A program made the translations under genes and the position numbers. A stretch of 64,000 nucleotides of DNA from Porphyrobacter sp. AAP82 (GTDB taxonomy: Bacteria > Pseudomonadota > Alphaproteobacteria > Sphingomonadales > Sphingomonadaceae): positions 124,001 through 188,000 of the forward strand of contig NZ_ANFX01000012.1 in assembly GCF_000331285.1 (NCBI RefSeq), in the 5' to 3' direction. Below are positions 1 to 64,000 of the stretch, piece after piece. Position 1 is the stretch's first letter, and each line of letters starts with the position of its first letter. The notes under the pieces are model-generated. The model saw only the letters and a list, made by a program, of their open reading frames with translations, did no database searches and was not told the DNA's origin.

Positions 1-1648
1 GTGTTTCGGGCAGGAACACCAGACCCACGACCACGGTGAGGGCGCAGATCCCGATAGGGTACCAGAGGCCGTAGTAGATATCCCCCGTCGCCGCGACCAT
101 CGCGAAGGCGGTGGTCGGCAGGAACCCGCCGAACCAGCCGTTGCCGATGTGGTAGGGCAGGCTCATCGCGGTGTAGCGGATGCGGGTCGGGAACAGCTCC
201 ACCAGCAGCGCGGCGATCGGGCCGTAGACCATCGTCACCAGCAGCACGAGGTAGGTCAGCACCGCCACGACGAGGCCGGTGTTCATCGCCTCGGGATCGG
301 CCTTGGCGGGGTAGCCGGCGGCGGCGAGCGCGGCCTTCACCTCGCCCTGGAAGGCGTCGATGGCGGCCTTGCGCTGATCGCCTGTGACCTTGGCCGGATC
401 GGGCGCGGTGAAGGTGGCATTGCCGACCCTGACCACGGCGATGGCCCCTGCGGCGGCGTCCACATTGGTATAGCTGACCGCGCTCTTGGCGAGGAACGAC
501 TTGGCGATGTCGCAGCTCCTGGCGTCAAACTTGTTCTTGCCGATGGGGTCGAACTGGACCGAGCATTCGGCATTGTCGACGACCACGCTGACGGGGGCCG
601 CGACCTGCGCCCTGGCGAGCGCCGGGTTGGCGGCTTCGGCGAGCAGGTGGAAGGCGGGGAAGTAGGTCACCGCCGCCAGCGCGCAGCCTGCAAGGATGAT
701 CTTCTTCCTTCCGATGCGGTCCGACAGCCAGCCGAAGAACACGAAGAACGGTGTGCCGATGGCGAGCGCGACGGCGATCAGGATATTGGTCGTCGCCCCG
801 TCGACGAGCAGCATTTTCTCGAGGAAGAACAGCGCGTAGAACTGGCCGGTGTACCACACCACTGCCTGCCCCGCGACCGCGCCGAGCAGCGCGACGAGCG
901 CCCACTTGCCGTTCTTCCAGTTGCCGAAGGCTTCCGAGATCGGCGCCTTGGAATTGGTGCCTTCCTCCTTCATCTTCTGGAAGACCGGGCTTTCCTGAAG
1001 CTGCATGCGGATCCACATCGACACCCCCAGGAGGATCGCCGAGACGAGGAACGGCACGCGCCAGCCCCACTCCTTGAAGGCGTCCTCGCCGATTGCGGTG
1101 CGCGTGCCGATCACCACCAGCAGCGCCGCGAACAGGCCGAGGGTGGCGGTGGTCTGGATGAAGCTTGTATAGAGCCCGCGCTTGTTGTCGGGCGCGTGTT
1201 CGGCAACATAGGTCGCAGCCCCGCCATATTCGCCGCCCAGCGCCAGACCCTGCATCAGCCGCAGCAGCACCAGCATGATCGGCGCGGCAACGCCGATGCT
1301 CGCATAGGAGGGCAGCACGCCGACGGTGAAGGTCGATGCGCCCATCAGGCCCATCGTCACCAGGAAGGTGTATTTGCGCCCGACCAGATCGCCCAGCCGC
1401 CCGAACACCAGCGCGCCAAAGGGCCGCACCGCGAACCCGGCCGCAAAGGCCGCCAGCGCGAAGATGAAGCCGGTGGTCTCGTTCACCCCCGAAAAGAACT
1501 GCGCCGAGATGATCGTGGCCAGAAGGCCGTAGAGGTAGAAATCGTACCACTCGAACACCGTCCCCAGCGACGAGGCGAGGATGACCCGCTTTTCGGTCCC
1601 CGTGGCCTCGTGGTGCTTGGGCAGCGCGCCTTCATATGTCGTTGCCAT
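1..1648 (-). CDS. MFS transporter, metabolite:H+ symporter-like (C-terminus beyond window)
   Basis: Inner-membrane secondary transporter of the major facilitator superfamily, most like the MHS (ProP/KgtP/ShiA) branch that imports organic acids or osmolytes; the substrate cannot be told from sequence. The ATG at 1648 follows GGGAGAG at a 5-base spacing. The first helix carries GTVFEWYDFYLYG and the loop 2-3 signature reads GRLGDLVGRK; a second copy (DRIGRKK) marks loop 8-9, as expected for a 12-helix carrier. After helix 9 there is an unusually long polar insert of about 120 residues (encoded near 285-640) with two cysteines, which by topology would face the periplasm. About 549 codons are visible and the stop lies off the left edge. 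It stands alone on the minus strand behind a terminated gene. Confidence 0.9.
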   Translation of the reverse strand, partial: MATTYEGALPKHHEATGTEKRVILASSLGTVFEWYDFYLYGLLATIISAQFFSGVNETTGFIFALAAFAAGFAVRPFGALVFGRLGDLVGRKYTFLVTMGLMGASTFTVGVLPSYASIGVAAPIMLVLLRLMQGLALGGEYGGAATYVAEHAPDNKRGLYTSFIQTTATLGLFAALLVVIGTRTAIGEDAFKEWGWRVPFLVSAILLGVSMWIRMQLQESPVFQKMKEEGTNSKAPISEAFGNWKNGKWALVALLGAVAGQAVVWYTGQFYALFFLEKMLLVDGATTNILIAVALAIGTPFFVFFGWLSDRIGRKKIILAGCALAAVTYFPAFHLLAEAANPALARAQVAAPVSVVVDNAECSVQFDPIGKNKFDARSCDIAKSFLAKSAVSYTNVDAAAGAIAVVRVGNATFTAPDPAKVTGDQRKAAIDAFQGEVKAALAAAGYPAKADPEAMNTGLVVAVLTYLVLLVTMVYGPIAALLVELFPTRIRYTAMSLPYHIGNGWFGGFLPTTAFAMVAATGDIYYGLWYPIGICALTVVVGLVFLPET

Positions 1649-1783
1649 GCCTGCTCTCCCGCTTGTGCGCCCGGTCCGCAGCAGCAATCATGCCGCAACA
1701 GCCGAGGCGTGCAAAGTCGCGCGTAATGCCGCGCGGGGATAGCTAGACCTTGGTCGGATGGGGGCGGAGGGGACGGGCACGAA

Positions 1784-1815
1784 AAAGCCGCCGGGGCACG
1801 AACCCCGGCGGCTTT
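1784..1815 (-). terminator. Rho-independent terminator
   Basis: Perfect 13-bp stem AAAGCCGCCGGGG / CCCCGGCGGCTTT with a six-base loop. Read on the minus strand it ends in a run of five T, just past the stop of the small gene at 1839-2138. It therefore separates that gene from the downstream transporter. Confidence 0.88.
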
Positions 1816-1838
1816 CGAAAACCCGTGGCGGGAGCCAA

Positions 1839-2138
1839 TCAGCCCTCGCGGGTGCCCGACAGCGGCATCGCGCCGAAAGCGCCGGCATTGACCGAGCCGG
1901 TCAGGGTGTCGCCGTCGATGGTCGCTTCGCAATCGAGCGTCATCGGCATGGGGACGACCATGTTCATCTTCCACTTGATGGTGTTGCCTTCGATCGTGCC
2001 GCCGGCGATGTCCATCGAGCCGAGGCTGCCGACCAGCGAGCCGCTGAAGGTGTCGCCATCGGGCACCACGGTGAGGGTACCGCTCTGGTCGCCCATCGGG
2101 CTCTTGACAGTGGTCTTGTAGGTACCTGCAACGGACAT
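1839..2138 (-). CDS. Small beta-rich protein of unknown function (99 aa)
   Basis: I do not recognise a named family. The 99-residue product has no signal peptide or membrane segment. It is built from short alternating polar/hydrophobic strands with Gly turns (GTYKTTVKSPMGDQSGTLTV, then GDTFSGSLVGSLG, then GNTIKWKMNM), suggesting a small beta barrel or sandwich such as a lipocalin-like or ligand-binding fold. The start at 2138 is fixed by a near-ideal AGGAGGAG seven bases upstream; an in-frame ATG at 2168 has no such site. A strong terminator follows, so it is probably a monocistronic and well-expressed gene. Function unknown. Confidence 0.75.
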   Translation of the reverse strand: MSVAGTYKTTVKSPMGDQSGTLTVVPDGDTFSGSLVGSLGSMDIAGGTIEGNTIKWKMNMVVPMPMTLDCEATIDGDTLTGSVNAGAFGAMPLSGTREG

Positions 2139-2258
2139 GATCCATCTCCTCCTAAAGGTCCGGACCATCGGTGACCCGGCTCAACTGGCGTCGCTATTTA
2201 CACCCATGTCAGCGCGCTTCAACCGGTTTCCGGCCGAAGCGCGCCGAGGTCTTCCGCT

Positions 2259-5132
2259 TTATTCGCCCTCGGGCTCGCGCTGCTCGATCGGCAGGCCGAG
2301 CGGTTCGATCTGGGCGCGGACCTTGGCCGCATCGCCGACCACGACCCACACGAACTTGTCGGGGCTGATCGCCGCGCGCGCCGCCGCATCGAGGCTCGCC
2401 GTGGTTTGCCCGCGATAGATTGCGGCGAGCTTTTCCTGATAGTCGTCGGCCCGGCCGAACAGCGCGTTCTGCTGGAGCGCGCCGAGCACCGCGGGCGAGG
2501 TTTCGAAGGAGCCTGGCAGCGCGCCGATATCGGCCGAAGTGCTGCGCGCAAGCTCGGCATCCGTGACGCCCTTCACGGTCAGGAATTCCCTGGTCTCGCG
2601 GATCATCTCGGCAAGGGATTCGCCGGTGCGGTCGGCCTGCACCCCGCCCGAGACGGCGTAAGTCACCGATTTCTCGCGCGGCTGCGCGCCGCCGAACACG
2701 CCGTAGCTCCAGCCCTTGGTCTCGCGCAGGTTCATGTTGAGGCGCGCGAGGAAGGTGCCGCCCAGCGCGTTGTTGGCGCTGTTGAAGTTGACGAAGGCCT
2801 CCTCGCCCGCCTTGAGCGGGGTGATCTGCGCGCCGACGATCACGCTTTGCGGCGAGTTCGGGCGGTTGACGAGGATGATGCGCCCGCCTTGGCCGACCTG
2901 ATTGGCGGCGAAGTTCTTGGTGCCCTTGGGTGCCTCGGGTGCCTTCCAGTCGCCGAAGGCAGCATCGAGCGACTTGACGATCTCGGCGAGCGGCTTGTCG
3001 GAGATGACGAAGACCTCGCCATTGTCGGGGCGGATCCAGCCGTCCTTGAAGGCGACGAGATCATCGCGGGTGATGCCCGAAACGCTGGCCAGGGTCGGCA
3101 CGCGGCCATAGGGGCTGTCGGGGCCGTAAAGCTCGGGCGCCATGGTGCGCAGGGCCATCCCCTGGGGCGACTTCATCTGTTGGCGCAGGCCGGTCAAGGT
3201 CTGGTTGCGCACGCGCTCGAGATCGGCCGGGTTGAAGGCCGGCTCGCGCATCACCTGGCGCATCAGATCGAGGCTCGGCGCGAGGTTCGCGGTCAGCGCC
3301 GAGAGCGTGAAGGTCGAACGGTCATCGCCCCCGCCGACCGAGACATTGGCCCCCAGCCGCTCGCCCGCCTCGGCGATCTGCTGGGCGGTGAGCTTGGCGG
3401 TGCCCTCGTCGAACAGCGCCATGGTGAGGTTTTCAAGGCCGCGCTTGCCGGCAGGGTCGGCGGCGTCGCCCGCATTGAAGCTCATCGCCACGTAGGTCGC
3501 GGGCACCGCGGTGCGGCGGGCATAGGTGACCTTCATTCCGTTCCTGAGCGTGGCCCGCTCCACCGCCGGGAAATCGAGTTCGGCGACCGACGTCACCGGC
3601 GGCTTGGGGCGCTCCACCGAGACCGTGATGGTCTCGGCCGCGCGGTCGCGGGCCGAGGCGTTCCCGCCCGCGGCGGCGACCGAGGCGGCTTCCTCGTAGC
3701 TGGCATCGCGCGGGCCGGGTTCAAGCACGATGGTCAGCGCCGGGCGGCTCATCCACCGCGCCATCGCTGCCTTGACGTCGGCCGGGGTGGTGCGGGCGAG
3801 GGTGTCAAGCTCGTGCTGGTAGAACGCCGGGTCCCCGGCCAGCACGCCGCCTTCGGCAAGGGTCTGGGCCTTGCCCGAGAAGCCGCCGACCTGTTCCAGC
3901 CCGCGGATCGTGCGCGCCATGCTGCTGGTGACCGCGCGGCGCACCTCGTCCTCGGTCGGGCCTTCGGTGATGAGGCGGCTGACGACCGCATCCATCCGGG
4001 ATTCGAGCGCGGCGATATCGACGCCGGCCTTGGCGGTCGCTTCGACTTCAAGGATGCCGATGCGCTGGAACGTACCGTTGCTGGCCGAGACATTCACGGC
4101 GAGCTGTTCGTCGCGCACCAGCACATTGTCGAGCCGGCTCGAGGCGAGCCCGCCGAGGATCGCGGCGCCGACATCGAGCGCGATGCGGTCCTTGCCCGCG
4201 ATCCCTTCGACCGCCCAGTAGCGGGTCACGCTGGTCGCGGCGACCTGGTCCTTCATGGTCATCCGCACGGGCGCGGCGAGGGTCGGCACATCGGCGGCCG
4301 CAGGCACGTTCACCGGCCCGCGCGCGATGGCGCCGAAATACTTCTCGACCAGCGGCCGGGCCTCGGCGGCCGAGACGTCACCGGCAATCACGAGGGTCGC
4401 GTTGTTGGGGCCGTACTTGTCGCGGAACCAGGCCTTCACGTCCTCCATCGAGGCCGAATCGAGGTCGGCCATCGAACCGATTGCCTCGTGCTGGTAGGGG
4501 TGGCCGTCCGGGAAGAGGGTCTTGAGCACCTCGTAATAGACAAGGCCGCCCGGCTGGTTGTCGCCCTCGCGCTTCTCGTTCTGCACCACGCCGCGCTGGT
4601 TATCGAGCTTGCCCTGGGTGATCGCGCCCAGCAGGTAGCCCATGCGGTCGCTCTCCAGCCACAGCGCGCGTTCGAGGGCGGGGCGGGGCACGGTCTGGAA
4701 ATAGTTGGTGCGGTCGAACCAGGTCGTCCCGTTCTCGTCGGTCGCGCCGATTTCGGCGAGGTACTGGAAGTAGTCCTCGGGCGCATTTTCCGAGCCGTTG
4801 AACATCAGGTGTTCGAACAGGTGGGCAAAGCCGGTCTTGCCCTCGGGCTCGTCCTTCGAGCCGACATTGTACCACACCGTGACATTGACGATCGGCGCCT
4901 TGCGGTCCTCGTGGACCAGCACGGTGAGGCCGTTCTCGAGCTGGAAGCGCTCGTAGGGTATGGCGATCTGCTTCACCAGCGAGGGCAGGTCGGCGACCGG
5001 CTGCGGACCCGCGGGGGCGGCAGGAGCAGCATCAGCGGCGGGCGCGGTGCTTTCGGCGAGCGCGGGGGTCAGCGGCGCGGCCAGCGCAAGGGCGAGCGCG
5101 GTGAGGCTGGCGGCAGCAAAACGATGGGTCAT
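2259..5132 (-). CDS. M16 family (pitrilysin-type) zinc metalloprotease
   Basis: Predicted periplasmic zinc peptidase of 957 residues, the fused two-half type of M16. Residues 1-27 form an Ala-rich Sec signal peptide ending ALA. The inverted zinc motif HLFEH occupies residues 104-108 and the third ligand is probably E186 in NEKRE, 78 residues on, as in pitrilysins. The second M16 half (about 510-950) lacks an HxxEH motif, as is normal for the inactive C-terminal half that closes the peptide chamber. Such enzymes degrade short or unfolded peptides. It is followed 43 bases upstream on the same strand by the Ntn-hydrolase gene, so both may be co-transcribed. Substrate unknown. Confidence 0.93.
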   Translation of the reverse strand: MTHRFAAASLTALALALAAPLTPALAESTAPAADAAPAAPAGPQPVADLPSLVKQIAIPYERFQLENGLTVLVHEDRKAPIVNVTVWYNVGSKDEPEGKTGFAHLFEHLMFNGSENAPEDYFQYLAEIGATDENGTTWFDRTNYFQTVPRPALERALWLESDRMGYLLGAITQGKLDNQRGVVQNEKREGDNQPGGLVYYEVLKTLFPDGHPYQHEAIGSMADLDSASMEDVKAWFRDKYGPNNATLVIAGDVSAAEARPLVEKYFGAIARGPVNVPAAADVPTLAAPVRMTMKDQVAATSVTRYWAVEGIAGKDRIALDVGAAILGGLASSRLDNVLVRDEQLAVNVSASNGTFQRIGILEVEATAKAGVDIAALESRMDAVVSRLITEGPTEDEVRRAVTSSMARTIRGLEQVGGFSGKAQTLAEGGVLAGDPAFYQHELDTLARTTPADVKAAMARWMSRPALTIVLEPGPRDASYEEAASVAAAGGNASARDRAAETITVSVERPKPPVTSVAELDFPAVERATLRNGMKVTYARRTAVPATYVAMSFNAGDAADPAGKRGLENLTMALFDEGTAKLTAQQIAEAGERLGANVSVGGGDDRSTFTLSALTANLAPSLDLMRQVMREPAFNPADLERVRNQTLTGLRQQMKSPQGMALRTMAPELYGPDSPYGRVPTLASVSGITRDDLVAFKDGWIRPDNGEVFVISDKPLAEIVKSLDAAFGDWKAPEAPKGTKNFAANQVGQGGRIILVNRPNSPQSVIVGAQITPLKAGEEAFVNFNSANNALGGTFLARLNMNLRETKGWSYGVFGGAQPREKSVTYAVSGGVQADRTGESLAEMIRETREFLTVKGVTDAELARSTSADIGALPGSFETSPAVLGALQQNALFGRADDYQEKLAAIYRGQTTASLDAAARAAISPDKFVWVVVGDAAKVRAQIEPLGLPIEQREPEGE

Positions 5133-5175
5133 GGACGTGGGCTCCGGTAGGGGAACGGGGGGTCTCGGGCGCAGG

Positions 5176-7395
5176 TCAGCGCGCGTTGGTGACGGTCCTG
5201 ATGCTGTGGCGGCGGCTGCTGACGCTTGTCAGCAGATCATCGCGCCAGAAGTGGACCGGTTTCAGCCGGTGTTCGACGAACAGCTTCATCTGGTCGGTGT
5301 AATGCGGGCTTTCGGGCCGCGTGGTCGCCGCGCCGAAGGGCTGCACCGAACGCGAGCTGACCTTCTGGCCCGGTTGCCATTCGATCCACATGATGAAGCT
5401 GTCGCCGTGCTTGAGGCTGAGCCGCCCGTCATCGGCCACGTCCCAGGTGGTGGCGGCGCGCAAGGTGTCCGATCCGCCATCGACAGGCAGGTCCATCTTG
5501 CCCTGTCTGAGGCGCACCAGATCGCTCAGCGGCGGGTCGAGCCGGCCGAAGTGCTTCATCAGGTGGTCGCGCGCGGCCTTCAGCTTTTCGGCGACAGCAG
5601 GGAAGGGCTTGTTGTTGTAATCGGCGGCCATGAAGTCGCGGATCATCAGCATCGCGATGGCATCGGCCGGGCCCTTGCCGTCCGAGGCGAAGTCCCACGA
5701 CAGCAGCAGGTCGCGTGGCCGGGCGAGGTCGCCGCCTGCCGGCATCGCTTCCAGCGCCTCGAACAGGCGGGCGACATAGCCGTCGCGTTCGTAGCCGGTG
5801 TCGTATTTGATCGCCTCGAGCGCCGCGCGGTCGAGCACGCCCGCCTCGCTCAGCAGCTTGTGGGCGCGGCGCGAGCGGTTGGTCTGCTTCAGCTCGATCC
5901 CCAGCGTGGGCGAGAAGGCCTCGGGGTCGAGATCGCTCCCCGCGCCCGCCGCCGTGAAGGGGGTGTTGTTGGAGTTGTAGACCCATCCGCTCGCCGGATT
6001 GACGATCCTGGGGACCGCGCTGAACGGCACCGCGCCCTGCCAGATCAGGTCAGAGCGGTTGCCGGGCAGCACAGAGCGCCAGTCGGCCTTCACATTGGCG
6101 GGCCGGTTGGGGATCGCCGCATTGTAGAAATAGCCGATCGTGCCGGTCTCGTCGGCATAGATGAAATTGGTCGAAGGGATCGCAAGGCGCGCGAGCTGGC
6201 CCTCCCATTCGGCGAAGGTCCGGGCCTTGTTCAGCCGGTAATAGGCATCGAGCTGCTGCAACTGCCCGATCCCGCCATAGCGCACCGCGAAGGCTCCTTT
6301 GGCGTTCTTGATGACCGGGCCGTGGACCGAGCGCAGCACCTCCTTGCGCACCGGCAGCACCACCGGGCCCATCCTGACCGGCAGCGTCACCCATTCGCTC
6401 TCGAGATCGCGCCACTGGCCATCGAGCTTGTAGCGCATGCCACCCTCGTCGAGCTCGAGCTGGTAGACGTCGATCATGTCGGGGGTGTTGACCGTGTTGG
6501 TCCAGCCCAGATGCTCGTTGTGGCCGAGGAAGGGGAAGGGCGAACCCGGGAAATTCGCGCCCGCGAAATGCCAGCCCTCGCCGCTCTCGACCACCAGTTC
6601 GTACCACGCCACCCCGCCGCGCAGGGGCTGGTGCGAATTGGATATGAGGGTGGTGGTGCCGCCCGCGCGCCTGGGGGCGACCGCAAAGGCGTTGGAGCCG
6701 AGGGCTTCGGCATCCTCGCCCAAGGGGAGAACCAGCGTGCGCGCCTGCCTCGGCGCGGCGGCCTTGGCCTCGGCCGCATCGCCGAGCGGCGGGCGGGGGA
6801 AGCCGGGGATGTCGGGGCCGTGCTCGCGGCGCAGCGGTTCGCCTGCCACCAGCGGGCCGATCACACCGTCGAGGCCGAAGAAGAACGGCTGGCGCAGCGC
6901 GAAGCCTGCGGCAACGTCGATCCCGGCGACAGGGAAGAGATTGGCGAGCTTGACCTCGCCCGGATGCTCCTCGGCGTACTGGTTGAGCCCTGCGGCATAG
7001 GCTTCGAACAGCGCGCGGGTATCGGCCGGGAGCCCCGGATATTCGCGCTCCGCCGTGCCGCGCGCGTCGATCAGGTGGTAGACATAATCGATCTGCGCGC
7101 CCTCGGCCCCGGCGATCGCGCCATAGCGGCCCCGCGACATGGCGACCACATCCTGTAGCGTGAAGAAATCATCCTCGGCATGGGCGATGGCGACGCCGTA
7201 AGCCGTGTCGGCATCGGTCTTGCCGGTGATGTGCGGCACGCCCCATTCGTCGCGGATGATCTCGGCCGTGTAGATGCGCGCCGCCCCGCCGGCCGAAGCC
7301 GCGCTTGCCATCATCGGCTCCCATGTGGCGAGCACCGCCACCGCCAGCACGAGCACCCCCAGCAGCGCAAAACCGCCGCGCTTCACCCAGATCAT
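5176..7395 (-). CDS. Penicillin acylase family protein (possible acyl-homoserine lactone acylase)
   Basis: Ntn hydrolase of 739 residues that cleaves amide bonds of N-acyl substrates after self-processing into alpha and beta chains. An N-terminal hydrophobic segment (about residues 5-28) directs export. The processing site and nucleophile are visible as LGS/NAFAVAP with Ser234 becoming the new N-terminus of the beta chain; the alpha chain holds RDEWGVPHI, a usual family motif. NTVNTPDM around residue 305 fits the oxyanion region. I chose the ATG at 7395 because GGGAGAG lies 8 bases upstream; a TTG six codons earlier is possible. The branch is closer to aculeacin/AHL acylases (PvdQ, QuiP type) than to penicillin G acylase, but substrate preference is inference. 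Confidence 0.9.
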   Translation of the reverse strand: MIWVKRGGFALLGVLVLAVAVLATWEPMMASAASAGGAARIYTAEIIRDEWGVPHITGKTDADTAYGVAIAHAEDDFFTLQDVVAMSRGRYGAIAGAEGAQIDYVYHLIDARGTAEREYPGLPADTRALFEAYAAGLNQYAEEHPGEVKLANLFPVAGIDVAAGFALRQPFFFGLDGVIGPLVAGEPLRREHGPDIPGFPRPPLGDAAEAKAAAPRQARTLVLPLGEDAEALGSNAFAVAPRRAGGTTTLISNSHQPLRGGVAWYELVVESGEGWHFAGANFPGSPFPFLGHNEHLGWTNTVNTPDMIDVYQLELDEGGMRYKLDGQWRDLESEWVTLPVRMGPVVLPVRKEVLRSVHGPVIKNAKGAFAVRYGGIGQLQQLDAYYRLNKARTFAEWEGQLARLAIPSTNFIYADETGTIGYFYNAAIPNRPANVKADWRSVLPGNRSDLIWQGAVPFSAVPRIVNPASGWVYNSNNTPFTAAGAGSDLDPEAFSPTLGIELKQTNRSRRAHKLLSEAGVLDRAALEAIKYDTGYERDGYVARLFEALEAMPAGGDLARPRDLLLSWDFASDGKGPADAIAMLMIRDFMAADYNNKPFPAVAEKLKAARDHLMKHFGRLDPPLSDLVRLRQGKMDLPVDGGSDTLRAATTWDVADDGRLSLKHGDSFIMWIEWQPGQKVSSRSVQPFGAATTRPESPHYTDQMKLFVEHRLKPVHFWRDDLLTSVSSRRHSIRTVTNAR

Positions 7396-7542
7396 GACGG
7401 ATTTCTCTCCCAAATCGCGCGGGGTTCCTCATCGCTTGGGCAAGGGACGAGGTCAAGCACGCGCGCGCCCCCTTGCCATGGGCGCGGAATGAACCCACCT
7501 AGTCGGCTAATACACCTCGCCGAGGCTTTTTACGGGGCGGGG

Positions 7543-7570
7543 CTTGTGTTGCCAATGTGCAACACTATCT
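7543..7570 (+). promoter_or_regulatory. Possible heat-shock (sigma-32-like) promoter of clpB with overlapping dyad
   Basis: CTTGTG (7543-7548) and CTATCT (7565-7570) are separated by 16 bases, resembling alphaproteobacterial RpoH promoters, 34 bases before the clpB start. The dyad GTGTTGC-N6-GCAACAC (7546-7565) covers the spacer. A strong ribosome site, GGAGGGG, lies at about 7586-7592. Promoter type is inferred from consensus resemblance and position. Confidence 0.4.
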
Positions 7571-7603
7571 GCTGACGGTAACCTTTGGAGGGGTTAGACG
7601 ATC

Positions 7604-10180
<2,577 letters not shown>

Positions 10181-10266
10181 CGCGGGCGCACGCCGCCTTC
10201 GCCCTGTTCCTCTCGCCGCCAGATTGGCTATAGGTGTCGGTCACGGACAGATCCGGGAGAGCGACA

Positions 10267-10809
10267 ATGGCGAATTGGACAAAGGCGGCCGCAGTGCTGG
10301 CGGCAGTGGCGACAGTGACGGCAGCGGTGCCGGCGGCGGCGCAGAAGAAGGAAGCGCCTCCGCTGCCCGAGGTCTTCGCCAAGGTTCTCGATTGCCGCGC
10401 AATCGCCGATCCGGCGCAGCGCCTCGCGTGCTTCGATGCCGCCGTGCCCGCTCTTGCCGAGGCGCAGGAGAGCAAGGAACTGCGCGTCGTCAGCCGCGAG
10501 GACGTGAACCGCACCCGCCGCGGCCTGTTCGGCTTCGTCGGCTCGGGCTTCGGCATCTTCGGCGATGACGAGGACGAGGCCGAGAAGGAAGAGATCAAGG
10601 AAATCACCGCGGTGATCAAGGCGGTCTCGGGATCGGCGGGAACCTACGTCTTCACGCTCGATGACGGGTCGGTGTGGGCGCAGTCGGACGAAACCTACCT
10701 CAAGAAGCCGCAAGCCGGAAAGTCGATCACCATCCGCCGCGCCGCGCTCGGCAGCTTCATGGCGAGCGTCGAGGGCGGGCTCGGCTTCAGGATCAGGCGC
10801 CGGAACTGA
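10267..10809 (+). CDS. Exported protein of unknown function (180 aa)
   Basis: Residues 1-25 form a signal peptide (Ala/Val-rich core ending AAAQ), so the product should be periplasmic. It then shows VLDCRAIADPAQRLACFDAA, a two-cysteine motif of the C-x-x-I-x-D-x-x-R-L-x-C-[FY]-D type seen in several alphaproteobacterial exported proteins; the two Cys could form a disulfide. A highly acidic stretch (GDDEDEAEKEEIKE) precedes a C-terminal beta-rich part with GTYVFTLDDGSVWAQ. GGGAG precedes the ATG at 10267 by 7 bases. The next gene begins 15 bases downstream, suggesting an operon with the TPR-oxygenase. The biochemical role is unknown. Confidence 0.8.
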   Translation: MANWTKAAAVLAAVATVTAAVPAAAQKKEAPPLPEVFAKVLDCRAIADPAQRLACFDAAVPALAEAQESKELRVVSREDVNRTRRGLFGFVGSGFGIFGDDEDEAEKEEIKEITAVIKAVSGSAGTYVFTLDDGSVWAQSDETYLKKPQAGKSITIRRAALGSFMASVEGGLGFRIRRRN

Positions 10810-10824
10810 TCCGGCCCTATCCGC

Positions 10825-12618
10825 GTGACGACCGGCGCAAGCGTCCTGTCCTCGATCCATGCGAGGCTGCAATCGGGCGATGTCGCGGGCGCGGCCCGGG
10901 CGATCGCCGATGTCGTGCGCGCCGAACCGGCCAACGGCGCGGCCTGGCAGCTGGCGGGCATCATCCGGCGCCGCGCCAAGGATGCCGCCGGCGCGGTCGA
11001 AGCCTTCGGCCGCGCGCTTGCCGCAGGGGTGCGCAGCGCCGAGGTCTACAACAGCCTCGCCCTCTCGCTCGAGGATCTGGGCAGGGCGGAGGAGGCGGCA
11101 GCGGCCTATGAACAGGCCTTTGCCTGCGATCCGGCCTACCTGCCGGCGCGGATCAATGCTGCCAGGCTTGCAGCAGCTCAGGGCGATCTGGCGGGGGCGG
11201 AGGCGGCGCTGCGCGCGGTGCTTGCCGAGCAGCCCGGCGCGGTCACTGTCAGCAACGCGCTCGGCGCGCTTTATGCCGAGGCGGGCGAACCGGGCAAGGC
11301 GGCGGCGCAATACCGCCAGTCGATCGCGGCCGTCCCCGGCAACCTCGCCGCCACGATCCGGCTCGGCCTGGCGCTGCGCGAGGATGGCCGCGCCGAGGAG
11401 GCGCTCGCCCATTTCCGCGCGCTCGCGGGGCGCTTCCCGCGCGCGCCCGAATTCGCCGATGCGATGGCCGGCGCGCTGATCGAATGCGGCCACGTCGCCG
11501 AGGCCGAAGCCCTGCTCGAGAGGACGGTGGAACAGTCCCCCGACTACTTCCCCGCGCATCGCGGGCTCGCCCGGCTCGCCCATGAGTATGGCACCGGCAA
11601 GGATCCCTACCGCAGCTATCGCGCGCTGGCGGAGCGCTGGCCGGGCGAGGCGGCGATCTGGCATAGCTGGACCGGGCTGATGCTCGACCGGCGCGATTAT
11701 GCCGGGGTGCTGGGGGCGGTGGCGGGCGCGCGCCGTGCGCTGGGCGGACTTCCTGAGCTCGACCTCTACGAGGCGATAGCGCGCAGCGAGCAGGGCGAGG
11801 GCACGGCTGCCGAAGCGCTGTTCGCGCGCGCCGCGCCGCGGCTCGGGGGCACGGTGCTGGTGCCGCGCGCCCGCAATGCGCTGCGCCGGGGCGAACCGGC
11901 GCAGGCCGAGGCGCTCGCGGCCGAAGCGACGCGGGCCGATCCCGCCGACCGCTTCGCCTGGGCCTATCGCGGCCTGGCCTGGCGGCTGCTCGACGACCCG
12001 CGCGAATTCTGGCTCCACGATTACGACCGGCATGTCGAACAGCGTGCGGTGGCCTACCTGTCGGACCCGGGCGCGCTCGACGAACTGCGCGAGACGCTGC
12101 GGGGGCTGCACCGCGCGCAGGCTCACCCTTCCGAACAGAGCCTGCGCGGGGGCACGCAGACCGAGGGCAATCTCTTCAACCGCTCCGATCCGGTGCTGCG
12201 CCGTCTGCGCGAGGCGATCCGCGAGCAGGTGGCGGCCTATCTTGCCCGCTTCGATGGGGCAGCCGATCACCCCTGCGCCGGCTATGCCGGCGCGCGCTTC
12301 GGCTTCGAGGGGTCATGGTCGGTGCGGCTGATGGGGGAGGGCTTCCACATTGCCCATATCCACCCCGCAGGCGCGATCAGTTCGGCGCTGCATGTCAGCG
12401 TGCCGCCGCTCGGCGCCGAGGACGGGCGCGATGCGGGCGCGCTGGTGCTGGGCGAACCGCCGGCCGAGCTTGGCCTTGGCCTGGGCCCGCGGCGCGTGGT
12501 GACCCCGATCGAGGGCGCGCTGGTGCTGTTCCCGTCATCGATGTGGCATGGCACCAAGCCTTTCAGGCTGCATGCCGAGCGCATGACGGTGGCCTTCGAT
12601 GTGGCGGTGAGGCGCTGA
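10825..12618 (+). CDS. TPR repeat protein with C-terminal putative 2OG-Fe(II) oxygenase domain
   Basis: The first 370 residues consist of about ten tetratricopeptide-like helical pairs (for example AWQLAGIIRRRAKDAAGAVEAF), a protein-binding scaffold. The C-terminal 200 residues match the putative 2-oxoglutarate/Fe(II) oxygenase family PF13759: SWSVRL, then FHIAHIHPAGAISSALHV with candidate iron ligands H508, H511 and H513, and a distal His575 in FPSSMWHGT. Such fusions may hydroxylate a protein partner, but no substrate is known. The GTG start at 10825 directly follows the preceding stop; no upstream in-frame alternative exists. No signal peptide, so cytoplasmic. It ends 112 bases from the convergent TonB-dependent receptor gene. 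Confidence 0.85.
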   Translation: MTTGASVLSSIHARLQSGDVAGAARAIADVVRAEPANGAAWQLAGIIRRRAKDAAGAVEAFGRALAAGVRSAEVYNSLALSLEDLGRAEEAAAAYEQAFACDPAYLPARINAARLAAAQGDLAGAEAALRAVLAEQPGAVTVSNALGALYAEAGEPGKAAAQYRQSIAAVPGNLAATIRLGLALREDGRAEEALAHFRALAGRFPRAPEFADAMAGALIECGHVAEAEALLERTVEQSPDYFPAHRGLARLAHEYGTGKDPYRSYRALAERWPGEAAIWHSWTGLMLDRRDYAGVLGAVAGARRALGGLPELDLYEAIARSEQGEGTAAEALFARAAPRLGGTVLVPRARNALRRGEPAQAEALAAEATRADPADRFAWAYRGLAWRLLDDPREFWLHDYDRHVEQRAVAYLSDPGALDELRETLRGLHRAQAHPSEQSLRGGTQTEGNLFNRSDPVLRRLREAIREQVAAYLARFDGAADHPCAGYAGARFGFEGSWSVRLMGEGFHIAHIHPAGAISSALHVSVPPLGAEDGRDAGALVLGEPPAELGLGLGPRRVVTPIEGALVLFPSSMWHGTKPFRLHAERMTVAFDVAVRR

Positions 12619-12675
12619 GGCGCTGACTGCCTGGCGCCCCGGGCGGGGCGCTCATTTCCCGACGGCACAAAAGAA

Positions 12676-12705
12676 AAGGGCGGCTGGCCGAAGCCAACCG
12701 CCCTT
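12676..12705 (-). terminator. Rho-independent terminator of the TonB-dependent receptor gene
   Basis: AAGGGCGG pairs with CCGCCCTT around an inner TGGC/GCCA stem with a CGAA loop. On the minus strand the hairpin is followed by TTTTCTTTTG. It lies 25 bases past the receptor stop and between convergent genes, so may serve both. Confidence 0.8.
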
Positions 12706-12730
12706 CCCCCGTTGCTTGTTCAGCCGTCGC

Positions 12731-15691
12731 TTAGAACGTGACGGTCGCCTGGACGGTGAAGGTCCGGCCGAGGATCAGCGGCGAGAAGAACGACACGTTG
12801 GTGTTCGCCTGCTCGAAGGTGCCGGTCGCGGTCTGTTCCGGATATTCGTCCAGCACGTTGTTGATGATGCCGGTGAGCGAGAACTTGTCGCTGACGTCGT
12901 AACGCAGCGAAAGGTCGACCACATGCAGGTCAGGCACGCGCGGCGTGAAGAAGCCGGCGTCGGCTTCGTTACCGAACAGGTTGCCCGACTGGTCACCACC
13001 GCTCTTGTAGACCCAGCGGACCTGGCCGCTGAAGCGCTCCTGACGGTAGAGGACCTGGAGGGTCGAGGCCCATTCCGAGGTGATCGCGCCGAGACCCGCG
13101 TCAGCGGTGTCGACGAACTCGGTGCCCGCAACATTGTACGAGTCGACCCAGGTCAGCAGTTCCTGAATGCTCAGGTTGCCTGCGAACAGCGGGAACGACC
13201 AGTTCAGACCAAGGTCGATACCCGAGGTCTTGAGGTCGGTGTCGCCGTTCACCAGCGTGGTGTTGACCGAGATCACCTGGCCATCGACCGCGCTACGCAC
13301 GATACGGTCGCAGGCCGTGAGGAGCTGCTGACCGTAGCACTGGTTAAGGAAGAACTGCGCGCCCTGACCGGCAATACGGTTCGACAGGGTGATGTCGTAG
13401 TAGTCGACGGTCAGCGAGAAGTTGCCGATCGGGAAATCGCTGGGAGCGATCACCGCACCGACGGTGAAGGTTTCGGCCTGTTCTTCCGACAGGTTCGGGT
13501 TGCCGAAGGCGAAGGCCTGAACCTGCGAGTTGTTCTGGGCGAAGCCCGTCACCAGGGTCGGGTTGGCACCGTAGCGGGTGAACTGCGCCTGGCAGAACGC
13601 GGTGTTGCGCGAACCGTTGATCTGGTTGCAGGGATCGCTGTAGCCCGGGAAGCCCTGGTCACCGTTCTGGAACAGTTCGAACACCGAAGGCGCACGCGCC
13701 GCCTTGTTGTAGGTCCCGCGGAAACGGATCAGCTCGATCGGAGCGAATTCGACGGCGAACTTGTAGTTGAACAGGTTGCCGACCGACGAGTAGTCCGAAT
13801 AGCGCGCACCGGCTTCGACGGCGAGGAGGTCGGGGAAGCCGTCACCGCCGAGCAGCGGGAGACGGATTTCGCCGTAGACTTCCTTGACGTTGATCGAACC
13901 GGCAATCGGCTGCTGTGCGTTGAAGCCGATGATTTCACCGCGCTTCTTGGCATCGTCGGGCACCGAGGTACCGGTGTCCTTGCGGTATTCCGCACCGACC
14001 GCGATCCCGGCCGGACCGCCGGGCAGTTCGAACAGCGTGCCGGTCAGGTTGACGGCGGCACGGATCTGCTCGAATTCCGAGAAGTCGTAGGTGTCGGTCT
14101 GGAGGAACTTCACCATCGTCGGGGTGAGGGTGTCACGACCGAAGATGTCGATGGGGACGCAGCCCGGGAGGATGCCGGGGCCGTTCAGAACGCCCGAGGC
14201 ATTGCGGCAGCCGCGCAGACCCTGGTTGGCCGCAACGCTGTTGATGTTGCCGACCGAGTAGGTGTCGAAATCGGTGCGGCCGTAGCTCGCCACCGCGCTC
14301 ACGTTCCAGTCCTTGGACAGTTCGTGGTTGAGGATGGCGCGCAGCTGGACCTGCTGCGATTCGTTGGTGCCGATACGCGGACCGGTTTCACCGAAGCGAC
14401 GGTTGAACGAGAAGTCCGCAGTCGGGTTCGGACGGGTGGCGAGAGCCGCGGCGAGGTCCGCCGGGATCAGCGGCGAGGTCACCGGAATGACGAAGCCGGT
14501 GCCGCCCGCAGCCGGGGTCGGCGCGAGGTTCACGACCGAGGTGGTCTTGGCGTAGCTGGCGAACAGCTTGGCCGAGGTCTTGTCCGAGAACTCGTAGCTG
14601 CCGATCGTCGAGATGTTCAGACGGTCGAACGGAATCAGAAGGTAGTTCTGATCCGCGAAGCTGTAACGCGACGAGTTGCCGACCGGGATCTGGCAGCGGC
14701 CGCCGGTGCTGCTGGGACGCAGGTTGCCGTTGGCATCGAACGACAGGCTGCCGCCGTTGACGGTGGTGCCGGCGGTGGCCGGGTTACAGTCGTTGTCGAA
14801 GTTGGTGAAGTTGGTGCCAACGCCCGGGGTGGTCGACAGGTTGCGGAACGGGTTGTTCGCGTTGTTGACCACGGTGCCGAAGGGGTTGGTGCCCGAACCG
14901 CCGGCGAAGATCACCGCGCCGCTGGCGCCGAGATCGGCCGGATCGTCGATCACGCGCAGCACGCCGTCGACCACGCCGAGCGCGCCCGAGGTGCGCGAGT
15001 AGTCGTAACGGCCCTGGCCGACCGGATCACGGTCGTAGTACTGCACGGCGACCGCGATGTTGCCGCGGCCTTCGTCGAAGTTGCCGCCGAACACGCCCTG
15101 GACCGCGAAGTTGTAGCCCGTGCCATCCTGCGAGATTTCGTTCTGCGCGGTCAGCTCGAGACCTTCGTAGTCGTCCTTGAGCACGAAGTTGATGACGCCG
15201 GCGATGGCGTCCGAACCGTACACCGCGGTCGCACCGCCGGTCACGACGTCGACGCGCTTGATGAGCGCGGTCGGGATCTGCGAGATGTCGATCGCACCGG
15301 TGGTCGAGGACGGAGCGATACGCTCGCCGTCAACCAGGATCAGGGTGCGGTTCGGGCCGAGGCCGCGCAGGTCGAGGGTCGCGAAGGCTTCACCGCCCGA
15401 GTTGTTCGACGTGCGGTTGTTGCCCGGGATGACCTGGGGCAGATCGTTGATCAGCTCTTCCAGGGTCAGGGTGCCGGTGAGGCTGATGGTCTCGCCGGTA
15501 ACCGAGGCAACCGGGCTCGCCGATTCGAGGTCCGGACGCGCGATGCGCGAACCGGTCACCAGGATGGCGCCGGTGTCTTCGGCGGCCTCTTCGGATTCGG
15601 TCTGGTCCTGCGCGAAGGCAGGGACGGCGGCGAGCATCAGACCGAGCGCGATCGGTGCAGTGCCAGCCTTCAGGATCGAAGTCTTTCTCAT
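12731..15691 (-). CDS. TonB-dependent outer membrane receptor
   Basis: Outer-membrane active-transport channel of 986 residues powered by TonB-ExbBD. A Sec signal peptide (residues 1-27, ending AFAQ) precedes an acidic linker and a TonB-box-like ILVTGSRI near residue 43. The plug domain follows, with LRGLGPNRTLILVDGERI and RVDVVTGGATAVYGSDAIAGVINF, then a 22-strand barrel with the terminal aromatic (VQATVTF). Extracellular loops hold several Cys pairs (DNDCNP/GGRCQ; NQCYGQQLLTACDR). This is the large sphingomonad-type receptor class; cargo cannot be assigned, although nearby thiolase, dehydrogenase and hydratase genes suggest an organic substrate. A shared TGTTGCA element lies 174-191 bases upstream. 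Confidence 0.96.
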   Translation of the reverse strand: MRKTSILKAGTAPIALGLMLAAVPAFAQDQTESEEAAEDTGAILVTGSRIARPDLESASPVASVTGETISLTGTLTLEELINDLPQVIPGNNRTSNNSGGEAFATLDLRGLGPNRTLILVDGERIAPSSTTGAIDISQIPTALIKRVDVVTGGATAVYGSDAIAGVINFVLKDDYEGLELTAQNEISQDGTGYNFAVQGVFGGNFDEGRGNIAVAVQYYDRDPVGQGRYDYSRTSGALGVVDGVLRVIDDPADLGASGAVIFAGGSGTNPFGTVVNNANNPFRNLSTTPGVGTNFTNFDNDCNPATAGTTVNGGSLSFDANGNLRPSSTGGRCQIPVGNSSRYSFADQNYLLIPFDRLNISTIGSYEFSDKTSAKLFASYAKTTSVVNLAPTPAAGGTGFVIPVTSPLIPADLAAALATRPNPTADFSFNRRFGETGPRIGTNESQQVQLRAILNHELSKDWNVSAVASYGRTDFDTYSVGNINSVAANQGLRGCRNASGVLNGPGILPGCVPIDIFGRDTLTPTMVKFLQTDTYDFSEFEQIRAAVNLTGTLFELPGGPAGIAVGAEYRKDTGTSVPDDAKKRGEIIGFNAQQPIAGSINVKEVYGEIRLPLLGGDGFPDLLAVEAGARYSDYSSVGNLFNYKFAVEFAPIELIRFRGTYNKAARAPSVFELFQNGDQGFPGYSDPCNQINGSRNTAFCQAQFTRYGANPTLVTGFAQNNSQVQAFAFGNPNLSEEQAETFTVGAVIAPSDFPIGNFSLTVDYYDITLSNRIAGQGAQFFLNQCYGQQLLTACDRIVRSAVDGQVISVNTTLVNGDTDLKTSGIDLGLNWSFPLFAGNLSIQELLTWVDSYNVAGTEFVDTADAGLGAITSEWASTLQVLYRQERFSGQVRWVYKSGGDQSGNLFGNEADAGFFTPRVPDLHVVDLSLRYDVSDKFSLTGIINNVLDEYPEQTATGTFEQANTNVSFFSPLILGRTFTVQATVTF

Positions 15692-15864
15692 GTGTGGTTC
15701 AGTCCCCTGTCCGTCCGGCGGGTGGCCGGAGCAAAGTGGTGTATAGATCGCACGTGAACGGGCCGCTCGAACGGCCTTCGCCCCTGCGTCTGGGACCGAA
15801 ATGCTCCATCAGCCGCAATTCTCGCAAACGAAAACGCTCTTATCCGCCCCGTTTGACGAAATTC

Positions 15865-15891
15865 TGTGTCAATGTTGCAACACCGCGACAC
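15865..15891. promoter_or_regulatory. Nested dyad TGTTGCAACA within GTGTC...GACAC
   Basis: A perfect 10-bp palindrome TGTTGCAACA (15873-15882) lies almost concentrically inside the inverted repeat GTGTC (15866-15870) / GACAC (15887-15891). It sits in the divergent region between the receptor and the thiolase. On the minus strand the site reads TTGCAACATTGACACA, which also contains TTGACA. It resembles sites at 7546-7565 and 56871-56889. Binding protein unknown. Confidence 0.4.
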
Positions 15892-15922
15892 TGCGGATTT
15901 GCTAGGAGGGTTTGCGGCCCGC

Positions 15923-15961
15923 TTGACCTGCCCCGCCCGGGTGCTAACGTTTACGCAAACG
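15923..15961 (+). promoter_or_regulatory. Putative thiolase promoter with overlapping LacI-like dyad
   Basis: TTGACC (15923-15928) and TAACGT (15945-15950) with a 16-base spacer could be -35/-10 elements for the thiolase gene at 15984. The dyad CGTTT-ACGC-AAACG (15948-15961) overlaps the -10, where a repressor would block initiation; its sequence recalls LacI-family operators. No LacI-type gene is in the window. GGGAGAG at 15974-15980 is the ribosome site. Confidence 0.35.
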
Positions 15962-15983
15962 GAAGGCGTTTTCGGGAGAGATC

Positions 15984-17153
15984 ATGAGCACTGCATATAT
16001 TGTCGAAGCCGTCCGCACTGCGGGCGGTCGCCGCGGCGGGCGTCTGGCCGGCGTGCACCCGGTCGATCTGCTGGCCAGGTCGCTCGATGCGATCGTCGAG
16101 CGCGCGGGGATCGACCCCAAGGCGATCGACGATGTGGTGACCGGCTGCGTCAGCCAGGCGGGCGAACAGGCGCTCCAGGTGGGCCGCATGGGCGTGCTCG
16201 CCAGCCAGCTGCTCCCGCAGTCGACCCCGGCCGTCACCATCGACCGCCAGTGCGGCTCCAGCCAGCAGGCGATCCAGTTTGCAGCCCAGGCGGTGATGAG
16301 CGGCACGCAGGACGTGGTGATCGCCAGCGGCGTCGAGAGCATGACCCGCGTGCCGATGGGATCGAATGTCACGCTGCACATGAAGGAAGGGCTGCTCCAG
16401 AAGGCGGCCGGCCTCGAAGAGAAGTTCCCCGGCATCAATTTCAGCCAGTTCATGGGCGCCGAGATGATCGTCAAGAAGCACGGCTTCACCAAGGACGATC
16501 TCGACCGGTTCGCCTACGACAGCCACCGCAAGGCGATTGCAGCGACTGAGGCCGGCGCTTTCGAGCGCGAGATCGTGCCGGTCGCCATCCAGACGCCGGA
16601 CGGTGCGGCCTTGCACACCGTCGATGAAGGCATCCGCTTCGACGCCAGTCTTGAAGGGATCGCCGGGGTCAAGCTGCTCTCGCCCGACGGCGCAATCACC
16701 GCCGCCTCCTCGAGCCAGATCTGCGACGGCTCCTCGGCGGTGCTGGTGGTGAGCGAGGCGGCATTGAAGGCCCACGGCCTCACCCCGCTTGCGCGCATCC
16801 ACAACCTCACCGTCACCGCGGGCGATCCGGTGATCATGCTCGAAGAGCCGCTGTTCGCCACCGACCGCGCGCTGCAACGTGCCGGCCTCGGCATCGACGA
16901 TATCGACCTGTTCGAGGTCAACGAGGCCTTCGCCTCGGTCCCGCTGGCCTGGCTCAAGCACACCGGCGCGGACCCCGAACGCCTCAACGTCAACGGCGGC
17001 GCGATCGCCTTGGGCCACCCGCTCGGCGCGAGCGGCACCAAGCTGATGGCGACCCTCGTCCACGCCCTGCGCGCGCGCCGCAAGAAATACGGCCTGCAAA
17101 CGATGTGCGAAGGCGGCGGCGTCGCCAACGTCACCATCATCGAGGCTTTGTGA
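15984..17153 (+). CDS. Acetyl-CoA C-acyltransferase (thiolase)
   Basis: Thiolase of 389 residues, last step of beta-oxidation (3-ketoacyl-CoA + CoA to acyl-CoA + acetyl-CoA) or the reverse condensation. All catalytic residues are present: Cys90 in DRQCGSS, His345 in GHPLGASG and Cys375 in CEGGGVAN. Upstream is a TTGACC/TAACGT promoter-like pair with a CGTTT/AAACG dyad, and GGGAGAG precedes the ATG. The SDR dehydrogenase follows 90 bases later on the same strand, matching consecutive beta-oxidation steps. The loop before CGSS and the spacing fit the FadA-like steroid/lipid degradation class as well as general thiolases, so the exact chain-length preference is open. Confidence 0.95.
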   Translation: MSTAYIVEAVRTAGGRRGGRLAGVHPVDLLARSLDAIVERAGIDPKAIDDVVTGCVSQAGEQALQVGRMGVLASQLLPQSTPAVTIDRQCGSSQQAIQFAAQAVMSGTQDVVIASGVESMTRVPMGSNVTLHMKEGLLQKAAGLEEKFPGINFSQFMGAEMIVKKHGFTKDDLDRFAYDSHRKAIAATEAGAFEREIVPVAIQTPDGAALHTVDEGIRFDASLEGIAGVKLLSPDGAITAASSSQICDGSSAVLVVSEAALKAHGLTPLARIHNLTVTAGDPVIMLEEPLFATDRALQRAGLGIDDIDLFEVNEAFASVPLAWLKHTGADPERLNVNGGAIALGHPLGASGTKLMATLVHALRARRKKYGLQTMCEGGGVANVTIIEAL

Positions 17154-17243
17154 CGCGTTTTTCGCCAGAGCTCCGCGCGCGAAAAGGCTTCGCTCAAACG
17201 CCGCGCGGGCTTAACTGATCCCCCCTGCCTGAGAGGAAGAACC

Positions 17244-18029
17244 ATGGAAGTTTCAGCCAATACCCCCGCGGTCGTGACCGGCGGGGCCTCGGGCCTTGGC
17301 GCCGCCACCGCGCGCGCGCTTGCCGCCAAGGGCGCGAAGGTCGCGATCTTCGACATGAACGCCGAAAAGGGCGAAGCGCTCGCCGCGGAAATCGGCGGCG
17401 TGTTCTGCCTGGTCAACGTGACCAAGGACGAGGACGTCGACGCCGGCTTCGCCAAGGCGCGTGCGGCCCACGGGCAGGAGCGCATCCTTGTGAACTGCGC
17501 AGGCATCGGCAACGCGATCAAGACCGCCAGCCGCAGCAAGGAAGACGGCTCGATCAAGCACTTTCCCATCAGCGCCTTCGACTTCGTCATCCAGGTCAAT
17601 CTGATCGGCACCTTCCGCTGCATCGCCAAGTCGGCGGCCGGCATGCTGACCCTCGATCCGCTCGACGAATTCGGCGAGCGCGGGGCGATCGTCAACACCG
17701 CGAGCGTCGCGGGCGAGGACGGCCAGATCGGCCAGGCGGCCTATTCGGCCTCGAAGGCGGGCGTGATCGGCATGACCCTGCCCATCGCGCGCGACCTGAT
17801 GAACGAGGGCATCCGCGTCAACACCATCCTGCCGGGCATCTTCGACACCCCGCTGCTCGCCGCCGCGCCGCAGAACGTGCGCGATGCGCTCGCCGCATCG
17901 GTGCCGTTCCCCAAGCGCCTCGGCATCCCCACCGAATATGCCAAGCTTGCGATGTGCATGATCGAGACCGGCTATTTCAACGGCGAGGACGTGCGCCTCG
18001 ACGGCGCGATCCGCATGGCTCCGCGCTAG
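17244..18029 (+). CDS. SDR family dehydrogenase, 3-hydroxyacyl-CoA dehydrogenase type 2-like
   Basis: Classical short-chain dehydrogenase/reductase of 261 residues. It has the NAD(P)-binding TGGASGLG (residues 12-19), Asp37 after strand beta-2 (favouring NAD), NCAG at 84-87 and the catalytic set Ser154, Tyr167 and Lys171 (YSASK). The sequence around MTLPIARDL and GIRVNTI.PGIF.TP closely follows human HSD17B10-type 3-hydroxyacyl-CoA dehydrogenases. Placed behind a thiolase it probably oxidises 3-hydroxyacyl-CoA in beta-oxidation. GAGAGGAAG lies just upstream of the ATG. Substrate assignment is inference from context and family. Confidence 0.92.
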   Translation: MEVSANTPAVVTGGASGLGAATARALAAKGAKVAIFDMNAEKGEALAAEIGGVFCLVNVTKDEDVDAGFAKARAAHGQERILVNCAGIGNAIKTASRSKEDGSIKHFPISAFDFVIQVNLIGTFRCIAKSAAGMLTLDPLDEFGERGAIVNTASVAGEDGQIGQAAYSASKAGVIGMTLPIARDLMNEGIRVNTILPGIFDTPLLAAAPQNVRDALAASVPFPKRLGIPTEYAKLAMCMIETGYFNGEDVRLDGAIRMAPR

Positions 18030-18037
18030 GCAGGGTG

Positions 18038-18173
18038 CCCCTCCCGGCCTGCGCAAACGGCGGGGAGGGGCGTGCCAGCGGGTTTGTCGGAGAGGTCGTG
18101 CCCAGCCGGCCGACCCCTCCGACCGGAGCCTTGCGGCCCCGTTCGCCTCCCCGTTCGCTGGCGATCGGGGAGG
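18038..18173. repeat. Two GC-rich hairpins with a shared CTCCCC/GGGGAG stem
   Basis: Hairpin one pairs CCCCTCCC (18038-18045) with GGGAGGGG (18063-18070), plus an inner GCC/GGC. Hairpin two pairs CCTCCCCG (18146-18153) with CGGGGAGG (18166-18173). They lie between convergent genes and have no T-tract, so they may be transcript-end stabilisers or dispersed palindromic elements rather than classic terminators. Confidence 0.45.
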
Positions 18174-18185
18174 GACGGCGTGCAC

Positions 18186-19061
18186 TTACCCCAGACCGTC
18201 GTGCCCGGGGTGAGTGAAGAGTTCGCACAGCGGCTCCAGCTCGGGGATGCCGAAATGGGCCGGCCACCGGTGGGCTGCGACAAGGTTCTCGCAGCCTTCC
18301 GGATAATAGTGAAAGAACAGCAGGTTGCAGTAACCGCCGCGGCTCTTCGGATGGCGGTGGTGCCACTGCGATGCGCCGTTGAAGAGCAGCGCATGCCCCG
18401 GTTCGAGCAGGTGCTCGCGGAAGTCGAGGCCGGGTTCGGCGATGATCGCGGCCGGATCGAATTGGGCCGGCACCTCGCCCCCGATCCAGTCGACCACGCG
18501 GCTGACATGGATCGGCCAGACCGCGTCCTGTTCGATGCAGTAGTCGAAGGTGAACATGGCGAGCGGATCGTCCATGTGAACGTCGCACCTGCCGTCCGCC
18601 CCGTAGCGGCTGAGGAAATTGTAGCTCGACACCAGCGGCCGCCCGACGAGCGCGGCGAGGCGCGGGCGGATGGCTTCCTGGAATTCGAGGTAGCGGGGAA
18701 TGTCCCAGAGCACGTCGCGCCCGAAATCGGCATTCTCGCGCGCTTGCCGCTCGCCCGGCTCGGGCTGTGCGGCGCGGGCGATGGCGGCGATCTCGTCGCG
18801 GGTGGCGGCATCGAAGACGTCCGCGATCACGAATTCGCGGAACCCGGGCGCGGGGGCGAGCAGCGCCAGGCCCTCGGCAAAGGCGTGCAGCGTGTCCGGC
18901 CGCACCTTGGCGAGATAGGCCCGCGCGATGGCGACGCGGCGCAGGAAATGCGAATCGTACCAGCCCAGCTGGCCGACCTCGCGGATGGCGGCGGCCGCCT
19001 GCAAGTGCAGTCCGAAATAGCCGGGATCGCGCAGGCGCGTTTCCGGAGAGGTATCTGGCAT
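18186..19061 (-). CDS. 2OG-Fe(II)/JmjC-like oxygenase family protein
   Basis: Cytoplasmic protein of 291 residues whose second half has a double-stranded beta-helix oxygenase layout. It has a HxD pair H162-x-D164 in CDVHMDD, preceded by SSYNFLSRYG, a distal histidine cluster HHRHPKSRGG (residues 234-243) and an arginine (R241) able to bind 2-oxoglutarate. The hydrophobic strands between (LLEPGHALLFNG) fit the cupin core. No signal peptide. I chose the ATG at 19061, preceded by AGAGG; a longer reading frame to 19127 has no ribosome site. Substrate unknown. With the TPR-oxygenase at 10825-12618 it makes two putative 2OG enzymes flanking the receptor/beta-oxidation genes. Confidence 0.72.
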   Translation of the reverse strand: MPDTSPETRLRDPGYFGLHLQAAAAIREVGQLGWYDSHFLRRVAIARAYLAKVRPDTLHAFAEGLALLAPAPGFREFVIADVFDAATRDEIAAIARAAQPEPGERQARENADFGRDVLWDIPRYLEFQEAIRPRLAALVGRPLVSSYNFLSRYGADGRCDVHMDDPLAMFTFDYCIEQDAVWPIHVSRVVDWIGGEVPAQFDPAAIIAEPGLDFREHLLEPGHALLFNGASQWHHRHPKSRGGYCNLLFFHYYPEGCENLVAAHRWPAHFGIPELEPLCELFTHPGHDGLG

Positions 19062-19383
19062 GGTCGGGGCGGCCTCTTGCCCGGTCGTGTTGTCGGGCCA
19101 CCTTCGCAGGTTTGCAGGCAGGCGCAATCAAAAAACTAACTAAAGTTAGGTTGCGTGGCGGTTCGGTCGCCGCCCGAAGGCCGGCGGGCGTCCCGCCTTG
19201 CCGCGTTCCTACACGCCTGCGCAGGCGTAATGTCGCCGCCATGCCGTCATTCCGGTCCCGCTTTTCCGCCCCTGCGCCTCACAAAAGCGCGCAAGGTCGC
19301 AAGGCTTGTTTTCATGCTCTGGACAGTGTCTCATGTGTCTCCAACACGGGCATCAAAGCCCGGTCGCGGGAAGAGAGACGCAC
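19062..19383. other. Intergenic region between divergent genes (322 bases)
   Basis: This holds the start regions of the oxygenase (minus) and the enoyl-CoA hydratase (plus). An A/T-rich patch at 19127-19150 stands out in otherwise GC-rich DNA and contains the dyad CTAAC-TAAA-GTTAG. A perfect 16-bp palindrome of GC-rich sequence lies at 19213-19228. I see no small gene, RNA gene or clear terminator. Confidence 0.6.
19136..19149. promoter_or_regulatory. Candidate operator CTAAC-N4-GTTAG
   Basis: Perfect 5-bp inverted repeat with a TAAA spacer in the only A/T-rich patch of the divergent region. The downstream operon encodes a MarR-type regulator, and such proteins commonly bind palindromes of this size near their own promoters, so autoregulation is plausible. 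It lies about 235 bases upstream of the hydratase start, which is rather far. Confidence 0.3.
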
Positions 19384-20256
19384 ATGACGCAATACACCCA
19401 GATCACCCTCGCCAAGGCGGACGGCATCGCCACGATCACGCTCAACCGTCCGGACAAGATGAACGCCTACACCCGCACCATGGGCGAGGAGATCATGGCG
19501 GCGATGGACGACATCGACGCCGACGATGCGGTCCGCGCGGTGATCTTCACCGGCAGCGGCGAGCGGGCGTTCTGCGCAGGCGCCGACCTGACGCCGGAAG
19601 GGGGCGGGCAGGTGTTCTCGAGCGGGGATGCGGTCGAGACGCTCTCCGACCCGCGGGTGCGCGACGGCGGGGGCCTGCTGACGCTGCGGCTGTTCGAAGC
19701 GAAGAAGCCGCTCATCTCGGCCTGCAACGGCGTGGCGGTGGGCGTGGGCGCGACGATGCAGTTGGCGATGGACATCCGCCTTGCCAGCAGCACCGCGCGC
19801 TACGGCTTCGTTTTCGCGCGGCGCGGGATCGTGCCCGAGGCCGCCTCGAGCTGGTTCCTGCCGCGCATCGTCGGCATCAGCCAGGCCCTGGAGTGGTGCT
19901 ACACGGGCCGCATCTTCGATGCCGAGGAAGCCAGGGCGGGCGGCCTGGTGCGCTCGGTCCACGCGCCCGAGGATCTGCTCCACGCGGCCCAGGCCCTCGC
20001 GCGCGAGATCGCCGAAAACACCTCGGGCGTGTCGGTGGCGATGACGCGGGCGATGATGTGGCGGCTCGCCGGCGCCGACCACCCGATGGAAGCGCACAAG
20101 ATCGACAGCCGCGCCATCTACCGCCTCAGCCGCGGCGCCGATGCCAGGGAGGGGATCGCGAGCTTCCTCGAGAAGCGCCGCGCCATGTATCCCGGCAAGG
20201 TCAGCGCCGACATGCCCGACTTCTACCCGTGGTGGGACGAACGGCCCTATGAATGA
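19384..20256 (+). CDS. Enoyl-CoA hydratase/isomerase family protein
   Basis: Crotonase-fold enzyme of 290 residues. It has the N-terminal signature ITLNRPDKMNAYT, the oxyanion-hole strand ERAFCAGADL, the second oxyanion loop GVAVGVGATM, and the acidic residue in GIVPEAASSWFLP, which usually supplies the hydratase base. It would hydrate 2-enoyl-CoA in beta-oxidation, complementing the thiolase and dehydrogenase upstream. The ATG at 19384 follows GGGAAGAGAG. Its last 8 bases overlap the MarR-type gene, so the two are translated as a coupled pair. The exact substrate is unknown; some relatives act on branched or aromatic acyl-CoA. Confidence 0.93.
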   Translation: MTQYTQITLAKADGIATITLNRPDKMNAYTRTMGEEIMAAMDDIDADDAVRAVIFTGSGERAFCAGADLTPEGGGQVFSSGDAVETLSDPRVRDGGGLLTLRLFEAKKPLISACNGVAVGVGATMQLAMDIRLASSTARYGFVFARRGIVPEAASSWFLPRIVGISQALEWCYTGRIFDAEEARAGGLVRSVHAPEDLLHAAQALAREIAENTSGVSVAMTRAMMWRLAGADHPMEAHKIDSRAIYRLSRGADAREGIASFLEKRRAMYPGKVSADMPDFYPWWDERPYE

Positions 20257-20764
20257 CGCGGGCCCGGGCGAGGGGGCCGGTGCGGGGGCAGGCGAGCTGG
20301 CTGGCTTCCTGCCCTACCAGCTCTCGGTCACCTCCAACGCGGTCAGCAGCCTGATCGCCGAACGCTATCGCAAGCGGTTCGGCCTCAAGATCCCCGAATG
20401 GCGGGTGATGGCGGTGCTGGGCGACGCCGAGGCCGCTGGGCGCGCGCTGACCCAGCGCGCGCTGACGGCGGCAACGGTGATGGACAAGGTTGCGGTCAAC
20501 CGCGCGGTCAAGGTGCTCGAGGAGCGCGGGCTGATCGCGCGGGTGCCCAATCCGGGCGACGGCCGCTCGCACCTGCTTGCGCTGACGGGAGAGGGGCGCG
20601 CGATCCACGCCGAGGTGATGCCGCTCGCCCGTGCGACCGAGCGCGAGCTGCTCGAAGGCTTCGCGGCTGCCGAGGAGGCGGCGCTGCGCGATCTGCTGGC
20701 GCGGCTGAGGGCGCGGGCGGTGGCGGCGGGCGGCCCGATGCGCGAAGGGCCGGAGCAGGACTGA
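20249..20764 (+). CDS. MarR family transcriptional regulator
   Basis: Winged-helix dimeric repressor of 171 residues. After a flexible Gly/Ala N-terminus, the segment IPEWRVMAVLGD...LTQRALTAATVMDKVAVNRAVKVLEERGLIARVPNPGDGRSHLLALT has the MarR order of helices: recognition helix at VAVNRAVKVLEERG and the wing DGRSH. The start ATG at 20249 lies inside the enoyl-CoA hydratase gene (8-base overlap), so expression is coupled. It probably senses an acyl-CoA or phenolic ligand of that enzyme, in line with MarR regulators of CoA-dependent degradation; this is inference. The convergent tadC gene ends 25 bases away. Confidence 0.92.
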   Translation: MNDAGPGEGAGAGAGELAGFLPYQLSVTSNAVSSLIAERYRKRFGLKIPEWRVMAVLGDAEAAGRALTQRALTAATVMDKVAVNRAVKVLEERGLIARVPNPGDGRSHLLALTGEGRAIHAEVMPLARATERELLEGFAAAEEAALRDLLARLRARAVAAGGPMREGPEQD

Positions 20765-20789
20765 TCGTGCTCCGGCGTCGCGCGGGCCG

Positions 20790-21800
20790 TTACTTGCCGA
20801 CGTTCGAGTTGACGAGGTTGTCGCTGATCGAACAGGCTGCGGGGCCGAGAATGACGACGAACAGCGTGGGAAGGATGAACACGATCAGCGGCACGGTCAT
20901 GATCGCGGGCAGGCGCGCGGCCTTCTCCTCGGCGCGCATCATGCGCTCGTTGCGGAATTCGGCCGAGAGCACGCGCAGTGCCGAAGCGAGCGGGGTCCCG
21001 TAGCGTTCGGTCTGGACCATGGTGGTCACCACGCCCTTCACCGCTTCCAGATTGACGCGGTAAGCAAGGTTGTTGAACGCCATGCGCCGTTCGTTGAGGA
21101 AGCTCAGTTCGATCGCGGTCAGCGCGAATTCGTCGCCCAGTTCGGGATAGGCGCGGCCCAGTTCCTTGGCGACGCGGTTGAAGGCGGCGTCGACGGTGAG
21201 GCCCGCCTCGGCGCAGATCACGAGCAGGTCGAGCGCGTCGGGAAGTCCCTTCTGGATCTCCTTGGTGCGCTTGGAGGCCTTGTTGCTGAGGTAGAGTTCG
21301 GGGCCCTTGTAGGCGAGGAACACCGACATTGCGAAGGCACCCAGCCGGGTCATCGGGCCCCAGTCAGGCCAGTACTCGACGACATAGATGAGCAAGCCCA
21401 TGACCGCGCCGACCACGATCGGCAGGATCGCGCGCGCGCCGATGATCAGCACCGCGAGTTCCTTGTTGCGGTAGCCCGCATGCGCCAGCTTCTGCTGGAT
21501 CGTCTTGATCTGGCTTTCCTGAAGCACGTTCAGGCGGTCGAGGCCCGACTTGACCTTGTCGGTCGTGTCGGAGCGGCGGACCAGGCTGGTGCGCTTCTTC
21601 GTGGCGGCGGTGACGATGCCGGCCTTCAGCTGTTCGCGCCGCGCCTCCAGCGCCTTGACGCGCTTGGCCATCGGATCGCGGATCGTGACCGCGGCATAGA
21701 TCGCCAGCATGGTCGCAAAGGCGGCCATGGCGACAAGCATCGTTCCGACGAGGATGACGTCGAAACCGAGCAGCGAGGGTCCGGCGGGTTGATCGATCAT
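20790..21800 (-). CDS. tadC: Tad pilus inner-membrane platform protein TadC
   Basis: Inner-membrane T2SSF-domain protein of 336 residues that, with TadB, forms the platform for Flp pilus assembly. Hydrophobic segments lie near residues 11-33, 110-160 and at the C-terminus (MTVPLIVFILPTLFVVILGPA). The conserved cytoplasmic GLPDALDLLVICAEAGLTVDAAF and ERYGTPLASALRVLS motifs identify the T2SSF fold. The start at 21800 (MIDQPAG) is preferred to a longer frame to 21884, which would overlap tadB. It is the last gene of the minus-strand Tad block, 19 bases after tadB. Confidence 0.95.
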   Translation of the reverse strand: MIDQPAGPSLLGFDVILVGTMLVAMAAFATMLAIYAAVTIRDPMAKRVKALEARREQLKAGIVTAATKKRTSLVRRSDTTDKVKSGLDRLNVLQESQIKTIQQKLAHAGYRNKELAVLIIGARAILPIVVGAVMGLLIYVVEYWPDWGPMTRLGAFAMSVFLAYKGPELYLSNKASKRTKEIQKGLPDALDLLVICAEAGLTVDAAFNRVAKELGRAYPELGDEFALTAIELSFLNERRMAFNNLAYRVNLEAVKGVVTTMVQTERYGTPLASALRVLSAEFRNERMMRAEEKAARLPAIMTVPLIVFILPTLFVVILGPAACSISDNLVNSNVGK

Positions 21801-21819
21801 GGTCTGCTGCCCTTCGCGC

Positions 21820-22791
21820 TCAGATCTCGAAGTTGACCATCTTGGCCATGATGAACACGCCAAGACCCATCCACACGCCCGCACCGAGCCCGGCGACGAT
21901 CAGGCGATCATCGGTGAAGAAGGGATACATGTAGTTCGGGTTGATGTAGAAGATCGCGCCGAACACGAGGAAGGGCAGCGAGCCGACGATATAGGCCGAG
22001 GCCTTGGATTCCGAGCTCATCGCCTTGATCTTGAGCTTCATCTGCGCGCGCTTGCGCAGCACGTCGGCAAGGTTCGAGAGCGTCTCGGCAAGGTTGCCCC
22101 CCGTCTCGCGCTGGATCGCCAGCGTGATCGTGAAGAAGTTGAATTCGGAGATGCCGAGCTTGTCGGCGGTGTCCTGGAGCGCGTCCTCCATGGTCTTGCC
22201 GACCTTGATGCGGTCGATCACGGTCTTGAATTCGTAGCCGACGGGGCCGGGCACTTCGCTTGACACGATCCCGAGCGTTTCGGTCACCGGCAGGCCGGAA
22301 CGAAGCCCGCGCACGAGCAGCTCGATGCCGTCGGGGAACTTGTTGATGAACTGGTTGGTGCGGCGGTTGATGAGGAAGCCCACCACCATGTGCGGGAGCC
22401 CCGCGCCCATGAACAGGCCGACGCCCAGCGACAGCAGCGGCGCGCGGCTGAGCGCGAAGACCAGCACCGCGACGCCGAGCGCAAGCCCCACCGAGATATA
22501 GAGATATTGCGAAACCGTCCAGCTCTTGCCGGTGCGGTTGAGGCGCACCTGGAGCGCTTCCATGCGCGAGCCGGAGCCCGCGACCTTGTAGGCCTTGGGC
22601 TTGCGCGCGGCGATGGCGCGCTTGAACTGCGCGTCAACCTTGGCATCGAGGCTTTCGGAGTGGCGGTAGCGCACCGCCTGCATCCGCCGCTTCACCGCCT
22701 TGGAGGCACCCGACCCCGCGATGACCGCATAGCCCGCGACAAGCGCGGCGAAGATCACCAGCGTGATGAGCAGGGTTTGGAAGAGGTCCAT
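21820..22791 (-). CDS. tadB: Tad pilus inner-membrane platform protein TadB
   Basis: T2SSF-domain protein of 323 residues. The N-terminal helix MDLFQTLLITLVIFAALVAG anchors it; a second hydrophobic pair lies near residues 95-135, and the T2SSF core contains FPDGIELLVRGLRSGLPVTE and ETGGNLAETLSNLADVLRKR. It partners with TadC to transmit ATPase motion to pilus extension. In most alphaproteobacterial Tad operons the TadA/CpaF ATPase gene sits immediately upstream of tadB; here only 127 noncoding bases separate tadB from cpaE. The partner ATPase must therefore be encoded elsewhere. Confidence 0.95.
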   Translation of the reverse strand: MDLFQTLLITLVIFAALVAGYAVIAGSGASKAVKRRMQAVRYRHSESLDAKVDAQFKRAIAARKPKAYKVAGSGSRMEALQVRLNRTGKSWTVSQYLYISVGLALGVAVLVFALSRAPLLSLGVGLFMGAGLPHMVVGFLINRRTNQFINKFPDGIELLVRGLRSGLPVTETLGIVSSEVPGPVGYEFKTVIDRIKVGKTMEDALQDTADKLGISEFNFFTITLAIQRETGGNLAETLSNLADVLRKRAQMKLKIKAMSSESKASAYIVGSLPFLVFGAIFYINPNYMYPFFTDDRLIVAGLGAGVWMGLGVFIMAKMVNFEI

Positions 22792-22918
22792 ACTGTCGTT
22801 TCCTGCCTCGCTCCGCCGGGTCGCGGCGGGTCCTTGTCCTCATGGTGCCGCAGCGGCGCCGGGGCGGGGCGGCGGGCGCCTGCGCGCCGTGCCCCGCACG
22901 CCCCCGGCCTCGCGGCGA

Positions 22919-24202
22919 TCAGTCCGCCTTGGTCAGATCGACCTTGGGCTTCTTGGCGAGCATCGCCTTCAGGTCGAAGTTGCCCAGCAGCGACTTCTTG
23001 TCGCCGCCGCCGGCCACCGCGATATCTTCCGCGCTCACGCCCATCACGCGCTCGGCGATCTGGCGGATCGCTGCGGTCGCCTTGCTCGAACGGTTGGCAT
23101 CGACGAACACCTGACCAAGCTTGGCCGCGTTGGAGGCCGCCTTGATGTCGTAAGGGATCACGAAATCCACCTTGCGCTCGATCGAGGCCTCGAAATCGGC
23201 CTTGCTGATCTCCGACAAGCTCGGCTGCACCTTGTTGGCGACGATCATCGGATGCGCATGGCTGGCATTGGACTTGAGCCAGGAAAGAATGCGGATCGTG
23301 TCGCGCGCCGAGGCGAGGGTGAACTCGCAGGTCAGCACCACCAGGTTCACGTCTGCCAGCAACTGCGGGAAGTTGATGAGCATGTTGCGCGGCAGATCGA
23401 TGACCGTCATCTCGAAGGCCTGGCGGAACTCGTCCTCCAGCTGCACGAAGGCCGAACCATCGGTCATCAGCGGCTGGTTGATCGGGGCCTCGGCCGACAG
23501 GATCGACAGGTTGTCGCCGGCCCGCACCATGGCGCGTTCGATGAACAAGGGGTCGATACGGCTCGGGTTCTCGATCGCGTCGGTCAGGCCGCGGCCCGGT
23601 TCGAGATCGAGCGCCAGCGCGCCGGTCCCGAAATGGACATCGAGATCGAGCAGCGCGGTCGGCGCCTTGTGCGCTTCGGAGAACAGCCAGGCGAGCGAGG
23701 TCGCCAGCGTCGAGGCGCCCACGCCCCCGCGGGTGCCCACGACGGCGGTCGAGATATGACGCCTGGCCGCATCGGCATCGCCCGCCTTGGGGCTCATAAA
23801 CACCGCCAGCGCCTGGTTCAGGGCATCATGCACCTGCTGGGGCGAAAGCGGCTTCAGGAGATAGTCGTGGATCCCGCTGGCCAAGAGATCGCGGTAAAGG
23901 CGCACGTCGTTGACCTGGCCGATGGCGATCACCACCGTGCCCGGCTCGCAGACTTCGGCCAGCGCGTTGATATCGTTGAGCGGATCGCCGCTTTCCGACA
24001 GGTCGACCACGAGGATCGCCGGCGAGGCGCTGACCGACAGGGACTGCACCGCGTTGCGCAGGCCGCCCTTGTTGCACTTTTCCGGCTGCCAGCCGAGCTC
24101 GATCACCACCGGACGCAGCACGTCCAGCGCGTTGTCGTCGCAGATATAGGCCGAGAAGGGATCGCGGTTGCCGGGCAGGCCCGATTTCCAGGGAGCATTC
24201 AT
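22919..24202 (-). CDS. cpaE: Tad pilus localisation protein CpaE/TadZ
   Basis: A 427-residue protein with an atypical receiver-like N-terminal domain (about 15-135, with DLSESGDPL and GIHDYLLKPLS) and a MinD/ParA-type ATPase domain. It positions the Tad machinery at the cell pole. The Walker A region reads GTRGGVGAST, in which the signature lysine of the deviant Walker A (KGGVGK) is Arg and the P-loop lysine is Ala. Nucleotide hydrolysis is therefore doubtful, as in some TadZ proteins that act as scaffolds. TALLDLDVHFGTGALALDL and VIDLPRN match the Walker A' and B regions. It starts 3 bases after cpaD ends, so it is clearly operonic. Confidence 0.93.
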   Translation of the reverse strand: MNAPWKSGLPGNRDPFSAYICDDNALDVLRPVVIELGWQPEKCNKGGLRNAVQSLSVSASPAILVVDLSESGDPLNDINALAEVCEPGTVVIAIGQVNDVRLYRDLLASGIHDYLLKPLSPQQVHDALNQALAVFMSPKAGDADAARRHISTAVVGTRGGVGASTLATSLAWLFSEAHKAPTALLDLDVHFGTGALALDLEPGRGLTDAIENPSRIDPLFIERAMVRAGDNLSILSAEAPINQPLMTDGSAFVQLEDEFRQAFEMTVIDLPRNMLINFPQLLADVNLVVLTCEFTLASARDTIRILSWLKSNASHAHPMIVANKVQPSLSEISKADFEASIERKVDFVIPYDIKAASNAAKLGQVFVDANRSSKATAAIRQIAERVMGVSAEDIAVAGGGDKKSLLGNFDLKAMLAKKPKVDLTKAD

Positions 24203-24205
24203 GGC

Positions 24206-24889
24206 TTAGTTACCTCCTCCGCCCGAGCCCGAGGCGCCGGCTTCCTTCAGGCCCGCCTTGCCGGTCGGGTCCATTTCACGATAGGTCGAGATCGCCTTGT
24301 TCGAGGTCGCGATCACGGTCTCGCCCGAACCCTGCTTGCCTTCGAGCAGGTCCTGCGGATCGGCGACCATCGCGGCCAGATTGCTGTTCACCGCGCAGCC
24401 GAAATTGGGGCTCGTGCCGTTCGAATATTTCATGTCGGACTTGGCCGACCAGTCCGGGCAACCGGGCACGCTGGCGCTCGAGCGGGTGATGACGACGCGC
24501 GCCTGGCCGGGCTGGACGAAGCCGGGGGTGACGGGCGCGGTGTCGCTGATCATCAGGCCGTAGCGCGCGGCAAGATCGCGCACCGCGGCGGTCACGGCCG
24601 GATTCTGGCTCGGGTTCTCGATCGCGATGCGATCACCGTAGCGCAGGTCCATCGTCTCGAACCAGCCGTTGAGACGCTGCTGTTCGGAGATCGGCAGGCC
24701 CGCCGAGGTGGTGTTCACATCGAGCACCATGTTGGTGCGTTCGACCACCGGCTGCTTGATGCTGTAGAGCGAGGTGTTCTCGGCCATCCCGCCGCAGCCG
24801 GCAAGGCCAAGGCCCTGCGCCAGCGCGACAGCGAGCTTGAGCTTGTGGGCGGGCGCGCGGGCCGGCCGGTTCGATCGTGCATTCGGCAT
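24206..24889 (-). CDS. cpaD: Tad pilus lipoprotein CpaD
   Basis: Outer-membrane-associated lipoprotein of 227 residues that assists the secretin. A signal peptide with lipobox LAGC near residue 35 is followed by the CpaD-family order: VERTNMVLDVNTTSAGLPISEQQRL, then YGDRIAIENPS, and the Cys pair in VPGCPDWSAK / SPNFGCAVNSNLAAMVADPQDLL. The start at 24889 (MPNARSNRP) sits 19 bases after the cpaC stop and is the natural operon start; the longer frame into cpaC lacks support. The Gly/Ser tail is simple sequence. Confidence 0.92.
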   Translation of the reverse strand: MPNARSNRPARAPAHKLKLAVALAQGLGLAGCGGMAENTSLYSIKQPVVERTNMVLDVNTTSAGLPISEQQRLNGWFETMDLRYGDRIAIENPSQNPAVTAAVRDLAARYGLMISDTAPVTPGFVQPGQARVVITRSSASVPGCPDWSAKSDMKYSNGTSPNFGCAVNSNLAAMVADPQDLLEGKQGSGETVIATSNKAISTYREMDPTGKAGLKEAGASGSGGGGN

Positions 24890-24908
24890 GTTGGGCACCT
24901 TTCTCGCG

Positions 24909-26558
24909 TTAGAGGCTGAAACCGGGGGCGGCGGCGGGAGCATCGGCCTTGGCGGCACGCTCCGGACGGCGGCTCTTCTTGTCGGCGCGGCGCGGCTTTT
25001 CCTCGCCGGTCGGGACGATCGCTTCGGGGTCGGCCGTGCTGACCTTGGGAGCCGGGGCATCGGGCTGTGCCGCGCTCGGGCCCGGGCGCTGTTCGCCCGA
25101 GACGCCCGCGTTCTCGCGGAAGCCGAGCAGCTGCTGGAATTCGTCGGCCGAATGGAAGCCATCGGTCGGCAGCTTGATGTCCTTGGCGTCGACCGGCTTC
25201 ACCAGATAGGGGGTAACGATGATCACCAGCTCGGTCTCGCCCTTGCGGAACTGCCGGCTGCGGAACAGGTTGCCGAGGATCGGCACGTCACCCACACCCG
25301 GCGCCTTGTCGAGCGTGTTCTGCGAGTTGGCGCTCATCAGGCCGGCGATCATGAAGCTCTGGCCCGAACCCAGCTCGACCGTGGTTTCGGTGCGGCGGGT
25401 GGTGAGCGCGGGGACCTGGAAGCCGTTGAGCGTGACCGAGCCCTGGCTCGACAGCTCGGAGACTTCCGGACGCACACGCATCGAGATGCGGCCGTTCGAG
25501 AGCACGGTCGGGGTGTAGGCGAGGCTCACGCCGTATTGGCGGAATTCGACCGACACCTGGCCGAGACCCTGCGAGATCGGCACCGGAAACTCGCCGCCGG
25601 CCAGGAAGGTCGCGGTTTCGCCCGAGAGCGCGGTGAGGTTGGGCTCGGTGATGGTCGAGACAAGCCCCAGACGCTCCGACAGGTCGAGCGCGCCGAGCAT
25701 GTCCATGCCGAACAGGCGGCCAAGCCCCGACAGGGTCGTGCCGTTGTTGCTGTTGACCGCCGTGCCGAGGATGTCCCGGGTGATCGGCGTGCCGTCGCTG
25801 TTGAAGAGCGGCAAGCCGTTGGCGCCGATCACAGGCACGGTGATGGTCGGGTTGAGGATATTGTTGCCGGTCGCGAAAGGACCGCCGAGGCCGTATTCGC
25901 CGCTCACCATCGAGCGTGTGCCGGTGCCCACGCCGAAGCGGAAGCCGCCGGTGGTGTCGAAGGTCTGGAGATTGCCGCCGATGCTGCGCAGCAGCGAGCG
26001 GTTGACTTCGGCGACCTTCACCTGAAGGTTGACCTGGAGCGGGGTTGCGGTGCGCAGGCGGCTGATCACGTTGGCCTTGTCACCAAGGAAGGCCTGCACC
26101 AGGCGCTCGGCCTCGGCGGCATCCTCGGGGGCGCCGACAGTGCCGGTCAGCAGCACGGTGTCCACGCCCATCGTCGACACGCTCACCTTGGCATCGGGCA
26201 TCGCCATCGCCAGCATCTGGCTGATGCTGCCGATGTTCGAGCCGACCCGGATGTTGGCCGAAAAGATCACGTCGCCGCGTTCGTTGCTGGCGTAGATGGT
26301 GGTCTCGCCGCCCGACTTGCCGAAGACGTAGAGCTGGCGCTGCGACTTGATCTGGACGTCGGCGATTTCCTCGTTGGCGACGAACACATCGGCCATCGTG
26401 CCGGGCACCGTCACCAGCTCGCCCTTGCCGATCGACAGGACGATTTCCTGCGAGGGGCGGACAACCTGCTGGGCGATAGCGGTGGTGGCGGGCATCGCCG
26501 CCATCGGCACCGCAGCCATCGCGGCCACCAGCAGCTTGAGCTTGAACTTGCGTGTCAT
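24909..26558 (-). CDS. cpaC: Tad pilus secretin CpaC/RcpA
   Basis: Outer-membrane secretin channel of 549 residues through which the Flp pilus exits. A signal peptide (1-29) is followed by the N-terminal pilus-specific domain (VLSIGKGELVTVPGTMADVFVAN), a BON-like segment (VDTVLLTGTVGAPEDAAEAERLV), then QVNLQVKVAEVNRSLLRSIGGN and the secretin core ending near residue 450 with GDVPILGNLFRSRQF...ELVIIVTPYLVKP. The last 80 residues are a Pro/Ala/Lys-rich tail ending in Leu, not part of the fold. Located between cpaB and cpaD as in standard Tad loci. Confidence 0.95.
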   Translation of the reverse strand: MTRKFKLKLLVAAMAAVPMAAMPATTAIAQQVVRPSQEIVLSIGKGELVTVPGTMADVFVANEEIADVQIKSQRQLYVFGKSGGETTIYASNERGDVIFSANIRVGSNIGSISQMLAMAMPDAKVSVSTMGVDTVLLTGTVGAPEDAAEAERLVQAFLGDKANVISRLRTATPLQVNLQVKVAEVNRSLLRSIGGNLQTFDTTGGFRFGVGTGTRSMVSGEYGLGGPFATGNNILNPTITVPVIGANGLPLFNSDGTPITRDILGTAVNSNNGTTLSGLGRLFGMDMLGALDLSERLGLVSTITEPNLTALSGETATFLAGGEFPVPISQGLGQVSVEFRQYGVSLAYTPTVLSNGRISMRVRPEVSELSSQGSVTLNGFQVPALTTRRTETTVELGSGQSFMIAGLMSANSQNTLDKAPGVGDVPILGNLFRSRQFRKGETELVIIVTPYLVKPVDAKDIKLPTDGFHSADEFQQLLGFRENAGVSGEQRPGPSAAQPDAPAPKVSTADPEAIVPTGEEKPRRADKKSRRPERAAKADAPAAAPGFSL

Positions 26559-26600
26559 GGGTTGACCCCCCCTCGGGTTTGAACGACATTGGTGCAGTCC

Positions 26601-27722
26601 TCAGAAGACCACGGTGGCACCGGCGCCGGGCAGGGTCTGCCCGGCGCGGCGCACGCCGCTGGATTGGCTGGAGAGGACGGCACCGACCTTGGTGCTGACC
26701 GGTGTTTCGGTGGTTTCCTTGCCGCGGGTGACGCGCACGCTCGGGCCCTTGTAGACCGGCGCCTCGCCGCTGCTTTCCGAGCGCGCTGCCCGCGGCGCGG
26801 GAGCCGGGGCAGGGGCGGGTGCCGCCTGCTGCTGCCCGCCGTTCTTGGGCGGCATGGTGGTGCGCTGGAAGCGCGACACGTCGCCGCCGGTCACGAAGGT
26901 CGTGCCCTTGTCGAGCGGACGCGCCATGGCGGCCTTGAGGATACGCTCTTCCTGCTCGGGCGTGGCGCCCGCCGGGATCTGCACATCGCCCGCGGCGACC
27001 GCACGTTCGAGCTCCGACTGGCTGTCGGCGATCGAGCGCAGCGCGAGGCTGATCGTGCCGATGGTCTGGGCGACGGCGATCTTCTCGGCGATCTTGGGGG
27101 TCACTTCGAGCGTGACGGTGCGGAATTCGGTGACCTGGGTCTTGCCGTTCTCGTCCACGGTCTTCTCGACGGTCTGGTCGGTCGCCAGCACGCGCAGGTT
27201 GCGCAGCACGGTTTCGGCCGCGCGCAGCGGCGCGGTGCCGTTCTCGCCGTCGATCTGCTGGGTCAGCACGAGGTCGACGCGGTCACCGGCGAACACGAAG
27301 CCGGCAACCCCGGTCGTGGCCGACACCGGCACGGTGACGGCGCGCATGCCCGGCCCGAGCGCGGCGGCGAGGAAGCCGCGGTCGCCCGGCGCGACCAGCG
27401 CACCCTGGGTGACCGGCTCGCCCGCGGTGATCGGGAAGCGGACCACGGTGCCCAGCAGCTTGTTCATGTCGGCCTCGCCGTCGATGAAGTAGGCGTCCTG
27501 CACCAGTTCCTTGGGCCAGGGCTGGAAGCCGAGCGCATCGGCGGTGATGATCGTGCCGGCGGTCAGCGCCCGCTTGGCAACCAGCACGCGCGGCCCGGTG
27601 GCAACGGCAGCGGCTTCGGCATCGGGGGCGGCGCCTCCGGCGAACATGCTGCGCGCGGCAAAGGCCGTCCCGATCGCGATGATCAGCGCACCGAGCAGCA
27701 GAACCAGTTTCTTCCTATCCAT
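26601..27722 (-). CDS. cpaB: Tad pilus assembly protein CpaB/RcpC
   Basis: Periplasmic Tad component of 373 residues with one N-terminal membrane anchor (KLVLLLGALIIAIGTAFAARSM). A SAF domain follows (about 45-115: VLVAKRALTAGTIITADALGFQPWP), then the CpaB-specific RVDLVLTQQIDG and VTLEVTPKIAEKIAVAQTIGTISLALR. The C-terminal 100 residues are Pro/Ala-rich and low complexity. It is thought to bind peptidoglycan or stabilise the secretin. It lies 42 bases upstream of cpaC and 89 bases downstream of cpaA. Confidence 0.94.
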   Translation of the reverse strand: MDRKKLVLLLGALIIAIGTAFAARSMFAGGAAPDAEAAAVATGPRVLVAKRALTAGTIITADALGFQPWPKELVQDAYFIDGEADMNKLLGTVVRFPITAGEPVTQGALVAPGDRGFLAAALGPGMRAVTVPVSATTGVAGFVFAGDRVDLVLTQQIDGENGTAPLRAAETVLRNLRVLATDQTVEKTVDENGKTQVTEFRTVTLEVTPKIAEKIAVAQTIGTISLALRSIADSQSELERAVAAGDVQIPAGATPEQEERILKAAMARPLDKGTTFVTGGDVSRFQRTTMPPKNGGQQQAAPAPAPAPAPRAARSESSGEAPVYKGPSVRVTRGKETTETPVSTKVGAVLSSQSSGVRRAGQTLPGAGATVVF

Positions 27723-27811
27723 GGCTCAAATAGCCCCCTCGTAATCGCCCGTGGGTTGGTTAGCGGGCAGGTTTGGTTGCAGTGCGTAAGGCTTGACTGG
27801 TTAAAATCGGG

Positions 27812-28297
27812 TTATACCGATTGGGCGGCGAACGAGACGCCCGGCAGATAGTTGGCCCACAGCACCCACAGCCCGCCGAAAGCGATGGCGATACCGTAGG
27901 GGATCTTGATCTTGTCGCGCTCGCCGCGGATGATGTGCCAGCCCGCCAGCACGATGGTCAGCGCGCCGCCGGCAAGCGACATGATGAGCAGCAATTGCAT
28001 GAACACGAAGGGCGGCACCCACAGCGCCAGCGCGGTCAGCAGCTTGACGTCGCCGCCGCCCATCACCTTCATCGCGAACAGCCCGGCAAGGATGACGAAC
28101 GCGGCCACCGCCACGCCGAGCTGCGTCGCGACGCCCGGCCACAGCTCGAGCCCGCTCGCCCACCAGAACGCCGGCGCCGCCAGCGCGATCGCGGCGTTCA
28201 GCCAGTTGTCGATCTGGCGCCGACGCATGTCGGTATAGGCAGCAATGACCAGCGCAATTGCCAAGCCGATCAGCAGACCGTAGGAAATGGTATTCAT
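27812..28297 (-). CDS. cpaA: Prepilin peptidase CpaA/TadV
   Basis: Integral-membrane aspartyl protease of 161 residues that matures Flp prepilins. Both catalytic aspartates are visible: one in AYTDMRRRQIDNW after the first helix and one in the GGGDVKLL motif. The small size, without the N-methylase domain, is typical of TadV. I prefer the ATG at 28297; an upstream ATG at 28318 would add seven residues. This is the first gene of the minus-strand Tad block, and no flp pilin gene lies upstream of it, because the 134 bases before the divergent hydrolase gene are too short and contain no Flp-like frame. Confidence 0.93.
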   Translation of the reverse strand: MNTISYGLLIGLAIALVIAAYTDMRRRQIDNWLNAAIALAAPAFWWASGLELWPGVATQLGVAVAAFVILAGLFAMKVMGGGDVKLLTALALWVPPFVFMQLLLIMSLAGGALTIVLAGWHIIRGERDKIKIPYGIAIAFGGLWVLWANYLPGVSFAAQSV

Positions 28298-28431
28298 CTT
28301 GCGTTGCCCCCGGAGCATGGCCGCGCGCCATGCGCAGACCGTCCTTCAATGGGACACGTGCTACAGGTTATGACTTACCAAATAGTAACCACGATTTCCG
28401 GTTTGCGCGGCCCGCGCAAGGGACCTGCGCG

Positions 28432-29415
28432 ATGAGCGCCCCCGTGACCGATGGCGTGATCGGTGGCGCGATCGATCGGCGCGCTATCCCCGCTGCCGCG
28501 AGCGAGAGCACGTGGACCGCTGCCGATGGCCACAAGGTGCGCCGCATCGACTGGCCGGGCGCGCAGCCACGCGGTTCGATCCTGTTCCTCCCCGGGCGCG
28601 GGGATTTCTACGAGAAATATCTCGAAACGCTTGAGGAATGGCACCGCGCCGGGTGGCGCGTCACCGCCTCGGACTGGCGCGGGCAGGCCGCATCGGGGCG
28701 GCTCGGCAAGGATAATGTCACCGGGCACGTCGAGGACTTTTCGGTGTGGATCGAGGATCTGGCGCTCCTGTGGCAGCGCTGGACCGCCGAGACGCCCGGA
28801 CCGCATGTCCTCGCCGCGCATTCGATGGGCGGGCATATCGTGCTGCGGGCGCTGGCCGCTGCACGCCTCGCGCCCGATGCGGTGGTGCTGAGCGCGCCGA
28901 TGACCGGGGTCAATGGCCCGCCGCTGCCACTGCCGATCCTCCACCGCGTCGCGGGAGTGATGTGTGCGCTTGGCGATCCGATGCGGCAGGCGTGGAAATG
29001 GAGCGAGAAGCCGGGCGAGGCGCCGTCGAAGCGCGTCAACCTCCTGACCCATGATGCCGAACGCTATGCCGACGAGATGTGGTGGCGCGGGGCGCGGCCC
29101 GAACTCGTCATGGGCCCGGCGAGCTGGCGCTGGGTCGAGCGCGCCTATGCCTCGTGGCTGGAACTGGAGGCCCCCGGTGCGCTGGAGCGCATCGCCGTGC
29201 CGGTGCTGATCGTCTCGACCGCGATCGACAAGCTCGTCAGCCACCCCGCCAATGTCCGCGCCGCCGCCCGCCTTCCCAAGGGCGAGATCATGGTGCTGGG
29301 CGAGGAGGCCCACCACGAGGTGCTGCGCGAGACCGATGCGGTGCGCGCAGCGATCTTGGCGAGGATCGCCGGCTTCCTCGACCGGGCGGCGCCCCCAGAA
29401 CCGCCGGCGCAATGA
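28432..29415 (+). CDS. Alpha/beta hydrolase, lysophospholipase-like
   Basis: Serine hydrolase of 327 residues in the Hydrolase_4 / monoacylglycerol lipase branch. GSILFLPGRGDFYEKY is the oxyanion strand, the nucleophile elbow is AAHSMGGH, VLIVSTAIDKLVS carries the acid and EEAHHEVLRE the catalytic histidine. There is no signal peptide, so it acts in the cytoplasm or on the inner membrane face. Its stop overlaps the start of the FAD oxidoreductase by 4 bases (ATGA), indicating translational coupling. The promoter must lie in the 134-base divergent region shared with the Tad operon, where 28368-28392 is A/T-rich. Physiological substrate unknown. Confidence 0.9.
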   Translation: MSAPVTDGVIGGAIDRRAIPAAASESTWTAADGHKVRRIDWPGAQPRGSILFLPGRGDFYEKYLETLEEWHRAGWRVTASDWRGQAASGRLGKDNVTGHVEDFSVWIEDLALLWQRWTAETPGPHVLAAHSMGGHIVLRALAAARLAPDAVVLSAPMTGVNGPPLPLPILHRVAGVMCALGDPMRQAWKWSEKPGEAPSKRVNLLTHDAERYADEMWWRGARPELVMGPASWRWVERAYASWLELEAPGALERIAVPVLIVSTAIDKLVSHPANVRAAARLPKGEIMVLGEEAHHEVLRETDAVRAAILARIAGFLDRAAPPEPPAQ

Positions 29416-30521
29416 TCCACGATATCGCCGTGATCGGCGCCGGGATGGCGGGCGCAAGCCTTGCCGCCGAGCTTGCCCCTGAGGCCCGCGTCCTGCTGCT
29501 CGAGGCCGAGGACGCGCCGGGCTATCACGCCACCGGGCGTTCGGCGGCGTTCTGGGAGGAATGCTACGGCGGGCCGGGCGTTGTCCCGCTGACCCGCGCC
29601 TCGGGCGCCTATCTGGCCGAGCACGGCTTTCTGACGCCGCGCGGCGCACTTTATATCGGGCGCGCCGAGGACGCGGCGGCGATGGCGGATTTCCGCGCGA
29701 GCTACGAGGGCACGGGGGTGCGGATCGAACGCCTCGCGCCCGCAGCGCTGGGCGCGATGATCCCGCAGATCCGCCCCGAATGGAGCGAGGCGCTGCATCA
29801 GCCGGCCTGCGCGGATATCGATGTCGCCGGGCTCCACCAGCACTACCTCGCGCTCGGCCGGCGGCACGGGGTCCAGACCGCTTGCCGCGCGCGGGTCACG
29901 GGTCTCCTGCGCGAGGGCGGCGCGTGGACGATCACCGGCGAGCGCGGCGAGACGTGGCGGGCGGCGACCATCGTCAATGCGGCCGGCGCATGGGCGGACG
30001 CGATCGCGCACCTTGCCGGCGTGCGCCCCGTCGGCATTTCGCCCTACCGCCGCACCGTCGCCGTGCTGCGCGTCGAACCGCCCGCGCCTGCCGATCTGCC
30101 GCTGGTGCTCGATATCGGCGGCGGCTTCTACTTCAAGCCCGATGCAGGCCGCCTGTGGCTCTCGCCCCATGACGAAATCCCCTCCGAGCCCTGCGACGCC
30201 GCGCCCGAGGAGCTTGATGTGGCGATCGCCATCGACCGGTTCCAGCATGTCACCGATTGGCGCATCGCCGCAGTCGAACGGCGCTGGGCGGGCCTCAGGA
30301 GCTTTGCGCCGGACCGCATGCCGGTCTATGGCTTCGCGCCCGAAGCGGCAGAATTCTTCTGGTTCGCAGGGCAGGGCGGCTTCGGCATCCAGACCGCACC
30401 TGCGGCTGCACGGCTGGCTGCGCAGCTGCTGCTCGGGCAGGGGCCGGACGCAGTCACGGCGGGGATCGATGCAACCCCTTACAGCCCGGCGCGCTTTGCA
30501 AGGGCGCTACAATCGGTCTAG
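29412..30521 (+). CDS. FAD-dependent oxidoreductase, D-amino-acid oxidase/dehydrogenase family
   Basis: Flavoprotein of 369 residues with the N-terminal dinucleotide fold IAVIGAGMAGASLAAEL, followed by LLLEAEDAPGYHATGRSAA, the DAO-type motif that positions FAD. VNAAGAWAD is the second FAD contact and WFAGQGGFGIQTAPA the C-terminal one. Related enzymes oxidise D-amino acids, glycine or similar amines; the substrate here cannot be inferred. The ATG at 29412 overlaps the hydrolase stop, so the two genes are coupled. A YegP-like small gene follows after 62 bases. Confidence 0.9.
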   Translation: MIHDIAVIGAGMAGASLAAELAPEARVLLLEAEDAPGYHATGRSAAFWEECYGGPGVVPLTRASGAYLAEHGFLTPRGALYIGRAEDAAAMADFRASYEGTGVRIERLAPAALGAMIPQIRPEWSEALHQPACADIDVAGLHQHYLALGRRHGVQTACRARVTGLLREGGAWTITGERGETWRAATIVNAAGAWADAIAHLAGVRPVGISPYRRTVAVLRVEPPAPADLPLVLDIGGGFYFKPDAGRLWLSPHDEIPSEPCDAAPEELDVAIAIDRFQHVTDWRIAAVERRWAGLRSFAPDRMPVYGFAPEAAEFFWFAGQGGFGIQTAPAAARLAAQLLLGQGPDAVTAGIDATPYSPARFARALQSV

Positions 30522-30583
30522 GCAAGCCCGCAGCCTTCTGCCATTTTCCTAACGTGGATTAACCACTTCAGGAGGGAAGGGCG

Positions 30584-30760
30584 ATGGCGCACACATTCGA
30601 GATCTACAAGGACAAGGGCGGCGAGTTCCGCGTGCGGTTCAAGTACAATTCGGAAGTCATGTTCGCGACCGAAGGCTATGCCAGCAAGGCGAGCGCGCAG
30701 AACGCGATTGATTCGATCAAGAAGAACGGCCCCGACGCCGAGGTGGTCGACAACAGCTGA
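30584..30760 (+). CDS. YegP-like DUF1508 protein (58 aa)
   Basis: A very small protein with the DUF1508/YegP fold pattern: an initial FEIYKDKGGEFRVRFKYNSE strand pair and a SKASAQNAIDSIKKNGPDAEV helix-strand end. Relatives occur as single or tandem repeats; this is a single unit. The ribosome site AGGAGG ends 8 bases before the ATG at 30584. Function is not known in any organism I can name. It is followed directly by a dispersed repeat element and then the convergent rnhA gene. Confidence 0.85.
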   Translation: MAHTFEIYKDKGGEFRVRFKYNSEVMFATEGYASKASAQNAIDSIKKNGPDAEVVDNS

Positions 30761-30770
30761 GTTCTTCGCC

Positions 30771-30872
30771 GTCGTTGCGAGCCGGCGGCGAAGCAATCCA
30801 TGGTCTGACGTTTGCGCCGATGGCGCATCTCGGCCCTCGATTGCCGCCTCGCCTGCGGTTCCTCGCAATGAC
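30771..30872. repeat. Dispersed palindromic repeat element with GTCGTTGCGAG / CTCGCAATGAC ends
   Basis: The 102-base element is bounded by the imperfect 11-base inverted repeat GTCGTTGCGAG (30771-30781) and CTCGCAATGAC (30862-30872), one mismatch. Inside, GGCGAAGCAATCC and GATTGCCGCC form a second partial dyad. Elements with these ends are common in intergenic DNA of alphaproteobacteria. It lies between convergent genes, ending 10 bases before the rnhA stop codon. Confidence 0.65.
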
Positions 30873-30881
30873 GAAAACGGC

Positions 30882-31340
30882 CTAGTGACCGAAGGCAGAC
30901 TTCGGGTCGGCCTGCCGCACCGCTTCCTCGCTCGCCAGCGCGTCGGCGCGTTCGTTTTCGGGGTGGCCGGCATGGCCCTTGACCCATTGCCACGACATCT
31001 GATGCGGGCGCACCGCCGCGATCAGCTCGCGCCACAGGTCCTCGTTGGCGACCGGCTTCTTCTGTGCATTGACCCAGCCGCGCTTCTGCCAGCCGAAAAT
31101 CCACTGGGTCATCCCGTCGATGACATAGCGGCTGTCGGTATGGACGGTGACGGCGCAGGGCTCTTTGAGGGCGGTGAGACCGCGCAGCACTGCGGTCATC
31201 TCCATGCGGTTGTTGGTCGTCTCGGGCTCGCCGCCGACGAGCTCCTTTTCGTGCCCGCCGCTGCGCAGGATCGCCGCCCAGCCGCCCGGGCCCGGATTGC
31301 CCTTGCACGCGCCGTCGGTGAAGATGTCGACCTGTTTCAT
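30882..31340 (-). CDS. rnhA: Ribonuclease HI
   Basis: Degrades RNA in RNA:DNA hybrids, removing primers and R-loops. At 152 residues it has the usual length. Catalytic residues are seen in [15 protein letters not shown] (Asp8), NNRMEM (Glu46), TDSRYVIDG (Asp68) and [15 protein letters not shown] (Asp at about 132); the basic protrusion [18 protein letters not shown] is present. The ATG at 31340 lies 25 bases after the thrB stop, in the conserved alphaproteobacterial ispH-thrB-rnhA order. Confidence 0.97.
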
Positions 31341-31365
31341 CGCGGCCGCTTTGGCGCTCGGGGGC

Positions 31366-32352
31366 TCAGCCTGCAAGCAGCCGCGCGCCATGCGCGTCGT
31401 AAAACTGCCAGCGCCGCGCGAACTGCATCGGGTCCTTGCGGGTGACGAGCGCATCGTCAGGGGTGTCGAGCCAGTCCTCGGCGCGGCTGGCGACGAACCG
31501 CAGGCACGCGCCCTTGGCGACATCGGCAAACACCGCGCGCTCGGCCGCATCGAGGCGGCGCACCGACTGGTAGCCCTCGACCAGCGCCGCGCCGCAATCC
31601 GCGCGGTAGGCATTCGCCCCGTCGAAGCACCACGCGGCATGGGTGACGGCAAGATCGAGCACCATCGGCCCGGTGCAGGCGAAGTAGAAATCGATGAGCC
31701 CCGTCACCCTGTCGCCGAGCATCAGGACATTGTCGGGGAAGAGATCGGTGTGGGTCTGCGAGCGCGGCAGGGCGGCAAGGTCGAGCGCTGCGGCGGTGCG
31801 GGCGGCGTCGATCATCGCGGGCAGCTGCGGGTCGATTGCCGCCAGCGCCCCGGCCCCGCAGGCCTCGAGGATCGCGGCGCTTGCGGGGAAATCCATCGCA
31901 TTGGCGCGGGTCTGGGGGAAATCCTGCGCCGCCACATGCAGCTGCGCGAGCACCGCGCCCACCGCGCGTGCCTGTGCCGGGGTGGGCTGCGTCGGCGAGA
32001 CGCCGGGCAGAAACTCGATCAGCGCGGCCGCCTTGCCCTCGACCGTCCGCCACGATGCACCCTTGCGGTCATGCATCGTGCGCGGCACCGGACAGCCCTT
32101 GCCCGCCAGATGATCGAGCAGCCCGAGGAAATAGGGCAGGTCGGCATAGTCGATCCGCCGCTCGTAAAGCGTCAGGATGAAGCGCGTGCCGCCCCCTTGC
32201 TCTTTTGGCGCGCCCGAACCGGTGGTCTCGACCAGCCAGTTGGAATTGGACACGCCCTCGGCGATGCCCTTGGCCGAGACCAGCTCGCCCACGTCGTATT
32301 CGCCGATCAGCCGGGCGAGATCCTCCGCGCCCAGATGGGTGTAGACCGCCAT
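31366..32352 (-). CDS. thrB: Homoserine kinase (ThrB, aminoglycoside phosphotransferase fold)
   Basis: Phosphorylates L-homoserine in threonine biosynthesis. This is the non-GHMP, choline-kinase-like ThrB typical of alphaproteobacteria, 328 residues. The N-lobe holds [12 protein letters not shown] and FILTLYER; the catalytic loop is [13 protein letters not shown] (the conserved H-x-D-x-x-x-x-N) and the metal-binding Asp follows in GLIDFYFA. It sits 19 bases downstream of ispH and 25 upstream of rnhA, so the three genes form one operon despite unrelated roles. Confidence 0.96.
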
Positions 32353-32371
32353 GCTCTCCTCCGCGACGCGC

Positions 32372-33349
32372 CTATTCGGTCAGCTGGCGGGGCAGCTTGA
32401 AGACCATCTTCTCGACGGTGGCGGTGATTTCCTTCTCGTGGATGGTGCGCTGCGTTGCCAGCGCGGCGACGACTTCGCGCACCAGAATTTCGGGAGCCGA
32501 TGCCCCGGCGGTCAGCCCCAGTGTCTCCACGCCTTCGAGCCACGCAAAGTCGATTTCCGACGCGCGCTGGATCAGCTTGGCGGGGGTGCCGAGCCGTTCC
32601 GACACCTCGACCAGCCGCAGCGAGTTCGAGGAATTGGGTGCGCCGATCACCAGCACCAGATCGCAATCATGCGCCAGTTCCTTGACCGCCGCCTGGCGGT
32701 TGGAGGTGGCATAGCAGATGTCCTCGGCGCGCGGCCCGGAGATGTTGGGATAGCGCCATTCGAGCGCCTGGATCACCTCGCGCGTGTCGTCGACCGAGAG
32801 AGTCGTCTGGGTGAGGTAGGCAAGTTCCTCATCGGAATCGAAGGGCAGCTTGTCGACATCCTCGATCGTCTCGACCAGCGTCATCTGCCCGGGCTCGACC
32901 TGGCCCATCGTACCGATCACTTCCGGGTGGCCTTCGTGGCCGATGAAGATGATGTGGCGGCCCTTTTCGATCTGGCGTTCGGCCTGGCGGTGGATCTTGC
33001 TCACCAGCGGGCAGGTGGCATCGACATAGAGCAGCTGGCGGCGCTTGGCCTCGGCGGGCACCGTCTTGGGGACGCCGTGGGCGCTGAACACGACCGGCGC
33101 ATCGTCGGGCACTTCGTCCAGTTCCTTGACGAACACCGCGCCCTTGGCCTTCAGCCCTTCGACGACATATTTGTTGTGGACGATCTCGTGGCGCACAAAG
33201 ACCGGCGCGCCGTAGCGTTCGAGCGCCTTCTCGACGATTTCGATCGCCCGGTCGACCCCGGCGCAGAAGCCGCGCGGGGCGGCGATCAGAAGGTTCAGCG
33301 GGGGCAGCTCGGCAACCGGAGCGTCAGCGGCGGGAAAGGGCGCGTTCAT
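32372..33349 (-). CDS. ispH: 4-hydroxy-3-methylbut-2-enyl diphosphate reductase
   Basis: [4Fe-4S] enzyme of the last MEP-pathway step, producing IPP and DMAPP. The three cluster cysteines are visible: Cys29 in [11 protein letters not shown], one in [12 protein letters not shown], and one in [20 protein letters not shown] and the catalytic Glu region match the family. At 325 residues it is full length. It is the promoter-proximal gene of the minus-strand operon with thrB and rnhA; a divergent lipoprotein gene starts 72 bases upstream. Confidence 0.98.
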
Positions 33350-33421
33350 GTCGCCCCCTCTAGCGCAAGCGCCGCGTCCTCGCTAGGGCGCTCGGGATCG
33401 TTTAATTCGAGGACGGCTTTG

Positions 33422-34072
33422 ATGAAGCTTCGCGCGCGCGCCCTTACTGCCCTTACCGCCGTGGCGGCGCTGTCCGCCTGCTCGAACGAGGGCGAGCTGG
33501 TGATCGATCAGGGCGTCGGCATCGCCAGCGTGCTGACGCTGTGCCCGTCGGTCGGCATCCCCGACTACACCGGCGATGTCACGACCTTCAGGAACCCCGC
33601 CGACACCTCGGTCGCCAGCCTCGATATGAGCGCTTCGATGACCAACTTGCGCTCGACCTGCAACGATACCGCCGACAAGATCTATTCCGAGGCGACCTTC
33701 ACCGTGAACGCGCGCCGCACCGACACGCGCGGTGCGCGGACGGTGGAGCTGCCCTATTTCGTCACCGTGGTGCGCGGCGGCAGCGCCGTGGTCTCCAAGC
33801 GCATCGGCACCGTCACCCTGACCTTCGCCGACGGGCAGGAGCGCGCGCAGGGGACCGCCAAGGCGGGCGGCTATGTGAACCGCGCCGACGCCGCGCTGCC
33901 CGAGGACATCCGCGAGAAGATCACCAAGAAGCGACGCGCGGGCGATCAGGAAGCGGCGCTCGATCCGCTCGCCGATCCCGAGGTCAAGGCCGCGATCGCG
34001 CGCACCCGCTTCGAGATGCTGGTCGGCTTCCAGCTGACCGAGGACCAGCTGAAGTACAATGTGACGCGTTGA
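33422..34072 (+). CDS. Lipoprotein of unknown function (216 aa)
   Basis: The N-terminus MKLRARALTALTAVAALSACSN is a type II signal peptide with lipobox LSAC, so it is predicted to be a lipid-anchored periplasmic protein. The body is beta-rich (ATFTVNARRTDTRGARTVELPYFVTVVRGGSAVVSKRIGTVTLTF) with two further Cys (LTLCPSVG, STCNDTA). It ends in a basic/acidic helical segment (DIREKITKKRRAGDQEAALDPLADPEVKAAIART). Conserved position beside ispH or argS occurs in related genomes as far as I can judge, but no function is known. GAGGA lies 8 bases before the ATG. Confidence 0.82.
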   Translation: MKLRARALTALTAVAALSACSNEGELVIDQGVGIASVLTLCPSVGIPDYTGDVTTFRNPADTSVASLDMSASMTNLRSTCNDTADKIYSEATFTVNARRTDTRGARTVELPYFVTVVRGGSAVVSKRIGTVTLTFADGQERAQGTAKAGGYVNRADAALPEDIREKITKKRRAGDQEAALDPLADPEVKAAIARTRFEMLVGFQLTEDQLKYNVTR

Positions 34073-34078
34073 CGCTGC

Positions 34079-34098
34079 GGGGGCGCTTCCGCGCCCCC
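34079..34098 (+). terminator. Hairpin terminator after the lipoprotein gene
   Basis: GGGGGCGC and GCGCCCCC form a perfect 8-bp stem with a TTCC loop, 6 bases after the stop. The following CTCCTC is pyrimidine-rich but not a T-run, so termination strength is uncertain. Confidence 0.6.
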
Positions 34099-34253
34099 CT
34101 CCTCGGCGGGTCTTTGGTTGCCCGCTTCGCTGCTTGAGGGCCTGTTCCTTCGCTTCGCTACGGAGCGCCTGCGGGCGGCCGTTCGGCCTTGCGGTGCCTT
34201 TGGCACCGTTGATTGCCGCATGCCGGTGCTGGTTTGCGTTCCCTTATCGTCAT

Positions 34254-34272
34254 CCCGGGCTTGACCCGGGAC
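34254..34272. repeat. CCCGGG-CTTGA-CCCGGG dispersed element
   Basis: CCCGGGCTTGACCCGGGAC, a hairpin-forming motif repeated in intergenic DNA of many alphaproteobacteria. A degenerate second copy (CCGGGCTTGACGCGGGAC) occurs at 63735-63752. It lies in the 255-base gap before argS. The rest of that gap contains only GC-rich hairpins such as GGTGCC/GGCACC (34192-34207), with no gene. Confidence 0.55.
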
Positions 34273-34327
34273 CCCGCTTCCTTCTTTGCACGCGCGCGAT
34301 ATTCCGCGCCATCGCCACGAGAACGCC

Positions 34328-36070
34328 ATGACCAAGACCCTCTATGCCGCCCACGCGGCCCTGATCGAGCAAGTGCTGACCGAACTCGTCGGCGAAGGGG
34401 TGCTGCCCGCGGGCACATCCTTCGCCAATGTCACGCTCGAACCGCCGCGCGATGCCGCGCATGGCGACCTTGCGACCAATGCGGCGATGGTGCTCGCCAA
34501 GCCTGCGGGCCTCAACCCCCGCGCACTGGCCGAGGCGATCGCCGGCAAGCTTGGACAGCACCCCGGGATCACCAGCGCCGAGATTGCCGGGCCGGGCTTC
34601 ATCAACCTGCGCCTCGCCCCCGCCGCCTGGCTCGACGAACTCGCCGCCATCGCGCAGCTGGGCGCGGATTACGGCCGCTCGGGAATGGGCGGGGGCAAGA
34701 TCGTCAACGTCGAATATGTCTCGGCCAACCCCACCGGACCCATGCACATGGGCCATTGCCGCGGCGCGGTGGTGGGCGATGCGCTGGCCGGATTGCTGGA
34801 ATTCGCGGGCCACCGCGTCACCAAGGAATACTACGTCAACGATGCGGGCGCGCAGGTCGATGTTCTCGCCCGCTCGGTGCACATGCGCTACCGCGAGGCC
34901 CTGGGGCAGGCGATCACCATCCCCGAGGGGCTCTACCCGGGCGACTACCTCGTTCCTGTCGGCGAGCAGCTGGCCGCCGAGTTCGGCGACCAATATGCCG
35001 CCGCGCCCGAGACCGAGTGGCTCATCGCGTTCCGCACCCGCGCGGTCGCGGCGATGATGGACATGATCCGCGCGGATCTCGCGACGCTCGGCATCGCGCA
35101 TGACCTGTTTTCCTCCGAGGCCGAGCTTCAGGCCTCGGGCAAGGTCGATGCAGCCGAGCAATGGCTGCGCGATCATGACCTCGTCTATGATGGCGTGCTC
35201 GAAGCCCCCAAGGGCAAGGCCCCGCCCGAGGACTGGGAACCGGTCTCGCTCCCGCTTTTCCGGTCGACCAGGTTCGGCGACGATCAGGACCGTCCGATCA
35301 AGAAGTCGTCGGGCGCATGGACCTATTTCGGCGCGGACCTCGCCTACCATTTCCAGAAAGCCCAGAGCGCCGATGCGCTGGTCGATATCTGGGGCGCCGA
35401 CCATGCGGGGACCGTCAAGCGGATCAAGGCTGCCGTGGCCGCGCTGACCAGTGCCGACGGGGCGGCGCCCAAGCCTTTCGAGGTCAAGCTCGTCCAGATG
35501 GTGCAGCTGATGAAGGGCGGCCAGCCGTTCAAGATGTCGAAGCGGGCGGGCAATTTCGTCACGCTCGCCGATGTCGTCGAGATGGTCGGCAAGGATGTGG
35601 TGCGCTTCACCATGCTGACCCGCAAGCCCGACGCGCAGATGGATTTCGACTTCGACAAGGTGGTCGAGGCCAGCAAGGACAATCCGGTCTTCTACGTCCA
35701 GTATGCCCACGCGCGCATCCGCTCGACGCTGAGGAAGGCGGCCGATCTCGGGGTCACCCCCTCCGATCGCGCGCTGGCAAAGCTCGGCACCGAGGAACTC
35801 GCGCTCGTCGCCCGCGCAGCACAATTCCCGCGCGAGATCGAGGCGGCTGCGCGCGCGCGTGAACCGCACCGGATCGCCTTCTACCTCTACGATCTGGCCG
35901 CCGACCTCCATTCCTACTGGAATCTCGGTAATGACCGCCCGGAAAAGCGCTTCATCGTGGAACAGGATGCAGAGCTGACGGCCGCAAGGCTTTTCCTTGC
36001 CCGCGCAATCGGGCAAGTGATCCACAATGGCCTCGGCGTGCTCGGCGTTGAGGCGGTCGAGAGCATGTAG
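34328..36070 (+). CDS. argS: Arginyl-tRNA synthetase
   Basis: Class I aminoacyl-tRNA synthetase, 580 residues, charging tRNA-Arg. The N-terminal Add-1 domain includes AHGDLATNAAMVLAK; the HIGH motif appears as PMHMGH (His140, His143) after YVSANPTG. The KMSKS loop is KMSKR at about 402-406, followed by AGNFVTLADVV, and the C-terminal anticodon-binding DALR domain ends with LFLARAIGQVIHNGLGVLGVEAVESM. It leads the conserved argS-SPOR-nagZ-scpAB-tatABC cluster; the SPOR gene follows 29 bases later. Confidence 0.98.
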   Translation: MTKTLYAAHAALIEQVLTELVGEGVLPAGTSFANVTLEPPRDAAHGDLATNAAMVLAKPAGLNPRALAEAIAGKLGQHPGITSAEIAGPGFINLRLAPAAWLDELAAIAQLGADYGRSGMGGGKIVNVEYVSANPTGPMHMGHCRGAVVGDALAGLLEFAGHRVTKEYYVNDAGAQVDVLARSVHMRYREALGQAITIPEGLYPGDYLVPVGEQLAAEFGDQYAAAPETEWLIAFRTRAVAAMMDMIRADLATLGIAHDLFSSEAELQASGKVDAAEQWLRDHDLVYDGVLEAPKGKAPPEDWEPVSLPLFRSTRFGDDQDRPIKKSSGAWTYFGADLAYHFQKAQSADALVDIWGADHAGTVKRIKAAVAALTSADGAAPKPFEVKLVQMVQLMKGGQPFKMSKRAGNFVTLADVVEMVGKDVVRFTMLTRKPDAQMDFDFDKVVEASKDNPVFYVQYAHARIRSTLRKAADLGVTPSDRALAKLGTEELALVARAAQFPREIEAAARAREPHRIAFYLYDLAADLHSYWNLGNDRPEKRFIVEQDAELTAARLFLARAIGQVIHNGLGVLGVEAVESM

Positions 36071-36099
36071 TTTCGCCTTAGGGGGGCGCAGGGTCCGTG

Positions 36100-36843
36100 A
36101 TGGTCGATGCCGAATATGAAGAGCTGAACGACGACGCCGGGGAACTCGGCGGCGAACTCGGCCTTTCCGATACCGACAGCCTGCCCTGGCTCGAATCCGA
36201 TGACGAGGAAGAAGGCGCAGGCGGGCTCGACACCAGCCAGATCCTGCTCTTCGCCGCAGGCCTCGTGGCGCTGCTCGGCGTGGTGGTGGCCGGCGTGTGG
36301 TACATCACCAACCGCGCCGCGACCACCGAGGTGGTTGCCGATGGCAGCGTGATCCCCGCGCCCGAGGGCCCGATCAAGGAGCGGCCCGAGGACCCGGGCG
36401 GCAAGACCTTCGACGGCACCGGCAATGTCGCCCCCGTGGTGGGCGAGGGCGGATCGCGCCCCGGCGTGGTCGCCGGAACACCGATGCCGGCGCTTCCGGG
36501 CGGGACGCCGGGTCCGGCCAAGGCCGGCCAGCCTGCCGCTGCGCCTTCGGCCGCGCCGACCAAGCCGGTCGCGGCCGCGTCCCCCGCCGCCGGACAGGCA
36601 CCCGCCACCGGCGGTGTCGGCGTCCAGCTCGCCGCCTATGGCACCCGCGCCCGCGCCGAACAGGGCTGGAGCGATGCCCAGCGCCGCACCGATGCCCTGA
36701 AGGGCATCAAGTACCGCGTGGTCGAGGGCAAGGTCGACATCGGCACGGTCTACCGCTTGCAGGCCGTGGTCGGCAGCCGCGGCGAGGCCGACAGCCTGTG
36801 CCGCGCGCTGAAGGCCGACGGGGTCGATTGCCAGGTCAAGTAG
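36100..36843 (+). CDS. SPOR domain protein
   Basis: A 247-residue bitopic membrane protein. An acidic cytoplasmic N-terminus (1-45) precedes one helix ILLFAAGLVALLGVVVAGVWYI (about 47-69), then a Pro/Ala/Gly linker and a C-terminal SPOR domain (about 170-247: GVQLAAYGTRARAEQGWSDA...YRLQAVVGSRGEADSLCRAL). SPOR domains bind denuded peptidoglycan at septa, so it probably acts in division or wall turnover, consistent with nagZ next door. I used the ATG at 36100; a GTG immediately before is equivalent. Confidence 0.9.
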   Translation: MVDAEYEELNDDAGELGGELGLSDTDSLPWLESDDEEEGAGGLDTSQILLFAAGLVALLGVVVAGVWYITNRAATTEVVADGSVIPAPEGPIKERPEDPGGKTFDGTGNVAPVVGEGGSRPGVVAGTPMPALPGGTPGPAKAGQPAAAPSAAPTKPVAAASPAAGQAPATGGVGVQLAAYGTRARAEQGWSDAQRRTDALKGIKYRVVEGKVDIGTVYRLQAVVGSRGEADSLCRALKADGVDCQVK

Positions 36844-36924
36844 TTGGGGATTGGCGGGGGCTTTCCCCCGGCGGCGGCCCCTCCCGGCCTTGCTACCCCT
36901 TTCGCGCGGTGCGACGTTAGCGGC

Positions 36925-37938
36925 ATGATTCCGGCGATCTTCGGCATTTCGGGCCCCGAGCTCTCCGCGGACGAGCGCGCCTTCTTCCGCGAGTGCGATC
37001 CGGCGGGCTACATCCTGTTCGGGCGCAACTGCCTGGACCCGGGGCAGCTGCGCGCGCTCACCGATGATCTGCGCAGCATCCACGGCCGCGACCGCCTGCT
37101 GGTCTCGATCGACCAGGAAGGCGGCCGCGTCGCCCGCCTGCGCCCGCCGCACTGGGCGGGCTATCCGGCAGGCGCGGCGTTCGAGGCGCTCTACGCCATT
37201 GCGCCCGCCAGCGCGATCGAGGCGGCCCGCGCGAACGCGACTGCGATGGCGCTCGAACTCTCGGCGATGGGGATCACCGTCGATTACCACCCCCCGCTCG
37301 ATCTCAGGGTCCCCGGCGCGCACGACGTGATCGGCGACCGCGCCTTCGGCAGCGACCCGATGCAGGTGGCAGCGCTGGGCCGGGCGGTGCTCGAAGGACT
37401 GGCCGCCGGCGGGGTGGCGGGCTGCGTCAAGCACATGCCGGGCCACGGACGCACCGATGTCGACACCCACAAGGCGCTGCCCACCGTCACTGCCTCGGCG
37501 GCGGAGCTGGAGGATGACCTCGCTCCGTTCCGCACCTTGAATTACGCCCCGATCGGGATGACCGGGCACCTCGTCTTCACCGCCTGGGATGCCGAGAACC
37601 CCGCGACCCTGTCCGAAACCGTGATCCGCGACGTGATCCGCGGAGCGATAGGCTTTGATGGCCTGCTGCTCACCGACGATATCGACATGGAGGCCTTGGG
37701 CGGCGCGATCCCCGAGCGCGCCGCGCGCGCCCATGCGGCAGGCTGCGACATCATCCTCAATTGCTGGGCGAAGATGGACGACATGGTCGGCATCTGCGAG
37801 GTCCTGCCCGCCATGTCCGAAGCGACCGCCGCAAGGCTGGACCGCGCGCTCGCGGGCACCCGCGTCGCCGAGGCCATCGCTCCGCAGGCGGCCGAACTTC
37901 TCGCCAAGCGCGACGCGCTGCTGGCGCTTGCCGCATGA
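36925..37938 (+). CDS. nagZ: Beta-N-acetylhexosaminidase
   Basis: GH3 family cytoplasmic glycosidase, 337 residues, that removes GlcNAc from anhydro-muropeptides in peptidoglycan recycling. The family motifs are all present: VSIDQEGGRVARL, the substrate loop CVKHMPGHGRTDVDTHKALP with the catalytic Asp-His dyad of NagZ, and LLTDDIDMEAL with the nucleophile Asp. It overlaps scpA by 4 bases (ATGA), so translation is coupled. Confidence 0.97.
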   Translation: MIPAIFGISGPELSADERAFFRECDPAGYILFGRNCLDPGQLRALTDDLRSIHGRDRLLVSIDQEGGRVARLRPPHWAGYPAGAAFEALYAIAPASAIEAARANATAMALELSAMGITVDYHPPLDLRVPGAHDVIGDRAFGSDPMQVAALGRAVLEGLAAGGVAGCVKHMPGHGRTDVDTHKALPTVTASAAELEDDLAPFRTLNYAPIGMTGHLVFTAWDAENPATLSETVIRDVIRGAIGFDGLLLTDDIDMEALGGAIPERAARAHAAGCDIILNCWAKMDDMVGICEVLPAMSEATAARLDRALAGTRVAEAIAPQAAELLAKRDALLALAA

Positions 37939-38723
37939 ACGCGTCCGATCAGCCCTTCATGCTCGCGCCCGAAGCCGGACGGCAGGACGCGGACGCGCTC
38001 TATCTCGCGCTTGACGGCTGGGAAGGCCCACTCGACCTGCTGCTCGATCTGGCGCGGCGGCAGAAGGTGGACCTGCGCCAGATCTCGATCCTCGCGCTGG
38101 TCGACCAATACCTCACCTATATCGAGCGCGCAGGCGCGCTGAAGCTCGAACTTGCCGCCGATTACCTGGTGATGGCCGCGTGGCTCGCCTACCTCAAATC
38201 GGCGATGCTGCTGCCCAAGGCCGAGCAGGAGGACCCCTCGCCCGAAGAACTCGCGCTGCGCCTCCAGCTCCGCCTCCAGCGCCTCGGCGCGATGCGCGAG
38301 GCGGCCGGACGGCTGATGGGCCGCGACCGGATCGGGCGCGACGTGTTCCTGCGGGGCGCGCCGGAGGGCCTGCGCACCGACCGCAAGACCGTCTGGCGTT
38401 CGGACCTGTTCAGCGTCATCCAGGCCTACGGGCAGGTCAAGGCGCGCACCGCCCCGCGCATCTACCATGTGGCGAACCGCCCGGTGATGACCCTCGATTC
38501 GGCGCTGGAGCGGGTGTCCTCGATGCTCGGCGTGACGCTCGAGTGGATGGAGATCCGCGACTTCCTGCCGCCCCATGCCTCGCCCGCATTGAAGCGCTCG
38601 GCGCTGGCGTCAAGCTTCGTCGCCGCGCTCGAACTCACCAAGCGCGGGCGGGCCGAGATCGAACAGGACGGCGCCTTTGCCCCCTTGCGCATCCGCCGGC
38701 TGAGGGACGCGGCGGGCGCATGA
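37935..38723 (+). CDS. scpA: Segregation and condensation protein A
   Basis: Kleisin subunit of the Smc-ScpAB condensin, 262 residues. The N-terminal Smc-neck-binding region is LDGWEGPLDLLLDLARRQKVDLRQISI, followed by YLVMAAWLAYLKSAMLLP; a winged-helix C-terminus ends near RGRAEIEQDGAFAPLRIRRL. It overlaps nagZ by 4 and scpB by 4 bases. Its place among cell-wall and Tat genes is the normal alphaproteobacterial arrangement. Confidence 0.96.
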   Translation: MNASDQPFMLAPEAGRQDADALYLALDGWEGPLDLLLDLARRQKVDLRQISILALVDQYLTYIERAGALKLELAADYLVMAAWLAYLKSAMLLPKAEQEDPSPEELALRLQLRLQRLGAMREAAGRLMGRDRIGRDVFLRGAPEGLRTDRKTVWRSDLFSVIQAYGQVKARTAPRIYHVANRPVMTLDSALERVSSMLGVTLEWMEIRDFLPPHASPALKRSALASSFVAALELTKRGRAEIEQDGAFAPLRIRRLRDAAGA

Positions 38724-39358
38724 GTGACGAGCCCGGCACGCTTGAACGCGCGGTCGAGGCCACGCTGTTCGCGGCCGAGACGCCGATGGGTGTCGAGGCG
38801 CTTTGCGCCCATCTCGGCGGCCTCGCGCCGGGCGAAATTCGCGAGGCGCTGGGCTTGCTCGAAGCACGTTACCGCAGCCGCGGCGTTCACCTCGTGGAGC
38901 GCGGCGGGCGTTGGCATTTCGAGACCGCGCCCGATCTGGCGCATCTCCTGAGGCGCGAGAAGGAGCAGGTCCGCCGTCTCAGCCGCGCCGCGACCGAAGT
39001 GCTCGCGATCATCGCCTATCACGAGCCGGTCAGCCGCGCCGAGATCGAATCCATCAGGGGCGTGCAGACCAGTGCGGGGACGCTCGATGTGCTGATGGAG
39101 GCAGGCTGGGTGAAGCCCGCTGGCCGCCGCGAGGTGCCGGGGCGTCCGGTGGTCTACGCCACCACCCCCGATTTCCTCGATCATTTCGGACTCGCCAGCC
39201 GCCGCGACTTGCCCGGCATCGACGAATTGCGCGCCGCAGGGCTGCTCGATCCGGTCGACGAGGCGATGGAGGCGGCAATGCGGTTCGAGCCCGACGAAGC
39301 GGATGAGGCGCAGGACGACACACCCGATCCCGATGACGACGAGAATCTGGCGGACTGA
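38720..39358 (+). CDS. scpB: Segregation and condensation protein B
   Basis: Tandem winged-helix partner of ScpA, 212 residues, which dimerises and caps the Smc-kleisin complex. [20 protein letters not shown] and [28 protein letters not shown] are family signatures. The tail is strongly acidic (about 30 residues rich in Asp and Glu), a common extension. Coupled to scpA by a 4-base overlap; tatA follows after 110 bases. Confidence 0.96.
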
Positions 39359-39376
39359 CTCGCAATTCGCGCGGAA

Positions 39377-39418
39377 GGGGCCTAAATGGGCCCTCATCAG
39401 ACGCCGGGCCGGGCCCGG
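39377..39418 (+). terminator. Paired GC hairpins between scpB and tatA
   Basis: GGGCC-TAAATG-GGCCC (39378-39393) is followed by the 15-base palindrome CCGGGCC-G-GGCCCGG (39404-39418). There is no T-tract, so this may be a partial terminator or an RNA-processing site separating scpB from the tat genes. Confidence 0.3.
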
Positions 39419-39468
39419 TCTTGCGGCGCAGCTTCCTCGCATCCCGCCGCTGTTCAGGAGTTGAGATA

Positions 39469-39705
39469 ATGGGTATTGGTTCGCTGTGGCACTGGATCAT
39501 CGTCTTGCTGATCGTGCTGGTCCTGTTCGGGCGCGGCCGCATCTCCGAGATGATGGGCGATTTCGGCAAGGGCATCGCGAGCTTCAAGAAGGGCCTCAGC
39601 GAGACCGAGGAAACCGCCGCCAAGGCCGCCCGCATCGAGCCGCCCGCAGCGCCGGCCGAAACCCCCGCGCCGAGCCTCGACAAGACCGACGGCACCGGCG
39701 CCTGA
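39469..39705 (+). CDS. tatA: Sec-independent translocase protein TatA
   Basis: A 78-residue single-helix protein that oligomerises to form the Tat pore. The helix [20 protein letters not shown] carries the FGRGRI hinge, then the amphipathic helix [17 protein letters not shown], and a Pro/Ala/Glu-rich tail. GGAG lies 8-11 bases before the ATG. Heads the tatABC operon. Confidence 0.97.
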
Positions 39706-39743
39706 TCCGCACCTTTCCCTGACCGCAGCGCAGGCACCCTTCC

Positions 39744-40151
39744 ATGTTCGATGTCGGCGCCGGAGAGCTGCTGGTCATCCTGATCGTCGCCGTGGTGGTG
39801 ATCGGGCCCAAGGACCTGCCGCTCGCCATGCGCACCGCAGGCCGCTGGATCGGCAAGATGCGCCGCATCTCGGCCCATTTCCGCAGCGGGATCGACGCCA
39901 TGGTGCGCGAGGCCGAGCTGGAGGAAATGGAGAAGAAGTGGAAGGCGCAGAACGAGGAAATCATGCGCCGCTCCGCCGCGCTGACCGAAGCCGAAGCGGG
40001 CGCGCCGGTGATGACCGGCCCGCCTCCGCTGGACAAGTCGCTGGTGGATACCCCCCCGCCGCCGCTGCCCGAGACTGCCGCCACACCGCCGCAGCCTGAA
40101 GCGCCCGCCGCTCCCGACGCGTCCACCAAGGGCACGAGCGCCGATGTTTAA
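39744..40151 (+). CDS. tatB: Sec-independent translocase protein TatB
   Basis: A 135-residue protein with the TatB-type helix GAGELLVILIVAVVVIGPKDLP (Glu8 and the GP hinge), an extended charged amphipathic region (MVREAELEEMEKKWKAQNEEIM) and a long Pro-rich tail. It forms the signal-peptide receptor with TatC. It overlaps tatC by 8 bases. Confidence 0.97.
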   Translation: MFDVGAGELLVILIVAVVVIGPKDLPLAMRTAGRWIGKMRRISAHFRSGIDAMVREAELEEMEKKWKAQNEEIMRRSAALTEAEAGAPVMTGPPPLDKSLVDTPPPPLPETAATPPQPEAPAAPDASTKGTSADV

Positions 40152-40941
40152 GATCGATGACCTCGACGAGACCCGTGCGCCGCTGCTCGACCACCTGATC
40201 GAGCTGCGCACCCGCATCGTGCGCGCGCTGCTGGCGCTGGGAGCGGGCTTTGCGGTGTGCCTCTATTTCGCCGACGCAATCCTCGGCATTCTGGTCTGGC
40301 CGCTGAAGCAGGCCTTCCCCGAGGGACAGGGTCAGCTGATCTTCACCAAGCTTCCCGAAGTGTTCTTCGTCGAGCTGAAGGTCGCGCTGTTTGCCGGCTT
40401 CATGGTAAGCTTTCCGGTGATCGCCAACCAGCTGTGGGCCTTTGTTGCCCCGGGCCTCTATGCGCGCGAGAAGAAGGCTTTCCTGCCGTTCCTCTTCGCA
40501 ACGCCCGTGCTGTTCGGTGCCGGCGCCTCGCTCGCCTATTTCATCGTCATGCCGACCGCCTTCAAGTTCTTCCTCGGCTTCGGGGGAGAGGCTGGGGGCC
40601 TTCAGGTCCAGGCGCTGCCGAGCGCGGGCGAGTATCTCAACCTCGTGATGCAGTTCATCCTCGGCTTCGGGGTGACCTTCCTTCTGCCGGTGCTGCTGCT
40701 GCTGCTCCACCGGGCGGGGATCGTCAGCCGTGACCAGATGGTGGCGGCGCGGCGCTATGTGATCGTCGGCATCTTCATCATCGCCGCGATCGTGACCCCG
40801 CCCGATCCGGGCTCGCAGATCATCCTTGCGCTGCCGCTGCTGGTGCTGTTCGAGGTCTCGCTGGTGCTGATGCGCTTGCAGGAAAAGGCGGTGGCGGCCG
40901 ACAAGCTCGCGCGCGAGGCGGAAGCGGCGGCGGCCGAGTAG
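40144..40941 (+). CDS. tatC: Sec-independent translocase protein TatC
   Basis: Six-helix membrane protein of 265 residues that recognises twin-arginine signals. LDHLIELRTRIVRALLALG starts the protein; EVFFVELKVALFAGFMVSFPVIANQLWAFVAPGLYAREKK is the conserved P1-TM2 region with the invariant Glu and Phe; the last helices contain GIFIIAAIVTPPDPGSQI. It ends at the base before the convergent amidohydrolase stop codon, with no intergenic base. Confidence 0.97.
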   Translation: MFKIDDLDETRAPLLDHLIELRTRIVRALLALGAGFAVCLYFADAILGILVWPLKQAFPEGQGQLIFTKLPEVFFVELKVALFAGFMVSFPVIANQLWAFVAPGLYAREKKAFLPFLFATPVLFGAGASLAYFIVMPTAFKFFLGFGGEAGGLQVQALPSAGEYLNLVMQFILGFGVTFLLPVLLLLLHRAGIVSRDQMVAARRYVIVGIFIIAAIVTPPDPGSQIILALPLLVLFEVSLVLMRLQEKAVAADKLAREAEAAAAE

Positions 40942-42591
40942 CTACTGCGCCTCGCGCACCTTCACGCCGGCGATCCACACCTGAAGCACCCTGGTCTCGC
41001 GCAGCGCCTGGGGCGAGGCGAACAGCGGGTCGCGGTCGACGATCAGGAAATCGGCGCGCTCGCCCGGGACGAGGCGGCCGAAGCGGCCATCGGCGAACCC
41101 GGCAAAGGCGGCGTCCGCAGTGAACCCGGCAAGGGCCTGTTCGCGGGTCACGCTCTCCTGCGGGAACCACCCGCCGAAGGGCTCGCCCCGGGCATCGGTG
41201 CGGCTGATCGCGGCGGCCATCCCGGCCCAGGGATCGGCGGGCTCGACAGGCGCGTCCGAACCGAAGGCCAGGCGCCCGCCGGCTTTCAGCACGCTCCGCC
41301 ACGGATAGGCGCCCGCGAGCCGCTCCGGCCCGAGCCGCGCTTCGGCCATCAGCCGGTCGGAGGTCTGGTGCAAGGGCTGCATCGAGGCGATCGCGCCATG
41401 CCGGCCGAGCAGCGCGATATCGGCCGGATCGACGATCTGCGCATGCTCGATCCGCCAGCGCCGGTCTCCCTTGTAGCTTTCCGAAAGCTCGCCGATCGCC
41501 GAGAGCACCTCGGCATTGGCAGCATCCCCGATGGCGTGAACGGCGGTCTGGAAATTGTCCATCGCCGCGCGGCTCATCAGGTTCCTGAGCTGCGAAGGGC
41601 TGAGCAGCGGCAGGCCCTTGGCGCCAGGATCATCGTGATAGGGCGCCTTGAGCACCGCGCCGCGCGATCCCAGCGCGCCGTCGAGATAGAGCTTGACCCC
41701 GCCCATCCGCAGCCGGTCATCATAGAGCCACACCGTCGGCTCGGGCCCGGCGACGGTCTCGAGAGTGTCGATGCTGTCGGCATAGGACATGATGCGGATC
41801 GCGAGGCGCCCGGTGTCGCCCGCGCGGCGGAAGGTGTGCCAGTCGGCAAGGCTTGTCCCCATGTCGGCGACCGCGGTGATGCCGTAGCCGAGCAGCACCT
41901 CCTGCGCCTTGGCGAGCGCAAGGTCGCGGTCTTCGGGGCGCGGGGCGGGGACTTCCTTCTGCACCAGCAAAGCCGCATTGTCGACGAAGACCCCCGCCGG
42001 ATTGCCCCTGGCGTCGCGGATGATCCTGCCGCCTGCCGGATCGGCGGTCTTCGCGGTGACGCCGGCGGTGCTGATCGCGAGGCTGTTGCCCCAGGCCGCG
42101 TGGCCATCGACCCGTTCGAGCCACACCGGCCGGTCGCTGACCACGGCATCGAGCTCGGCCGCCGTCGGGAAGCGGCCGAGGCCCCACTTCTCCTGGTTCC
42201 AGCCGCGTCCAAGGATCCACGGGCGGCCCTCGTTTTCGGCGGCGAAGGCCTTGATCTTGGCGAGCGCCTCCTCGAGCGAATTGGTGTCCGACAGGTCCAA
42301 TGTGAGCGCGCCGAACCCGATGCCCATCACGTGGACATGGGCGTCGATCATCCCGGGCAGCATCACCCGCCCGCCGCCATCGACGAGGAAATCGGTGCGC
42401 GGGCGCTTGTCGGAGCGCTCGAGCACCTGCGTGATCGTCCCGTCGTCGCCAAACACCAGGCCCGAGAAGCGCCTGACCTTGCCTGCGGCGTCGATCGTCA
42501 CCCCGTCGACATTGTCGACCAGCGTATCGGCCAGAGCGGGCGCGGCGAGCACGAGGGCAAAAACGGTGGCAAGAAGGCAAACGCGGCGCAT
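40942..42591 (-). CDS. Exported amidohydrolase family protein (YtcJ-like)
   Basis: Metal-dependent hydrolase of the amidohydrolase_3 family, 549 residues, with a Sec signal peptide (MRRVCLLATVFALVLAAPALA). The first metal site is MIDAHVHVM near residue 84; later ligands appear in VDGHAAWGNS, AVHAIGDAAN, RIEHAQIVDP and FGSDAPVEPADP. Enzymes of this group hydrolyse N-acyl or amide bonds of small molecules; the substrate is unknown. It is convergent with tatC, touching stop to stop (shared TAGCTA), and divergent from ilvA (148 bases). Confidence 0.9.
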   Translation of the reverse strand: MRRVCLLATVFALVLAAPALADTLVDNVDGVTIDAAGKVRRFSGLVFGDDGTITQVLERSDKRPRTDFLVDGGGRVMLPGMIDAHVHVMGIGFGALTLDLSDTNSLEEALAKIKAFAAENEGRPWILGRGWNQEKWGLGRFPTAAELDAVVSDRPVWLERVDGHAAWGNSLAISTAGVTAKTADPAGGRIIRDARGNPAGVFVDNAALLVQKEVPAPRPEDRDLALAKAQEVLLGYGITAVADMGTSLADWHTFRRAGDTGRLAIRIMSYADSIDTLETVAGPEPTVWLYDDRLRMGGVKLYLDGALGSRGAVLKAPYHDDPGAKGLPLLSPSQLRNLMSRAAMDNFQTAVHAIGDAANAEVLSAIGELSESYKGDRRWRIEHAQIVDPADIALLGRHGAIASMQPLHQTSDRLMAEARLGPERLAGAYPWRSVLKAGGRLAFGSDAPVEPADPWAGMAAAISRTDARGEPFGGWFPQESVTREQALAGFTADAAFAGFADGRFGRLVPGERADFLIVDRDPLFASPQALRETRVLQVWIAGVKVREAQ

Positions 42592-42739
42592 GGCAATCCT
42601 TGAGCAGGGCTGAGGCCCGTGGTGCCTATCGGCTTATGCGCGGCTTGCCAACTTTCACCCCCGCACAGAAATCCTTTCGCGCGTCAGGCCCCAAGCGACA
42701 TTGCCCTTGCGCGCCCGAGGCTCTAATCGCCTCGTCACC

Positions 42740-44002
42740 ATGTCGACACAGCTTGCCGCATCGAACCCCAAGGGCGCCGCCGCGTCCCCGGCCGACCTTA
42801 CCCTCGACGATGTCCGCGCCGCCGCCGCGCGGATCGCGGGCGCGGTGGTCAACACGCCGATGATGCATTCGATCACGCTGTCGGAGATTACTGGCGCGGA
42901 TATCTGGCTGAAATTCGAGAACCTCCAGTTCACCGCCGCCTACAAGGAGCGCGGGGCGCTGAACGCGCTGCTGTTGCTGACCGAAGAACAGCGCGCCCGC
43001 GGCGTGATCGCGGCCTCGGCGGGCAACCACAGCCAGGGCCTCAGCTATCACGGCACCCGCTTGGGCGTGCCCGTCACCATCGTCATGCCCAAGCCTACCC
43101 CCACCGTGAAGGTGATGCAGACCGAAAGCGTCGGCGGCAAGGTGGTGCTGGAGGGCGAGACCTTCGACGAGGCCTATGCCCACGCGAGGGAGCTCGAGGG
43201 CGAACTGGGCCTGACCTTCGTCCACCCCTTCGATGATCCGCATGTCGCGGCGGGCGCGGGCACGGTGGCGCTGGAAATGCTCAGCGTGAAGCCCGATCTC
43301 GATTGCATCGTCACCCCGATCGGCGGGGGCGGGCTCATTTCGGGCATGGCGACGGTCGCCAAGGCGCTCAACCCCGCTATCGAGGTGGTCGGCGTGCAGG
43401 CCGGCCTGTTCCCGAGCATGTTCGACCGCATCAAGGGTGCAAGCCTGCCTTGCGGGGGCGACACGCTGGCCGAGGGCATCGCGGTCAAGGTGCCCGGCGA
43501 CTTCACCTCCAAGGTGATCGCGGAGCGGGTGGACGATATCGTGCTGGTCGACGAGCCGGCACTGGAAAAGGCGGTCGCGCTGTTGCTCCAGATCGAGAAG
43601 ACCGTGGTTGAGGGCGCGGGCGCGGCGGGGCTGGCGGCGGTGCTGCGCAACCCGGCGCGGTTCGCGGGCAAAACCATCGGCCTCGCGCTGTGCGGCGGCA
43701 ATATCGACACGCGCCTGCTCGCCAATGTGCTGCTGCGCGATCTTGCCCGGCAGGGTCGCCTTGCGCGCCTGCGGATCACCTTGCAGGACCGCCCCGGCGC
43801 GCTGTTCCGGGTGATGCGCCTGTTCGACGAGCACAACGTCAACATCATCGAGATCTATCACCAGCGCATCTTCACCACGCTGCCGGCCAAGGGCCTGATC
43901 ACCGATATCGAATGCGAGGCGCGCGATGCCGAGCAGGTCGAACGGCTGGTCGAGGGCCTGCGCGCCAACGGCTATTCGGTGCAGCTGGTCGAACTCGGCT
44001 GA
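42740..44002 (+). CDS. ilvA: Threonine ammonia-lyase
   Basis: PLP enzyme converting threonine to 2-oxobutyrate, first step to isoleucine. The 420-residue form has one C-terminal ACT domain (about 345-420: RLRITLQDRPGALFRVMRLFDEHNVNIIEI). KFENLQFTAAYKERGA contains the Schiff-base Lys, SAGNHSQGLSYH the phosphate-side Asn, and IGGGGLISG the glycine loop. I used the ATG at 42740; a TTG 13 codons upstream is less likely. It could be biosynthetic or catabolic; a single short ACT domain occurs in both types. Confidence 0.93.
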   Translation: MSTQLAASNPKGAAASPADLTLDDVRAAAARIAGAVVNTPMMHSITLSEITGADIWLKFENLQFTAAYKERGALNALLLLTEEQRARGVIAASAGNHSQGLSYHGTRLGVPVTIVMPKPTPTVKVMQTESVGGKVVLEGETFDEAYAHARELEGELGLTFVHPFDDPHVAAGAGTVALEMLSVKPDLDCIVTPIGGGGLISGMATVAKALNPAIEVVGVQAGLFPSMFDRIKGASLPCGGDTLAEGIAVKVPGDFTSKVIAERVDDIVLVDEPALEKAVALLLQIEKTVVEGAGAAGLAAVLRNPARFAGKTIGLALCGGNIDTRLLANVLLRDLARQGRLARLRITLQDRPGALFRVMRLFDEHNVNIIEIYHQRIFTTLPAKGLITDIECEARDAEQVERLVEGLRANGYSVQLVELG

Positions 44003-44029
44003 TTTTTCTGACAATTCGGTGAGCGCGAT

Positions 44030-44045
44030 CGGGGCATTTGTCCCG
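44030..44045 (+). terminator. Weak hairpin after ilvA
   Basis: CGGGGC-ATTT-GTCCCG forms a 6-bp stem with one G-T pair, followed by GTTTGC. It lies 27 bases past the ilvA stop. A short stem and poor T-tract make it a weak candidate. Confidence 0.3.
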
Positions 44046-44210
44046 GTTTGCACCATTGCGGGCGCGGTTTGCCGTCGCCGCCCCCGCTCTCAAGTCGTTT
44101 TCGCGACATTTTCATGGTTGAGGGACTTTTACCGGAGCGAAGGTGTGGGCATAAGATTTTCTTAACACTTTCCCACCCGCGATTCATCGCACGAAGGACA
44201 GGCCCCGCAC

Positions 44211-45056
44211 GTGACGGCACCGATCCGCTTCCCCCGCTTCTTCGTGACGAGCCCCGCGCCGTGCCCCTATTTGCCGGGCCGCAGCGAACGCAAGGTGTTC
44301 ACCGAGCTGAAGGGGCCGCATGCCGACCAGCTGAACGAGGCCCTGGGCCGGATCGGCTTCCGCCGCAGCCAGACGGTTGCCTATCGCCCGTCCTGCCTCG
44401 ATTGCCAGGCCTGCGTTTCGGTGCGGGTGGTGGCGGGCAGGTTCAAGCCCTCGGCCACGCAGAAGCGCGAACTCAAGCGCAACAGCGATCTCATCGTCAC
44501 CGAATGTCGCCCCTGGGCGACCGATGAACAGTTCGAGCTGCTTTCGCGCTATCTTGGCCAGCGCCACCCCGATGGCGGGATGTCGGCGATGGACGAACTC
44601 GATTATGCCGACATGATCGAACACACGCCGGTCACCAGCGTCGTCACCGAATATCGCGAGCCCGGGCCGGGCGGCAAACCCGGCCGTCTGGTCGGCGCCT
44701 GCCTGACCGACCGGCAGGGCGATGGCCTGTCGATGATCTACTCCTTCTACGATCCCGATCACCCCGAACGCGCGGGGCTGGGCAACTTTATTATCCTCGA
44801 TCATATCCGCCGCGCCGCAGCTGAGGCATTGCCCTATGTCTATCTGGGATATTGGGTCGAAGGCTCGCCGCGCATGCAATACAAGGTCCGCTATCGCCCG
44901 CTCGAGAGGCTCACGCGCGAAGGCTGGCAGCTGATGGAGAAAGGCGAACAGCATCGCCTGATCGCCGCAGCCACAGCGCCGCGCCGCCCGCAGGACGAAA
45001 GCCTCGCCGGTGCGCGGGGCAAGGATGGCCAGCCTGTCAAGTTCCCCGCGACCTGA
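44211..45056 (+). CDS. bpt: Aspartate/glutamate leucyltransferase
   Basis: Bacterial arginyltransferase-family enzyme, 281 residues, that adds Leu to N-terminal Asp or Glu so that ClpAP can degrade the protein. The N-terminal domain has the Cys-rich [14 protein letters not shown] and [15 protein letters not shown]; the C-terminal GNAT-like half shows SMIYSFYDP and [24 protein letters not shown], the Bpt signature. The GTG start at 44211 is preceded by AAGGA 11 bases away. The last 32 bases overlap the tamA start, so the genes are coupled. The 208-base gap before bpt carries an A/T-rich patch at 44150-44170, perhaps its promoter. Confidence 0.95.
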
Positions 45057-47376
45057 GACGGCAAGGCGTCTCTCGCTCGGTCTCGCCATTGCCGCAGGAT
45101 TGGGTAACGCCGCGCTGGCGCTGGACGGCGCGCCGGTGGCGGCGGCCGTGCAGCAGGAGGGGCCGGCGCAGGCCGGCCGCAGCGAACAACCGGATGCCGG
45201 CGCGCCGCCCGCTGCGCCCGCGCCCGCGCCGGCCCCCGCACCCGTGCCGGACTCGCTCGATGATCTGATCCCCGAATCCGCCCTCGCCGATCCGGAGGGC
45301 TGGGCGGCCAGCGGGGTTGCCGATCGGGCAGCGGTGAGCGAGCCGGTCGTTCCGCTCTCCGAGGTGCCCGATCCGGCCTTCGATGCCGCCTTCGCCGAGC
45401 CTGATGCCGCCGCGGGCGGCGCCCCGCTTCCCGAAGGCCCATCCGCGCTCGCCGAACTCGCCATCCCCGAGCCGCAGCCGCTCCCGCCCGATCCCGAGCT
45501 TGAAGCGCTCGCCAGCATCAGCGACCCGGTGCTCGCCGCAGCGCCCGAACTGGCCGAAACGCGGGTCAGCGGCACATTGGTGCTCGCGCTCCCCGCCGAC
45601 CCCGAAGCCTTCCCCGAGAAGGATGAATTCGTCGATCGCTTCCGCGACCTGTCGACCTTGCGCGCGCTCGATGACGGCGTGGAGGCCGCCCCCCAGGTCG
45701 CCGCCCGCGCCCGCGCGGATGCCGAGCTGCTCGGCGATATCCTGCGCACTTACGGCTATTACAGCGGCGAGGTGGTGCGCCAGCTTTCGGGCGGGCGGCG
45801 CGCGGGTGAGGCGGCGGGGGAGGAGGATGCCGAGGCCGCCGCCCGCGAACCCAGCGTGCGCTTCGATATCCTGCCGGGTCCGCGCTACAGCTTCGGGCGG
45901 ATCGACCTCGGCGAGATCCCGGCGCTCCCCGAACCCGATGCCAGCCGCCTGATCGAGGCCTTCGGCATCAAGACCGGCGACCCGCTCTATGCCGACCGCA
46001 TCGTCGAGCGCGAGCTGAACTTGCGCGTCGCATTGGGCGAAAGCGGCTATCCTTTCGCCAGGGTCGAAGAGCCGCAGCTGCTGATCGATCATGCGCGTAT
46101 CGCCGGCGATCTCACCCTCACCGCGCGCCCGGGCGGCAAATATGTGTTCGGGCAAGTGGTCAGCAATGATCCGCGCTTCCTTTCGGGCAGGCATCTTGCG
46201 CGCATCGCCCGCTTCGATGCGGGCGACACCTTCCAGCAAAGCCTCGAGACCGACCTCAGGCGCGCGATCATCGCCACCGGCCTCGTCTCGAGCGTCACCA
46301 TCACCCCGCGCGAAACCCGCGCGCCCGCAGATGGCCAGCCGGGCGAGGTCGCGCTCGATGTGGCGATGGAGCGCGCGCCGTTGCGCACCATCGCGGGTGC
46401 GATCGGCTACGGCACCGAGGACGGCTTCAAGCTTGAGGGGCGCTGGGAACACCGCAACCTCTTCCCGCCCGAAGGCGCGCTGCGGCTGCGCGGGATCGTC
46501 GGCACGCGCGAGATGCTCGGCAGTGTCGGCGTGCGGCGCAACAACTTCCTCGGGCGCGACCAGGTGCTGACCGTGGACCTCTTCGCCAGCGACATCACCA
46601 CCCAGGCGGTGGATTCGCGCGGGGGCGGGGTGCGCGCGACCTTCGAGAAGATTTCCAACATCCTGTTCCAGAAGCCGGTCAGCTGGCAGGTGGGCGGCGA
46701 GCTGATCTACACCGACGAGCGCAACCGCAACGCGCACACCGCGCCCGGCGTGCTGGTGCCGCGCCAGGCCTATCTGATCGGCGGGCTGTTCGGCAGCGTG
46801 ACGCTCGATGAAAGCGACGACCTGCTCGATCCGAGCGAGGGCTGGCGCGCGACCCTGTTCCTCGCGCCCGAGGTCTCGCGCAGTAGCGGGATGCAGAGCT
46901 TCTACCTGCGCGCGCAGGGCGATGCGAGCTATTACCAGTCATTGGGAGATCTGGTGCTGGCAGGGCGGGTGCGCGCGGCGACCATCCAGGGGGCAAGCGT
47001 CGACGACATCGCGCCCTCACGCAGGCTGTATGGCGGCGGCGGGGCCTCGGTGCGCGGTTACGGCTTCCAAGGCGTCGGCCCGCGCGATGCGCTCGGCAAT
47101 CCCACCGGCGGCACCTCGCTGGTCGAATTCTCGCTCGAGGCGCGCGTGCCGACCCCGCTGCTCGGCGGTGCGATCGAGGTCGTGCCTTTCATCGACGGCG
47201 GATCGGTGGCGCGCGGATCGACCCCCGATTTCGACGAGATCCGCTTCGGGGCGGGCGTCGGTATCCGCTACAAGACGACCTTCGGCCCGATCCGCGTCGA
47301 TGTCGCCGCCCCGCTCAATCCGACCGCATTCGATAGCCCGGTGGTGGTCTATGTCAGCCTCGGGCAGGCATTCTGA
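45025..47376 (+). CDS. tamA: Outer membrane translocation protein TamA (Omp85 family)
   Basis: Outer-membrane component of the translocation and assembly module, 783 residues. After the signal region (about 1-27) comes an unusually long Ala/Pro/Glu-rich segment of about 130 residues. POTRA-like domains follow (for example [50 protein letters not shown]), then the 16-strand Omp85 barrel with [27 protein letters not shown], the conserved VRGY lid-lock motif, ending SLGQAF. The start is uncertain between GTG 45010 and ATG 45025; both overlap bpt. TamB follows with a 1-base overlap. Confidence 0.93.
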
Positions 47377-50300
47377 TGGCGGACGGGCTGATGGCGGACG
47401 GGGCGCAGGGCACCGCGACGGCGCGCGCGCGCCGGGAGGCGGGCCGGCGCTGGGGCAGGTGGCTGGGCTGGGCGTTCGGGCTGCTGCTCGCGCCGGTGCT
47501 GCTCGTCGCCCTGTTGCTTGCGACCCCGATCGGCAAGCGCTTCGTCGCCGACCAGATTGCGGCCGTCGCCCCCGCTTCGGGCCTGCGCTTCACCGTCGGG
47601 CGGATCGAGGGCGATATCTACGGGCAGGCGGTGCTGCGGCAGGTGACGGTGAGCGACCCCAAGGGCGCCTTCCTCACCATCCCCGAGGTGCGGCTCGACT
47701 GGCGGCCTGTGAACTGGCTGTGGAGCGGGCTCGACATCCGCGAGGTGACCGCAAGGCGCGGCCGGCTGACGCGGCTGCCCGAACTGCTCCCCGGCGATCC
47801 CGATGCGCCGCTGCTCCCCGATTTCGATATCCGGGTCGACAAGCTGGTGGTCGAGGACCTGACCATCGCCAAGGGCCTCGCCACGCCGCGTGACGAGCGG
47901 GCGAACCTCTCCGCCAAGGTCGATATCCGCCAGGGCCGCGCGCTGATCGACGCGCGCGGGAGGCTGGGCGCGCGGGACCGTTTCGCACTGCTGCTCGATG
48001 CCGAGCCCGACGGCGACAGGTTCGTGCTTTCGGGCGATGCGCTTGCGCCTGCCGGCGGAGTGCTGGCGGGGCTGGCGAAGCTTGAGGCAGGCTATGCCGC
48101 GCGGATCGCGGGCGACGGGACGTGGACGCGCTGGCGCGGCGCGGCGGTCGCGCGGGCGATCGGCAGCGCGGCGGACCGGCCGGTCGCGGCGCTGCGCATC
48201 ACCAATGACGCAGGCCGCTACGGGGTGCTGGGCGAGCTGCGCGCAGGGCTGGGCGATGCGACCATCGCCGCCCGCGCACTGGGCGAGACCACCGCGCTCG
48301 CCGCCAGCTTCACCCTTTCGGGCAGCGTGATCGATGGCCGCGCGGCCGCGGTTTCCACCGGGCTCGATGCGCGCCTCAGCGGCCTTGCCGACCTTGCCGA
48401 CAAGGTGGTGGACGGCGCGCGTGTGCGGCTGGGCTTGCGCAATCCCGATCTGTTCGGCCCGAACCTGAGGCTCGAACGCGCGGCGCTGGTGGCCGATCTG
48501 ACCGGCGACTTCGACGATCTGGGCATCAAGCACGAGATCGCGGTCGGGCGCCTCGCCGTGCAATCCGTCACCGCCACCGGACTTGCCCAGACGGGCCGCG
48601 CGCGGCTCGATGGAGCGGTGCTGAGCCTGCCCCTTGCGCTCACCGCGCAAGCTGTGACGACCGGTATTGCCCAGGCCGATCCGCGGTTGGTGAAGGGGCG
48701 GGCAAGCGGCCTTCTCACTTACGATTTCGCCAAGGGCGCGCTCGCCGCCGACCGCGCTGACATCACCTTCCCCGGGCTCGGCGCGCAGCTTTCCCTGCAA
48801 GGTGACATCCCCGCGGGCGCCTATGCCATCGCCGGGCCCGTCACCGCCAGCCGCCTCAGGGTCGAGGGCGCGGGCGAGGTCACCGCCAATGCCAAGATCC
48901 TCGCCAAGTTCGGCCCCGCCGTGCCGTGGAGCCTGCGTGCCAATCTGGCCGGCGTCCTCGGCCGCATCGGCAATGCCACGATCGTCAATCTTGCGGGCAA
49001 TGAGGTGCGCTTCAAGGGCGAGCTCGGCATGGGGGCGGGCCAGCCGATCATCTTCAGGAACACCGCCATCACCGCCCCGCGCCTCACCGCACGGCTCGAC
49101 AGCAAGGTCGTCACCGGCGGCGGCGTGACCCGCACCGTGCTCGCAGGGCAAGGACGGCAGGCACAATATGGCCCGTTCCGCTTCGATGCCGAGATCGCCG
49201 CCGATGGCCCGCGCGCGGTGCTGGTGCTCGCCGATCCCTACCCCGCAGCTGGGCTCAAGGACGTGCGCATCGCGCTCGCACTCAGCAAGGAGCGCTTCGG
49301 GCTCGATGTCGAAGGCCAGTCGCTGCTCGGTGCATTCGACGGCGCGCTCGAGCTGTTCCTGCCCGAGAACGCGCCGACGCGGATCGCGGTGGGCCGGCTC
49401 GATGTCTACCGCACCACCGTCACCGGCGAGGTCATGCTGCTCGACGCGGGCGTCTCGGGCGATCTCCGGCTGGCGGGCGGCGGGGTTGACGGGACGCTCG
49501 TCTTCCGGCCGCAGGGCAAGGGTGTGATCGGCTTTGCGGTCGATCTGGCGGCCCGCAATGCGAGCTTCGGCGGGGCGACCCCGATCACCATCGCCCGCGC
49601 CGATATCGATGCCACGGGCCGCATCGCTGATGGCAGCACCAGCCTCGATGCCGACATCACCGCGAGCGGCTTCGAATATGGTGGGCTGTCGCTGGCGAAC
49701 CTCACCGCGAGGGCCGCCATCACGGACGGGCGGGGCAAGGTCACCGGCACGCTCTCCGGCCGGCGCGCGGACCGCTTCGCGCTCAATTTCGACGCCAATG
49801 TCGCTCCGGACCAGATCGCCGCGGCGGCGCGCGGGCAGTATGGCAATGCCCGGATCACCATGCCGCGCCGCGCGGTGCTCACTGCACAGGAGGCAGGCGG
49901 CGGCTGGAGCCTCGCGCCGACGCAAGTCGGCTTCGGCGGGGGCTTTGCAATCGCCCAAGGCAGCTTCGGTGGCGGCACCACCGCGCTCAATCTGCAATTG
50001 TCGAAGATGCCGCTGCGGCTGCTCGATCTGGCGGGTGCGGACTTGGGCCTCGGCGGGCGGCTGACCGGGATCATCGACTATCGCCAGTCGGGCCGCGACG
50101 CCCCGACCGCGAAGGCGCGCGGGCGGATCGAGCGGTTCAGCCGCGCCGGGCTGGTGCTCTCCTCCAAGCCCGTGGGCGTGCTCGCCGTCGTCGATCTCGG
50201 CGCCGACCGCCTGACCGCCGCCGCGCGCCTGTTCGAGGGCGAGGAGCGGCGCGGCGACGTCTCGCTGGCGGTGCTCGGGCTTGCTCCCGATGGCCCCTTG

Positions 50301-51620
50301 GGCGAGAGGGTGATGCGCGGCCGGCTGGGTGCACGGCTCGCCTTCGATGGCGCGGCCGAGACCCTCTGGCGCCTCGCCGCGGTCGAGGCCTTCGACCTTG
50401 CCGGCCCCGTCAGGATCGATGCCCGCGCCACCGGCACGCTCGCCGATCCGCGCATCACCGGCAATGTCGCCAGCGACGATCTCACCGTGCAAAGCGCGCT
50501 CACCGGCACCCGAATCACCGGCGTCAAGGCGCGCGGACGGTTCGCCGGATCGCGGCTCGAACTGGCGAGCTTTGCCGGGCAGACCGGCGGCGGGGGCACG
50601 GTGAGCGGCAGCGGCACGGTTGACCTTGCGCAGATGAGCCGTGCGCGCGGCCCCACGCTGGATCTGCGCGCGGCGGTGAGGAACGCGCGGCTGCTTGATG
50701 CCAATGGGCTCGAGGCGACCATCACCGGCCCCTTGCGGATCGTCTCCAACGGCATGGGCGGCACCATCGCCGGCCGCGTGAGCGTCGATCGTGCACGCTG
50801 GGCGCCGGGCAACGCCGCCGAGGACCGCGCCCTGCCGCGCATCGCCACGCGCGAGATCAATGGCGAGGACGGGCGCACACGGGCGCAAGGCTCGGGCCGC
50901 GACGCGGCGTGGCGCTACCTCGTCAACGCCAGCGCCCCGGCGCGCGTCACGGTCGAGGGGCTGGGACTGGAGAGCGAATGGGGCATCGACATTGCCTTGC
51001 GCGGCACCGTCGCCGACCCGCGCATCGGCGGCACCGCGCGGCTGGTGCGCGGCGATTACACCTTCGCCGGCACGCGCTTCGATCTGAACCGCGGGCGGAT
51101 CCTGTTCGACGTGGGCGAGGCGATCAACCCGCGGCTCGACATCCTCGCCGAAACCGCCAAGAACGGCACCAATGTCGATATCGCGATCACCGGCAATGCC
51201 CGCTCGCCGAGCATCACCTTCTCGAGCGATCCCTCGCTTCCCGAGGAGGAAATCCTCGCGCGGCTGCTGTTCGGCGGTTCGGTCACCTCGCTCTCGGCAA
51301 CCGATGCCGTCCAGCTCGCCGCAGCGCTGGCCGCACTACAGGGCGGGGGCGGGGGGCCCGACCCGATCGGCTCGCTGCGGCGCACGATCGGGCTCGACCA
51401 GCTGCGGATCGTCAGCGCCGACCCGCTGACCGGGCGGCAGACAGGGATCGCGATCGGCAAGAACATCACCCGGCAGATCTATGTCGAACTGGTCACCGAC
51501 GGGCGCGGATACAGCGCGACCCAGGTCGAATACCGCATCACCAGCTGGCTGGCGCTGCTGGGCACGGTCTCGACCATCGGGCGCGATTCGGTGCTGGTCC
51601 AGGTGAGTAGGGATTACTGA
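47376..51620 (+). CDS. tamB: Translocation and assembly module protein TamB
   Basis: AsmA-like inner-membrane-anchored bridge protein, 1414 residues. An N-terminal helix (LGWAFGLLLAPVLLVALLLATPIG, about 29-52) is followed by a long beta-taco repeat region that spans the periplasm and a C-terminal DUF490 domain (DYTFAGTRFDLNRGRILFDVGEAINPRLDI...SITFSSDPSLPEEEILARLLFGG). With TamA it helps insert outer-membrane proteins and move lipids. The first ATG overlaps the tamA stop; a 15-base tandem repeat places a second in-frame ATG at 47391, which could also serve. It converges on the lysozyme gene 21 bases away. Confidence 0.95.
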   Translation: MADGLMADGAQGTATARARREAGRRWGRWLGWAFGLLLAPVLLVALLLATPIGKRFVADQIAAVAPASGLRFTVGRIEGDIYGQAVLRQVTVSDPKGAFLTIPEVRLDWRPVNWLWSGLDIREVTARRGRLTRLPELLPGDPDAPLLPDFDIRVDKLVVEDLTIAKGLATPRDERANLSAKVDIRQGRALIDARGRLGARDRFALLLDAEPDGDRFVLSGDALAPAGGVLAGLAKLEAGYAARIAGDGTWTRWRGAAVARAIGSAADRPVAALRITNDAGRYGVLGELRAGLGDATIAARALGETTALAASFTLSGSVIDGRAAAVSTGLDARLSGLADLADKVVDGARVRLGLRNPDLFGPNLRLERAALVADLTGDFDDLGIKHEIAVGRLAVQSVTATGLAQTGRARLDGAVLSLPLALTAQAVTTGIAQADPRLVKGRASGLLTYDFAKGALAADRADITFPGLGAQLSLQGDIPAGAYAIAGPVTASRLRVEGAGEVTANAKILAKFGPAVPWSLRANLAGVLGRIGNATIVNLAGNEVRFKGELGMGAGQPIIFRNTAITAPRLTARLDSKVVTGGGVTRTVLAGQGRQAQYGPFRFDAEIAADGPRAVLVLADPYPAAGLKDVRIALALSKERFGLDVEGQSLLGAFDGALELFLPENAPTRIAVGRLDVYRTTVTGEVMLLDAGVSGDLRLAGGGVDGTLVFRPQGKGVIGFAVDLAARNASFGGATPITIARADIDATGRIADGSTSLDADITASGFEYGGLSLANLTARAAITDGRGKVTGTLSGRRADRFALNFDANVAPDQIAAAARGQYGNARITMPRRAVLTAQEAGGGWSLAPTQVGFGGGFAIAQGSFGGGTTALNLQLSKMPLRLLDLAGADLGLGGRLTGIIDYRQSGRDAPTAKARGRIERFSRAGLVLSSKPVGVLAVVDLGADRLTAAARLFEGEERRGDVSLAVLGLAPDGPLGERVMRGRLGARLAFDGAAETLWRLAAVEAFDLAGPVRIDARATGTLADPRITGNVASDDLTVQSALTGTRITGVKARGRFAGSRLELASFAGQTGGGGTVSGSGTVDLAQMSRARGPTLDLRAAVRNARLLDANGLEATITGPLRIVSNGMGGTIAGRVSVDRARWAPGNAAEDRALPRIATREINGEDGRTRAQGSGRDAAWRYLVNASAPARVTVEGLGLESEWGIDIALRGTVADPRIGGTARLVRGDYTFAGTRFDLNRGRILFDVGEAINPRLDILAETAKNGTNVDIAITGNARSPSITFSSDPSLPEEEILARLLFGGSVTSLSATDAVQLAAALAALQGGGGGPDPIGSLRRTIGLDQLRIVSADPLTGRQTGIAIGKNITRQIYVELVTDGRGYSATQVEYRITSWLALLGTVSTIGRDSVLVQVSRDY

Positions 51621-51641
51621 GGAGGTGCGGCCCCGCCAGCC

Positions 51642-52208
51642 CTAGCCGCCCTCGCTCATGTACAGTTCCGCCTCCGCGGCGCGGCGGCGCACCAGCCCCT
51701 GCAACACCCGCCCGCCCGCGCGCGTCCAGCGCGAGAATTCGTGCGCGGCGCCCGCGTAATCGCCCGCGATGTGCTTGCGGGTCAGCGTCGCGGTGCGGAT
51801 CGCGCCGGTGTTGTAGTGGAAGCTGACCATCGCATCGAACTGGCTCTGGGTGGTGAGCGCGGGGCCGATCGCCTCGGCGACATCGGCGGCATAGCGGACC
51901 AGATCGGCAGCAAGGCGCGAATCGCATTGCGCCTGCGTCCAGCGCGTGCCGGGGCCGATCCACGAGCCGTTGAAGAAATCGCGCCCGGTCGCGCCCCAGC
52001 CGATCGTCCACGGCTCGTCGCCGGTGGCGGGATCGGGATAGGCCTCGACGGTGCCGTCACCGCACAGGCGCGCGCAGCCCTCGAAACGCTTGATGAGCGC
52101 GATGCCCGCCGCGCCGACATTGCGGCTGGACGAGGCACGCAGATTGGCGGGCAGGCCGGCAAGCTCGCGCAGATAGGCGATCAGCTTGGTCGAATGCGGG
52201 TAGGTCAT
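51642..52208 (-). CDS. Phage-type lysozyme (GH24 endolysin)
   Basis: Muramidase of 188 residues with the P21/P22-endolysin pattern: IALIKRFEG with catalytic Glu43, AYPDPATGDEPWTIGWGATG with the second acid Asp59 and the Thr-Gly loop, FDAMVSFHYNTGAI, and the end RVLQGLVRRRAAEAELY. Between Glu43 and the Asp is an insert with Cys45 and Cys49 that is longer than in T4-like enzymes. No signal peptide or SAR helix is visible, so export would need a holin or damage. The ATG at 52208 follows AGAGG. It diverges from the XRE regulator across a region with three phased palindromes. No phage structural genes are near. Confidence 0.88.
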   Translation of the reverse strand: MTYPHSTKLIAYLRELAGLPANLRASSSRNVGAAGIALIKRFEGCARLCGDGTVEAYPDPATGDEPWTIGWGATGRDFFNGSWIGPGTRWTQAQCDSRLAADLVRYAADVAEAIGPALTTQSQFDAMVSFHYNTGAIRTATLTRKHIAGDYAGAAHEFSRWTRAGGRVLQGLVRRRAAEAELYMSEGG

Positions 52209-52303
52209 GGAGAGCCTCTTCTTGCGTGAAGTGAGGCCCGACGATTCAGCACGTTTCTTGCGAGTAGGAAAATGGTTTCGTGCAGCGCGAGGCACGGGGG
52301 TGA

Positions 52304-52349
52304 CAAGAGCTCTTGACTGACAAGAGTTCTTGTCTGTAAAGAGCTCTTG
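52304..52349. promoter_or_regulatory. Array of three 12-bp palindromic operators, 17-bp period
   Basis: CAAGAGCTCTTG (52304-52315, perfect palindrome), CAAGAGTTCTTG (52321-52332) and AAAGAGCTCTTG (52338-52349). Start-to-start spacing is 17 bp in both steps. The sites cover the -35, spacer and -10 of the best promoter candidate for the XRE gene, 63 bases upstream of its ATG. Cooperative binding by the XRE protein and negative autoregulation are the natural reading. Whether the array also controls the divergent lysozyme gene is inference. Confidence 0.8.
52313..52340 (+). promoter_or_regulatory. Putative promoter of the XRE-membrane protein operon
   Basis: TTGACT (52313-52318) and TGTAAA (52335-52340) with a 16-base spacer. 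The first palindrome overlaps the -35, the second lies in the spacer and the third overlaps the -10. No equally good promoter for the lysozyme gene is visible on the minus strand. Confidence 0.45.
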
Positions 52350-52411
52350 TCAGGAAACGGGGCGATTCGGAACAATCCCTGCTCCGGGGCCGGAATGCGA
52401 ACCATCAACAG

Positions 52412-52633
52412 ATGTCGGAAGCGAACGTGGAAAACCGTCTGAAACACTACCGCGACGAAAAGGGCTGGAGCCAGGGCGAGCTTGCCCGGCGGCTTGGCGT
52501 GTCGCGGCAGACGATCAACGCGGTCGAGACCGACAAGTACGATCCCTCGCTCCCCCTCGCGCTGCGCATGGCGCGCCTGTTCGGGGTGGCGGTGCCGGAT
52601 CTGTTCATCGATCACTGGGAGCCTGTAGAATGA
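52412..52633 (+). CDS. XRE/Cro-type HTH transcriptional regulator (73 aa)
   Basis: Minimal HTH_3 protein: NRLKHYRDEKGWSQGELARRLGVSRQTINAVETDKYDPSLPLALRMARLFGVAVPDLF, with recognition helix at SRQTINAVE. There is no sensing domain, so regulation must come through a partner. It overlaps the membrane protein gene by 4 bases (ATGA), the usual arrangement for small regulators of this subgroup with a membrane protein. It probably binds the upstream palindromes. The ATG at 52412 has only a weak purine stretch before it. Confidence 0.92.
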   Translation: MSEANVENRLKHYRDEKGWSQGELARRLGVSRQTINAVETDKYDPSLPLALRMARLFGVAVPDLFIDHWEPVE

Positions 52634-53301
52634 TGACCGAGGAAAAGTCCCCCGAGACCCCGCGCACCCAGACCCCGAAATGGGTCAGGAAGCTGCTGAT
52701 CCCGATGCTGATCGGGGGCGTTGCGGGCTATGCCGGCGCTGCCGCGGCGCTGCATTTCATCGACAGTTCGGCCGTTGGCGGGCTCGGCAAATCGGCGACC
52801 ATCGCCGCGCTGGTGGCGGTGCTCTACATCATCATCGGCCTCGGCGTCGCGCTGGGCACGGCGAGCCCCAAGGTCGGCGCGCGGTTCCTCAATGTCGAGG
52901 ATGCGGACGAACTGCGCGAACAGAAGAAGGTCCTGACCGGTTCGGGCGCGGCGATGGTGCTGTGGGGTGCGGCGCTGATGGCGCTGGCCTTTGCGGCCCC
53001 CGACGGCCCGCTGCCGCAGGCTGCGGCGCTGGCGCTGGGCGCGGGCGGGCTGGTGATCGGCACGCTGCTCTCGATCCCGGCCTACCGGCTGAGCGACGAG
53101 CTGATGCGCGCGGTCAACCTCGAGGCGGGCGCGCTAAGCTACGGGCTGATGCTGCTGTTTGCCGGCGGCTGGGCGATGTTCGCGCACCTCGGCTATGTCG
53201 CCGGGCCCGCGCCGCTCGACCTGCTGTCGCTGTTCTATGTTGTGGTGCTGGTGGCAAGCTTCATCGCCGTCGGCCGCCGCGGGATGCTGATGCCGCGCTG
53301 A
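52630..53301 (+). CDS. Six-helix membrane protein, partner of the XRE regulator
   Basis: A 223-residue integral membrane protein of unknown function. Predicted helices are about 22-43, 56-77, 101-121, 126-148, 165-188 and 193-213. Between helices 2 and 3 is a cytoplasmic loop, KVGARFLNVEDADELREQKKVL, with charged residues that could contact the regulator. The coding start ATGA overlaps the XRE stop. A terminator 20 bases after its stop closes the operon. The pairing of a ligand-free XRE protein with a membrane protein suggests that the membrane protein senses or sequesters; that is inference. Confidence 0.8.
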   Translation: MMTEEKSPETPRTQTPKWVRKLLIPMLIGGVAGYAGAAAALHFIDSSAVGGLGKSATIAALVAVLYIIIGLGVALGTASPKVGARFLNVEDADELREQKKVLTGSGAAMVLWGAALMALAFAAPDGPLPQAAALALGAGGLVIGTLLSIPAYRLSDELMRAVNLEAGALSYGLMLLFAGGWAMFAHLGYVAGPAPLDLLSLFYVVVLVASFIAVGRRGMLMPR

Positions 53302-53321
53302 CCCCCGGGGACGCGCAAGAA

Positions 53322-53357
53322 AAAAGGGGCGCCTGCCGGCTGGCAGGCGCCCCTTTT
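53322..53357. terminator. Bidirectional Rho-independent terminator
   Basis: A 16-bp perfect stem, AAAAGGGGCGCCTGCC paired with its complement, around a GGCT loop; A-run on the left and T-run on the right. It separates the convergent membrane protein gene and autotransporter gene and can act on both strands. Confidence 0.92.
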
Positions 53358-53377
53358 CGTTGGGTGTGCCGGCGGCC

Positions 53378-56300
53378 TCAGAACTTCCAGGTCGCGGTGC
53401 CGCGGATCACCTGCGCATTGGCATCGGCGCGGGCGATCGTCGAATCGAGCGCGGCGCTGATCTGCACCGGCCCTGTGCCGAAGGTGGCGCTCACGCCCAC
53501 TTCGCCCCAGGTCCGGTCGGCCGTGCCGAGCGCGAAGGCCGCGTCCGGGCCCGTGCCGCTGGTGAAGTTGGCGTTGAGCACGTTCGGACCCTGCTCGAGC
53601 TCGCGCACCAGCTGGGCGTTGGCATTGAGCACCACCGACTTGCCCTTCTTCTGCCAATCGAAACCAGCGCGCAGCTGCGTGCTCTTGTAGGTTTCGCGGT
53701 CGAAGCTCAATGCCAGCGTTCCGCCGCTTTCCTTGGTGCGGGTGAAGGCGATGCTGGCATAGCGCGCCTCGATCCCCGGGGAGATCGTGCCGGCCGAGGT
53801 TTCCAGATCATAGGAGACGCCAAGCGCGCCCGAGACCAGCAGGTCGTCAGAACTGGATTCGAGCGTCTGCGGCGCGTTCAGGAAGGTCACGGTGCGGCGC
53901 GTGTCGATGCCCACGCTGCCCATGCTGAACTGGCCGTCGACTGCAACGCCGCTGGCGAAATCGTGACGCATGTAGAGCGAGGCCGCATAGGTGTCGCTCT
54001 GGATGCTCTGGCCCAGCGGCACGTCGGCGTCGATCGTGCTGTAGTGGCCCGAAATGCCGATCATCGTGCTGTCGCCCGGGTAGAACTCGGCCCCGCCGGC
54101 CAGATACCAGCCCGAATACTCGGTCGGATCGGCGAGGAACTGCCCGGCGATCTGGTTGCCGGCTTCGTAGCCCGGAAGCGAAACTGCCTCGCCCGAGATG
54201 TAGCCGCCCGACAGGAACAGGCCGACATTGTCGGGCAGGTCCGCATCGTGCAGCTCGGTCTCGCCGTCGCCTTCCTGCATGCCCATCAGCGCCCCGCCCA
54301 TCGGCTGCATGGCGGGCGCGAGCCCGGCCTGGGCCATTTCGAGCGGACGCCCGGTGATCGCCACCTTGCCCCCGGCGCGCGACTTGTCGGCCTCGCGCAG
54401 GCGGGCATCGTTGAAGTTTTGCAGCAGGTTGACCGATTGCGCCGCGAGCGAGCGGACCGCCTGCTCGTTGACCGGCGCAAGCCGCGCGAAGGTGCCGCGG
54501 ATCGTGTCGACCGTCGCGAAGTCAAGCCCGTAGAGCGCGCTCAGCGAGGTGTTGGCGCGGTTCTGGTCGAACAGCTGGGCATAGGCGACCTGGGCCGGAT
54601 CATTGGCGTTGATCACCGTATTGTAGCTCGCCGCGTTGACCTCCATCAGCACCGCATTGGGCTGGTAGATGAAGTTCTGGCTGAGGATCGGCGAGATCGT
54701 GCGCGCGGTGAAGGTGCCGCTCACCCCGCCCGTGGCGGTGAGGATGGTGTAGCGCTCGCCGAGGCCGTTGACGCGCGAGCTCACCCCGGTGCCGATGCCC
54801 ACCACGCCGCCGACACTGGCCTGCCCGGTGACCGCGAGGCGATCGGAGGCGGTGCCGGTGCCGAGGTCGACGAGGAAGGTCGAGCCCGAGGACATCACCA
54901 GGTTGCCATCGATCGTCAGCGTGCCGGCGGTGCCCATCGTCGCGGGCGAGAAGACGCCGGTGACGCTGGTCAGGAACGGCGCGCGGACCGTGCCGGTTCC
55001 GCCCAGCATGCCGGCGAACAGGGTGTAGTCGCCGACCGAGGCAAGCCGGCCATTGACGTTTACCGTCCCGCCGAACTGGCTGACGTCGATCAGCGAGGTG
55101 AGGTTGCCCGCGGCAGCGACGCTGAGCCCGGCAGCGCCGCGCACCGTCAGCCGGTCGATGGTGACCGTGCTGGACAGGGTGGTGGTGCCGGTCTGGCTCA
55201 GGGTCACATCGAAGAAGCGCGGGTCGACGCGGGTCGTCGGCGTGGTCACCGCGTTGACGTTGTTGGCGACAAAGCCGGTCGCGCCGGGCAGGCCGTTGGC
55301 GAGCGTCGGGGCGGGCAGGGTGACGGCGTTCGCCTGCGGGGCGACTTCCGACACCAGCGCCGTGCGCGGGCCGGTGGTCGTGGTGGTTGCAGCGCCTTCG
55401 CCGGTGCCGGCAGTGGCGAGATTGAAGGTCGCACCGATCCCGCCGACATCTTCGAGCGAGACTTGCGCACGGCCATTGGTCATGTTGCCGGCTGTGTTCT
55501 GCGAAGGCGGACGGGTGTCGATGAAGTTGCCGGTCGCCTGGTCGACGCAGCCGTCACCGGGAGCTTCGAACTCGACGCAGATCGCGCCGAAATCGCCGCC
55601 GGTCCCGTTCGGGCCGAGCTCGGGCGTGGTGGGCAGGCCGTTGACGACCTGGCCTTGCGCGTTGATCACGCGGTAGGCCGGGTCCAGCAGTGTCACCCAG
55701 CGGGTCGAATCTTCCCAGTTACCGTCGCCGGCGGTGGTGCCGACATAGCGGTAGGGGTTGGTCGCGGCGATATACTGCCAGTAAAGCGAGAGCGGCTGGT
55801 AGAAGCTGGTCGTCCCGATCGAGCTGAACGCCTGGCCGCCGAAGAAGCGCGAACCGCCCGACAGCACGCCGATCACCAGATCCTCGTTCGAGAGCCGGTT
55901 GTTCGCCGCATCGAGGATCAGCGGACCGCCCGAATCCCCGCCGGCGGTGGTGCCTTCGTTGGGCAGGGCATTATCGCGGTGAACGTTGATGTCGCGGGAC
56001 GGCACGCGGTTCTGCGAATCGAAGTCGAGCTGGTAGAGGTTCTGCGGGAAGGTATCGGGCCCGGGGCCGAACAGGACATTGTCCTGGTCATCGAGCGAGA
56101 AGAACCCGCCGAGCATGTTCTCGGCCGCGCGGCGGCGGAAGTCGATGCCGTTGATGGGGCCCTGGGTCGCATTGCCCGAAGCGCCGTAGCCGGTGATGTT
56201 GACGTGGTAACCGGTGCCGCGCACCGGATCGCTGGTCGCAGGGGTCGGCAGGGTGCTGAACAGCAGCGCCCAGGTCGGGATGCCGACCGCCGGGGTATCG

Positions 56301-56764
56301 AGCGCGGCGAGCGCGATGTCGGCCTCGATGAAGCCGAGCCCGCCCGCGTCCTGCAACGAGCGCTGGTCGTAGAACACGCGGCTGATGTTGTAGACGGCAA
56401 GGTTCGGGTTCGAACGGAAGTTGTTGGCGAACCAGTTCTGGAAGCCGGGCAGCGCGTTGACGTTGAACGAGAAGGCGGCGGCGATGTTGGCGGCGTTGTA
56501 GGCCTCCTCGGGCACGTCGTTGACGCAGTGCGCGGCGAAGATGACGGTGCGCGGGTTGATCAGCGTGCCGGTGCACACGAACCCGTCGGCGCGGAAGAAC
56601 ATGCCGACGCCGCGGAACTTGTCAGGGGTGTCGACGATATCGGCGCGGGTCTTGGTCTCGTTGGGAACCACGGCGTGGGCCGGGGTGGCGAGAGCGGCGA
56701 TCGACAGGGCGGCAAGGGCCGTGCCCGCCAGAAACTGGCGGCGCGGAGCGGACAACGTCTTCAT
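53378..56764 (-). CDS. Autotransporter serine protease with trypsin-like passenger domain
   Basis: A 1128-residue type V secretion protein. Residues 1-31 look like a twin-arginine signal (APRRQFLAGTALAAL...AHA). The trypsin-like domain (about 45-350) has the full triad: His79 in IFAAHC, Asp149 in EADIALAALD and Ser278 in TAGGDSGGP. A linker and a beta-helix passenger follow (TLTIDGNLVMSSGSTFLVDLG repeats of autotransporter type), then a C-terminal 12-strand barrel (about 840-1128) ending in TATWKF. It would be displayed on or released from the cell surface and may process surface proteins. GGAGAG precedes the ATG at 56764. A TGTTGCA element lies 107-125 bases upstream. Confidence 0.92.
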   Translation of the reverse strand: MKTLSAPRRQFLAGTALAALSIAALATPAHAVVPNETKTRADIVDTPDKFRGVGMFFRADGFVCTGTLINPRTVIFAAHCVNDVPEEAYNAANIAAAFSFNVNALPGFQNWFANNFRSNPNLAVYNISRVFYDQRSLQDAGGLGFIEADIALAALDTPAVGIPTWALLFSTLPTPATSDPVRGTGYHVNITGYGASGNATQGPINGIDFRRRAAENMLGGFFSLDDQDNVLFGPGPDTFPQNLYQLDFDSQNRVPSRDINVHRDNALPNEGTTAGGDSGGPLILDAANNRLSNEDLVIGVLSGGSRFFGGQAFSSIGTTSFYQPLSLYWQYIAATNPYRYVGTTAGDGNWEDSTRWVTLLDPAYRVINAQGQVVNGLPTTPELGPNGTGGDFGAICVEFEAPGDGCVDQATGNFIDTRPPSQNTAGNMTNGRAQVSLEDVGGIGATFNLATAGTGEGAATTTTTGPRTALVSEVAPQANAVTLPAPTLANGLPGATGFVANNVNAVTTPTTRVDPRFFDVTLSQTGTTTLSSTVTIDRLTVRGAAGLSVAAAGNLTSLIDVSQFGGTVNVNGRLASVGDYTLFAGMLGGTGTVRAPFLTSVTGVFSPATMGTAGTLTIDGNLVMSSGSTFLVDLGTGTASDRLAVTGQASVGGVVGIGTGVSSRVNGLGERYTILTATGGVSGTFTARTISPILSQNFIYQPNAVLMEVNAASYNTVINANDPAQVAYAQLFDQNRANTSLSALYGLDFATVDTIRGTFARLAPVNEQAVRSLAAQSVNLLQNFNDARLREADKSRAGGKVAITGRPLEMAQAGLAPAMQPMGGALMGMQEGDGETELHDADLPDNVGLFLSGGYISGEAVSLPGYEAGNQIAGQFLADPTEYSGWYLAGGAEFYPGDSTMIGISGHYSTIDADVPLGQSIQSDTYAASLYMRHDFASGVAVDGQFSMGSVGIDTRRTVTFLNAPQTLESSSDDLLVSGALGVSYDLETSAGTISPGIEARYASIAFTRTKESGGTLALSFDRETYKSTQLRAGFDWQKKGKSVVLNANAQLVRELEQGPNVLNANFTSGTGPDAAFALGTADRTWGEVGVSATFGTGPVQISAALDSTIARADANAQVIRGTATWKF

Positions 56765-56870
56765 GGGCGTTCTCTCCATTGGGATTCGGTCGTGGGATCG
56801 ACCGTCTGATGGCAGTCTAACGGCGCACAAGAGCTTCCGACAATTGCGGTTCGCCAGCTGTGGCTGCAAA

Positions 56871-56897
56871 TGTGTCCCACTGTTGCAATAATGTGTC
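56871..56897. promoter_or_regulatory. TGTGTC...TGTTGCAAT...TGTGTC element
   Basis: Two direct copies of TGTGTC (56871-56876 and 56892-56897) flank TGTTGCAAT (56881-56889). The same combination, with closer spacing, precedes the TonB-dependent receptor gene. Position fits a promoter-proximal regulatory site for the autotransporter. Confidence 0.35.
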
Positions 56898-57013
56898 AGC
56901 GCCGCAATGTGCAGCCGGATGCGTGGCAGGTGTTGGCGCCTGGGGGCCGCGCGCGCGGACCGGCTGCGGCAGCGCACGCCTGCCAACCCCGGCGGGCGGG
57001 AAAGTCCAAGCAA

Positions 57014-57046
57014 AAGGGGCGGGAGGATCGCTCCTCCCGCCCCCTT
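57014..57046 (-). terminator. Rho-independent terminator of glnA
   Basis: AAGGGGCGGGAGGA pairs with TCCTCCCG-CCCCCTT (one bulged C) around a TCGC loop. On the minus strand it is followed by TTTTGCTTGG, 23 bases after the glnA stop. Confidence 0.85.
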
Positions 57047-57069
57047 GTGACGCATTCGGCCGGGCCGGA

Positions 57070-58479
57070 TTACATCGAGTAGTACATGTCGAATTCGACC
57101 GGGCACGGCGTGGTTTCGGTGCGGATCACCTCTTCCCACTTCAGTTCCATGTAGGCTTCGATCTGGTCCTTGGTGAACACGTCGCCCTTGAGCAGGAATT
57201 CGTGATCGGCAGCCAGCGAGTCCAGCGCTTCACGCAAGCTGCCGCACACGGTCGGCACCTCGGCGAGTTCGGCCGGGGGCAGATCGTAGAGGTTCTTGTC
57301 CATCGCCTCGCCCGGGTGGATCTTGTTCTCGATCCCGTCGAGGCCCGCCATCAGCAGCGCCGAATAGGCAAGGTAGGGATTGGCGAGCGCATCGGGGAAG
57401 CGGAATTCGACGCGCTTGGCCTTTTCGCCGGCACCGTAGGGAATACGGCACGAGGCCGAACGGTTGCGCGCCGAATAGGCCAGCAGCACCGGCGCCTCGA
57501 AGCCCGGCACCAGACGCTTGTAGCTGTTGGTGGTCGGGTTGGTGAAGGCGTTCAGGGCCTTGGCGTGCTTGATGACGCCGCCGATGTAGTAGAGGCACAT
57601 TTCCGACAGGCCGGCATATTCGTTGCCCGCAAACAGCGGCTTGCCGTCCTTCCAGATCGACATGTGGGTGTGCATGCCCGAGCCGTTATCGGCCTTGATC
57701 GGCTTGGGCATGAAGGTCGCGGTCTTGCCATAGGCATGGGCGACCTGGTGCACGACATACTTGTAGATCTGCATGCGGTCGGCGGTCTGCACCAGCGTGC
57801 CGAAGGTCAGGCCGAGCTCGTGCTGGGCAGCGGCGACTTCGTGGTGGTGCTTGTCGCAGGGCAGGCCCATTTCGAGCATGGTGGAGACCATCTCGCCGCG
57901 GATGTCGACCGCAGAATCGACCGGCGCGACGGGGAAGTAGCCGCCCTTGGCGCGCGGACGGTGGGCGAGGTTGCCGCTGTCATATTCCTTGGCGGTGTTG
58001 GTCGGCAGTTCGATATCGTCGATCGAGAAGCCCGAGCCGGCATAGCCGTCCTCGAAGCGCACGTCGTCGAACATGAAGAACTCGGCCTCGGGGCCGACAT
58101 AGACGGTGTCGCCAAGGCCGGTCGACTTCAGGTAGGCTTCGGCGCGCTTGGCGGTGGTGCGCGGGTCGCGCGCATACCAGTCACCGGTCGAAGGCTCGAC
58201 GATGTCGCAGTTGATGATCAGCATCGGCGTGGCGCTGAAGGGATCGACCCAGGTTTCGGTGAGGTCGGGCTTCAGGATCATGTCGGATTCGTTGATCGCC
58301 TTCCAGCCGGCGATCGACGAGCCGTCGAACATCAGGCCGTCCTCGAGCTCGTCCTCACCCATCACGCCGGCGACCATGGTGAGGTGCTGCCACTTGCCCT
58401 TGGGATCGGTGAAGCGCAGATCGACCCACTCGATTTCCTCGTCCTTGATCTTCTTCAGGACGTCTTTTGCTTTCGACAT
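57070..58479 (-). CDS. glnA: Type I glutamine synthetase
   Basis: Dodecameric GSI, 469 residues, ligating ammonia to glutamate. DGSSIAGWK is the latch region, [10 protein letters not shown] holds the first metal ligands, [10 protein letters not shown] and [22 protein letters not shown] the substrate site, and the adenylylation target Tyr398 lies in NLYDLPP, so activity is likely controlled by GlnE. It lies 64 bases after glnB and shares its nitrogen-responsive promoter region; a strong terminator follows. Confidence 0.98.
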
Positions 58480-58543
58480 TTTGGTATTGCCTCCAAGTAT
58501 TTGGTGCCGGCCCGCCCCCGTGGCAGGCTGGAGAGGAAAAGGG

Positions 58544-59098
<555 letters not shown>

Positions 59099-59122
59099 CT
59101 ATATTTTAAGCAAACCTTGCCG

Positions 59123-60055
59123 TCAGCCTAAGCGCAGACCCGTTGTCTCGGGCAGGCCGCACATGATGTTGAGGTTCTGGATCGCGGCCCCCGAAGCGCC
59201 CTTGCCGAGGTTGTCGAGCCGGGCGATCAGGCGGGCCTCACTGCCGTCGGAATTGGCGAACACGAACAGTTCCATACCATCGTGCGGGGCGCTGTCTGCA
59301 TTGATGAGCAATTCGCCGGGTGCCTCGTGCGGGCCGTGCACGGCGATGACCGGACCCGCGAAATAGAAGGCCGCCAGCGTCTCGCGCATCGCCTCGATCT
59401 GCGGGGCATCCGGCATGGCACCGAGCGCCAGCGGAACATCGACCACCATCCCGCGATGGGCAGGGATCACGCTGGGCGAAAACACCGGCGGGCGGGCAAG
59501 GCGCGCATAGGCCTGCATCTCGGGCAAATGCTTGTGGCCAAGGGCGAGGCCATAGGCGCGAAAGGAGATAGTCGGATCGGCCTCGAACCGGTCGATCAGC
59601 GCATTGCCCCCGCCCGAATAGCCGCTTACCGCGTTGACGGTGTAGGGAAAGTCGGCGGGCAGCAGCCCCGCGCGCACCAGCGGCGCGACGAGGGCGAGGA
59701 AGCCCGTGGGGTAGCACCCGGGGTTGCTCACGAATTGGGCATTGGCGATCGCCTCGTGCCCGATCAGTTCGGGAAAGCCATAGGTCCACCCCTCGGCCAC
59801 CCGGTGCGCTGATGAGGCGTCGATGATGCGGGTGCCGGAGCCCTCGGCCAGCTTCACCGCCTCCTTCGCGGCCTCGTCCGGCAGGCACAGGATGGCGATG
59901 TCGGCAGCATGGAGCGCGTCGCGGCGGGCGGCCTCGTCCTTGCGCTGGGCATCGTCCAGGACGATCAGGTCGAACTCGCCGCGCCCCAGCAAACGCTCGC
60001 GGATTTCGAGGCCCGTGGTGCCCGCAGCCCCGTCTATGAACAGCCGGACCGCCAC
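59123..60055 (-). CDS. argC: N-acetyl-gamma-glutamyl-phosphate reductase (short type)
   Basis: NADPH-dependent third step of arginine synthesis. The 310-residue form is the shorter ArgC class. The Rossmann start FIDGAAGTTGLEI, catalytic Cys114 in SNPGCYPTG and the His in PAHRGMVV identify it. It is read after the orphan SH3-like gene with a 6-base gap, and probably belongs to the aminopeptidase operon. About 160 bases lie between its end and the sigma-54 region of glnB. Confidence 0.95.
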   Translation of the reverse strand: MAVRLFIDGAAGTTGLEIRERLLGRGEFDLIVLDDAQRKDEAARRDALHAADIAILCLPDEAAKEAVKLAEGSGTRIIDASSAHRVAEGWTYGFPELIGHEAIANAQFVSNPGCYPTGFLALVAPLVRAGLLPADFPYTVNAVSGYSGGGNALIDRFEADPTISFRAYGLALGHKHLPEMQAYARLARPPVFSPSVIPAHRGMVVDVPLALGAMPDAPQIEAMRETLAAFYFAGPVIAVHGPHEAPGELLINADSAPHDGMELFVFANSDGSEARLIARLDNLGKGASGAAIQNLNIMCGLPETTGLRLG

Positions 60056-60061
60056 CGCGCG

Positions 60062-60424
60062 TCAGGCGTCAGCGGGGGCGAGGTCGCTCGCCCGGCACCA
60101 GCCGGCAGGGCCCTGAGGCCCGGGGCAACCCCACACCCATTCGCCCGCCACATCGAGCAGCTCGAAGCGGCTGGCGGGGGGAAGCTGGGCGAACTCCTCG
60201 GCATCGGCACGCGGAGAGAGGCGCAGCCCTGCGCCCGCCGCGCCGACGGTGCGCACATGGGGGATGACATAGTGCGCGGCGAGATGCGTTCCTGCCAGCG
60301 CCATGTGCGCCAGATCGCCGCGCAGGGGCAGGCTGCCGGGCGCAGGGCGCTCGACCGGACCTTCGAGGCCTAGCACGCCCGCAGGCACTGCATAGTCACT
60401 GTCGTTGCGCGTCGCGCCGTTCAT
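60062..60424 (-). CDS. Orphan SH3-like protein, probable truncated NlpC/P60 peptidase
   Basis: A 120-residue protein matching the N-terminal SH3 module that in related bacteria precedes an NlpC/P60 catalytic domain: VERPAPGSLPLRGDLAHMALAGTHLAAHYVIPHV, then FELLDVAGEWVWGCPGPQGPAGWCRASDLAPADA and a stop. In relatives, a C40 peptidase gene commonly follows the M17 aminopeptidase; here the Cys-His catalytic domain is absent and argC starts 6 bases on. It may be a decayed gene or a retained wall-binding module. No signal peptide. The ATG at 60424 is the first sensible start. Confidence 0.7.
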   Translation of the reverse strand: MNGATRNDSDYAVPAGVLGLEGPVERPAPGSLPLRGDLAHMALAGTHLAAHYVIPHVRTVGAAGAGLRLSPRADAEEFAQLPPASRFELLDVAGEWVWGCPGPQGPAGWCRASDLAPADA

Positions 60425-60528
60425 CTGGCTTCTGGCTTCCCGATTTTGGCCGATACTGGTGCCGCCGCTGCGTCTCCCCAAGCGCGGTGTGGCAGGCCCG
60501 TTAGCGGCAAGCGGCCCGCTCGGCAAGC

Positions 60529-61929
60529 TTAGCCCGCGTAACGGCTGCGGATGGCATGCCACGATGCGCGCAGGCCGAGGCCGCGTCCGCCGCGCGCACG
60601 GCCGGGCTTGGGAGCGGGCATCCAGGCGAACGTGTCGAAATGGACCCAGTCGATCGGCGTTCCGTCTTCCCTCGCGCCGACGAAGCGGTCGAGGAACAGC
60701 CCCGCCACGCTCGCTCCGGCAAAGGGATTGGGCGCGGAGTTCGCCATGTCGGCAATGTCCGAGGCGAGGTATTCGCGGTAGGCATCATGCAGCGGCAGGC
60801 GCCAGGCGGGGTCGTCATTGGCGCGGCCCGCGGCAAGGAAGGCCTCGGCGGTCTCGTCGCGGCGGGCGAAGAGCGCAGGGAGATCCGGCCCCAGCGCCAC
60901 GCGCGCCGCCCCGGTCAGCGTGGCGAAATCGACAATCAGATCGGGGTTCTCCTCCGAGGCGCGGGTCAGCGCATCGCCGAGGATCAGGCGGCCTTCGGCA
61001 TCGGTGTTGTCGATCTCCACCGTCAGCCCCTTGCGGGTCTTGAGAATATCGCCCGGGCGGAAGGCATTGCCCGAAATGGCGTTCTCGACCGCGGGGACGA
61101 GGAGGTGCAGCCGCACTTTCAGCCGCGCCGCCATGATCAGCCCGGCAAGCGCGATCGCATGCGCTGCGCCGCCCATGTCCTTCTTCATCAGGCGCATCCC
61201 CGCCGGCGGCTTGATGTCGAGCCCCCCGCTGTCGAAGCACACGCCCTTGCCGACCACCGCCAGAACGGGGTTCGCCGGATCGCCCCACACGAGGTGCATC
61301 AGCCGCGGCGCGTGGTGCCGCGCGGCGGCGCGCCCGACCGCATGGATCATCGGATAGTCCTGCTCGAGCGCATCGCCGCGAATGACCGTCAGTTCGGCCT
61401 TGTGCGCCTTGGCAAGCCTTTCGCACTCGGCCTCGAGCGCGGCCGGGCCCATGTCCTCAGGGGGCGCGTTGACGAGGTCGCGCAGAAGAAGTTCTGCTTC
61501 TGCTTCAGATACATAACCGTCAATCTGCCCGACCTGCCCGGTCAGCAGCACGCGCGGGCCTGAGGCCTTGTCCTCGCTCTTGTAGCGGGCGAAGCGGTAT
61601 TGCCCCGTCACCCATCCGAACATCGCCGCGCCCGCCTCGGCATTGGCGAGGCGGTAGGTGCCCTCGGGCAGTTCCTCGGCGAGCTTGGCGAGGCACCAGG
61701 CAGAAAGGCTTTCGGGGTTTGCCACGCCCCCCACCGCCATCCACGCATCGCCATCGGGAAGGATCGCGGTCTGGAAGCCGACCCCCTCGAACTTCTGCGC
61801 GGCAAGGCTGGCGCGCTGGACCGGCAAGAGCGCCTTGGCGAAGGCTTCAAAGCCGTCCTTGCTCATGAGATGGATGGCAGTCGCGGGCTCGCCGCGGTCG
61901 GGACGGATCAGGGCTTTGGCTTCATGCAT
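60529..61929 (-). CDS. Leucyl aminopeptidase family protein (M17)
   Basis: Dizinc or dimanganese aminopeptidase of 466 residues. The catalytic domain carries the M17 hallmarks VGKGVCFDSGGLDIKP (metal Lys and Asp), MKKDMGGAAHA and the signature NTDAEGRL, followed by LTGAARVALG. It cleaves N-terminal residues in peptide turnover. It is slightly shorter than PepA and belongs to the second, alphaproteobacterial subgroup. It starts 67 bases from the divergent parS-containing lipoprotein gene and is followed by the SH3-like gene after 104 bases. Confidence 0.95.
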   Translation of the reverse strand: MHEAKALIRPDRGEPATAIHLMSKDGFEAFAKALLPVQRASLAAQKFEGVGFQTAILPDGDAWMAVGGVANPESLSAWCLAKLAEELPEGTYRLANAEAGAAMFGWVTGQYRFARYKSEDKASGPRVLLTGQVGQIDGYVSEAEAELLLRDLVNAPPEDMGPAALEAECERLAKAHKAELTVIRGDALEQDYPMIHAVGRAAARHHAPRLMHLVWGDPANPVLAVVGKGVCFDSGGLDIKPPAGMRLMKKDMGGAAHAIALAGLIMAARLKVRLHLLVPAVENAISGNAFRPGDILKTRKGLTVEIDNTDAEGRLILGDALTRASEENPDLIVDFATLTGAARVALGPDLPALFARRDETAEAFLAAGRANDDPAWRLPLHDAYREYLASDIADMANSAPNPFAGASVAGLFLDRFVGAREDGTPIDWVHFDTFAWMPAPKPGRARGGRGLGLRASWHAIRSRYAG

Positions 61930-61996
61930 TGCCGTTCCATAATCGCCGGCGCCCCGATGTCACCAGCAGATTCGGGCCGGGCGAGGGAGAGTGCGG

Positions 61997-62848
61997 ATGA
62001 AAGTTCCTGAAATGTTCCACGTGAAACATTGGCTGTCCGGCCGCGCAGGGGCAGCTGCGCTGGCGCTGGCGGTGCTCGCCGCGTGTTCCTCGCCCGAGGA
62101 AATTGCCGCCAAGACCGGCACAGCGGCAAGCGCCAAGCCCCCGGCCCCGCCCAAGCCGCCCGCGCCGGCGCCCTCCAAGGTGACCTTCGAGGACACTGCC
62201 AGCCAGGGCGAGGCAACCCGCGACTTCCCCTATTCCTGGCCCGCCAAGGCCACCGCGATCCCCGTCCTTGCCGCGCACCTCACCGCCGAGCGCGACCGGC
62301 TGCTCGCCGAACAGAAGGCCGAATGGCAGGAGGCGCTGGTCGAGCTTGCCGCCGACGAATGCGGGGCCTGCACCAACCGTTCCTACGAAAAGACCTGGGA
62401 CGTGGTCGCCGATCTGCCGCGCTTCCTCTCGCTCTCGGCGGCGTGGAATGCCTATTCGGGCGGGGCGCACGGCAATTACGCATGGGACGCGCTGGTCTGG
62501 GACCGCGAGGCGATGACCGCCTTCGATCCCAAGACGATGTTCACCTCGCCCGCCGCGCTCCAGGGCGCGCTCGGGGGGGCATGGTGCAAGGCCCTGACAG
62601 CCGAGCGGATCAAGCGGCTGGGCGAATACGCCGATGACGGCATTTTTCCCTGCCCGCCGATCGCCGATCTGACCGTTCTTGTAGGATCCTCCGACCGCAA
62701 ATCCTTCAACCGCATCGGTCTGATCGCTGCGCCCTATGTGGCCGGCTCCTATGCGGAAGGCGAATACGAGGTGACGCTCAAGGTCACGCCCAAGGTGCTG
62801 GCTGCGGTAAAACCCCGATACCGGGCGGCTTTCGCGGTGGGAAAGTAG
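61997..62848 (+). CDS. Lipoprotein with RsiV/DUF3298-like domain
   Basis: A 283-residue lipoprotein. The lipobox LAAC (residues 30-33) follows an N-terminus that starts MKVPEMFHVKHWLSG; the MFHVKH residues are encoded by the parS site. A Pro/Ala linker is followed by a region like the DUF3298 fold found in RsiV-type anti-sigma factors: FLSLSAAWNAYSGGAHGNYAWDALVWD (conserved SGGAHG) and DRKSFNRIGLIAAPYVAGSYAEGEYEV. That domain binds lysozyme in Bacillus RsiV, but there is no sigma-factor-binding part here. Function in Gram-negative bacteria is unknown. GGGAGAG lies 5 bases before the ATG. Confidence 0.82.
   Translation: MKVPEMFHVKHWLSGRAGAAALALAVLAACSSPEEIAAKTGTAASAKPPAPPKPPAPAPSKVTFEDTASQGEATRDFPYSWPAKATAIPVLAAHLTAERDRLLAEQKAEWQEALVELAADECGACTNRSYEKTWDVVADLPRFLSLSAAWNAYSGGAHGNYAWDALVWDREAMTAFDPKTMFTSPAALQGALGGAWCKALTAERIKRLGEYADDGIFPCPPIADLTVLVGSSDRKSFNRIGLIAAPYVAGSYAEGEYEVTLKVTPKVLAAVKPRYRAAFAVGK
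62013..62028. other. parS centromere site
   Basis: TGTTCCACGTGAAACA, a perfect match to the chromosomal parS consensus TGTTNCACGTGAAACA that ParB binds and spreads from. It is inside the first codons of the lipoprotein gene. Chromosomal parS sites cluster near oriC, so this part of the window is probably origin-proximal. Confidence 0.93.
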
Positions 62849-62880
62849 CAATCGGAGCTTGGCCACGCTATGTAGGGGCC

Positions 62881-63708
62881 ATGCACGATTATCAACTCGT
62901 CGACGGCGACACCACCGTCTACCGCGATGGCTCCATCAAGCTCCACACGCCTGCGGGGTTCGAAGGGATGCGCAAGGCCGGGCGCCTCGCCGCCGAAATC
63001 CTCGATGCGCTGGCCGATATGGTCAAGCCGGGAGTGACGACCGGCGCATTGGACGATGCGATCCGCGGCATGATGCTCGATGCGGGCGCGATTCCCGCGA
63101 CATTGGGCTACCGCGGCTATGCGCATTCCTCCTGCATTTCGATCAACCATGTGATCTGCCACGGAATTCCGGGCGACAAGGTGCTCAAGGATGGCGATAT
63201 CCTCAACATCGACGTCACCCCGCTGGTCGATGGCTGGCACGGCGATACCAGCCGCATGTTCTACGCGGGCGAGCCTTCGCTGAAGGCAAGAAAGCTCGTC
63301 GAGGTGACCTATGAGTGCATGATGCTTGGCATCGCTGCGGCCAAGCCCGGCGCGAGGCTCGGCGATATCGGCGCGGCGATCGAGGCGCACGCCAACCAAT
63401 TCCGTTACGGCGTGGTGCGCGAATTCTGCGGGCACGGCCTCGGCCGCCTGTTCCACGACGCCCCCGAAGTGGTCCACGCCGCCCGCGCCGGCACGGGGCC
63501 GGAATTGAAGCCGGGGATGTTCTTCACCATCGAGCCGATGATCAACCTCGGCAAGCCCTGGGCCAAGGTGCTCGGCGACGGCTGGACCGCGGTGACGCGC
63601 GACAAATCGCTCTCCGCGCAGTTCGAACACTCGATCGCGATCACGGAAGACGGGAACGAGATTTTCACGAAGAGCCCGACGGGGCGGGACTGCCCGCCTT
63701 ATGTGTGA
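62881..63708 (+). CDS. map: Methionine aminopeptidase, type I
   Basis: Removes the initiator Met. The 275-residue protein has all five metal ligands: Asp in NIDVTP, Asp in WHGDTSR, His in CGHGLG, Glu in TIEPM and Glu in QFEHS; the substrate His is in CHGIPGDK. It starts 32 bases after the lipoprotein stop. A dispersed CGGGCTTGAC element follows. Confidence 0.97.
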   Translation: MHDYQLVDGDTTVYRDGSIKLHTPAGFEGMRKAGRLAAEILDALADMVKPGVTTGALDDAIRGMMLDAGAIPATLGYRGYAHSSCISINHVICHGIPGDKVLKDGDILNIDVTPLVDGWHGDTSRMFYAGEPSLKARKLVEVTYECMMLGIAAAKPGARLGDIGAAIEAHANQFRYGVVREFCGHGLGRLFHDAPEVVHAARAGTGPELKPGMFFTIEPMINLGKPWAKVLGDGWTAVTRDKSLSAQFEHSIAITEDGNEIFTKSPTGRDCPPYV

Positions 63709-63734
63709 CGGCACAATCTGACCTTCACGCCTCT

Positions 63735-63752
63735 CCGGGCTTGACGCGGGAC
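63735..63752. repeat. Degenerate copy of the CCGGGCTTGAC-CGGGAC element
   Basis: CCGGGCTTGACGCGGGAC, one internal difference from the copy at 34255-34272. It lies between convergent map and the membrane protein gene and may act as a weak transcript-end hairpin. Confidence 0.45.
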
Positions 63753-63775
63753 GGGGGAGCGGAGGTGAGGGGTGG

Positions 63776-64000
63776 CTACAGGAAAAGCACTGCCAGACCT
63801 ACGCTCATCACCACCACCAGCCCCACCGAAAACCCCAGCATCGCGATCACCGGTTTTGTCACGCGCCCGTGCAGCACCCAGTCGTATCCGGCCGAGACGA
63901 GCACCGTGATCGGCACCTGCACCGCGATTGCGACCGGATCGGGCAGGCCCAGCACTTGCACCACGCGGGCATAGGCCGGGGTCATCAGCGCCAGCGTCGC
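63776..64000 (-). CDS. Membrane protein, C-terminal part (start beyond window)
   Basis: The reading frame runs from the right edge to a stop at 63776, about 74 residues visible. It has two hydrophobic segments, VQVPITVLVSAGYDWVL (partly) and PVIAMLGFSVGLVVVMSVGLAVLFL, so it encodes the end of an integral membrane protein. An ATG at 63985 exists, but the frame stays open to the edge and upstream residues (ATLAL) look hydrophobic too, so the gene probably continues. No family recognised. Confidence 0.6.
   Translation of the reverse strand, partial: ATLALMTPAYARVVQVLGLPDPVAIAVQVPITVLVSAGYDWVLHGRVTKPVIAMLGFSVGLVVVMSVGLAVLFL

Follow-up and report, generated by a model that had tools for sequence, protein, structure and literature searches.

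On the whole, our analysis shows that the unit studied here is an operon of an XRE regulator and a membrane protein, which has the anatomy of self-regulation, occurs in sphingomonads of the Erythrobacter lineage, and is not a lysozyme switch. As read from the sequences, the operon is probably autoregulated and self-contained, with the membrane protein tuning the XRE protein, and the neighbouring lysozyme gene would be separate from it, maybe influenced. The window, by which we mean the whole stretch of 64 kb analysed, comes from contig NZ_ANFX01000012.1 of Porphyrobacter sp. AAP82, with an assembly of 2.9 Mb.

Organization of the locus

The features discussed below are as follows, in the coordinates of the window.

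51642 to 52208, minus strand: gene for a GH24 lysozyme of 188 aa (PF00959, E 7e-33); a tamB neighbour and core gene, not an obligate member of the unit
52244 to 52272, minus strand: promoter-like motif of the lysozyme gene, TTTTCC-17-CTGAAT; the genus form is TTTTCCTAC-N12-TGCCTAAT
52301 to 52318, plus strand: operator box 1; its right half is the proposed -35 TTGACT (52313-52318) of the XRE operon
52318 to 52335, plus strand: operator box 2, within the spacer of the proposed promoter
52335 to 52352, plus strand: operator box 3; its left half is the proposed -10, either GTAAAG at 52336-52341 (spacing 17) or TAAAGA (spacing 18)
52427 to 52633, plus strand: gene for the CylR2-like XRE/HTH_3 regulator, 68 aa from GTG 52427, or 73 aa if ATG 52412 is the start
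52630 to 53301, plus strand: gene for the six-helix membrane protein of 223 aa, overlapping the XRE gene by 4 bp
53322 to 53357, no strand assigned: perfect inverted repeat of 16 bp with A/T ends and a loop of 4 bases; folding energy as RNA -34.2 kcal/mol (z -4.6)

The lysozyme gene, which starts at ATG 52208 on the minus strand, scores 114.1 bits against PF00959 (cut-off 22.3) and matches the endolysin-type phrog_7 (E 6.5e-49). The earlier note on this DNA was right in describing it as a GH24 lysozyme free of phage neighbours: tamA and tamB (PF01103, PF04357) lie on one side, and beyond the XRE pair come an autotransporter gene and then a glutamine synthetase-like gene (the latter named by eye), none of which is a phage gene. 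The 4-base overlap of the XRE and membrane protein genes that it had reported is likewise found, as ATGA at 52630-52633. Around the lysozyme genes of the genus the standing order is tamA, tamB, lysozyme, [XRE, membrane protein], [autotransporter], glutamine synthetase-like gene. The hairpin at 53322-53357 is possibly a two-way terminator for the operon and the convergent autotransporter gene; the terminator scan does not list it. The autotransporter itself (53378-57139) carries a trypsin-like domain, is convergent to the operon over this strong hairpin, and is present in some relatives, not in all.

Distribution of the XRE pair and the lysozyme gene

The membrane protein is found in 30 of 100 genomes (the window's own included), all of them in the genus of the window, namely 29 of the 60 genomes G001-G060 plus the own genome. 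The lysozyme is found in 64 of the 100, including 57 of the same 60 at E <=1e-50, and 28 of these 57 genus genomes have it without the XRE pair. A scan of genome contigs gave 89 confirmed loci with names such as Erythrobacter, Aurantiacibacter, Qipengyuania, Sphingopyxis, Sphingorhabdus and others, 80 of which are listed; in all 80 the XRE gene lies directly 5' of the membrane protein gene, and 53 of the 80 have a lysozyme gene within the fetched flank. An XRE orthologue occurs in 33 further genomes, two of them of the same genus; a membrane protein homologue is recognised in 32 of these, and at E 1e-10 a lysozyme orthologue is missing from 18.

Within the genus, the lysozyme gene is usually found divergent from the XRE gene and adjacent to it, at less than 900 bp in 24 of 28 loci and at more than 1.1 kb in the remaining four. 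The pair lies on the same side of the lysozyme in the 28 scored genus loci; an exception is G261, one of the 33 further genomes, where the lysozyme is present but far from the XRE gene. At the other side, the distance from tamB to the lysozyme is below 500 bp in 25 of 26 loci with the XRE gene and in 23 of 24 without it. Mapping the presence of the pair on a tamB tree of 51 loci with the lysozyme takes 11 changes, of which no fewer than 10 are forced by well-supported branches; the rows of this tree were picked for having the lysozyme, and therefore the retention of the lysozyme rests on the count of 57 of 60. From the tamB adjacency together with the gains and losses on the tamB tree, we take the lysozyme to be the resident and the XRE pair to come and go, and the pair to be dispensable since it is often gained or lost. 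The 57-locus lysozyme counts omit L088 (the displaced XRE pair of G028) and L099 (the second lysozyme of G038), and score G028 as being without the XRE gene.

The lysozyme also keeps a promoter-like motif of its own. The form TTTTCCTAC-N12-TGCCTAAT occurs at no more than 4 of 17 mismatches in 26 of 28 loci with the XRE gene and 26 of 29 without it, and in 0 of 57 shuffled sequences; it was derived from the same loci on which it is counted. The proposal that the lysozyme is part of the unit is not supported, as the gene is much more widespread than the membrane protein gene in the 60 genomes, lies beside tamB either way, and keeps its motif regardless. The expected co-occurrence in relatives holds for the XRE gene, the membrane protein gene and the palindromes, which go together, and not for the lysozyme, which is independent of them (57 against 29 of 60). 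The opposite expectation, that the lysozyme is unlinked in relatives, is also true in part: it is absent or unlinked in many, as in the 18 of 33 further genomes, but usually adjacent within the genus.

Some further observations concern the lysozyme gene. A second near-copy of its promoter motif, with 2 mismatches, is present in the own genome (L193, 1501-1529; G000:C23:18345) and is followed at about 1645 of L193 by CTGGACAGTGTCTCATGTGTCTCCAACA, which in many relatives is within the N-terminal coding part of the lysozyme; a search of the own genome for a second lysozyme found none. By eye, the N-terminal region of the lysozyme shows variable direct repeats GTGTCTCATGTGTCTCC, GTGTTCCATGTGTTCC and GTGCTCCATGTGCTCC in many relatives (L061-L119), two copies of which often change together, and the window's lysozyme is without them. 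Gene transfer agent lysis was considered and rejected, the BgtA model NF058676 being matched with 88.5 bits where its equivalog cut-off is 315, and the marker DUF2460 being absent from the own genome. This marker is found in 17 of 45 same-genus relatives examined, including G015, a genome without the lysozyme.

The operator array and its proposed embedded promoter

The three palindromes CAAGAGCTCTTG reported before are present as described, exact at 52304-52315 and with one mismatch each at 52321-52332 and 52338-52349, in an exact 17-bp period. The count of the 12-mer by itself is not significant and is weak evidence: at up to 2 mismatches in the 64 kb, at least 3 matches occur in 24 of 100 shuffles. 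The relatives give a longer form, TGWMAAGAGNTCTTKWCA, from which the operator unit is put at about 18 bp with boxes at 52301, 52318 and 52335, and at up to 2 mismatches the whole 2.9-Mb assembly holds these three boxes only, the reversed-pattern control giving 0. A search for a wider XRE regulon in the own genome, with CAAGAGNTCTTG at 1 mismatch, yields 15 matches against 36 for the reversed control, and the XRE operon is the sole strong candidate target found in this genome.

The array follows the gene pair. Among the genomes G001-G060, an operator site with up to 1 mismatch is found in 29 of 29 with the membrane protein gene and in 1 of 31 without it, the lone site (G018) being isolated and with one mismatch. 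Of the 80 loci listed (89 confirmed), 78 have one box or more within 170 bp of the XRE gene, and 58 have three boxes at the 17/17 period by a hand count of the table; 14 of the 80, in the range L254-L273, lack the middle operator, with 33 or 34 bp from one outer box to the other. The two-box loci include several of Sphingopyxis and Sphingorhabdus. Two of the 80 are without a recognisable box near the XRE gene, L213 and L246; L213 is on the same contig as L088, and other genes sit between its boxes and its XRE gene. In G035, where the pair is about 2.3 kb from the lysozyme, the boxes stay with the XRE gene, and the exception is G028, where they are near the lysozyme with the XRE gene about 14 kb off. 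Judged from these sequences, the three palindromes form what appears to be a conserved operator array tied to the XRE-membrane protein gene pair. The genes between the boxes and the XRE gene in G028 (L087, about 7800-14001) resemble by eye the early region of a Mu-type phage. In G320 an isolated operator-like site (L277, 5201) lies about 2.2 kb upstream of the XRE array.

The half-sites were compared in the 61 distinct three-box arrays that 102 of the 143 upstream regions yielded. Two of the six halves are fixed, TTGACT at the right of box 1 (97-100% per base) and GTAAAG at the left of box 3 (98-100% per base); the other four occur in two alternating forms, TGAC-AAG and TGTA-AAG, at ratios from 54:43 to 87:13. 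The two fixed halves, 17 bp apart, look like the -35 (TTGACT) and the -10 (GTAAAG) of the XRE promoter. This would account for the imperfect look of two of the palindromes, whose deviations from symmetry are conserved, probably as promoter bases, and with the promoter inside the operators, repression of the own promoter would be the natural reading of this anatomy. A consensus scan for sigma-70 promoters over 51500-53600 lists one promoter only, at 52347-52376 directly after box 3, and does not list the proposed -35/-10 pair. This promoter could not be general, since many relatives have just 16-19 bases between the end of box 3 and the XRE start, but it may operate in this genome. Of the statement that the palindromes lie over the best promoter, it is their place over the own promoter region that stands, by anatomy and conservation; the promoter of the scan follows box 3.

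The regulator and its membrane protein partner

The XRE protein matches HTH_3 (PF01381) at E 2.1e-16 and with 60.2 bits, above the curated cut-off of 23. Its best solved relative is a PbsX-family regulator (PDB 9k3w, E 1.8e-18), and it aligns with CylR2 (PDB 1utx) over residues 3-66 at E 1.8e-12. It had been put at 73 aa; the gene is indeed a small XRE gene, but its start is probably GTG 52427, giving 68 aa, and not ATG 52412, because the relatives align only from V/L-ENRLK. The picture of a small XRE protein whose own promoter region is covered by three phased palindromes is borne out by anatomy, by conservation and by the linkage of the boxes to the membrane protein gene. The own genome has a second CylR2-like XRE gene, L281 (G000:C8:82381-82572), with a 4-bp overlap with the gene for a membrane protein of 151 aa; among 8 other similar XRE genes of the taxonomic order, scored on the downstream side, two (L281, L282) overlap a downstream membrane protein gene.

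The six helices suggested earlier for the membrane protein are supported by an AlphaFold2 model (pLDDT 93.1), which has six long helices. The even loops and both ends are richer in K/R than the odd loops. In 71 homologues the most conserved regions are loop 2, the C-terminus and loop 4 (entropy 0.85, 1.27 and 1.46 bits, respectively), with the motifs LNVEDADELREQ, RRGM and SDEL in this order, all on the K/R-rich side, which from its composition is probably cytoplasmic. The protein has no accepted Pfam, NCBIfam or PHROG family, with no PHROG match at E 0.1, and its model has no clear match in a Foldseek search against the PDB (best E 0.4); by VIA-align the best Z is 9.2, with rhodopsins, in the range expected for helical bundles. 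Since there is neither an accepted family nor a clear PDB fold, a sensing role is something we infer for this protein. DUF3169 (PF11368) was tried and rejected, the window's protein scoring 13.9 bits against a gathering cut-off of 31.6.

Spacing between the lysozyme promoter and the array

The distance from the lysozyme -35 to box 1, taken in 33 spacer clusters, falls in classes of 10-16, 23-30, 36-40, 47-50 and 59-61 bp, with centres near 12, 26, 38, 48 and 60 bp, and its period statistic peaks at 11 bp; period and bins were first chosen after inspection of the data. Clustering with the motif kept in gives 16 clusters and a jitter p of 0.01. Mapped on a protein tree of 57 loci, a weak one with 15 of 54 inner branches well supported, the spacing class has changed 21 times or more. 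The pair test takes tree-independent pairs whose spacings are 6-27 bp apart: in 14 of 17 the difference is 11 ± 2 or 22 ± 2 bp (null 45%, p 0.002), against 5 of 9 for the leader control. When the pairing was randomised 40 times, this share came to 0.79, and three control distances gave 0.52, 0.31 and 0.55. With the two last loci added, the pair test gives 12 of 17 (p 0.03), its best score being reached by 5 jittered sets out of 300. Stepping by 11 bp is absent from the distances between box 1 and the lysozyme ATG, between the lysozyme -35 and the ATG, and between box 3 and the XRE start. On tip values, simulated drift reached the observed value in 0-8% of 300 runs, depending on the setting, and the leader control did as well there (statistic 0.63 against 0.62, jitter p 0.002), so the tip-value tests are set aside and the pair test alone counts.

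The spacing classes were also stated in advance for new loci. Four of the five scorable ones agree (27, 24, 28 and 48 bp) and one does not (35 bp, a two-box array), an agreement near what chance could give with about 55% of values being allowed. The first prediction covered ten genomes, of which G307, G310, G311, G327 and G330 are taken as already measured, G313 and G323 are unscorable, and three are new. For the second, six genomes were matched, of which G000, G166 and G221 had been measured earlier, G513 has the spacer of L244, and G413 and G510 are new. Loci that lack a three-box array or the GTAGGAAA motif are unscorable, among them L277, L278, L297 and L300; L303, with two boxes 34 bp apart, fails the three-box rule and yet is in the last pair test. 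The later tests omit distances above 100 bp (164, 209 and 234), and, as the genome set and the set of named loci overlap, distinct sequences are counted once.

If the lysozyme start is set at about 6-7 bases past the -10, the centre of box 1 comes near -47, -61, -73, -84 or -95; the last four resemble class I activator positions. The stepwise spacing is an exploratory lead. It hints at contact of the operator complex with the lysozyme promoter in loci with abutting promoters, and contacts between divergent polymerases would explain the phasing equally well.

Proposed mechanism and alternative explanations

In the mechanism that we favour for the self-contained operon, XRE dimers would bind the three adjacent 18-bp operators at their 17-bp period, and the bound protein would cover the -35, the spacer and the -10, so that both genes are shut off, as the anatomy suggests; the XRE protein could also be an activator. 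The membrane protein, made from the same transcript and with its most conserved parts predicted to face the cytoplasm, would be the signal-side partner, which would most likely bind or release the XRE protein by the state of the envelope, with no phosphorelay, as proposed for CylR1/CylR2. The lysozyme would be a separate core gene, and where the promoters abut, the operator complex may act on it from the same helix face.

Closer coupling to the lysozyme can be thought of in two ways. The lysozyme, the XRE protein and the membrane protein could form one switch, in which the XRE complex on the operators would act on the lysozyme promoter itself, following a wall or envelope signal that reaches it through the membrane protein. 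In favour of this are the divergent adjacency within 900 bp in most genus loci and the spacing classes, with 14 of 17 independent pairs near 11 or 22 bp and four of five new loci in agreement. We regard it as a doubtful explanation, as the period and bins are post hoc, the pair test falls to 12 of 17 with two more loci on a weak tree, and phasing could run from polymerase to polymerase; moreover, about half of the lysozyme genomes in the genus (28 of 57) lack the pair, many further XRE genomes lack the lysozyme, and 4 of 28 loci have the two more than 1.1 kb apart. A joint version, in which an undescribed six-helix family holds or releases a CylR2-like repressor on the three-operator promoter and the same complex, staying on one helix face, sets the output of the resident lysozyme, by cis capture where the genes abut, seems unlikely to us.

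A toxin-antitoxin-like pair, with a harmful membrane protein and the XRE protein as its repressor, would share the overlapping genes, the anatomy of autorepression and the patchy distribution with many gains and losses, and the regulator does match antitoxin-type HTH models of HipB/Y4mF (best E 9e-11, below cut-off). These matches are generic, however, and the pair keeps to one side of the lysozyme in the 28 scored genus loci (G261 excepted), the XRE protein is 83-97% identical across genus loci, and the cytoplasmic loops of the membrane protein are kept, which makes this explanation improbable. The suggestion that the membrane protein acts as a holin, within a domesticated phage lysis cassette with the lysozyme, is the least credible and largely refuted by the distribution: the two genes occur independently, with 18 of the 33 further XRE genomes free of the lysozyme, their promoter-like motifs are separate, and the membrane protein is without a PHROG match. 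What speaks for such a cassette is the endolysin-type lysozyme of phrog_7 and a holin model touched weakly by 5 of the 71 membrane protein homologues (best E 0.0017), and we hold it to be very improbable.

Relation to known systems and significance

The nearest likeness is to CylR2 of Enterococcus faecalis (PDB 1utx, 2xiu), an XRE protein of 66 aa sharing a C-terminal W-x-P. As far as the excerpted text of PMC3709268 goes, CylR1/CylR2 also has a partner gene for a suspected membrane protein, CylR1, which is needed for induction, with no phosphorelay proposed, and its regulator genes diverge from another operon with overlapping promoters; the route from CylR1 to CylR2 without phosphorylation is there said to be not understood. 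The same excerpts describe CylR1 with three predicted helices, against six in the model here, and CylR2 as controlling a divergent lantibiotic operon, whereas here the divergent genes are the lysozyme and then tamB and tamA. In addition, and unlike in CylR2, the regulator here has three operators, within which its own promoter is proposed to lie. A similar pair in a Bacillus lantibiotic cluster is reported in a preprint (PMC11343131).

Other relatives are more distant. DUF3169 membrane proteins match weakly in 8 of the 71 homologues (best E 5.6e-4), with the window's protein below cut-off. GH24 endolysins and BgtA share the lysozyme domain, the gene here having tamA and tamB as neighbours and no phage genes. 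The closest solved relatives of the XRE protein, the PbsX-type small regulators (9k3w), have partner membrane proteins of another kind; the YozG/YoaS pairing of Bacillus is found among these PbsX-type regulators. No description of the XRE-membrane protein unit or its operator was found in the literature, among the matches listed. The locus is a new six-helix variant of the CylR2-like pair of XRE and membrane protein, probably self-regulated through a promoter that lies within three operators, with the lysozyme outside the unit but possibly a cis target.

The unit would be a compact, single-target version of CylR1/CylR2-like signalling with a sharply defined operator. It comes with many natural presence/absence pairs in environmental hosts that are easy to handle in the laboratory, its embedded promoter would offer a clean readout, and the stepwise distance between array and lysozyme promoter makes for a concrete prediction, which together make it a readily testable case of the poorly understood transfer of signals from membrane to gene in bacteria. 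If the cis capture of the lysozyme is true, a wall-cutting enzyme would stand under a phosphorelay-free envelope switch of sphingomonads where the genes abut.
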